A DNA stretch of 37,855 nucleotides. It comes from Longimicrobium sp. Lineage in GTDB: Bacteria; Gemmatimonadota; Gemmatimonadetes; Longimicrobiales; Longimicrobiaceae. A model generated the notes under the pieces. The model saw only the letters and a list, made by a program, of their open reading frames with translations. It searched no databases and had not been told where the DNA came from. Positions 1-37,855 of the stretch are shown one piece after another (positions within the stretch are counted from its first letter, which is position 1; the number at the start of each line of letters is the position of its first letter). The position numbers and the translations under genes are program-made. The stretch is from contig NZ_DATIND010000032.1 of the NCBI RefSeq assembly GCF_035474595.1, positions 1-37,855 of the forward strand, read 5' to 3'.

Positions 1-2598
1 CACTCCTGCGCCTTCGACTTCTCGGTCTGGGAGATCTGGGGCGCGCTGCTGTACGGCGGCCGCCTCGTCGTCGTCCCCTTCCTGACGACGCGCTCGCCGG
101 AAGACTTCCATCGCCTCCTCGTCGACGAGGGGGTGACGATGCTGAGCCAGACGCCCAGCGCCTTCCGGCAGCTGGTGCGGGCCGATTTGGAGTCGGGCGT
201 GGACCCGTCCGCGCTGCGGCTGCGCTGCGTGGTCTTCGGCGGGGAGGCGCTGGACCCGCAGTCGCTCGGGCCGTGGATGGAGCGGCACGGCGACGAGCGG
301 CCGCGGCTGGTGAACATGTACGGGATCACGGAGACCACCGTGCACGTCACCTACCGCGTGATCACGCGCGCGGACCTGGAGCGCGGCGGGAGCCCGATCG
401 GGGTGCCGATCCCCGACCTCTCGCTCCACGTGCTGGATTCGCGGATGGAGCCGGTTCCCCCCGGCGTCCCCGGCGAGCTGTTCGTGGGCGGCGCGGGGGT
501 GGCGCGCGGCTACCTGAACCGGCCGGAGCTCACGGCAGGGCGCTTCGTGCGCGACCCGTTCTCGGCCGACCCCGCGGCGCGGCTCTACCGCACGGGGGAC
601 CGCGCCCGCCGGCGCGCGGACGGCGAGCTGGAGTACCTGGGGCGCGCCGACCAGCAGGTGAAGATCCGCGGCTTCCGCATCGAGACCGGCGAGGTCGAGG
701 CCGCGCTGGCGGCCCTGCCGGCGGTGCGCGAGGCGGCCGTCCTCGTGCGCGAGGGGCCCTCCGCCGAGAAGCAGCTCGTGGCCTTCGTGGTCCTTTCCCC
801 CGGAGCGGAGGAGGACCCCGCCGCGATGCGGGCCACGCTTGCCGAGCGGCTTCCCGACTACATGGTCCCGGCCGCCTTCGTCGTCCTCCCCGAGCTCCCC
901 CTCACTCCCAACGGCAAGCTGGATCGGCGCGCGCTCCTGGCGCCCGAGGCCGGCCGGCTCCTCCGCCCGGCGTACGCCTCGCCCGCCTCCGCGCCGGAGC
1001 GCCTGCTGCAGGAGGCGTGGCACGAGGTGCTCGGCGCGGACCGGCCGGGCGTGCTGGAAGACTTCTTCGCCGCGGGCGGCGACTCGATCCGCGCGGTACA
1101 GCTGGTGGCGGTGCTGCGGGAGCGGGGGATGGCGCTCACCGTAAGCGATCTGTACCGGCGGCCCACCATCCGCGGCCTGGCGGAGCTCGCGGGCACGGCG
1201 GACGCCGCGGCCGGGAGCGGAGACGCGGGGAGCGGCGCCGTTCCGCACCACCTGGCGGACCTGCCGGACGAGGAGCGGCGACGCGTGCGGGACCGCTTCG
1301 GCGACCAGATGGAGGACGTGTACCCGGCCACCCGGATGCAGGCGGTGATGCTGGCCGAGTACGCCCGGGACGCCGCCCGCGACGGGGTCTACCACCCCCA
1401 GCAGTGCCACCGCCTCACCGATGCGTCGCTCTCGGTCGATGCGCTCCGCCACGCGATCGGGCAGGTCGTCCGCAGGCACGCCGTCCTGCGGACCGCCTTC
1501 ACCACCGGGAGCGGGGGCGCCCTGCTGCAGGTGGTCCGCAGGAACCCGTCGCTCCGCATCGACTACCGCGACCTGCGCGCGCTCGCCCCCGCGGGGCGGG
1601 ACGCCGCGGTGCGGGACGGGGCGGCCGAAGACCTCGACACGCCCTTCGACCCGTTCAGCGCCACCGACTCGCTCGTCCGCTTCGTGATCTTCCACCGGGA
1701 GGAGGGAGTGGCCGACCTGCTGATCTCGGGCCACCACGCGGTCGAGGACGGGTGGGGGAACATGCACTTCCTCAACACCCTCTTCCAGGCGTACGCCGAC
1801 GCGCGCGACGGCCAGACGGTGTCTTCCGCGCCGGTCGCGAACACCTTCCGCGAGTTCGTCGCGCTCGAGGCGGAGATCCTGGCGTCGGGCGAGGCGGGGG
1901 CGTTCTGGCGCGAGCGCGTGCGGAAGCTTTCTCCCGTACGCCCCGTCCGGCGCCATGACGCGGGCGGATCGCAGCGCGAGTGCCGGGTGAGCCGCGGCGC
2001 CCCGCCGGAGCTGACCGCCGCGCTGCGCGAGGCGGCCTCGCGCGAGGGGGTCGCCCTGAAGGCGCTGTACCTGAGCGCCTTCCTCGACGTGGTGGCGGGG
2101 CTCTCGGGCGGGGACGAGGCCTGCGCCGGCGTGGTGTGGAACGGCAGGTCGGAGCGGCTCTCCAACCCGCTCACCGCGCTGGGCCTGTTCTGGAACCTGC
2201 TCCCGGTGGCGCGGCCGTCCGCGGCCTCCGGCGGGGCGGCGGGCCGCGCCCGGGCCGTGCACGAGGACCTGCTCCAGGCCGACCGCTTCGGGCGCTATCC
2301 GCTGGCCGAGGTCATGGCGGCCAACGGCGGCGAGGAGCCGTTCTTCGCGACCTTCAACTTCCTGCACTTCCGGAACTGGGCGGGGCCCGGCCTGGTGCGC
2401 GGCGCGCGCGTGGAGCCGGTGTACGGGCTGGACCGGCTCCACCTCCCGTTCAACCTGGCGGTCAGCCTGGCGCCGCAGGGCGAGGGCGCACTGCTCCGCG
2501 TGGAGTACGACGACCGCTTCTTCAGCCGGGCCGATGCGGACGCCGCGCTCGACGGCTACCTCTCGCGTCTTGGAGAGCTCTCCCCCCGATCCCACTGA
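1..2598 (+). CDS. Nonribosomal peptide synthetase, 3' part (A-PCP-C), 5' end outside window
   Basis: The reading frame is open from base 1, so the gene is cut by the window edge; 865 residues are visible. Order: C-terminal two thirds of an adenylation domain (about 1-315), carrier domain (about 325-395), condensation domain (about 420-860). Adenylation motifs seen are FDFSVWE, NMYGITE, GELFVGGAGVARGYL, YRTGD, QVKIRGFRIETGE and NGKLDR. The carrier motif FFAAGGDSI has its phosphopantetheine serine at 1084-1086. The condensation motif HHAVEDGWG has its second His at 1735-1737, followed by GLFWNLLPV. Aligned by eye to GrsA, the specificity residues read D-F-W-S-V-G-M-V-H, close to the threonine code; this is inference. 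The protein stops after the condensation domain, with no thioesterase, reductase or epimerase, and no further NRPS gene follows in the window. Release must be in trans, by the terminal C domain, or by a partner module elsewhere. Confidence 0.95.
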   Translation, partial: HSCAFDFSVWEIWGALLYGGRLVVVPFLTTRSPEDFHRLLVDEGVTMLSQTPSAFRQLVRADLESGVDPSALRLRCVVFGGEALDPQSLGPWMERHGDERPRLVNMYGITETTVHVTYRVITRADLERGGSPIGVPIPDLSLHVLDSRMEPVPPGVPGELFVGGAGVARGYLNRPELTAGRFVRDPFSADPAARLYRTGDRARRRADGELEYLGRADQQVKIRGFRIETGEVEAALAALPAVREAAVLVREGPSAEKQLVAFVVLSPGAEEDPAAMRATLAERLPDYMVPAAFVVLPELPLTPNGKLDRRALLAPEAGRLLRPAYASPASAPERLLQEAWHEVLGADRPGVLEDFFAAGGDSIRAVQLVAVLRERGMALTVSDLYRRPTIRGLAELAGTADAAAGSGDAGSGAVPHHLADLPDEERRRVRDRFGDQMEDVYPATRMQAVMLAEYARDAARDGVYHPQQCHRLTDASLSVDALRHAIGQVVRRHAVLRTAFTTGSGGALLQVVRRNPSLRIDYRDLRALAPAGRDAAVRDGAAEDLDTPFDPFSATDSLVRFVIFHREEGVADLLISGHHAVEDGWGNMHFLNTLFQAYADARDGQTVSSAPVANTFREFVALEAEILASGEAGAFWRERVRKLSPVRPVRRHDAGGSQRECRVSRGAPPELTAALREAASREGVALKALYLSAFLDVVAGLSGGDEACAGVVWNGRSERLSNPLTALGLFWNLLPVARPSAASGGAAGRARAVHEDLLQADRFGRYPLAEVMAANGGEEPFFATFNFLHFRNWAGPGLVRGARVEPVYGLDRLHLPFNLAVSLAPQGEGALLRVEYDDRFFSRADADAALDGYLSRLGELSPRSH

Positions 2599-2735
2599 TC
2601 GCGGGGACAAAAGCGCAGTCGCCGGAACGCCGAAACGCTACCGAATCCGGCAATCACCTGTGCATTGGACGCACAGAGAGACGTCATCCTGGTTCCGGTG
2701 GTCGGCCTGAATAGAAAGGTCCGAGCGCAGCCGGT

Positions 2736-2929
2736 CACCGGCGACTGAAGTCGCAGCAACAACCACGGGAAGCCTCGCAAGCTGCGCGAGGCTGATCCGC
2801 GCATTCTGTGGCATCAGCGCTCACGATCAATCTCCTTTCATCCTCCCCGGACGCGCGTAGCGCGGGGAAGACTCAGGATGACGTCGGGTTGATGCAGCGA
2901 GGATGCACGAACTGAATTCCCGAACTCGG
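2736..2929 (+). repeat. 194-bp dispersed element, copy 1 (inverted relative to 7955-8148)
   Basis: It starts at CACCGGCGACTGAAGTCGC, runs through AAGCCTCGCAA, CTCCTTTCATCCTCC and CAGGATGACGTCGGG, and ends near CCCGAACTCGG. The reverse complement of 7955-8148 follows it almost base for base over the same length. Partial copies lie at 7807-7870 and 22473-22621. The left end contains the small palindrome GCGACTGAAGTCGC. No transposase is encoded, so it is a non-autonomous or REP/MITE-like element. Confidence 0.85.
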
Positions 2930-2948
2930 TGATCCTGATAGGCTCATT

Positions 2949-2983
2949 GGCCCCAGGTCGCATCCCCGCGGCCTGGGGCCTTT
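2949..2983 (+). terminator. Rho-independent terminator-like hairpin without an adjacent gene
   Basis: A perfect 9-bp stem, GGCCCCAGG (2949-2957) and CCTGGGGCC (2972-2980), closes a 14-nt loop and is followed by TTTCTT. The T-rich side fits plus-strand transcription. It lies 350 bases after the NRPS stop with a repeat in between, so it may end a read-through transcript or a short RNA. Confidence 0.65.
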
Positions 2984-3339
2984 CTTCCGCTCCGGATTTC
3001 CCGGATCTCCGGCGGAGATTTTCCGATCGCCCGATCTCCTTCTGCTCCTCCGCTGCTCCGCGCGAGACAAGTCGTTTGCGGGCTTCGCCTTGAAACCGCC
3101 ACCGAAGCGCATCCGTAATCGGCGGGGCGGGGACTGGACGCAGCGTTCGGCGTCCCCCCCGTCCGGACCCGCGCGGCCCGTTCCGGGGCGCTTGTCGCCC
3201 CTCCGCGCGCCGGGTATGTTGACGCTTCCCATCACCGTCCCCGATGACGCCTCGTTCCGCGCCTCCCCTTGATCCATCTTCCCGCCCTCTCCGGCCCGTT
3301 CCGCACCCGTCCGGCGCTCCGCGCGGAGCGGCGCGCGCC

Positions 3340-3708
3340 GTGAGCGGGCGCGAGTGGCTGGTCGAGGCGCACGGCTGCCGTCCGGCGGCGCTGGCGGACC
3401 TGGCCACGCTGCGGGCGCTGTTCGCGCGCATGGTCGGCGAGCTGGGGCTGCACCCCGTGGCCGAGCCGCAGTGGCACCAGTTCCCCGGCCCCGGCGGCAT
3501 CACCGGGCTGTGCCTGCTGGCCGAGAGCCACTGGTCGGTGCACACCTTTCCCGAGCACGGCTCGCTCTGCCTGGACCTGTTCTGCTGCGTCCCCCGGCCG
3601 GAGTGGAACTACGAGGCGCGCCTGGGCGAGCTGTTCGGCGCCACCGGGGTGGTGGTGCGCGCGGTGGAGCGTCCGTACGCCGCCGTGCCGGCCGGGAGCG
3701 CCGCGTGA
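3340..3708 (+). CDS. speD: Small prokaryotic-type S-adenosylmethionine decarboxylase proenzyme
   Basis: Pyruvoyl-dependent enzyme that decarboxylates AdoMet to give the aminopropyl donor for polyamine synthesis; cytoplasmic. The signature is LLAESHWSVHTFPEHG followed by LDLFCC. Self-cleavage should occur between Glu and Ser, converting the Ser (codon 3526-3528) to pyruvate. The His of VHT and a Cys of FCC match the catalytic His and Cys of the short bacterial class. Starting at GTG 3340 gives 122 residues, the usual family length, with GGAG at 3325-3328 upstream. An in-frame ATG at 3244 would add 32 low-complexity residues and is less likely. The stop overlaps the next start by 4 bases (GTGA), so the two genes are translationally coupled. 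No ornithine or arginine decarboxylase lies nearby, so the amine acceptor is unknown. Confidence 0.88.
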   Translation: MSGREWLVEAHGCRPAALADLATLRALFARMVGELGLHPVAEPQWHQFPGPGGITGLCLLAESHWSVHTFPEHGSLCLDLFCCVPRPEWNYEARLGELFGATGVVVRAVERPYAAVPAGSAA

Positions 3709-5591
3709 CGCGCGCCACCGCCTCGTGCCCCAGCTGCGGCGCGCCGGTGGAGTTCGTCTCGGCCGCCAGCGTGCAGACCACCTGCCGCTACTGCACCTCG
3801 GTGCTGGTGCGCACCGACCTGGACCTGCGCGCCGTGGGCGTGAAGTCCACCGTGCCGCCTTCCGTCTCGCCCATCCGGCTGGGCACGCGCGGCTCGGACG
3901 GGGGCCGCCGCTTCCAGGTGGTGGGCCGGCTGGTGTACGCGTACGAGCGCGGCCGCTGGAACGAGTGGCACCTGGCGTACGACGACGGCGGCACCGGCTG
4001 GCTCTCCGACGCGCAGGCCGAGTACGCCATCACGGCGCAGGTGCCCTCCGCGCCGGTCCCCACCGCGGACCAGGCGCGCCCGGGGACGAAGGTGACCGTC
4101 GGCGGCGAGCCCTACACGGTGGGCTCGCTCACGCGGGCGCGCTACGCCGGCACCGAGGGCGAGCTGCCGTTCGAGCGGTGGGAGCCCGGGGAGATGAGCT
4201 TCGCCGACCTGCGCGGCGAGGGCGGCCGCTTCGCCACCCTCGACTACAGCGAGAACCCCCCGCTGCTGTTCGCCGGGCGGTGGGTGGCGTTCGACGACCT
4301 GGCGCTCTCGGAGCTGCGCGAGCCCGAGGAGGTGAAGGCCGCGGCGCTGACGGTGGCGTGCCCCAACTGCGGCGGCAGCGTCACCGTGCACGCCGCCGGC
4401 CTCACCGTGAGCGTGGTGTGCGCGCACTGCCGGTCGGTGCTCGACGCGCGGAGCAGCGCCTTCAAGGTGCTGCAGACGTACCACGCGCGGCTGGAGCACA
4501 CGCCGAAGATCCCGCTCGGCACGCCGGGAACGCTGAACGGCCGGGCGTGGGAGGTGATCGGCTTCCAGGTGCGCTCCATCCGCGTGGAGGGGCGAGACTA
4601 TCCGTGGGACGAGTACCTGCTCTTCTCGCCGCGCTACGGCTTCTGCTATCTCACCGAGTACCAGGGGCACTGGAACCGCGGCGAGACCATCCGCGGCGTT
4701 CCCCGCACGGTGACGGCGGGGATGCGGCCGGCGGCCGAGCTGGACGGGCGCGTCTTCCGGCACTTCCAGCGGGCGAAGGCGGAGACGACGTTCGTCCTGG
4801 GCGAGTTCCCGTGGGAGGTGCGGGCGGGCGACCGGGCGAAGGTGAGCGACTTCGTGGCGCCGCCGTACATGCTCTCGTCGGAGGAGACGGAGGGCGAGAC
4901 CACGTGGACGCTCTCGGAGTACGTTCCCGGCGCGGCGGTGTGGAAGGCGTTCGGGATGAAGGGCTCGCCGCCTTCGCCGCGCGGCGTGTACGCCAACGAG
5001 CCCGCGCCGGCCACCGGGGTGCGGGGGAAGTGGGCCGCGGCCCTGGCGATGCTGGCGCTGCTGGTGGCGCTCGCCATGGTGCACTACTCCGCGGGCGGCG
5101 GCACGGTCGGCACCCCGCACCGCTACGGCTTCGACCCGCTCACGCCGCAGGAGCAGCAGGCGCAGGTGATCGGGCCGCTGGTGCTGGGCGGGCGCACCAG
5201 CAACGTGGAGGTCGACGTCGAGGCCGTGCTGAACAACAGCTGGGCGTACTTCGACCTGTCGCTGGCCGACTCGGCCGGGCAGGCCACGCAGTTCGGCAAG
5301 GAAGTGAGCTACTACCAGGGCGTGGAAGACGGCGAGCGGTGGAGCGAGGGCTCGCCGCGCGGAAGCGTGCGCGTTCCCAGCGTGCCGCCGGGACGCTACT
5401 GGCTGCGCGTGGAGCCGCAGGGCGAGCTGCCGTACAGCTACGAGGTGAAGGTGCGCCGCGACGTACCCATGGGGTGGATGTACCTGGTCGCCGCGCTCCT
5501 CCTCCTCCTTCCGCCCGGGCTGGCCACGCTGCGCTCGGGGCTCTTCGAGACGCAGCGCTGGGCCGAGAGCGACTACGCGCCCAACGACTGA
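3705..5591 (+). CDS. Double-DUF4178 zinc-ribbon membrane protein
   Basis: A 628-residue protein starting at GTG 3705 inside the speD stop. An N-terminal zinc ribbon (C8, C11, C27, C30) leads into a first DUF4178 unit (about 60-205). A second zinc ribbon begins at C219 and leads into a second DUF4178 unit (about 255-400). A hydrophobic segment lies at about 442-462, then a roughly 125-residue domain probably on the far side of the membrane, then a second hydrophobic segment at about 590-612 and a short tail. DUF4178 has no established biochemical role, but it is commonly found beside speD, DUF350 and membrane-type spermidine synthase genes, as here. A membrane-associated accessory or scaffold for the polyamine-type module is inference. 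The duplicated ribbon-plus-DUF4178 layout suggests internal duplication. Confidence 0.85.
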   Translation: MTRATASCPSCGAPVEFVSAASVQTTCRYCTSVLVRTDLDLRAVGVKSTVPPSVSPIRLGTRGSDGGRRFQVVGRLVYAYERGRWNEWHLAYDDGGTGWLSDAQAEYAITAQVPSAPVPTADQARPGTKVTVGGEPYTVGSLTRARYAGTEGELPFERWEPGEMSFADLRGEGGRFATLDYSENPPLLFAGRWVAFDDLALSELREPEEVKAAALTVACPNCGGSVTVHAAGLTVSVVCAHCRSVLDARSSAFKVLQTYHARLEHTPKIPLGTPGTLNGRAWEVIGFQVRSIRVEGRDYPWDEYLLFSPRYGFCYLTEYQGHWNRGETIRGVPRTVTAGMRPAAELDGRVFRHFQRAKAETTFVLGEFPWEVRAGDRAKVSDFVAPPYMLSSEETEGETTWTLSEYVPGAAVWKAFGMKGSPPSPRGVYANEPAPATGVRGKWAAALAMLALLVALAMVHYSAGGGTVGTPHRYGFDPLTPQEQQAQVIGPLVLGGRTSNVEVDVEAVLNNSWAYFDLSLADSAGQATQFGKEVSYYQGVEDGERWSEGSPRGSVRVPSVPPGRYWLRVEPQGELPYSYEVKVRRDVPMGWMYLVAALLLLLPPGLATLRSGLFETQRWAESDYAPND

Positions 5592-5633
5592 CGGGCGGGG
5601 ATGGCGGCGGGGCGCGTTGGCACCTCGGTAAGC

Positions 5634-5787
5634 AGTCCCAAGTCCCAAGTCCTAAGTGCCAAGTGACAATTGCAAAGAGTTAGAGATCCGGAGACTCGGG
5701 GCTCAGGACGCAGCACTCAGCACTCAGCACTCAGCACTCAGCACTCAGCACTTAGGACTTAGGACTTAGGACTTAGGACTTAGGACT
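5634..5787. repeat. Heptamer tandem arrays in opposing orientation
   Basis: Five AGTCCCA/AGTCCTA/AGTGCCA-type heptamers occupy 5634-5668. After a 42-base spacer, about five GCACTCA units and six GCACTTA/GGACTTA units occupy 5711-5787. The second array is largely the complement of the first (GGACTTA is the reverse complement of TAAGTCC), so the arms could pair into a long imperfect hairpin. It sits between the DUF4178 gene and the next small gene. Related arrays occur at 25840-25927, 33200-33250 and 34673-34760. Confidence 0.85.
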
Positions 5788-5820
5788 TTCGGCTCGATTC
5801 ACCTCCCACCACGAATTCGC

Positions 5821-6015
5821 ATGCTGCGTGGAGTGCGCGGGTACCTGCTGTACGGGGCCACGGTGCTGTCGCTGCTGGGGTGGGCGGAGTACCGCGGCTG
5901 GTCGCCGTTCGGGCCGCCGCGGCCGGGCGCCGCGGGGCCGCGCTCGGTGCGCGACAACCCCGGCGCGTACCGGCCGCACTACTCCGGCTCGGGGCGCTAC
6001 GTGGGGGGCAAATGA
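5821..6015 (+). CDS. Small single-pass membrane protein of the polyamine-type cluster
   Basis: A 64-residue protein. Residues about 8-24 form one hydrophobic helix. The tail is rich in Gly, Pro and Arg and ends SVRDNPGAYRPHY then GRYVGGK. The conserved-looking tail and its place between DUF4178 and DUF350 genes support a real gene. I recognise no named domain. The ribosome site is weak. The stop is 13 bases before the DUF350 start, so they are probably co-transcribed. A small membrane subunit acting with the DUF350 protein is inference. Confidence 0.7.
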   Translation: MLRGVRGYLLYGATVLSLLGWAEYRGWSPFGPPRPGAAGPRSVRDNPGAYRPHYSGSGRYVGGK

Positions 6016-6028
6016 CAACGGGAGGCGC

Positions 6029-6238
6029 ATGGACGACCTGATGCAGCACCTGGTGGCGGCGCTCGTTTACGCGCTGCTGGGGATCGTGATCTTCGTGGTC
6101 GCGTTCGTGGTCGTGGACCGGCTCACGCCCGGATCGCTGTGGAAGGAGATCATCGACGAGCACAACACGGCGCTGGCGGTGATGATGGGCGCCATCTCCA
6201 TCGGCATCTCCATCATCATCGCGGCGGCCATCTGGTAG
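6029..6238 (+). CDS. DUF350 family small membrane protein
   Basis: A 69-residue protein with two membrane helices (about 8-30 and 46-68) joined by a short polar loop containing WKEIIDEHN. This matches one DUF350 unit; longer family members such as YjfL carry two. GGGAGG ends three bases before the ATG, a rather tight spacing. DUF350 proteins are integral inner-membrane proteins of unknown activity that recur beside polyamine-related genes and stress-linked operons. Its function here is not known. A role in anchoring or transport for the neighbouring SpeE-like enzyme is inference. Confidence 0.85.
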   Translation: MDDLMQHLVAALVYALLGIVIFVVAFVVVDRLTPGSLWKEIIDEHNTALAVMMGAISIGISIIIAAAIW

Positions 6239-6249
6239 AGCCGGCCGAG

Positions 6250-7779
6250 GTGGACGCGGGTCCACGGGGCGGCGGCGGGCGGGGCGTGCAGGTGGCGCTC
6301 TTCCTGACCGTGCTGCTGATCGCCGCCTGCGGGCTGGTGTACGAGCTGGTGGCCGGCGCGCTCAGCAGCTACCTGCTGGGCGACAGCGTCACCCAGTTCT
6401 CCACCGTCATCGGCACCTACCTCTTCGCCATGGGCGTGGGGAGCCACCTGTCGCGCTACGTCACGCGCGGGCTGGCGTGGCGCTTCGTCACCGTGGAGCT
6501 GATGGTGGCGGTGGTGGGCGGCTTCTCGGCCACGGCGCTCTTCCTGGCCTTCGCCTGGACCGACGCCTTCCGCCTGGTGCTGTACGCGCTGGTGATTGTG
6601 ATCGGCGCGCTGGTGGGGCTGGAGATCCCGCTGCTGATGCGCATCCTGCGCAACCGCTACGACTTCAAGGACGTGGTGGCCAACGTCCTGACCTTCGACT
6701 ACCTGGGCGCGCTGGGCGCCTCGCTCCTCTTCCCCATCCTCCTCGTCCCCCGCCTGGGGATGGTGCGCTCGGCGCTGGCGTTCGGGGTGGTGAACGCGCT
6801 GGTGGCGCTGTGGAGCACGCACCTCTTCCGCGACTCGCTTCCCCGCCGCCGCACGCTGCAGGCGCTGTGCGCGGCGGCGCTCGTCGTGCTGGGCACGGGC
6901 GTCTGGGCCGCGGAGAAGATCACGCGCTCGGCCGAGGCCGACATCTACGCCGACCCGGTGGTCTTCTCCCGCGACTCGCGCTACCAGCGCATCGTGCTCA
7001 CCGCCTTCCACGACGACCTGCGGCTCTTCCTGAACGGCCACCTGCAGTTCAGCTCGCGCGACGAGTACCGCTACCACGAGGCGCTGGTGCACCCGGGGCT
7101 CGCCGCGCTTCTGGGCGCGCGCCGCGTGCTGGTCCTGGGCGGCGGCGACGGGCTGGCGGTGCGCGAGATCCTGCGCTACCCCGGAGTCTCGGTCACGCTG
7201 GTGGACCTGGACCCGGAGATGACGCACATCTTCCGCACCAACCGCACGCTGGTGGGGCTGAACCGCGGCTCGCTGAACTCGCCGCGCGTGCGCGTGATCA
7301 ACGCCGACGCGTTCGTGTGGCTGGGGTCGAACCGCGAGATGTTCGACTTCGTGGTGGTCGACTTTCCCGATCCCAGCAACTACGCGGTCGGGAAGCTGTA
7401 CACCACCGCCTTCTACCGCGCGCTGCAGACGCATCTTTCCCGCGACGGGCTGGTGGTGGTCCAGAGCACGTCGCCCATGTTCGCGCGCACCGCGTTCTGG
7501 AGCATCGAGCGCACGCTGCACGCGTCGGGGCTGCGCACCTGGCCCTACCATCTCTACGTGCCGTCGTTCGGCGAGTGGGGGTTCGTGATGGCCGGCCGCG
7601 GCGATTACACGCTTCCCACCGCGCTGCCGTCCGGGCTGCGCTTCCTGACGCTCTCCTCCCTCGCCCCCCTCTTCCAGTTCCCCGCCGACCTGCAGCCGGT
7701 GCCCGCCGAGGCCAACCGGCTCGACGACCAGGCGCTCGTGCGCTACTACGGCGACGAGTGGAAGCAGATCGAGCGGTGA
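6250..7779 (+). CDS. speE: Membrane-domain spermidine synthase (polyamine aminopropyltransferase)
   Basis: Transfers an aminopropyl group from decarboxylated AdoMet to an amine acceptor. About 200 N-terminal residues form roughly seven membrane helices, followed by a soluble spermidine-synthase domain (about 235-505). Motifs seen are LNGHLQFSSRDEYRYHE, the nucleotide-binding VLVLGGGDG (about 293-301), the acidic VDLDPE, and VDFPDP with Asp371 and Asp374, equivalent to the catalytic DxxDP. Start choice is between GTG 6250 (11 bases after the DUF350 stop) and GTG 6286, which begins directly at the first helix; neither has a strong ribosome site. Membrane-fused SpeE proteins are a known subgroup but their acceptors are mostly untested. 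With speD upstream, the pair supplies and uses the donor. Confidence 0.88.
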   Translation: MDAGPRGGGGRGVQVALFLTVLLIAACGLVYELVAGALSSYLLGDSVTQFSTVIGTYLFAMGVGSHLSRYVTRGLAWRFVTVELMVAVVGGFSATALFLAFAWTDAFRLVLYALVIVIGALVGLEIPLLMRILRNRYDFKDVVANVLTFDYLGALGASLLFPILLVPRLGMVRSALAFGVVNALVALWSTHLFRDSLPRRRTLQALCAAALVVLGTGVWAAEKITRSAEADIYADPVVFSRDSRYQRIVLTAFHDDLRLFLNGHLQFSSRDEYRYHEALVHPGLAALLGARRVLVLGGGDGLAVREILRYPGVSVTLVDLDPEMTHIFRTNRTLVGLNRGSLNSPRVRVINADAFVWLGSNREMFDFVVVDFPDPSNYAVGKLYTTAFYRALQTHLSRDGLVVVQSTSPMFARTAFWSIERTLHASGLRTWPYHLYVPSFGEWGFVMAGRGDYTLPTALPSGLRFLTLSSLAPLFQFPADLQPVPAEANRLDDQALVRYYGDEWKQIER

Positions 7780-7806
7780 TGCTTCCGGCTCGATCCGTTC
7801 CCCCCG

Positions 7807-7870
7807 CACCGGCGGCTGAAGCCGCAGCAACAACGACGGGAAGCCTCGCAAACCGCGCGAGGCTGGATCG
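7807..7870 (+). repeat. 194-bp element family, partial copy
   Basis: Begins CACCGGCGGCTGAAGCCGC and runs through the AAGCCTCGCAA core to GAGGCTGGATC. It corresponds to the first third of the copy at 2736-2929, in the same orientation. The terminal palindrome has compensating changes (GACTGAAGTC becomes GGCTGAAGCC), which suggests the hairpin is maintained. Confidence 0.75.
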
Positions 7871-7954
7871 GTGCGGGGACTTGCTCCGTCTCGATGCCCC
7901 GGCCTTCTCGCATCGCTCTCTCGTCCACGCGGCGGGGTTCGAATTCCGATTCTA

Positions 7955-8148
7955 CCGAATCCGGGAATTCAGTTCGTGCATCCTCGCCGCATCGACCCGA
8001 AGTCATCCTGAGTCGTCCCCGCGCTGCGCGCGTCCGGGGAGGATGAAAGGAGATCGAACGTGAGCGCCGATGCCGCGGAGTGCGCGGATCAGCCTCGCGC
8101 AGTTTGCGAGGCTTCCCGTAGTTGTTGCTGCGACTTCAGTCGCCGGTG
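7955..8148 (-). repeat. 194-bp dispersed element, copy 2 (inverted)
   Basis: The reverse complement of this stretch matches 2736-2929 over its whole 194 bases with few differences, including both ends. It lies between the spermidine synthase and the FAD gene. Together the two copies bracket the speD-to-speE genes in inverted orientation. Confidence 0.85.
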
Positions 8149-8203
8149 CCCGGCGGAGGGCGATTCCGGCGCTTCTCCCGACGTCCAGCCGTTCGATGCG
8201 GCG

Positions 8204-9739
8204 ATGTCGAGGCGCGGGTTCGTGGCGGCCGCGGCGGGGATCGCGGCGGCGGCGATCGTGGGGTGCGCGCCGAAGTCGGGGCGCGCGCTCGCCGGCGGCT
8301 TCGTGGACGACGGCGGCGCGCGCGGGCACCGCCTCCGCGACGGGGCGCGCTTTCCCGCGCCCCGGCGGACCGTGCGCATGCCGCTGGTGATCGTGGGCGG
8401 GGGCGTGGCGGGGCTCTCGGCGGCGTGGCGGCTGGCGAAGCGCGGCTTCGACGGCTTCGCGCTGCTGGAGCTGGAGGACCGCGCCGGCGGCAACGCGCGC
8501 TGGGGGGAGAACGAGGTGTCGGCGTATCCCTGGGCCGCGCACTACGTTCCCGTCCCCGGCCGCGAGACCGTGCTGGTGCGCGAGCTGTTCGAGGAGCTGG
8601 GGGTGTGGAAGGACGGGGGATGGGACGAGACCGTGCTGGTGCAGGCGCCGAAGGAGCGTCTGTACCGCTTCGGCGCGTGGCGCGAGGGGCTGCGCGAGCC
8701 GCTGATGGACTCCGCCGCCGACCGCGCCGAGTTCCGCCGCTTCGACCAGGAGATGGCGGAGATGCGGGCCACCGGCGCCTTCACCCTCCCGCTCTCCGCC
8801 GGCGCACGGCCGTCGCCGCTGGACGGTGGGTCGATGGCGCGCTGGCTGGACGAGCGCGGCTTCCGCTCGCCCGCGCTGCGCTGGTACGTGGACTACGCCT
8901 GCCGCGACGACTACGGTGCACTGGCGGCCGACGTCTCGGCCTGGGCGGGCGTCCACTACTTCGCCAGCCGCCCGCCCGAGGACGACGAGCTGGGGCCGCT
9001 CGCCTGGCCCGAGGGGAACGGCTGGATCGTGCGGCGGCTGATGGAGCGGCTCGGCCGATTCGTCTCCACCGGCACCACGGTGCATCGGGTGGAGCGGCGC
9101 GGGGCGGGGATGCGGGTGCTGGCGGGGGATGCGGAATACGTCTGCGACGCGGTGGTGTGGGCCGCGCCCTCGTTCGTGGCGAGCCGCGTGGTGGAGGGCG
9201 CGCCGGCGGTGGACTTCGCGTATTCGCCCTGGCTCACCGCCAACCTCACGCTGGACCGCTGGCCCGGGGAGAACGGCTTCCCTCCGGCGTGGGACAACGT
9301 GATCGCGAACTCGCCCGGGCTGGGGTACGTGGTGGCCAACCACCAGACGCTGCGCACCTTCCAGGATCGCTGGGTGTGGACCTACTACCACGCCCTGGCC
9401 CACGCCTCGCCCTCCGCCGCGCGGCGCTCGCTGCTCGCCGGCACCTGGCGCGACGCGGCGGACGCGGTGCTCGCCGACCTGGAGCGCGCGCACCCCGACG
9501 TGCGCCGATGCGTGCGCCGCATCGACATCATGCGCATGGGCCACGCGATGGTGCGGCCTACCCCCGGCTTCCTCGCCTCCCCCGCGCGGCTCCAGCTCCG
9601 CGCCGCCGCCGGGCCCGTGTTCTACGCCCACTCCGACCTGAGCGGCCTCTCGCTCTTCGAGGAGGCCCAGTCGCGCGGCGTCACCGCGGCCGAGCGGGCG
9701 CTCGCGTACCTGGGCGGCGGGGCGGGGGACGAGCCATGA
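8204..9739 (+). CDS. Tat-exported FAD-dependent amine-oxidase-like lipoprotein
   Basis: A 511-residue flavoprotein. The N terminus MSRRGFVAAAAGIAAAAIVGC has a twin-arginine motif and a lipobox-like IVGC, so it is probably exported folded with FAD and lipid-anchored. The dinucleotide fold VIVGGGVAGLSAAW (GGGVAG at about 65-70) is followed by LLELEDRAGGNARWG, as in flavin amine oxidases and protoporphyrinogen-oxidase-like enzymes. The C-terminal FAD-contact region contains YAHSDLSGLSLFEEA. ATG 8204 is chosen because it gives the export signal directly. GTG 8060, with a good AAAGGAG, would add 48 residues encoded by repeat DNA and bury the signal. It follows the speE-like gene, so oxidation of a polyamine-type product outside the cytoplasm is plausible but inferred. 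Confidence 0.8.
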   Translation: MSRRGFVAAAAGIAAAAIVGCAPKSGRALAGGFVDDGGARGHRLRDGARFPAPRRTVRMPLVIVGGGVAGLSAAWRLAKRGFDGFALLELEDRAGGNARWGENEVSAYPWAAHYVPVPGRETVLVRELFEELGVWKDGGWDETVLVQAPKERLYRFGAWREGLREPLMDSAADRAEFRRFDQEMAEMRATGAFTLPLSAGARPSPLDGGSMARWLDERGFRSPALRWYVDYACRDDYGALAADVSAWAGVHYFASRPPEDDELGPLAWPEGNGWIVRRLMERLGRFVSTGTTVHRVERRGAGMRVLAGDAEYVCDAVVWAAPSFVASRVVEGAPAVDFAYSPWLTANLTLDRWPGENGFPPAWDNVIANSPGLGYVVANHQTLRTFQDRWVWTYYHALAHASPSAARRSLLAGTWRDAADAVLADLERAHPDVRRCVRRIDIMRMGHAMVRPTPGFLASPARLQLRAAAGPVFYAHSDLSGLSLFEEAQSRGVTAAERALAYLGGGAGDEP

Positions 9740-9895
9740 TCGCGAGTCGCACGGGCATCCTGCCGGTCATCAACAGCATGGCATCATACGGAGGGAGCGG
9801 AGGTAACGGAGAACTGAGATTATTACGGGTATTCCGAATGCACAGTCATTTTGACTGAACGGCCTGGTGAGGGCCTTTGCGGCGGAGGAGAAACC

Positions 9896-10135
9896 ATGAG
9901 GCTTGATACTGAGATTGCAACGTACAGGGCCAGACTCGCGGAGCTTGGCCTGTTCGAGGGAAAGTTCGTGCTGATCCGCGGGGCGGAGGTAATCGACACG
10001 TTCGCGAGCTACGAAGACGCGCTCCGTCAGGGTTACCGCCAGTTCGGTCTTGACCCCTTCCTGGTGAAGCAGATCCAGACGATCGAGTTGGTGCAGTGCA
10101 TTCCCCACGTCGCAGAGCCGCGCCTGGGTGCGTAG
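9896..10135 (+). CDS. Small conserved-type protein usually paired with a retropepsin-like protease
   Basis: A 79-residue protein with a clear GGAGGAG seven bases before the ATG. Its core, EGKFVLIRGAEVIDTF then ASYEDALRQGYRQFGLDPF, resembles the short partner proteins often encoded just upstream of an aspartyl protease gene. That family link is from memory and the biochemical role is unknown. Only the 3' tail of such a protease follows (10144-10215), so the pair appears broken. GC content is lower here than in neighbouring genes, hinting at separate origin. A small perfect palindrome, CAGTCA-TTT-TGACTG at 9843-9857, lies upstream and could be an operator or a chance match. Confidence 0.7.
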   Translation: MRLDTEIATYRARLAELGLFEGKFVLIRGAEVIDTFASYEDALRQGYRQFGLDPFLVKQIQTIELVQCIPHVAEPRLGA

Positions 10136-10143
10136 CCCAAGGC

Positions 10144-10215
10144 GCAGTTCACGTCCTGAGCGATTGCATCCTCATCTACAACGGTTCGCTCGGCCAATTC
10201 ACGCTGGCGTTCTGA
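10144..10215 (+). pseudogene. 3' remnant of a retropepsin-like aspartyl protease gene
   Basis: The frame ending at TGA 10213-10215 reads AVHVLSDCILIYNGSLGQF then TLAF. This resembles the C terminus of the aspartyl proteases normally encoded after the small gene at 9896. No Asp-Thr-Gly active-site region exists upstream; the frame runs back into the coding sequence of the small gene. A deletion that removed most of the protease gene is the simplest reading. Confidence 0.5.
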
Positions 10216-10325
10216 TCTCCCGGACGGCGAACGAAATGTGCTTGGCGTAGATACTTCGGCCTGCCGGAGTTAGCTTCAGGTGCGCCCGTGGCGGCGCCAA
10301 CTGCTGGTCCCTGTCCGGAGAAGTC

Positions 10326-10565
10326 ATGGCAAGCTCGTTCCTGATCCGCCTCTCCAAGGTTTCCTCCACCCCCGAAGACACCCTCCGCGACGAGATCCGC
10401 GCCCACACCGGCAACGACGAGGAAGCCGACAGCATCCTCCGCGGCATCGAGCGCCTGGGCCGCGACCCGTCGATCGCGCATTTCGAGATGACGCGCAAGG
10501 AAAACCGGCCCGCCTACCGCGGCGCGCAGCGCGTGTCGTGGAGCGTCCGCGCCGTGCGGCCGTAG
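10326..10565 (+). CDS. Hypothetical 79-residue protein
   Basis: Starts at ATG 10326 with CCGGAG five bases upstream. The protein is mixed charged (EDTLRDEIRAHTGNDEEADS) and likely helical in the first half, with a basic tail ending SWSVRAVRP. No signal peptide, membrane segment or recognised domain. Codon use is GC-rich like the core genome. A GC-rich hairpin follows 10 bases after the stop. I do not recognise the family. Confidence 0.55.
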   Translation: MASSFLIRLSKVSSTPEDTLRDEIRAHTGNDEEADSILRGIERLGRDPSIAHFEMTRKENRPAYRGAQRVSWSVRAVRP

Positions 10566-10575
10566 CCATCGCCCG

Positions 10576-10604
10576 GCCGCGCGCCGGATCTGCCGGCGCG
10601 CGGC
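10576..10604. terminator. GC-rich hairpin after the 79-residue gene
   Basis: A perfect 12-bp stem, GCCGCGCGCCGG and CCGGCGCGCGGC, closes a 5-base loop. No T-tract follows, so termination is possible but not certain. It lies between the plus-strand small gene and the minus-strand cupin gene. Confidence 0.45.
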
Positions 10605-10709
10605 GGCATCCTTCCGCCCGACCCCTCGCGAACGGACGTGCTCCGTTCGTATCCCCCAATCTGCTGACCGCGCGTCACCCCACCGCGAGGCGCGCGAGCC
10701 GCGGCCGCT

Positions 10710-11393
10710 TCAGCGTCCACACAGCCCCTGCGGCGTCCAGTCGAGTGCCGGCACGGAGCGCGGCTTGGTGGCATCCTGGAGAATGAGCACGACCGAGCGC
10801 CGCACGCCCGTGCCGGTGCCGGTCAGCATCATGGGAACGCCGCCGGGCATCAGCACGCCCGGACCTCGCGCCCGCTGCTCCAGCTTGCCGCCGGGCGTCT
10901 CCAGGCACATCGATCCCTCCAGCGTATACCACGCCTCCACGCCCGGATGCCGGTGCGCCACGGTGCGCATGCCGGGCTCGAACACCCCCTCCATGTACAC
11001 GGCCGCGAAGCTGTCGGCATCCACCAGCGGCAGCGGGCCGACGCGGGCCACGCGATGCCCGGCGCGCGGGTGCCAGCCGGCGCCGGCGATGGTGAACAGC
11101 CAGACGCGGCCGAGCGACTCCACGACCGCCGACCGCGGGCCCCGGACGGCTTCCGCGGCGGCCCGCGTGGGGTACGTGTGCAGGTGCCAGAACAGGGCGG
11201 GGCTCGCGGACAGGCGCCCGAGCTCCTGGCGCGCGGTGATGAAGCACCCGTAGGCGCGGCCCGCACGTTCGGCCACGGGCACGCAGGTGCCGTCCGTCTG
11301 CGCGGCGAGCGGCGCGGCCGTGGCCGCGATCACGGCGAGGGAGATGCAGGGAAGGGATGCACGAATTGCCCGCGTGGCTGGATACCGGAGCAT
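10710..11393 (-). CDS. Secreted cupin-domain protein
   Basis: A 227-residue protein. Residues 1-32 form a signal peptide (MLRYPATRAIRAS then a hydrophobic stretch ending APLAAQ). The C-terminal half is a cupin barrel, seen in VAHRHPGVEAWYTLEG, with metal-type His residues and a later Glu, and GPGVLMPGGVPMML. Such proteins bind metals or small molecules; the substrate cannot be told. The start at 11393 is chosen because GAGGTG lies eight bases upstream and the signal peptide begins there. The frame is open further upstream but encodes low-complexity Pro/Arg/Ala. It lies downstream of the kinase/receiver genes on the same strand, with a 98-base gap after the small gene. Confidence 0.75.
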   Translation of the reverse strand: MLRYPATRAIRASLPCISLAVIAATAAPLAAQTDGTCVPVAERAGRAYGCFITARQELGRLSASPALFWHLHTYPTRAAAEAVRGPRSAVVESLGRVWLFTIAGAGWHPRAGHRVARVGPLPLVDADSFAAVYMEGVFEPGMRTVAHRHPGVEAWYTLEGSMCLETPGGKLEQRARGPGVLMPGGVPMMLTGTGTGVRRSVVLILQDATKPRSVPALDWTPQGLCGR

Positions 11394-11491
11394 GCGAAGC
11401 ACCTCGTTGCGGGTGGGCCGGAGAGCCTGGGGGCGACGGCGCGGCGGCGGAGGGCGGGGGATCGACGGCCGGGGATGTGCGCCGCCTCCGG

Positions 11492-11743
11492 TCACCGCGG
11501 GAGGGGCTCCGGCGCGCGATCCGGCTCCAGCCCGTCCAGGTGGCAGAGCGCGCTCTCCCACACCTCCCGGCGCGTCTCGCCCGGCATCACCCGCACCAGC
11601 CGCACCGGGGAGGTGCCGGCCAGGGAAAGGTACCACCACCGGTCGTCGGTGGCGTGGCCGCCCGCGGGGTTGCGGAGGCCCCGCGTGCAGTGCACGCGGC
11701 GTCCGTCGTCCTTGAACTCGAAGTCGTAGAACATCTCATCCAT
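11492..11743 (-). CDS. Hypothetical 83-residue protein
   Basis: Begins MDEMFYDFEFKDDGRRVHC and contains DDRWWYLSLAGT and EVWESALCHLDGLEP. It is soluble, aromatic-rich and probably beta-rich in the first half; no domain recognised. Its start lies inside the 3' end of the receiver gene (8-base overlap), so it is translated from the same message. It may be an accessory of the two-component pair, but that rests only on position. Confidence 0.6.
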   Translation of the reverse strand: MDEMFYDFEFKDDGRRVHCTRGLRNPAGGHATDDRWWYLSLAGTSPVRLVRVMPGETRREVWESALCHLDGLEPDRAPEPLPR

Positions 11744-12188
11744 CCGTTTCGCGGCTCGGCCGCTCGTGGGGAATCGTCGTTTCGTCGCGGCGCGCAGGCC
11801 CGGCCGCGCCCTCGTCGCGCGAGAGCGCGAGGATGCGCCGGACCTCGGCCGCCACGCGCTGGGGCTCCACCGGCTTGGTGAGGTACGCGTCGCACCCGGC
11901 CGCCTCGGCGGCCGCGAAGTCCTCGCGCTGGGTGTGCGCGGTGAGCGCCACGATGGGGATGGCGGCGGTGGCGGGGTCGGCTTTCAGCATCCGCGTGGCC
12001 TGCAGCCCGTCGACCACCGGCATGGTCAGGTCCATCAGGATCAGGTCGGGGCCGTGCGCGCGGGCCATCTCCACCCCGTGCCCGCCGTCGAACGCCTGCA
12101 GCACGTCGTAGCCGTAGTGGGCCAGGATGCAGCGGTAGATCTCCTGGTTGTCCTCGTTGTCCTCGACCAGCAGGATCTTCGTGCTCAT
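11736..12188 (-). CDS. Stand-alone response-regulator receiver protein
   Basis: A CheY-like receiver of 150 residues with no output domain. Seen are the acidic pocket VEDNED, phospho-acceptor Asp in LILMDLTMPVVDG (Asp53 from this start), Thr in IVALTAHT and Lys in AYLTKPVEP. A Pro/Arg/Glu-rich tail of about 30 residues follows the receiver. ATG 12188 gives MSTKILLVEDN, the usual family start, with GGAG close upstream; ATG 12197 would add three residues. It lies 78 bases after the kinase gene on the same strand and is its likely phosphorylation target. Signalling must continue by protein contact since no DNA-binding domain is present. Confidence 0.85.
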   Translation of the reverse strand: MSTKILLVEDNEDNQEIYRCILAHYGYDVLQAFDGGHGVEMARAHGPDLILMDLTMPVVDGLQATRMLKADPATAAIPIVALTAHTQREDFAAAEAAGCDAYLTKPVEPQRVAAEVRRILALSRDEGAAGPARRDETTIPHERPSRETDG

Positions 12189-12266
12189 GCGCTCCATTCT
12201 GCGATGTCGCCCGCCGCCGCATGTGGCGTGCGGGCCTCCGGCGTGCCCCGTGCCCGGCTTCCCCCG

Positions 12267-13529
12267 TCACTGCACGGGGATGCGGAAGTAGAAGGTGCTT
12301 CCCCGGCCCACCGCGCTTTCGGCCCAGATCGCGCCGCCGTGCGCCTCCACGATCCCCTTGCAGATGGTCAGCCCCAGCCCCGCGCTGCCCACGCCCGGCC
12401 AGCGCGCCTGCCAGAAGCGGTCGAACAGGCGCGGCATCTGGTCCCTGGGAACGCCGGCCCCGGTGTCGGCCACGGAGAAGAGCACCGAGCCGTCGAACCG
12501 GGCCGCGCCCAGCGTGATGACGCCGCCCTCGGGCGTGAACTTGGCGGCGTTCTCCAGCAGGTTCTCGAACACCTGCCGAAGCCGCCCCGGGTCGGCGCGC
12601 AGGAGCGGGAGCTCGCCGGTGACGGCGGCCTCGAGCCGCAGCGACCGCGCGGCCAGCCCGGGTGCGTAGGTGTAGAGGACGTCCTCGACCACCGCGGCGG
12701 GGCGTACCGGCCGCGGGTGGATGCTCACCCCCCCGGCCCCGATCTGCGCCACCTCCAGCAGGTCGCCGATCAGGCGCTGCATGTGCACGGTGGCCGCCAG
12801 GATCCGCTCGGCCGCGCCGATCTGCTCCTGCCGCGTGAACTGCTCGCGCGGCGTCCGCGCCTCGGCCAGGATCTGCGACGCCACCAGCACGATGGCTCCC
12901 AGCGGGTTCTTCAGGTCGTGCGTCACGTACCCCAGCACCTGGTCGCGCAGCAGCACGCTCTTCTTCAGCTCCTCCACCATCCGCATGTGGGCGATGGACA
13001 GCGCGCACCGGCCGGCCAGGTCCTCGGCCAGCGCCCGGTCCTGCTCCGTGTGCCCGCGCCCCGGCCGGCTGCCCACGAAGGTGATGGCGCCCAGCACCTG
13101 CTCGCGCGCCAGCAGCGGCACGGTGATCGCCGAGGCGATGCCGAGCCGGCGGAGCGTTTCCAGGTGCCCGGGGTCGCGGGCGGCGCCGGCCAGGAAGTCG
13201 TCGGTGACGGGGTCCGTGGACGTGGTCGCGCGCGTGCGCACCACCACCGGCACCCCCAGGGGATCGTCGCGCTCGGGGGGCCAGTCCACCTCCAGCCGCC
13301 GTGCCAGCGCCTGCTTGTCGGGGTCGGGGTGCACCACCGCCAGGCGCCGCATGGAGCCGTCGGGCTCGGCCAGGTCCACGATGCTCCAGTCGCCCAGCCG
13401 GGGGAGCGCCAGCGCCGCCACCGTCTTCAGCGTCTGCTCGTAGTCCACCGACTCGGCCAGGCGGCGGCTGGCCTCGGCCAGGAAGGCGCACCCGTCCAGC
13501 GCGGCCGCCGGAGAAAGGTCCGTGGACAT
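12267..13529 (-). CDS. GAF-domain sensor histidine kinase
   Basis: A 420-residue soluble kinase. A GAF-type sensor (about 15-190) is followed by a phosphorylation/dimerisation domain with H-box VTHDLKNPLGAIV (His204). The ATPase domain shows ENLLENAAKF (N box), DTGAGVP (G1), GSAGLGLTICKGIVEAHGG (G2) and ends IPVQ. No membrane helix is present, so the signal is cytoplasmic. The start at 13529 has GGAGG eight bases upstream; ATG 13583 with GGGGAG is nearly as good and would add 18 residues. The receiver gene follows on the same strand. The small membrane-protein gene at 13719 is divergent. Confidence 0.88.
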   Translation of the reverse strand: MSTDLSPAAALDGCAFLAEASRRLAESVDYEQTLKTVAALALPRLGDWSIVDLAEPDGSMRRLAVVHPDPDKQALARRLEVDWPPERDDPLGVPVVVRTRATTSTDPVTDDFLAGAARDPGHLETLRRLGIASAITVPLLAREQVLGAITFVGSRPGRGHTEQDRALAEDLAGRCALSIAHMRMVEELKKSVLLRDQVLGYVTHDLKNPLGAIVLVASQILAEARTPREQFTRQEQIGAAERILAATVHMQRLIGDLLEVAQIGAGGVSIHPRPVRPAAVVEDVLYTYAPGLAARSLRLEAAVTGELPLLRADPGRLRQVFENLLENAAKFTPEGGVITLGAARFDGSVLFSVADTGAGVPRDQMPRLFDRFWQARWPGVGSAGLGLTICKGIVEAHGGAIWAESAVGRGSTFYFRIPVQ

Positions 13530-13718
13530 CCCGCCGGCCTCCGCCGGGGAGCGATCGGGCCCCGTCTCCCCGCTCGCCGGCATCACGCCCGCTCCCCGCG
13601 TGCCCGGCGTGCGGCGTCCGTGGACCGGGGGAAAGCCCCCGCATCCCGCCACCGTGGCACGCTTCCTGTGCCACCCGTTCGTTCCCCCGGTATTTCCCCT
13701 CCACCGCCCGAGGAGCCC

Positions 13719-13985
13719 ATGGCAAGGATCTGGACGCGGACGCGGCGGTACCTCGCGGCAGTCTGGCTGGGCGCGGCGGCGCTCGAGCTGGTGGTGCTGG
13801 AGCTGGCGAAGCGCACGAACAGCTCGTGGGTGCTGCTGCTGGGCGCCGCCCTCCTGCTGGTGCCGCTCGCGGCCACCGAGCGGACCTTCCAGTGGCTGGG
13901 CCGCGCCCCGCGCAAGCGCTGGAAGCGGCACGACGTGGAGGCGGCGCTCGCCGAGTCGGCGAAGGCGGCGCGCGGCCGGCGCTGA
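13719..13985 (+). CDS. Small two-helix membrane protein
   Basis: An 88-residue protein with a basic N terminus (MARIWTRTRRY), two hydrophobic stretches (about 12-27 and 36-52) and a basic cytoplasmic tail (LGRAPRKRWKRHD then an Ala-rich helix). GAGGAG lies just before the ATG. No domain recognised. It is divergent from the kinase gene and converges on the TetR gene, whose stop is only 20 bases away, so it is probably a single-gene transcript. Confidence 0.6.
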   Translation: MARIWTRTRRYLAAVWLGAAALELVVLELAKRTNSSWVLLLGAALLLVPLAATERTFQWLGRAPRKRWKRHDVEAALAESAKAARGRR

Positions 13986-14004
13986 GGCGCGGCGTTTCTC
14001 CCGC

Positions 14005-14643
14005 TCACGCCAGCCGCCCGATCATGGCGCGCACCGCGGCCAGGAAGTCGCCGGTGTCGAAGTGCGCGGGGTCGATCATGGCCTGCACCGCGCACCCGTG
14101 GATCCAGCTGACCGCCACCGCCGCCATCCCGTCGGCCGTGGCGCCGGGGAAGGTGGCGGGCTCGGCGAGAAGAAGCTCCTGCATGATGTCGCGGAAGGCC
14201 GCGCGGTAGCGCTCCAGCTCGGCGCCGATGCGCGCCCGGATCTCTTCGTGGCGGGCGCCCAGCGCCCAGAACTCGAAGAAGAGCCGCGTGTGCCGCGGCT
14301 GGTGGCCCAGGCGCGCCATCTCCTGCTGCAGCAGCGCGTGCAGCCGGTCCAGCGCGCGCGGAAAGCGGGCGACGTCGTCCGACACGTGCAGCACCGAGGT
14401 GGTGCCGATCAGCCAGTCCAGCAGCGCGTGCACCAGTCGCTCGCGCGTCTGGAAGTAGTGCACCACCAGCGCGTGGCTGACCGCCGCCTCGGCGGCCACC
14501 GCCCGGATGGTCATCCCCCCGATCCCGTCGCGCGACGCCACCTCGAAGGCGCCGCGCAGGATCTGCTCGCGCCGCACGTCTTCCGGGGCCCGCTTCCGCA
14601 CCCTCGTCCGCTCCATCCTCCGCTCCGTCGCCCATTTCTCCAT
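14005..14643 (-). CDS. TetR/AcrR family transcriptional regulator
   Basis: A 212-residue repressor-type protein. The N-terminal helix-turn-helix (about 22-70) contains ILRGAFEVASRDGIGGMTI and VSHALVVHYFQTRERLV, matching the TetR_N pattern with the conserved YF in the recognition region. The C-terminal domain (about 85-205) is helical, with DRLHALLQQEM and RLFFEFWALGARH, and resembles the BetI-type ligand domain. The ligand is unknown. A second possible start is Met10. The upstream DNA has palindromes, so it probably regulates itself and perhaps the divergent signalling array at 14872. Confidence 0.87.
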   Translation of the reverse strand: MEKWATERRMERTRVRKRAPEDVRREQILRGAFEVASRDGIGGMTIRAVAAEAAVSHALVVHYFQTRERLVHALLDWLIGTTSVLHVSDDVARFPRALDRLHALLQQEMARLGHQPRHTRLFFEFWALGARHEEIRARIGAELERYRAAFRDIMQELLLAEPATFPGATADGMAAVAVSWIHGCAVQAMIDPAHFDTGDFLAAVRAMIGRLA

Positions 14644-14649
14644 CCCCTT

Positions 14650-14721
14650 GAGGCAAACCCACTTGCCTCTCTGTTGACCATTTGTACAATACAGGATAGC
14701 TTGGATCTACCGTCTGGTCAA
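14650..14721. promoter_or_regulatory. Divergent control region with two candidate operators
   Basis: Between the TetR start and the CheB-CheR-kinase gene. Candidate 1 is the perfect inverted repeat GAGGCAA (14650-14656) and TTGCCTC (14663-14669), just upstream of the TetR start. Candidate 2 begins TTGACCA at 14673 and continues TTTGTACAA, a 16-bp near-palindrome resembling the TTGACCA-N2-TGGTCAA operators of RutR-type TetR proteins. A further TGGTCAA lies at 14715-14721. TTGACC at 14673 could also serve as a plus-strand -35, but no good -10 is seen. The binding assignment is inference. Confidence 0.5.
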
Positions 14722-14871
14722 TAACGTGCGGGCGACTTCGCCGGGCGCGCTCCGTGGCTGGAGATCGCCCGGCCGGCGGCGAGTGCCGGATTCCGAGCCG
14801 CAGGCGGACGTGCCTTCTCCCGTCCGCCCACCCCTGCACCTGGTGAGCTTGCCGATTCCCTCGAGGTCCCG

Positions 14872-18137
<3,266 letters not shown>

Positions 18138-18141
<4 letters not shown>

Positions 18142-20573
18142 AGATGCAGCCGAGAAAGAAGCGGCGGGCGGAAGACATCGAGACCTACGCCCAGGACATC
18201 GTGAACACGGTGCGCGAGCCGCTGCTGATGCTGGACACCACGCTGCGCGTGCGGAGCGCCAACCGCGCCTTCTACCAGACCTTCCGGGTCTCGGCCGAGG
18301 AGACCGAGGACCGCCTGATCTACGAGCTGGGCAACGGCCAGTGGGACATCCCGGCGCTGCGCACCCTGCTCGAGGACGTGATCCCCACCAGCTCGGTGTT
18401 CAACGACTTCGAGCTGGAGCACACCTTTCCGCTCATCGGGCGCCGGGTGATGCTGCTGAACGGCCGCCGGCTGCGCGCGGGGAGCCACGCCGAGCTGCTG
18501 GTGCTGGCCATGGAGGACGTGACCGAGCGGCGCCAGGCCGAGGCCGACTTCCAGGCCGTCGAAACCTACGCGCAGGACATCGTCGACACGGTGCGCGAGC
18601 CGCTCCTGATCCTGGACCCGGCGCTGCGCGTGCGCTCGGCCAACCGCGCCTTCTACCAGACCTTCCACGTCACGCCCGGCGAAACGGAAGACCGGCTGAT
18701 CTACGAGCTGGGCAACGGCCAGTGGGACATCCCGGCGCTGCGCACCCTGCTCGAGGACATCATCCCGGCGAGCTCGGTATTCAGCGACTTCGAGCTGGAG
18801 CACACCTTTCCGCTCATCGGACGCCGGGTGATGCTGCTGAACGCCCGCACCCTGCAGGCGGGGAGCCACGCCGAGCTGCTGGTGCTGGCCATGGAGGACG
18901 TGACCGAGCGGCGCCACGCCGAGGGCGAGGTGGGCAAGGCGCGCGAGGCCGCCGAGGCGGCCAACCGCACCAAGAGCCTGTTCCTGGCCAACATGAGCCA
19001 CGAGCTGCGCACCCCGCTGAACGCCATCCTGGGGTACTCCGAGATGCTGGCCGAGGAGGCGGCGGAGCAGAGGCTCGAAGCATTCGGGGCCGACCTGGAG
19101 AAGATCGGCGCCGCCGGGCGCCACCTGCTGGCGCTGATCAACGACATCCTGGACCTGTCCAAGATCGAGGCCGGGAAGATGGAGATGTTCCTGGAAACCT
19201 TCGACGTGGCCGAGATGATCGGCGAGGTGGCGTCCACCATCCGCCCGCTGGTCGAGGAGAACGCCAACGCGCTGGACATCGACCTGGCACCGGACCTGGG
19301 CGCCGTTTACGCCGACCAGATGAAGGTGCGCCAGATCCTCTTCAACCTCCTGTCCAACGCCGTGAAGTTCACCCGCGACGGCCGCATCACGGTGAACGGC
19401 GGGCGCGAGCGGATGGACGGGAGCGAGTGGATCGTGGTGCGCGTGGCCGACACCGGCATCGGGCTGAGCGCGGACCAGCTGGTGAAGCTGTTCAAGGACT
19501 TTACCCAGGCCGACGCCTCCACCACGCGCAAGTTCGGCGGCACCGGGCTGGGGCTGGCGCTCACGCGGCGCTTCTGCCAGATGATGGGCGGCGACGTCAC
19601 GGTGCACAGCGTGGCGGACGAGGGAAGCGTCTTCACCGTCAAGCTTCCCGTGGTGGTCACCCAGACCGCCCCCGACCTCCCCGCCGACGGCGGCTGCCCC
19701 GCGCCCCCCGGCGCCGGCGCCGTCCCCGCTTCCGGCTGGGCGGGCGCCGACGGCGCCGAGGCCGCGCCGGGGTGCGTGCTGGTGATCGACGACGACCCGG
19801 TGCAGCGCGACCTGATGGAGCGCTTCCTGAGCCGCGAGGGGTTCTGCGTGCGCACCGCCTGCGGCGGCGAGGAGGGGCTGCGCCTGGCCCGGCGGATGCA
19901 CCCGGTGGCCATCACCCTGGACGTGATGATGCCGGGGATGGACGGCTGGAGCGTGCTCACCGCGCTGAAGTCCGACGCGGCGCTGCGCGAGATCCCCGTG
20001 ATCATGCTGACCATGGTCGACGACCCCGAGCGCGGCTTCACCCTGGGCGCCGCCGACTACGCCACCAAGCCGGTGAACCGCCAGCGCCTGTCCAGGATCC
20101 TGCGCAAGCACACCTGCCCCGACCCGCCCTGCCCGGTGCTGGTGGTCGAGGACGACCCCGCCACGCGGGCGATGACGCGCTCCATCCTGGAGAAGGAGGG
20201 GTGGAAGGTGAGCGAGGCCCCGAACGGGCGCGTGGCCCTGGAGATGATGGAGAGCGAGCGCCCCCGCCTGATCCTGCTGGACCTGATGATGCCGGAGATG
20301 GACGGCTTCGAGTTCGCCGACCGGGTGCGCCGCCACCCCGAGTGGCGCTCCATCCCCATCGTGGTGGTCACCGCCCGCGACCTGAGCTTCGAGGAGCGCC
20401 GCCGGCTGAGCGGCTACGTGGAAACCATCCTGCAGAAGGAGGGCGACACGCGCGAGATGCTGCTGCGCCAGGTGAGCGACCGGCTGAACGACCTGGCCGC
20501 GCCGCGCGCCGCCACCCCCGACCCGGAGAGAGGTGAAGGGCGCGCGCCGCGCGCCCTTCAGCCCGTGCCATGA
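18138..20573 (+). CDS. Hybrid histidine kinase with duplicated PAS domain and two receivers
   Basis: An 811-residue protein. Two almost identical PAS units (about 15-141 and 142-262) repeat every 127 residues; each ends VLAMEDVTERR. The kinase follows with H-box MSHELRTPLNAIL (His288) and ATPase boxes LLSNAVKF, DTGIGLS and GGTGLGLALTRRF. After a Pro/Gly/Ala linker come receiver 1 (VIDDDP, phospho-Asp595 in LDVMMPGMDG) and receiver 2 (VVEDDP, phospho-Asp715 in LDLMMPEMDGF). Receiver 2 lacks the typical K-P after its last strand and reads ILQKEGD, as seen in some divergent receivers. ATG 18138 overlaps the preceding stop; ATG 18144 has better spacing from GGAGAGGG. No membrane helix is present. 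Confidence 0.92.
18180..18923 (+). repeat. In-frame tandem duplication encoding two PAS units (381-bp period)
   Basis: The stretch from GAGACCTACGC at 18180 recurs at 18561 as GAAACCTACGC, an offset of 381 bases or 127 codons, and stays similar to about 18923. The encoded units share long identical runs such as RLIYELGNGQWDIPALRTLL and FELEHTFPLIGRRVMLLN. Many differences are at third positions, as expected for duplication followed by selection or conversion. Confidence 0.9.
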
Positions 20574-20962
20574 CGACGATCCTGCTGGTCGAAGACAACG
20601 ACATGAACCGCGACATGCTCTCGCGCAGGCTGGAGCGCAAGGGCTTCTCCGTCGTCCTGGCGATGGACGGGCAGAGCGGGGTGGAGATGGCCGCCAGCCA
20701 CGCCCCCGACCTGGTGCTGATGGACATGAGCCTGCCCGTGCTGGACGGGTGGGAAGCCACGCGCCGCCTGAAGGCCGCCCCGGAGACCCGCCACATCCCC
20801 GTCATCGCGCTGACCGCGCACGCCATGGCCGGCGACCGCGAGCGGGCGCTGGAGGCGGGGTGCGACGACTACGACACCAAGCCCATCGAGCTTCCCCGCC
20901 TGCTGGCCAAGATCGAGGCGCTGCTGGGTGCTGCGCCCTCCGCCGCCGAGGCCGCGCCGTGA
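20570..20962 (+). CDS. Stand-alone receiver (CheY/DivK-like)
   Basis: A 130-residue single receiver. Acidic pocket VEDND (Glu8, Asp9), phospho-Asp52 in LVLMDMSLPVLDGW, Thr82 in VIALTAHAM and Lys104 in YDTKPIEL are all present, so it should be active. A short Ala-rich tail follows. It overlaps the hybrid kinase by 4 bases (ATGA) and the next kinase by 4 bases (GTGA). With no output domain it most likely shuttles phosphate between the flanking kinases or acts by protein contact. Confidence 0.9.
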   Translation: MTTILLVEDNDMNRDMLSRRLERKGFSVVLAMDGQSGVEMAASHAPDLVLMDMSLPVLDGWEATRRLKAAPETRHIPVIALTAHAMAGDRERALEAGCDDYDTKPIELPRLLAKIEALLGAAPSAAEAAP

Positions 20963-22374
20963 GCGAGCCGCATCCGGCCGCCGGCGCCGCGGCCCCGCAC
21001 GCGCTTCCCGCGGAGCTGATCCACGACCTGCGCACCCCGCTCAGCCAGATCATCGGCTACTCCGAGATGCTGATGGAGCGGGCGGAAGAGGCGGGTTCCG
21101 CCGACATCGCCCCCGACCTGGAAAAGGTCCGCGCCGCGGGGTACCGGCTGCTGGAGCTGATCAACGAGCACTTCCTGGCCATTCCCTCCGCGCCTCCGGC
21201 CACGCCCCACGCGTCCGGCGCCCCCGCGGGCGGGGCCGGGCGGCTGGCCGACTTCATCGTGTCCGGGCGCGAGCCGATCCTGGCCGAGTGGGAGGCGTTC
21301 GCGCGCACCTGTACGCCGGCCAGCGGGGCCATGGACATCACCGCGCTGCGCGACCACGCCGGCGAGATGCTCACCGTGATCGCCGCGGACCTGCGCACGG
21401 CGCAGGGCGGGCTCGAGCAGTCGGAGAAGTCGAAGGGTCTCGCGCCCGACGGCGGAGGTGACGAGTCCACCGCCGCCGAGGAGCACGGGGCCGGGCGCGC
21501 CGAGAGCGGCTTCACCGTGGAGCAGATGATCTCGGAGTACCGCGCCCTGCGCGCCAGCGTCATCCGCCTGTGGACCCAGTCGCGCGGCGAGCTGGGGCCC
21601 GCCGACCTGGAGGACCTCACGCGCTTCAACGAGGCCATCGACCAGTCGCTGGCCGAGTCCATCTCGCGCTACACCGAGGACCTGGACCACAGCAAGGAGA
21701 TGTTCCTGGCCATCCTGGGGCACGACCTGAGGACCCCCTTGGGCGCGGTGATGACCTCGGCCAGGTTCATGCTCGAGACGCAGGGGCTGAAGGAGCCCAG
21801 CCTTACCCTCACCTCGCGCATCGCCAGCAGCTCCACGCGGATGGTGCACATGGTGGGTGACCTGCTGGACTTCACCCGCAGCCGCCTGGGCGGGGGGATC
21901 CCGGTGGTGCGGGCCGAGATGAACATGGCCAAGGTGGTGCACGACGTGGTGGACGAGATCGCCGCCGCGCACCCGGACCGCATCCTGCAGGTGGACACGC
22001 GCGGCGCGCCGTGGGGAGCGTGGGACTGCCCCCGCATCACCCAGGCGCTCACCAACCTGGTGGGCAACGCGCTGGAGCACGGCGCCCCGGGTTCGGCCGT
22101 GCGCGTGGAGGTGCAGGGCGACGACGACGAGGTCACCATCACCATCCACAACCGTGGCCCGGCCATCCCGGCGCACCGGCTGAACGGGATCTTCAACCCC
22201 ATGAAGCCGCGCGAGGCGGTGGGCGGCGCCGCGGCCAGCGGGCCGTCGGGAAACCTGGGGCTGGGGCTCTACATCGCCGAGCGCATCGTGAACGCGCACA
22301 AGGGGCGCATCGAGGTCGAGTCCTCGGACGAGCGCGGCACCACCTTCACCGTCCACCTCCCCCGCCGGGGCTGA
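20959..22374 (+). CDS. Histidine kinase with two H-boxes around an RsbRD-like domain
   Basis: A 471-residue protein starting at GTG 20959 inside the receiver stop. A first dimerisation/H-box module lies at about 17-75 (LIHDLRTPLSQIIGYSEML, His22) and has no ATPase domain of its own. It is followed by a helical region (about 95-240) that looks like the RsbRD N-terminal sensor (ILAEWEAFARTC, MISEYRALRASVIRLW). The second module has H-box LGHDLRTPLGAVM (His255) and a full ATPase domain with LVGNALEHG, NRGPAIP in the G1 place and GNLGLGLYIAERI. His22 could accept phosphate from the C-terminal ATPase, from the receiver encoded upstream, or only dimerise. No membrane helix. Confidence 0.88.
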   Translation: MSEPHPAAGAAAPHALPAELIHDLRTPLSQIIGYSEMLMERAEEAGSADIAPDLEKVRAAGYRLLELINEHFLAIPSAPPATPHASGAPAGGAGRLADFIVSGREPILAEWEAFARTCTPASGAMDITALRDHAGEMLTVIAADLRTAQGGLEQSEKSKGLAPDGGGDESTAAEEHGAGRAESGFTVEQMISEYRALRASVIRLWTQSRGELGPADLEDLTRFNEAIDQSLAESISRYTEDLDHSKEMFLAILGHDLRTPLGAVMTSARFMLETQGLKEPSLTLTSRIASSSTRMVHMVGDLLDFTRSRLGGGIPVVRAEMNMAKVVHDVVDEIAAAHPDRILQVDTRGAPWGAWDCPRITQALTNLVGNALEHGAPGSAVRVEVQGDDDEVTITIHNRGPAIPAHRLNGIFNPMKPREAVGGAAASGPSGNLGLGLYIAERIVNAHKGRIEVESSDERGTTFTVHLPRRG

Positions 22375-22472
22375 CGGGCTCCGGCGCCGCGCGCCCGCCC
22401 GATCCCGTCCCGGCTCGTCGACCATCCATACCGGATCCGGCAACCACCTGCGCATTCCAGACGCACGGAGAG

Positions 22473-22621
22473 ACGTCATCCTGAGTCGTCCCCGCGCTGC
22501 GCGCGTCCAAGGAGGATGAAAGGAGATCGTTCGTGAGTGCCGATGCCGCGGAGTGAGCGGATCAGCCTCGCGCGGTTTGCGAGGCTTCCCGTAGTTGTTG
22601 CTGCGGCTTCAGCCGCCGGTG
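22473..22621 (-). repeat. 194-bp element family, truncated copy 3 (inverted)
   Basis: Reads CGTCATCCTGAGTCGTCCCC through AAAGGAGATCG and AGTTGTTGCTGCGGC to CAGCCGCCGGTG, matching 7990-8148. The outer end seen in the full copies (CCGAATCCGGGAATTC) is replaced by a different flank containing CGCATTCCAGACGCACGGAG. The terminal palindrome again has compensated bases (GGCTTCAGCC). Confidence 0.8.
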
Positions 22622-22650
22622 AGGGGCAAGGCCGCGAACTTGTGCATCCG

Positions 22651-22778
22651 GCCAACTCACGTGCCACCACGCCCACAGATCCTTCGGCCTGCAAGGTGTT
22701 GTGCTGATGCGAGTTGTGGTGTGGCCGGCCTCAGGATGACGTCGGGCAGGTGCAGGGCGGAGCAGAAGCTGATCTCCC
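22651..22778 (+). repeat. 128-bp family-2 dispersed element, copy 1
   Basis: Starts GCCAACTCACGTGCC, contains GATCCTTCGGCCTGCAA and GGCCTCAGGATGACGTCGGG, and ends near GAAGCTGATCTCCC. It matches 31301-31428 over its full length with few changes. The two inner blocks can pair (ATCCT-GGCC against GGCC-AGGAT), giving a stem around a roughly 50-base loop. Confidence 0.8.
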
Positions 22779-23044
22779 GGAGCTGGTCCTCCGTGTCCTT
22801 GGTGAGAGCGCTTGCAGGGGGCGATGGGACGGGGCGCGAAAGGCCGCCGCGGGGTGGACGAAATCCGGAATTTTCGCTAGATTGCATGGCTGTTCTGCGC
22901 AGGCGGGCACCTCGGCGAGAGGCGCCCGTCTTCGCTTTGAGAAAATTCGGAATCGAAGAAACGCGAGTCCGAGGACGTGCGGCGGGGCACGAACGGCCAC
23001 CAACGGGCCGTCCCCTGTCCCCTGTACCCTGTCCCCTTGGAAAT

Positions 23045-24865
<1,821 letters not shown>

Positions 24866-24888
24866 TCGTATCTGCGGTTCAAAGAGAC

Positions 24889-24922
24889 GAGCCCTCTTCC
24901 GACGATGATCGGGAGGGGGCTC
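24889..24922 (+). terminator. typA terminator-like hairpin
   Basis: A 14-bp stem with a few G-T pairs, GAGCCCTCTTCCGA against TCGGGAGGGGGCTC, encloses the loop CGATGA. It begins 23 bases after the typA stop. The following GCTTGCTTC is only moderately T-rich, so termination strength is uncertain. Confidence 0.65.
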
Positions 24923-24951
24923 GCTTGCTTCAACAGCAGGTCTTGGGCGTG

Positions 24952-25019
24952 TTGGGCGCCGAGGCGCCCAAACGGGCTGCGCGCGCGGTAGGCAACGATA
25001 CGACTGTTGCCAACCGCGC
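24952..25019. other. Two adjacent strong stem-loops of unknown role
   Basis: First: TTGGGCGCC and GGCGCCCAA (24952-24971) with a two-base centre. Second: a 14-bp arm pair with one mismatch, GCGGTAGGCAAC (24985-24996) and GTTGCCAACCGC (25006-25017), extended outward by GC pairs around a 9-base loop. They follow the typA terminator and have no associated gene; a processed RNA tail or repeat remnant is possible. Confidence 0.5.
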
Positions 25020-25402
25020 CGGGCCACCGCCGCGCCAGTGCCCGATGCGTCTCCTCCGCATCGTTCGGGCGCGGCGGCGTCCCGGCCCTTCGGGCGCGCA
25101 TCCCTCACGCGGGTGCATCGTGCAACCTTCCGCCCTCCCCATCCGTCGTATCCAGCAGAGGTGGTGGAGGTGATGATCCGATGCATCTCCGGCGCACTGC
25201 GATGCGCACCGATCCCCGTATCTCCGCCCCCGGGGCGCGCTTGTGATGCATCGCCGCGACGCCATGCGTTGCCGCGCCACGACCGTAGCAGCCGCGCGTG
25301 GTTGCGCGTTGTAGTGACGGGGCGGCGTCCATGCGCGTCCATCTCGGCTCGCGTGGCGGGCGGGGCGCGACACAGGGCCGAGTTCCTCGGGAAACAAAGG
25401 CC

Positions 25403-25430
25403 TTGACACGTTCCGAACGCCCTTTACTTT
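25403..25430 (+). promoter_or_regulatory. Sigma-70-like promoter for the acidic protein gene
   Basis: A perfect -35 box TTGACA (25403-25408) is followed after 16 bases by TACTTT as a weak -10. It lies 88 bases before the ATG at 25518 and is the best -35 match in the window. Confidence 0.5.
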
Positions 25431-25517
25431 CCCGCCGAACGGGGCCGGCCCGGCACCGTCCTTGCCGCTGCCCGCAGGGCCACCCATCGAATCCCGTCCA
25501 CCAGAGGAGACTCCGGA

Positions 25518-25769
25518 ATGCCGAACGTGATGGCTCACCCGTCAATCGGTGACGAGCTCGCGCTCGATACACTGTTCTTCGCTCGATTCGAGGAAGAGGA
25601 AGAGGGCGAGTGGAGCAACACCGATCGCGAGGAGGGCTGGGACGACGAGGACGACCTCGAAGACGAGGACGAATGGGACGACGAGGACGATTGGGACGAG
25701 GACGACGACGAGTGGGATGACGAGGAAGGCTGGGACGACGACGAAGAAGGCGGCGACGAAGAGTTCTGA
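25518..25769 (+). CDS. Extremely acidic Asp/Glu/Trp-rich small protein
   Basis: An 83-residue protein. The first 24 residues are ordinary (MPNVMAHPSIGDELALDTLF). The rest is almost only Asp and Glu with six spaced Trp residues (units like EGWDDEDD and DEWDDE). By my count about 45 of 83 residues are acidic, with two Arg and no Lys. AGAGGAGA precedes the ATG by seven bases, a TTGACA promoter lies upstream and a perfect terminator follows 33 bases after the stop, so it is a stand-alone expressed gene. The coding DNA is a GAC/GAG triplet-rich tract. Function unknown. Nucleic-acid mimicry, metal or cation binding, or chaperone-like action are possibilities only. Confidence 0.75.
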   Translation: MPNVMAHPSIGDELALDTLFFARFEEEEEGEWSNTDREEGWDDEDDLEDEDEWDDEDDWDEDDDEWDDEEGWDDDEEGGDEEF

Positions 25770-25802
25770 TCCGCCCCCCGGCTCCCCTGGTGGTCCCCCC
25801 AC

Positions 25803-25833
25803 GCCCGGCGCCCGCACCCAGCGGGCGCCGGGC
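25803..25833 (+). terminator. Rho-independent terminator of the acidic protein gene
   Basis: A perfect 13-bp stem, GCCCGGCGCCCGC and GCGGGCGCCGGGC, closes the loop ACCCA and is followed by TTGTTG. It lies 33 bases after the stop codon. Confidence 0.75.
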
Positions 25834-25839
25834 TTGTTG

Positions 25840-25927
25840 CAGGGGACAGGGGACAGGGCAGGACCTGCCACTCAGCACTCAGCACTCAGCACTCAGCACT
25901 CAGCACTCCCGCACTCCCGCACTCCCC
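25840..25927. repeat. Mixed heptamer/octamer tandem arrays before fmdB
   Basis: Three GGGGACA-type heptamers (25840-25860) are followed by about five CACTCAG heptamers and then CACTCCCG octamers to 25927. The first unit is the complement of the TGTCCCC units before typA (23012-23038). The CACTCAG units match those at 5711-5750. Confidence 0.8.
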
Positions 25928-26011
25928 TCGTTGCCGCCCCGAACCCGGTGGGTTAGCTTTCTCGGGTTTGCGACCGATTCGCACCGGATTGGCCGATACT
26001 TCAGCGCGACC

Positions 26012-26326
26012 ATGCCGACCTACGAATATCGCTGTCCCCAGTGCGGGACGGACTTCGAGAAGTTCCAGAAGATGAGCGACGAGCCGGTGGCCGAGTGCCC
26101 CGGCTGCGGCGCCGCCGCCGAGCGCCGCCTGTCCGCGGGCGCCGGCCTGCTCTTCAAGGGGAGCGGCTTCTACATCACCGACTACCGCGGCGAGGGCTAC
26201 AAGAAGGCCGCGCAGGCGGATGGCGGCGGCTCGTCGTCGTCCGAACCCAGGTCCGACGCGAAGCCCGCGGCGGACTCGAAGCCCGCGCCCAAAAGCGAGA
26301 GCAAGCCCACGCCGAAGGCCGAGTGA
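26012..26326 (+). CDS. FmdB family zinc-ribbon regulatory protein
   Basis: A 104-residue protein. The N-terminal MPTYEYRCPQCGTDFEKF and the following ECPGCG give a four-Cys zinc ribbon (C8, C11, C29, C32), the FmdB/CxxC_CXXC_SSSS pattern. It continues AERRLSAGAGLLFKGSGFY then ITDYR, which is standard for the family. The C-terminal 35 residues are a low-complexity Ser/Lys/Pro/Ala tail. FmdB was first named as a putative regulator; the general function is unsettled. Its stop overlaps the argS start by one base (TGATG), so argS is translated by coupling. Confidence 0.88.
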   Translation: MPTYEYRCPQCGTDFEKFQKMSDEPVAECPGCGAAAERRLSAGAGLLFKGSGFYITDYRGEGYKKAAQADGGGSSSSEPRSDAKPAADSKPAPKSESKPTPKAE

Positions 26327-28035
26327 TGGCCGCCGACAAGCTGCAGGCCGAGCTCCAGCGCGTGCTGGGCGAGATGGGCGTCGACGCCGGCCACCCCGTC
26401 ACCCTCGAGCGCCCGCGCAACCCCGACCACGGCGACTGGGCGACCAACGTCGCGCTCACCCTCGCCAAGCCGCTGCGCCGCTCGCCGCGCCAGATCGCCG
26501 ACGAGCTGGCGGGGCGCATCGACGCGGCGGCCGCCGGCGTGAGCGCCGTGGAGGTCGCGGGGCCCGGCTTCATCAACTTCCGCCTGGCGGGCGACTACCT
26601 GGCCGCCGGGCTGCAGTCCATCCTCTCGGCCGGCGCCGACTACGGCCGCTCCAACCCGGGCGGCGGGCGGCCGGTGATGGTCGAGTTCGTCTCCGCCAAC
26701 CCCACCGGGCCGCTGCACATCGGCCACGGGCGCCAGGCCGCGCTCGGCGACGCCGTCAGCGAGCTGCTGGCGTGGGCCGGGTGGAAGGTGCACCGCGAGT
26801 TCTACTACAACGACGCGGGCGAGCAGATCATGCGGCTCGCGCGCTCGGTGTGGGCGCGCTACCAGCAGGAATCCGGCGCGGACGCCGCCTTCCCCGAGGA
26901 CGGCTACCACGGCGAGTACGTCCGCGAGATCGCCCGCGAGCTCATCGCCCTCCACGGCGAGCGGTGGAAGGGCGACGACTCGCCGGAGGCGATGGACGAG
27001 ATGCGCCGCTTCGCCGTGGCGCGGCTGCGCGAGGAGCAGAACCGCGACCTCGACGGCTTCGGCGTCCGCTTCGACGAGTTCTTCCTGGAATCGTCGCTCT
27101 ACACCTCCGGCCGCGTGGAAGACACCATCCGCCGGCTGCGCGAGACGGGTCACGTCTACGAGAAGGACGGCGCCGTCTGGCTCAGGACGACGGAGTTCGG
27201 CGACGACAAGGACCGGGTGATGGTGAAGAGCACCGGCCACCCCACCTACTTCCTTCCCGACGTCGCCTACCACCTTTCCAAGTGGGAGCGCGGCTTCCGG
27301 CGCGCCATCAACGTGCAGGGCTCCGACCACCACGGCACCACGGCCCGCGTCCGTGCCGGGCTGCGGGCGCTGGGGCTGCCGGAGGGCTACCCCGAGTACG
27401 TGCTGCACCAGATGGTGCTGGTGATGCGCGAGGGGGTGGAGGTGAAGTTCAGCAAGCGCGCGGGCGACTACGTGACGCTGCGCGAGCTGTACGACGAGGT
27501 GGGGGTGGACGTGGCGCGCTACTTCTTCCTCATGCGCCGCGCCGAGGCCCAGCTCACCTTCGACATCGACCTGGCGCTGGACCGGTCCGACAAGAACCCG
27601 GTCTACAAGGTCCAGTACGCCCACGCGCGGATGAGCAGCATCTTCCGCCGCGCCGAGGTGGACCCCGGGACGCTCGATGCCGCCTCGGCCGACCTGTCGC
27701 TCCTGTCCGACGACGCCGAGGCCGAGCTGGTGAAGCTCCTCCTCCGCTTCCCCGAGGTGGTGGCCGCGGCCGCCGAGCGGCACGCGCCCCACGCGCTGAG
27801 CGAGTACGCCGAGGAAGTGGCCGGCGCCGTGAACTCGTGGTACCACGCGGGGAACCGCGACCCCGCGCTGCGGGTGATCGGCCCCGGGGTGGCGCCCGAG
27901 GTTTCGCGCGCGCGGCTGGTGCTCGCGCGCGCCGTGCAGATCGTGCTGAGGAACGGCCTGGCCGTGCTCGGCATCACCGCCCCCGAACGGATGCAGCGCG
28001 AGAGCGGCGACGAGGCCGCCCTCGAAGCGGTCTGA
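26326..28035 (+). CDS. argS: Arginyl-tRNA synthetase
   Basis: A 569-residue class I synthetase charging tRNA-Arg. N-terminal Add1 domain (about 1-100), then VEFVSANPTGPLHIGHGR with the HIGH signature at about 131-134. The KMSKS equivalent is KFSKR (374-378), a form often seen in ArgRS. The catalytic core includes NVQGSDHHGT, and the C-terminal DALR anticodon-binding domain starts near 450 (VQYAHARMSSIFRRA). Length and motif order are typical. It begins inside the fmdB-type stop codon. Confidence 0.97.
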   Translation: MAADKLQAELQRVLGEMGVDAGHPVTLERPRNPDHGDWATNVALTLAKPLRRSPRQIADELAGRIDAAAAGVSAVEVAGPGFINFRLAGDYLAAGLQSILSAGADYGRSNPGGGRPVMVEFVSANPTGPLHIGHGRQAALGDAVSELLAWAGWKVHREFYYNDAGEQIMRLARSVWARYQQESGADAAFPEDGYHGEYVREIARELIALHGERWKGDDSPEAMDEMRRFAVARLREEQNRDLDGFGVRFDEFFLESSLYTSGRVEDTIRRLRETGHVYEKDGAVWLRTTEFGDDKDRVMVKSTGHPTYFLPDVAYHLSKWERGFRRAINVQGSDHHGTTARVRAGLRALGLPEGYPEYVLHQMVLVMREGVEVKFSKRAGDYVTLRELYDEVGVDVARYFFLMRRAEAQLTFDIDLALDRSDKNPVYKVQYAHARMSSIFRRAEVDPGTLDAASADLSLLSDDAEAELVKLLLRFPEVVAAAAERHAPHALSEYAEEVAGAVNSWYHAGNRDPALRVIGPGVAPEVSRARLVLARAVQIVLRNGLAVLGITAPERMQRESGDEAALEAV

Positions 28036-28054
28036 GAACAATCAACGTAAAACC

Positions 28055-28978
28055 ATGTCGATTCTCGTGGTTGGCAGTGTCGCCCTCGACACCGTCGAGA
28101 CCCCCTTCGGCCGCGCCGACGAGGCGCTGGGCGGCTCGGCCACCTTCTTCTCCGCCGCCGCCAGCCTCTTCTGCCCCGTGCAGCTGGTGGGCGTGGTGGG
28201 AAGCGACTACCCGGTCCGGGCGCTCGACTTCCTGGCCGAGCGCGGGGTGGACCTGGCCGGGCTGGAGCGCGCCGAGGGCGAGAGCTTCCGCTGGGCGGGG
28301 AAGTACGCGTTCGACCTGAACTCGCGCGAAACGCTGGAAACGCGCCTGGGCGTGTTCGCCGAGTTCCAGCCCAAGATCCCCGCCGAGTTCCGCGACGCCG
28401 AGTGGGTGTTCCTGGGGAACATCGACCCCGAGCTGCAGCTGAACGTGCTGGACCAGGTGGCCGCGCCGAAGTTCGTGGCGTGCGACACCATGAACCTGTG
28501 GATCGACATCAAGCGCGACCGGCTGCTGGACCTGCTGAAGCGCGTGGACCTGCTGCTGGTGAACGACGCCGAGGCGCGCCAGCTCTCGGGCGACTTCAAC
28601 CTGTCGCGCGCGGCGCGGTGGATCCTGGAGCGGGGCCCGCGCTACCTGATCATCAAGAAGGGCGAGCACGGCGCCATCCTCTTCACCCCGCACTCCACCT
28701 TCTTCGCCCCCGGCTTCCCGCTGGAAGAGGTGTTCGACCCCACCGGCGCGGGTGACGCCTTCGCGGGCGGGTTCATGGGGCACCTGGCGCAGTGCGGCCG
28801 CGTGGACGACCACGACCTGCGCCGCGCGGTGATCTACGGCTCCGTCCTCGGCTCGTACGCGGTGGAGCGGTTCTCGGTGGAGCGCTTCAAGGACCTGGCG
28901 ATGGACGAGATCGAGGACCGCGTCCGCTCGTTTCGCGAGATGACCGTGTTCGAGCTGCCGGTGGACGCCGGTGTCTGA
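28055..28978 (+). CDS. PfkB family carbohydrate/nucleoside kinase
   Basis: A 307-residue ribokinase-fold kinase. The N-terminal GGSATFFSAAASLF lies in the first PfkB signature region, and the second signature reads VFDPTGAGDAFAGGFMGHL with the catalytic Asp at residue 234. The anion-hole GAGD is intact. The substrate cannot be fixed from sequence; a sugar or nucleoside is likely. It is 19 bases after argS and overlaps purM by 8 bases, so a purine or ribose-related substrate is suggested by context only. Confidence 0.88.
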   Translation: MSILVVGSVALDTVETPFGRADEALGGSATFFSAAASLFCPVQLVGVVGSDYPVRALDFLAERGVDLAGLERAEGESFRWAGKYAFDLNSRETLETRLGVFAEFQPKIPAEFRDAEWVFLGNIDPELQLNVLDQVAAPKFVACDTMNLWIDIKRDRLLDLLKRVDLLLVNDAEARQLSGDFNLSRAARWILERGPRYLIIKKGEHGAILFTPHSTFFAPGFPLEEVFDPTGAGDAFAGGFMGHLAQCGRVDDHDLRRAVIYGSVLGSYAVERFSVERFKDLAMDEIEDRVRSFREMTVFELPVDAGV

Positions 28979-30014
28979 GACGCCGGCGGGCGGGCTCTCG
29001 TACGCGGCCGCCGGCGTCGACATCGACGCGGCGCAGCGGGCGATGGTGGGGGTCGCGCAGCTGGTGCGCTCCACCGCCACCTCCGACACGCTCTCGGAGC
29101 TGGGCTCCTTCGGCGGGCTGTACCGCGTCCCGCGCGACGCGCGGCAGCCCGTCCTCGTGGCCAGCACCGACGGGGTGGGAACCAAGCTGAAGCTGGCCTT
29201 CCTCACCGGCCGCCACGGCACGGTGGGCGAGGACCTGGTGAACCACTGCGTGAACGACATCCTGGTCCAGGGCGCCCGCCCCCTCTTCTTCCTGGACTAC
29301 GTCGGCCTCGGCCGGCTCCGTCCCGGCGTGGTCGAGGAGCTGGTGGGCGGGATCGCGCGCGGGTGCCGGGCCAACGGCTGCGCGCTGCTGGGCGGCGAGA
29401 CGGCGGAAATGCCGGACTTCTACGCCCCCGGCGAGTACGACCTGGCGGGGACCGTCGTGGGGATGGTGGAGGAGGACCGCGTCATCGACGGCTCCGCCAT
29501 CCGCGCGGGCGACGCGGTCGTCGCGCTCGCCTCGTCCGGGCTGCACACGAACGGCTACTCGCTGGCGCGGAAGGTGGTGTTCGACCGGATGGGGCTCTCC
29601 GTCGACGACCCGTTTCCGGACGAGGACGCGAGCGTGGCCGACGTCCTGCTGCGCGTGCACCGCTCGTACCTGAAGCCGCTCTGGCCGCTGGTCGAGCGCG
29701 GGGAGATCCGCGGGCTGGCGCACATCACCGGCGGCGGGCTGGTGGACAACGTCCCGCGCATCCTGCCGGACGGACTTGATGCGCGCTTCGACCTGTCGTC
29801 GTGGACGGTGCCGCCCGTCTTCCGCGTGCTGCAGCGCCACGGCGCGGTGGACGAGCGGGAGATGTTCCGCGCCTTCAACATGGGCGTGGGGATGGTGGCC
29901 GTGGTCGCCGCGGACCGCGCGGACGCGGTCGTCGCCGAACTGCGCGGGGCGGGGGAGCGGGCCTGGGTCGCGGGGGAGATCGTCCCCGGCGAGGGCCGGA
30001 CGGTGCTCGGATGA
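28971..30014 (+). CDS. purM: Phosphoribosylformylglycinamidine cyclo-ligase
   Basis: A 347-residue AIR synthetase, the fifth step of purine synthesis (FGAM to AIR with ATP). Motifs: VASTDGVGTKLKLA, NDILVQGARPLFFLDY, GCALLGGETAEMPDFY, SSGLHTNGYSLAR, HITGGGLVDNVPRILP and NMGVGM. The start is GTG 28971, overlapping the PfkB gene by 8 bases; this gives the usual SYAAAGVDI N terminus. The stop overlaps the next ATG by 4 bases. Confidence 0.97.
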   Translation: MSETPAGGLSYAAAGVDIDAAQRAMVGVAQLVRSTATSDTLSELGSFGGLYRVPRDARQPVLVASTDGVGTKLKLAFLTGRHGTVGEDLVNHCVNDILVQGARPLFFLDYVGLGRLRPGVVEELVGGIARGCRANGCALLGGETAEMPDFYAPGEYDLAGTVVGMVEEDRVIDGSAIRAGDAVVALASSGLHTNGYSLARKVVFDRMGLSVDDPFPDEDASVADVLLRVHRSYLKPLWPLVERGEIRGLAHITGGGLVDNVPRILPDGLDARFDLSSWTVPPVFRVLQRHGAVDEREMFRAFNMGVGMVAVVAADRADAVVAELRGAGERAWVAGEIVPGEGRTVLG

Positions 30015-30955
30015 TGGGAAGGACGAAGCTCGGGCTGGCCGCGGCCGCGCTGGCGATCGTCCTGACGGCGGAGAGCGCCCGGGCGCAGGTGGGGAGCTGC
30101 GTCGCCCCGTCGATGTTCGGGGGCGCCTGCCCGGCCGTCGCCCAGGCGCTGCACAGCGCGGTGCCGCAGGTGGGGATCGCGGCCGCGGGCGGCAACCCGC
30201 TGCAGGGGACGGCCAGCGTGGCCGGCGTGCGGCTCGGCTTCTTCCCCAGCCTCACCGCGGAGCTGCGCCTGACCGGCGCGCGGATGCGCCTGCCGGACGT
30301 CGGGAGCGCGAACCCGGCCGGGAGCGAGAGCGCGGAGCTGGTGGGCTCGGTGGACGCGGACCTGGCGGTGTCGCTCTCGCGGGGGCTGGCCGGCGGGGTG
30401 GCGGGGCTGGGCGCGGTGGACCTGCTGGCCAGCGTGGGGGTGCTCCCCGGCGGCGGCTCGCGCGAGGGCGCCAGCTTCACCTGGGGCGTGGGCGCGCGCC
30501 TGGGCATCCTGCGCGAGTCCTTCGGCACCCCCGCGGTGAACGTCTCGGCGATGTACCGCCAGGTGAACGGCGTGCAGGTCGGCTCCACCCGCGCGGGCAC
30601 GCCGGGCGAGCTGGACTTCGGCGTGGCCGACGTGAGCGTCCGCGCCACGGTGGCCAGGCGGGTGGCGCGGTTCGGGCTGGTCGGCGGCGCGGGATACGAC
30701 CGCTTCACCGGGCGCGATGCGCGCTTCTCCCTCACCGACGGCAGCGTCTTCCAGACGGTGGAGCAGGACGTGGACGAGGGCCGCTGGTCCCTCTTCGGCA
30801 ACGTCTCGCTTCCGCTGACCGTGGGCGCCGTCACGCTCGAGGGCGGGTGGATGAGCGGCGGCGACGCCATTCCCGGTTATCCGTCGGCCGCGGCCACGTT
30901 CGACCCCGGCTCGGGGACGGTCTTCGGCAGCCTCTCCTTGCGGCTGTCGCTGTAA
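30011..30955 (+). CDS. Predicted secreted outer-membrane beta-barrel protein
   Basis: A 314-residue protein with a signal peptide (MMGRTKLGLAAAALAIVL, cleavage near ARAQ). The rest alternates polar and hydrophobic residues in short strands, such as SVAGVRLGFFPSLTAELRL, GVADVSVRATVARRV and the final GTVFGSLSLRLSL ending in a hydrophobic residue. This is a beta-barrel pattern; no named domain. Two Cys near the mature start (GSC, GAC) may form a disulfide. It is translationally coupled to purM by an ATGA overlap, an unexpected partner for a purine enzyme. A terminator-like hairpin follows. Confidence 0.65.
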   Translation: MMGRTKLGLAAAALAIVLTAESARAQVGSCVAPSMFGGACPAVAQALHSAVPQVGIAAAGGNPLQGTASVAGVRLGFFPSLTAELRLTGARMRLPDVGSANPAGSESAELVGSVDADLAVSLSRGLAGGVAGLGAVDLLASVGVLPGGGSREGASFTWGVGARLGILRESFGTPAVNVSAMYRQVNGVQVGSTRAGTPGELDFGVADVSVRATVARRVARFGLVGGAGYDRFTGRDARFSLTDGSVFQTVEQDVDEGRWSLFGNVSLPLTVGAVTLEGGWMSGGDAIPGYPSAAATFDPGSGTVFGSLSLRLSL

Positions 30956-30984
30956 CCCGTTCGGGTAGATGGAGATGCGACGCG

Positions 30985-31017
30985 GCGGGCGAGGGGCGAC
31001 CTTCGCCCGCGCGTTTT
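30985..31017 (+). terminator. Terminator-like hairpin after the barrel-protein gene
   Basis: GCGGGCGAG (30985-30993) pairs with TTCGCCCGC (31002-31010) using one G-T pair, around an 8-base loop, followed by GCGTTTT. Confidence 0.55.
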
Positions 31018-31072
31018 CGGAGTCCGTAACCGGAAGGCATCATACCGGATTCGGAGATTGATCGTGCAATCC

Positions 31073-31192
31073 GACAGCACACGTGCGACCTCGCCTATAG
31101 ATCCTTCGGCCTGCAACCGCGCGTGTGGGGGCAACGACGGCGTGGTCGGCCTCAGGATGACGTCTCTCTGTGCGTTTGGAATGCACAGGTGA
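31073..31192 (+). repeat. Family-2 dispersed element, diverged copy
   Basis: Contains CACACGTGCGACCTCGCC, GATCCTTCGGCCTGCAA and GGTCGGCCTCAGGATGACGTC in the same order as the 128-bp copies. It then continues into CTCTGTGCGTTTGGAATGC, the flank also seen (reverse complement) near 2660-2690 and 22452-22470. Confidence 0.7.
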
Positions 31193-31206
31193 TTGCTAGA
31201 TCCGAT

Positions 31207-31268
31207 ATCACACGGAGGAAACGGAGGGAACGGAGATACAGAGCAGTTCTCCGTTTCCTCCGTGTGAT
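31207..31268. repeat. Perfect 20-bp inverted repeat
   Basis: Left arm 31207-31226 (ATCACACGGAGG, then AAACGGAG) and right arm 31249-31268 (CTCCGTTTCC, then TCCGTGTGAT) are exact reverse complements around a 22-base loop that itself contains AACGGAG. A related CGGAGG/AACGGAG stretch occurs at 9788-9816. No T-tract follows. Confidence 0.85.
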
Positions 31269-31300
31269 ACGAAAATCCGGAGAAGGATCGGTACATCCTG

Positions 31301-31428
31301 CCGACTCACGTGCTGCCGCGCCCACAGATCCTTCGGCCTGCAAAGGGTTGGGATGATGCGAGTTGCGGTGTGGCCGGCCTCAGGATGACGTCGGGCGGGT
31401 GCAGTGCGGATGCAGAAGCCGATCTCCC
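31301..31428 (+). repeat. 128-bp family-2 dispersed element, copy 2
   Basis: Matches 22651-22778 across its length: CGACTCACGTGC, CCCACAGATCCTTCGGCCTG, GATGCGAGTTG, GGTGTGGCCGGCCTCAGGAT and GAAGCCGATCTCCC. It ends 18 bases before ribD. Confidence 0.8.
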
Positions 31429-31446
31429 CGGTTTGGTACGAGAATC

Positions 31447-32541
31447 ATGAGTGAGCGTCCCGAGGACCGCGAATGGATGCGCCGCGCGCTGGCCCTGGCG
31501 CCGCGTGGGTGGGGCCGCACCGCGCCCAACCCGATGGTCGGCTGCGTCCTGGTCCGCGACGGCGCCGTCGTCGGCGAGGGATGGCACACGGAGTACGGCC
31601 AGCCGCACGCCGAGGTCGAGGCGCTGCGCGCGGCGGGCGATGCGGCCCGCGGCGCGACGGCCTACGTGACGCTTGAGCCCTGCTCGCACTTCGGGAAGAC
31701 GCCGCCGTGCACCGACGGCCTGCTCGCCGCCGGGGTGCGGCGCGTCGTGTTCGCGGCGCACGATCCCAACCCGAAGGCGTCCGGCGGCGGCGAGGTGCTG
31801 CGCGCGGCGGGGATCGACGTCACCGGCGGCGTGGAGGAGCAGGCGGCGCGCGACCAGAACGCCGTCTTCTTCCACGCGCACTCGGCGGCGGGGGATGCGC
31901 GGCCGTTCGTCGCGCTGAAGCTGGCGCTGTCGCTGGATGCGCGCATCGCCGACCGCGACGGACGCTCGGTGTGGATCACGGGCGAGGAGGCGCGGGTGGA
32001 GACGCATCGCCTGCGCGCGGGGTTCGACGCGGTCGCGGTCGGCGTCGGCACCGTGCTGGCCGACGATCCGCTGCTGACGGCGCGCGGCTCCGTCATCCCC
32101 CGCATCCCCCCCGCCCGCGTGGTGCTGGACCGCGCGCTGCGGCTGCCGGTCGATTCCAATCTCGTCCGCACGGCGCACGAGGTGCCGGTCATCGCCATCG
32201 CGAGGGCGGATGCGCCGAAGGAGCGGCAGCGGGCGCTGGAGGGGGCCGGCGTGCGCGTCCTGACGTCCGGCGACGGCGTCGAACGGACGCTCGAAACGTT
32301 GCGGGAGGCGGGGATTCGGTCCATGTTCGTGGAAGGCGGCGCCGAAATCGCGGGATCGCTGCTGCGCGCGGGGCTCGTGGACCGGCTCCACCTCTTCTAC
32401 GCGCCGGTCTTCCTGGGCCCCGACGGGCTGAGCCCCTTCGCCGCGCTGGAGAGCCCGGCGATCACGGAGGCGCCGCGCTGGAGGCGGGTGGAGACGGAGA
32501 GCTTCGGCGCCGACACGCTGGTCACGCTCGCACGGGAGTAG
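31447..32541 (+). CDS. ribD: Bifunctional riboflavin deaminase/reductase
   Basis: A 364-residue enzyme for the second and third steps of riboflavin synthesis: deamination of the pyrimidine, then NADPH reduction of the ribosyl group. The deaminase domain (about 1-145) has zinc ligands His54 and catalytic Glu56 in HAEVEAL, Cys79 in EPCSHFGKTPPC and Cys88. The reductase domain (about 150-360) has LKLALSLDARIAD and FVEGGAEIAGSLL. It is the first gene of the riboflavin operon and directly follows a repeat element. The ribosome site is weak. Confidence 0.96.
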   Translation: MSERPEDREWMRRALALAPRGWGRTAPNPMVGCVLVRDGAVVGEGWHTEYGQPHAEVEALRAAGDAARGATAYVTLEPCSHFGKTPPCTDGLLAAGVRRVVFAAHDPNPKASGGGEVLRAAGIDVTGGVEEQAARDQNAVFFHAHSAAGDARPFVALKLALSLDARIADRDGRSVWITGEEARVETHRLRAGFDAVAVGVGTVLADDPLLTARGSVIPRIPPARVVLDRALRLPVDSNLVRTAHEVPVIAIARADAPKERQRALEGAGVRVLTSGDGVERTLETLREAGIRSMFVEGGAEIAGSLLRAGLVDRLHLFYAPVFLGPDGLSPFAALESPAITEAPRWRRVETESFGADTLVTLARE

Positions 32542-32543
32542 GG

Positions 32544-33197
32544 GTGTTCACGGGGATCGTGGTAGAGGTCGGCACCATCCAGGACGTGCGCGAGGAAGGC
32601 AACGGCGTCGTCTGCACCATTTCCTGCCAGGCGGTGCTGGACGGGCTGGGGCTGGGCGACAGCGTGGCCATCGACGGCGCCTGCCTGACGGTGACGTCGA
32701 TCCTGGACCACGCCTTCACCGTGCAGGCGGTGGGGACCACGCTGGGACGGACGACGTTCGGGGGATTCGAGGCCGGGCGGCGGGTGAACCTGGAGCGCGC
32801 GCTCTCGCTCGGCCAGCGCCTCGGCGGGCACATCGTGCAGGGCCACGTGGACGGATTGGGAGAGGTGATCTCCATCCGCCGCGAGGAAGAGCTGGTGCTG
32901 ATCGACTTCCGCATGCCCGCGGACGTGGCGTCGGTCACGGTGCTGCACGGCTCCATCACGCTGAACGGCATCTCGCTCACGGTGAACGCGCTCCCGGCGC
33001 CCGACGTCTGCCAGGTGTCCATCATCCCCTTCACCTGGGAGCACACGAATCTCGCGGAGCTGAGCGAGGGCGACGCGGTGAACCTGGAGGGCGACACCAT
33101 CGGCAAGTACGTGCGCCACCTGCTGGGGATGCCGGCCGCGCAGTCCATCGGCGGCGCGGCCGAGCCGGAGCACGTGATGAAGGCGTGGGGGTACTGA
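32544..33197 (+). CDS. ribE: Riboflavin synthase, alpha subunit
   Basis: A 217-residue enzyme that dismutates two 6,7-dimethyl-8-ribityllumazine molecules to riboflavin. Two lumazine-binding repeats are visible: the first begins FTGIVVEVG and contains GDSVAIDGACLTV, the second contains GGHIVQGHVDG and GSITLNGISLTV. The start is GTG 32544, two bases after the ribD stop, with GGGAG upstream; this gives the conserved M-F-T-G-I-V N terminus. A short C-terminal tail after KYVRHLLG is slightly longer than usual. Confidence 0.96.
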   Translation: MFTGIVVEVGTIQDVREEGNGVVCTISCQAVLDGLGLGDSVAIDGACLTVTSILDHAFTVQAVGTTLGRTTFGGFEAGRRVNLERALSLGQRLGGHIVQGHVDGLGEVISIRREEELVLIDFRMPADVASVTVLHGSITLNGISLTVNALPAPDVCQVSIIPFTWEHTNLAELSEGDAVNLEGDTIGKYVRHLLGMPAAQSIGGAAEPEHVMKAWGY

Positions 33198-33199
33198 AA

Positions 33200-33306
33200 A
33201 GAAGTGCTAAGTGCTAAGTGCTAAGTGCCAAGTGCCAAGTGCTAAGTGCTGCGGTTGAAGTCCGCGAAGGCGGACTGCGTGCCGTTGTAGCCGCGAGTTT
33301 ACTCGC
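33200..33306. repeat. AGTGCTA/AGTGCCA heptamers plus two small palindromes, inside the rib operon
   Basis: About six AGTGCTA or AGTGCCA heptamers run from 33206 to 33250. They are followed by AGTCCGC-GAAG-GCGGACT (33259-33276), a perfect stem with a GAAG loop, and GCGAGT-TT-ACTCGC (33293-33306). The block sits between ribE and ribBA. A short open frame across it is not supported as a gene. Confidence 0.75.
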
Positions 33307-33428
33307 ATTTTCGTCGGTAACACTCGCATTTTTGCCGGAAATCGCGCCGTTGGTCGGATTCGGCGGGTTGATCGTACCTGCACTGATCGAGCGTATCGGC
33401 GGTTCGAGCGTATAGAAGGAGGGAGACG

Positions 33429-34667
33429 ATGCCGTTCGACACGGTCGAGGCCGCGATCGAGGACATCCGGAACGGGAAGATGGTGATCGTGGCCGACGAC
33501 GAGAACCGCGAGAACGAGGGCGACCTCGTCTGCGCCGCGGAGCTCGTGACGCCGGAGATCATCAACTTCATGGCCACGCACGCGCGCGGCCTGATCTGCC
33601 TGGCGCTGACCGCGGAGCGCGCGGACGAGCTGGACCTGCGCCTGATGACCGACCACAACACCGAGGCGCTGGGCACCGCCTTCACCGTGTCGGTGGACGC
33701 GGCGCACCGCTTCGGCGTGACCACGGGGATCAGCGCCAGCGACCGCGCCACCACCATCCGCGTGGCCATGGACCCGGCCAGCGTCCCCGGCGACCTGCGC
33801 CGCCCGGGCCACGTCTTTCCGCTGCGCGCGCGCCCCGGCGGCGTGCTGCGGCGCGTGGGGCAGACCGAGGCCTCGGTGGACCTCGCCCGCCTGGCGGGGC
33901 TGAAGCCCGGCGGCGTGATCTGCGAGATCATGAACGAGGACGGCACCATGGCGCGCCGGCCGCAGCTGGAGGAGTTCGCGGCCCGTTACGGCATCCGCTT
34001 CATCACTGTGGCCCAGATCGTCGCGTACCGCCTGCAGCGCGAGCGGCTGGTGCGGCGCGCGGCCGAGGCCATCATCCCCACCCCGTCGGGCGAGTGGCGC
34101 ATCATCGCCTACCACAACGACGTGGACCAGTTCGAGCACGTGGCGATGGTGAAGGGCGAGGTGGAGGGGGTGGACGGCGTGCTGGTGCGCATGCACAGCG
34201 AGTGCCTGACCGGCGACGTGTTCCACTCGCTGCGCTGCGACTGCGGCGAGCAGCTGGACGCCGCCATGCGCAAGATCGACGAGGAGGGGCGCGGCGCCAT
34301 CGTCTACCTGCGCCAGGAGGGGCGGGGGATCGGGCTGGTGAACAAGCTGCGCGCCTACAACCTGCAGGACCAGGGGATGGACACGGTGGAGGCCAACGAG
34401 AAGCTGGGCTTCCGCCCCGACCTGCGCGACTACGGAATCGGCGCGCAGATCCTGCTGGACCTGGGGCTCCGGAACATCCGCATCCTGACCAACAACCCCA
34501 AGAAGATCGTGGGGATCGACGGATACGGCCTGTCGGTGCTGGAGCAGGTGCCGCTCGGCGTGAAGCCGAACCCGCACAACAGCGGCTACCTGCGCGCCAA
34601 GCGCGACAAGATGGGCCACCTCTTCCCGGTGGACGGGGAGGAGCAGCTGGACGAGCAGGCGGCATGA
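33429..34667 (+). CDS. ribBA: Bifunctional DHBP synthase / GTP cyclohydrolase II
   Basis: A 412-residue fusion. The N-terminal DHBP synthase (about 1-200) makes dihydroxybutanone phosphate from ribulose 5-phosphate; it shows [23 protein letters not shown] and [13 protein letters not shown]. The usual R-x-G-H-T-E-A metal-binding motif reads [12 protein letters not shown] here, with Gln where most family members have the ligand His. The C-terminal GTP cyclohydrolase II (about 205-400) has [10 protein letters not shown] and [10 protein letters not shown] zinc Cys residues, and RQEGRGIGL and GYGL, all intact. AAGGAGGG lies six bases before the ATG, the strongest ribosome site in the operon. The His-to-Gln change may lower or abolish the first activity, or be a lineage variant. 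Confidence 0.95.
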
Positions 34668-34672
34668 ACAGA

Positions 34673-34760
34673 AGTGCGTGAGTGCGGAAGTGCGGAAGTG
34701 CGCTGGCTCCGCTCGAATCCGACGCACTCACGCACTCACGCACTCACGCACTCACGCACT
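34673..34760. repeat. Octamer arrays forming an inverted repeat between ribBA and ribH
   Basis: The left arm carries AGTGCGTGAGTGCG (34673-34686) followed by AGTGCGGA-type units. The right arm has about four GCACTCAC octamers ending CGCACTCACGCACT (34747-34760), which exactly complements the left end. The message could fold here into a long hairpin that ends 9 bases before the ribH start. Confidence 0.85.
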
Positions 34761-34769
34761 TTCTTTCCG

Positions 34770-35252
34770 ATGATCGAGCACGCGGGGCACTTCCGGGGTG
34801 ACGGGCGGCGGTTCGGGATCGTCGTGGCCCGCTTCAACGACTTCATCACGCGGCCGCTGCTGGCGGGCGCGCGCGACTGCCTGCTGCGCCACGGCGTGGC
34901 GGACGACAACATCGAGGCGGCCTGGGTGCCCGGGGCGTGGGAGATCCCGGGGACGCTCGCCGTCCTCGCCGCCAGCGGGCGCTTCGACGCGCTGATCGCG
35001 CTGGGATGCGTGATCCGCGGGGCCACGCCGCACTTCGACTACGTGGCCGGGCACGCCGCCAGCGGCACCGCCGCGGTCGCCGCGGCCCACGACCTGCCGG
35101 TGATCTTCGGCGTGCTCACGACGGACACGATCGAGCAGGCCATCGAGCGCGCCGGCACCAAGGCCGGGAACAAGGGGTGGGACAGCGCCCTTGCCGCGCT
35201 GGAGATGGCCGACCTGTACGCCACGCTGAAGAACGGGGAGAAGGCCGGGTGA
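34770..35252 (+). CDS. ribH: 6,7-dimethyl-8-ribityllumazine synthase
   Basis: A 160-residue enzyme that joins the pyrimidine diamine and dihydroxybutanone phosphate. Motifs: [43 protein letters not shown] (the catalytic His precedes FDY) and [22 protein letters not shown]. The start at ATG 34770 gives the family N terminus. A frame extension upstream is only repeat DNA. No good ribosome site is seen, and the hairpin-forming repeat immediately upstream may affect translation. The stop overlaps nusB by 4 bases. Confidence 0.96.
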
Positions 35253-35686
35253 GAAGCCGCAGCAAGGCCCGAGGGTGGGCGCTCCAGGGGCTCTACGCGT
35301 GGGAGAGCCGCGGCGGGCAGCCCGAAGACGCGATGCGCATCCTGCAGACGCTCTTCTCCACCCTGCGCGTGTCGCCGGCCAACCGGCCGTACGCCGAGGT
35401 GCTGGTCCGCCTGGTGGCCACCAACCTGGAGCGCATCGACGCGCTGGTGCTGGAGGCGCTCACCAACTGGCGGATGGAGCGCCTGGCGGCCATCGACCGC
35501 AACGTGCTGCGCCTGGGCGTGGCCGAGATGCTGTTCGTGGACGACGTGGCGCCCCGCATCACCATCCGCGAGATGGTGCAGCTGGCGGAGAAGTACGGGA
35601 CCCACGACAGCCCGCGCTTCGTGAACGGCGTGCTCGACGCGGTGATGCGCCGGGTCGCGCCGGAAGGGGCCGCGCCGGCGCGGTGA
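35249..35686 (+). CDS. nusB: Transcription antitermination factor NusB
   Basis: A 145-residue all-helical RNA-binding protein that acts with NusE (S10) in rRNA antitermination. Seen are the Arg-rich N terminus ([18 protein letters not shown]), the [23 protein letters not shown] region, and the C-terminal signature [15 protein letters not shown] then [13 protein letters not shown]. Start GTG 35249 overlaps the ribH stop. The ribH-nusB order is widespread in bacteria. Confidence 0.95.
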
Positions 35687-36795
35687 AGCTCCTCGTCATC
35701 AACTGGCAGGACCTGGCCAACCCGCACTCCGGCGGCGCCGAGGTCCACCTGCACGAGATCTTCGGCCGGCTGGCGCGGCGCGGGCACGGCGTCACCCTCC
35801 TCTGCTCCGGCTTCCCCGGCGCCTCGCCGGCGGACGAGGCGGACGGGATGCGGATCCACCGCACCGGCGGCCGGCACACCTTCACGCTGGCAGCCGCGCC
35901 GTTCTACCGCCGTCATCTCGCCGCGGAACGCTTCGACGCCGTCGTCGAGGACCTGAACAAGATCCCGCTCTTCACGCCGTACTGGGTCGAGCGCCCGCTC
36001 GCCCTGCTCGTCCACCACCTCTTCGGCACCACCGCCTTCCGCGAGGCCTCGGCTCCGTTCGCCGCGGCCACCTGGATGCTCGAGCGCCCCATCCCCCTCG
36101 TCTACCGCGGGCTACCCGCCGAAGCCGTCTCGGAGAGCACGCGCGACGACCTGGTCGCGCGGGGACTCAGGCGGCAGGACATCCGCGTGATCCACAACGG
36201 CGTGGACGTGGATTTCTTCCGCCCCGATCCATCCATCTCCCGCGACGCGGAGCCCACCTTCCTCTCCGTCGGCAGATTGAAGAAGTACAAGCGGATCGAC
36301 CACGCGATCGAGGCCGTGGCGCGTCTCAGGGCGCGCAACCGCTTCGTGCGGCTGGTGATCGCGGGGAAGGGGGATGACGAGCCGCGGCTCCGCGAGACCG
36401 TCGCCCGCCTGGGCGTGGGGGATCGCGTGACCTTCGCGGGATTCGTGACGGAGGAGGGGAAGCGCGACCTGATGCGGCGCGCGTGGGCGACCGTGCAGCC
36501 GTCGCCCAAGGAAGGGTGGGGGATCACCAACATCGAGGCCGCCGCCTGCGGCACGCCGACCATCGCCAGCGACTCGCCCGGCCTGCGCGAGTCCGTGGTC
36601 CACAACACCACGGGGCTCCTCTACCCTCACGGCGACGTCGCCGCGCTGGCGGACGCGCTGGAGCGGCTGGCGATGGACGAGGTCGAGGTCGCGCGGCTGG
36701 GCGCGGGCGCGCATCAGTTCGCGCAGGGCTTCACCTGGGACCGCGCCGCCGACCTCACCGAGGCGCACCTGGCGGAGGTCGCCGCAAGCCGCTGA
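35683..36795 (+). CDS. GT4-family glycosyltransferase
   Basis: A 370-residue GT-B fold transferase starting at GTG 35683, inside the nusB stop. The N-terminal domain contains NWQDLANPHSGGAEVHLHE, with the glycine-rich loop of GT4 enzymes. The C-terminal domain has VIHNGVDVDFF, SVGRLKKYKRIDHAIEA and the E-x7-E motif in PKEGWGITNIEAAACGTP, which binds the nucleotide sugar. No signal peptide. The donor and acceptor are unknown; cell-envelope or exopolysaccharide glycan is usual for such genes. Coupling to nusB is positional and does not indicate function. Confidence 0.9.
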   Translation: MKLLVINWQDLANPHSGGAEVHLHEIFGRLARRGHGVTLLCSGFPGASPADEADGMRIHRTGGRHTFTLAAAPFYRRHLAAERFDAVVEDLNKIPLFTPYWVERPLALLVHHLFGTTAFREASAPFAAATWMLERPIPLVYRGLPAEAVSESTRDDLVARGLRRQDIRVIHNGVDVDFFRPDPSISRDAEPTFLSVGRLKKYKRIDHAIEAVARLRARNRFVRLVIAGKGDDEPRLRETVARLGVGDRVTFAGFVTEEGKRDLMRRAWATVQPSPKEGWGITNIEAAACGTPTIASDSPGLRESVVHNTTGLLYPHGDVAALADALERLAMDEVEVARLGAGAHQFAQGFTWDRAADLTEAHLAEVAASR

Positions 36796-37047
36796 CGAAA
36801 GACCGGGTTCGATCGATACGGTTCGGTGCAGCTTCCGTTGGAATGCACTCTTTTGTTTCCGGAACATTCCTTCCGGGCTGAATGGACGGGGAGTTTCAAG
36901 TAGTCGATCTGCATCAAGTTAGATCATCATCACCTCGACGTACGCGTGTGGCACCGGGCGTGCCTTGATGGCGCGGAAACCCCAAATCTGCAACGGCTCC
37001 GCATCACCTGTCCGGGGCCGCCACCCATCCGCGTCTCGAGGATCGTC

Positions 37048-37743
37048 ATGCGTCACCCCTGGAAGCGTCTTCCCGTCGTCCTTGCTGCCATCGCGCTGGC
37101 CGGCTGCTCCGGCGACCTGCTCGGCCCGGCCGGCGCGCGGCGTGCCATCATCCCGCCGGCGCACAACCCCATCATCTTCGTGCACGGCTGGCACGGCACC
37201 GCGTCCACGTGGACCACCATGATCGGCCGCTTCAAGGCCGATGGCTGGACCGACGCCGAGCTGAGCAATTTCACCTACAGCTCCGACCAGTCGAACGCCA
37301 CCACCGCCAAGCTGCTGGCCGCGCGCGTCGACTCCGTGCTCGCCGCGACCGGGGCCACGCAGGTGGACATCGTCAGCCACAGCATGGGCGCGCTGAGCAC
37401 GCGCTACTATGCGAAGAACCTGGGCGGCAGCGGCAAGATCGACGCGTGGGTCTCGCTCGGCGGGCCCAACCACGGGACGCAGACGGCGTACGCCTGCTTC
37501 ACCACGGCGTGCCAGGAGATGTACCCCGGCAGCACCTTCCTGAAGAACCTGAACTCGGTGGACGAGACGCCCGGCACGCCGCGCTATGCGACGTTCTGGT
37601 CACCGTGCGACGAGGTGATCAACCCCGACAGCAGCGTGCCCCTGAGCGGCGGCGCCGTGAACACCCAGACGTCGTGCCTCACGCACAGCAACCTGCACGA
37701 GGACGCCACCGTCTACGCCAAGGTCCGCGACTGGGTGAAGTAG
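37048..37743 (+). CDS. Lipoprotein triacylglycerol lipase (alpha/beta hydrolase)
   Basis: A 231-residue secreted hydrolase. Signal peptide MRHPWKRLPVVLAAIALAGC has lipobox LAGC with Cys20, so it is probably lipid-anchored. The oxyanion-region PIIFVHGWHGTAST is followed by nucleophile Ser112 in VSHSMGALSTRY. Asp188 (in SPCDEVINP) and His213 or His217 (in THSNLHED) are candidates for the rest of the triad. This matches class 2 lipases such as the short Bacillus LipA and Streptomyces esterases. Four further Cys residues may form disulfides. ATG 37048 is chosen for the lipoprotein signal; the frame upstream lacks one. A repeat follows the gene. Confidence 0.85.
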   Translation: MRHPWKRLPVVLAAIALAGCSGDLLGPAGARRAIIPPAHNPIIFVHGWHGTASTWTTMIGRFKADGWTDAELSNFTYSSDQSNATTAKLLAARVDSVLAATGATQVDIVSHSMGALSTRYYAKNLGGSGKIDAWVSLGGPNHGTQTAYACFTTACQEMYPGSTFLKNLNSVDETPGTPRYATFWSPCDEVINPDSSVPLSGGAVNTQTSCLTHSNLHEDATVYAKVRDWVK

Positions 37744-37778
37744 ACCGGGACATCAGTTCATCGCACGAAAACACCCGG

Positions 37779-37855
37779 AGACGTCATACTGAGGCCGGCC
37801 GCGATGAACTCGCCGCCGCACCGGTGACGGCAGGCCGAAGGATCTATCGCCCGTC
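37779..37855 (-). repeat. Family-2 dispersed element, inverted and cut by the window end
   Basis: Its reverse complement contains GATAGATCCTTCGGCCTGC and GGCCGGCCTCAGTATGACGTC, the two paired blocks of the 128-bp family, separated by a different middle. It lies 35 bases after the lipase stop and continues beyond the window. Confidence 0.7.

Follow-up and report, generated by a model that had tools for sequence, protein, structure and literature searches.

We find that the short tandem arrays in this DNA (the window, meaning the whole stretch of 37,855 nt that was analysed) are members of a genome-wide family of repeats that abuts gene ends with a single polarity. The reading we favor, to which we give a probability of roughly 55%, is that they are palindromic repeats, dispersed and non-autonomous, which settle where two genes meet and whose stems are remodeled by slippage and by exchange between copies. 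In full form the element would be 5'-(RAGTGCY)n - loop - (RGCACTY)n-3', with stems of 7- or 8-bp tandem units, and single arrays would be one-armed or decayed copies of it.

An earlier note on this DNA had pointed to four arrays with related units, and all four (A1 to A4) are present where it placed them. The units reduce to RAGTSCY at period 7 and RAGTGCGN at period 8, with the exception of CAGGGGA in A2, which is a separate unit. The arrays of the window are:

5634 to 5664, plus strand: A1 left arm, period 7, units AAGTCCC, AAGTCCT and AAGTGCC, 42 nt past the stop of a DUF4178 gene (3705-5591)
5711 to 5788, minus strand: A1 right arm, period 7, built from AGTGCTG and AAGTCCT units read as reverse complement; it converges with the left arm
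23010 to 23037, minus strand: an extra array of GTCCCCT units (period 7), whose minus strand is G-rich and which stops 7 nt short of the start of a typA/BipA-like gene (23045)
25840 to 25858, plus strand: A2 G-rich array, period 7, CAGGGGA
25869 to 25908, minus strand: A2 period-7 array, CACTCAG, which is AGTGCTG on the minus strand
25903 to 25926, minus strand: A2 period-8 array, GCACTCCC, which reads RAGTGCGG on the minus strand and is fused with the A2 period-7 array
33202 to 33250, plus strand: A3, a single period-7 arm, AAGTGCT/C, 4 nt past the ribE stop (33197)
about 34671 to 34703, plus strand: A4 left arm, period 8, AAGTGCGN, 4 nt past the ribBA stop (34667)
34704 to 34721, no strand: A4 loop, similar to those of further period-8 hairpins elsewhere in this genome
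34722 to 34761, minus strand: A4 right arm, period 8, NCGCACTT, ending 8 nt ahead of the ribH start (34770)

As the note had suggested, two of these arrays have opposed arms that fold as long hairpins, A1 with dG -58.2 (z -5.4 against dinucleotide shuffles) and A4 with dG -58.7 (z -8.5). A3 is one arm only (z -2.2), and A2 shows no fold beyond its dinucleotide shuffles (z +0.9). Pfam assignments also agree with the note that two arrays sit between riboflavin genes: the order is ribD (31477-32541), ribE (32544-33197), A3, ribBA (33429-34667), A4 and ribH (34770-35252). The claimed positions inside operons are supported too. A1 follows the DUF4178 gene (stop 5591) and lies ahead of a spermine-synthase-domain gene (6286-7779); A2 is ahead of a zinc-ribbon gene (26012). 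The exclusion of CRISPR stands: judged from the repeats, these are 7-8 bp units without spacers, whereas CRISPR repeats are about 20-50 bp long and separated by unique spacers. An Rfam search of the window returned no match above the gathering score. Three further observations concern the surroundings of the arrays. The gene after A1 (5821-6238) is spread over two frames, about 5821-6015 and 6029-6238, with a DUF350 match in the second, and is either frameshifted or two short genes. Adjoining A3, at 33256-33320, is another dispersed repeat, AAGTCCGCGAAGGCGGACT..., with about 96-98% identity at dozens of places in the same genome. Finally, a large ORF (18128-20536) contains a 381-bp tandem duplication (18178-18928; 2 copies, 89% matches).

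A genome-wide count of units, which the note had proposed as a check, reveals how common the family is. The three-unit pattern AGTSCYRAGTSCYRAGTSCY has 1261 matches (656 + 605) in its own 6.57-Mb genome and the same pattern read backwards has 24 (8 + 16), so the arrays are not a product of chance. The detailed census covers 986,582 bp of this genome, window included, in which a home-made simple codon model called 791 genes (coding fraction 0.76; stops exact, starts approximate). Counting perfect arrays of at least three units, with arms set by regular expressions so that mutated units are missed, we find 57 arrays of period 7 (55 intergenic), 42 of period 8 (all 42 intergenic) and at most 9 for any other period from 2 to 15. 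The period-7 and period-8 arrays, 97 of 99 of them intergenic, use only 22 unit types. In all, 120 array clusters were catalogued with their context. There is also a second period-8 family, GATCTCACGCGGAGACGCGGAGACGCGGAGG (for example at 4386-4448 of contig C24), which nearly always has 3 units and fixed flanks; its 40 arms in the sample include one perfect inverted pair and are mostly not adjacent to a stop.

The arms are strongly oriented with respect to the genes around them. We considered the 131 intergenic arms that have a gene to either side, leaving out 3 coding arms and 10 at contig edges. For 110 of them, the closer of the two genes is the one that lies 5' of the RAGTGC strand (binomial p = 9e-16). 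This is so whether that gene's stop faces the arm (65 of 70, or 65:5) or its start does (45 of 61, or 45:16), and at both periods (48/56 for period 7, 62/75 for period 8). A same-strand stop lies no more than 20 nt behind the arm in 56 of 70 cases, compared with a mean of 6.8 and a maximum of 15 in 200 draws of random placement within the same gaps. Where a co-directional gap holds both arms (n = 29), the distance on the stop side is mostly 1-12 nt and on the start side mostly 5-111 nt. The arms are oriented relative to each other as well: neighboring arms within 150 bp and with no gene between them are convergent in 29 cases, divergent in none and point the same way in 6 (29, 0 and 4 at a cut of 120 bp), and pairs 150-500 bp apart with no gene between are convergent in 8 cases and divergent in 1. 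At the level of the unit, period-7 arms usually have A as the first letter of unit 1 (50 of 61), which is not so for unit 2 (30 of 61).

These regularities bear on two simpler explanations. The note had listed slippage as a possible common origin, and one could imagine that slippage in situ is all there is, with a chance seed near a stop expanding under a polymerase that favors 7-8 nt and with no mobility of the repeat. The dominance of periods 7 and 8 fits this picture, as does the account, given in part of the text of PMC4679880, that in many bacteria no long repeat is commoner than the heptad and that a polymerase footprint was proposed for heptads (Mrazek 2007). However, slippage by itself does not predict a single polarity (29 convergent, 0 divergent), abutment of gene ends, related loops among dispersed copies or one heptad in several phyla; we therefore keep it as one source of array length and regard it as quite unlikely to be the whole explanation. 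The second is that the arrays are bidirectional intrinsic terminators of unusual build, as strong hairpins past stop codons would suggest, along with outer flanks that are A-richer on the arm strand (AAAA in 13%, versus 1% in other intergenic DNA). Against this, the U-tract directly after the hairpin is mostly absent (TTTT in 3 of 29 co-directional two-arm gaps, at least 4 T in eight nt in 6 of 29), and scanning 31000-36900 for terminators gave no call within the rib arrays. Moreover, the share of gaps (at least 60 bp) that hold arms is 65/364 for tandem, 12/86 for convergent and 10/89 for divergent gaps, so convergent gaps are not preferred. We rejected the terminator reading, whose probability we take to be very small.

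We now turn to the internal structure of the hairpins. Both arms come from one unit family in 33 of 37 hairpins, where 18.6 are expected and 0 of 20,000 shuffles did as well. Within a family, true partners pair no better than shuffled ones (p = 0.50 for 18 period-7 hairpins and 0.86 for 15 period-8 hairpins), and thus nothing in the home genome points to selection for pairing at single bases. Symmetry of the outer flanks, used as a test of template switching, was not significant (p = 0.096 and 0.058), and from these two results together it follows that copying from arm to arm is not demonstrated. The loops of dispersed copies are related: several period-8 hairpins in the sample have a palindromic loop of the form GTGCG-CTGG...CCAG-CGCAC or a variant of it, and in a sequence search with the rib region the A4 hairpin including its loop matched many places in the genus at 80-93% identity. 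Many arrays are single arms. As read from the units, the AGTGCGGG variants are the only period-8 units that contain GGG, and RAGTSCY has no GG or GGG run.

Convergent arms of one family (33/37) amount to the terminal inverted repeats of a MITE. The target-site duplication of a MITE was not found: the string common to a hairpin's own flanks shows no direct-repeat excess in the home genome (G000; 3.46 versus 3.49 permuted, 37 hairpins) or in G305 (4.06 versus 4.09, 17 hairpins). At ribBA-ribH, ATGA does flank the insert on both sides in G000, in G300 and, by eye, in G208, though the required stop and start force much of this; of the gaps in the genome sample, 1 of 29 with a hairpin and 5 of 350 plain ones have ATGA at both ends.

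The history of individual arrays can be followed at orthologous junctions in relatives, using ten genomes of the genus and G052, G006 and G208 from other genera. Between ribBA and ribH, four species of the genus (G251, G273, G299 and G301) have no array and a stop that overlaps the start as ATGA, and the same ATGA overlap is found in the outgroup genera G052 and G006; G224 and G243 have array-free gaps of a few tens of bases. In G000 and G300, period-8 hairpins with differing linkers and loops stand between stop and start, and in G180 and G032 arrays lie within longer gaps. An array also follows ribBA in G286, where the next gene is another one, and G208 has different G-rich/C-rich repeat arms in a like arrangement (by eye). 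The search obtained no ribBA-ribH ortholog from G298. At the A1 junction, stop and start touch or overlap in G032 and G180, where G000 has its period-7 hairpin; in G251 (L127), an intergenic insert of 0.6 kb carries GGGGAAT heptads where it meets each of the two genes. G301 has other repeats and a short heptad run ahead of the start, and other repeats again occupy the junction in G300 and G286. The 0.6-kb insert contains several further repeat-like palindromes.

Because the outgroups have ATGA junctions and dispersed copies have loops in common, we infer that the arrays arrived by copy-and-paste insertion. Loss, with the ATGA overlap restored, is compatible with the species tree as an alternative. 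Absence from close relatives had been raised in the note as an outcome that, with no effect on expression, would be consistent with neutral slippage; such absence holds for the ribBA-ribH array in the four close species just described, and more broadly in that three-unit counts in the genus run from 0 to 1261.

At the junction between ribE and ribBA, five sister species have hairpins with differing stems: G251 (period 7, AAGTGCT/AAGTCCT, z -4.1), G299 (period 7, degenerate, z -1.7), G301 (period 7, AGTGCCT, z -6.6), G286 (period 7, AGTGCCC, z -4.6) and G273, in which the stem is of period 8 (z -6.9). G251 and G273 are 96.1% identical in ribBA DNA, yet their stems differ in period. By eye, G251, G299 and G301 seem to have related loops, and in G251, G299, G273 and G301 the left arm appears to include the stop codon of ribE. 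Elsewhere, G000 has one arm, G300 a hairpin of unrelated sequence, and G180 and G032 longer array-free DNA; in G180 (L098) this gap holds an ORF resembling a beta-lactamase-type serine hydrolase, and in G032 (L099) there is a shorter remnant (by eye). Only 3 of the 48 orthologous junction sets found in the stretches compared have at least 4 units in some member, namely ribBA-ribH, the A1 junction and ribE-ribBA. We consider exchange between copies the probable cause of this stem turnover.

The same junction also provides evidence for the main rival, which is that the arrays are functional RNA hairpins that protect the 3' end of the upstream mRNA or set the ratio of upstream to downstream gene expression, so that any stem that pairs will do. 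Such a function is possible at some operon junctions; as an explanation of the family it is tentative, and we would bet against it. Five species keep a hairpin between ribE and ribBA while its stem differs, the own-species pairing of arms ranks 4th of 120 permutations by duplex energy, and arms abut stop codons. On the other hand, 2 of the 5 left arms pair better with the right arm of another species, fine-scale co-variation of the arms is absent in the home genome, the ribBA-ribH array is absent in the four close species, and arms also abut starts and occur in divergent gaps, in the proportions given above (45/61 and 10/89). We infer that any effect of the arrays on RNA is secondary and that they have no main function.

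How far does the family extend? In the phylum sample the three-unit pattern is present in 9 of 298 genomes and 4 of 119 genera, and six genus genomes have 1261, 678, 313, 85, 2 and 0 matches. Period-8 matches are found in 10 of 10 genus genomes, ranging from 4 to 1021, with reversed controls that are sizeable in some of them (for example 227 versus 141 in G273). The two periods vary independently, G251 having 678 matches of period 7 and 34 of period 8, and G180 having 0 and 286. Outside the phylum, an exact 27-mer of the heptad occurs in at least 119 stretches of a species-level collection; among the 80 matches listed, 42 are from Cyanobacteria, 10 from Chlorobiaceae, 10 from Acidobacteriota, 8 from Chloroflexota, 3 from Planctomycetota and 7 from others, where phyla are read from record titles, some records are MAGs and several loci come from one genome. 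The 27-mer was also found in 3 stretches of viral contigs. All 20 genomes chosen from the hits, and thus picked for having a match, contain the pattern in 2 to 826 copies; reversed controls are low in most, and about equal or larger in two (3 and 2 copies). The arrays of the window are therefore not a one-off, as the heptad recurs in distant bacterial groups.

In 119 of the 27-mer loci, 50 of 157 arms have the stop of a same-strand ORF within 25 nt on the 5' side, versus 4 for a mirrored control, and adjacent arms are convergent in 11 cases, divergent in 0 and same-way in 13; the first unit of these loci is not evidence because the search pattern was chosen to begin with AAGTGC. At 20 places in one Acidobacteriota genome, picked from its matches, most are dispersed nested palindromes with purine-rich ends, heptad arms, a common AATTTGGAACTGAAGAACTTC arm and then loops of varying length. 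A bolder and unlikely reading of this breadth is that there is one cross-phylum kind of stem-rewriting palindrome, with a putative activity that builds or copies gene-end hairpins from 7-8 nt units. The purine-rich strand would then always lead away from the gene, and the whole stem, both arms and even the period included, would be replaced within a few percent of divergence. If true, the placement rule would reflect the machinery and not the sequence, as units that obey one rule differ widely: RAGTGCY here, GGGGAAT at the A1 junction of G251, the G-rich arms of G208 and GGGAATC in Xanthomonas.

The note had also suggested protein-binding arrays, to which one may add DNA-uptake signals, both built on an AAGTGC(GG) core. 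The AGTGC core is constant in period-8 units and in many period-7 units, and the period-8 unit resembles the Haemophilus uptake core AAGTGCGGT. However, single copies of AAGTGCGG occur at expectation in coding DNA (21 versus 20.9 expected) and intergenic DNA (8 versus 8.5). The lack of enrichment leaves the protein-binding proposal unsupported and led us to reject an uptake sequence (USS/DUS); we consider either highly improbable.

Returning to dispersed palindromic repeats, we looked for a gene that might mobilize them. RAYT genes (PF01797) are present in 9 of 10 genus genomes, and at 3 of the 6 RAYT places of the home genome that were inspected (two on contig C39, one on C46) the arrays do not flank them, with no period-7/8 arms of the family in the 20-kb and 3.3-kb stretches around these genes; the RAYT link was rejected at these places, and no mobilizing gene was found. 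A repeat similar to AAGTCCGCGAAGGCGGACT... also adjoins the RAYT genes on C39. Looking for autonomous copies, in which convergent arms would enclose a gene, we obtained five candidate intervals shorter than 4 kb.

In the mechanism that we propose, an element would settle at gene junctions, even those without intergenic DNA. Its outer ends would then abut the stop codon and, with some room, the next start; that arrays abut genes would thus reflect a gap that was tiny before the element arrived, and that they have one polarity only would reflect a polarity and loop that belong to the element itself. After settling, slippage would alter the number of units. Exchange with other copies, or copying from arm to arm, would swap stems, which would explain why both arms are of one family even as their exact pairing drifts. 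Copies within operons would be transcribed as strong RNA hairpins that are tolerated or mildly modulatory and are not the cause of spread.

Literature searches found no paper on Longimicrobium and tandem repeats (a weak result, as most subscription papers are outside the coverage), none for GAGTGCTGAGTGCTGAG (coverage again incomplete), and in broader searches nothing on these repeats in titles or the openings of abstracts. Within the coverage of these searches, what seems to be new is the unit, its period-8 partner, its occurrence in this genus, its wide spread among phyla and the finding that stems are replaced as a whole at a single junction in sister species. Copy numbers in the genus range from 0 to 1261 per genome and stems at one operon junction differ between sister species, which makes the genus a practical system for studying how repeats move, how fast they are rewritten and whether they affect operon expression.

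Among known systems, REP/REPIN sequences are likewise short dispersed extragenic palindromes without a gene of their own; unlike the case of REP/REPIN, the RAYT genes inspected here adjoin other repeats and not these arrays. REP stems are not known to consist of tandem 7-8 bp units. The short tandemly repeated repetitive (STRR) heptads are arrays in filamentous cyanobacteria, and matches to the heptad described here include filamentous genera such as Nostoc and Calothrix. The TAACTGA heptads of Beggiatoaceae, Cyanobacteria and Bacteroidetes are, in the part of MacGregor 2015 (PMC4679880) used here, intergenic and patchy across phyla, mostly ahead of start codons and with inverted pairs in 1 of 170 sets; our arrays share the intergenic heptads and the patchy spread, and differ in placement and in forming convergent pairs.

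Closest in geometry are the GGGAATC/GGGGAYT heptads of Xanthomonas and Nostoc, a type of bacterial repeat that has received little study. As described in part of the text of Rehm et al. 2015 (PMC4692102), these are intergenic repeats of period 7 with the 5' end near a gene in either gene orientation, so that the coding strand lies close past stops and the non-coding strand ahead of starts, and in Xanthomonas they occur as convergent pairs, of which Xcc has 70 and Xac 75; the gene-end polarity was reported there with G-quadruplexes in mind. The arrays described here are also dispersed intergenic 7-bp tandem units (55/57) with the 5' end nearer the gene, whichever its orientation, and with convergent inverted pairs (29/0/6). 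They differ in having a period-8 relative, changes of stem and period between sister species and members in several phyla, and in that RAGTSCY, read from the units alone, has no G-tracts for a quadruplex. Because RAGTSCY has no G-run, a G-quadruplex cannot explain placement here. That the polarity is also seen in another phylum, at an additional period and for a unit lacking G-tracts argues against a general explanation by quadruplexes and directs attention to the way such repeats originate or the places that tolerate them. Sharing this geometry and lacking the G-tracts, the arrays are therefore a variant of that kind and not the same repeat.
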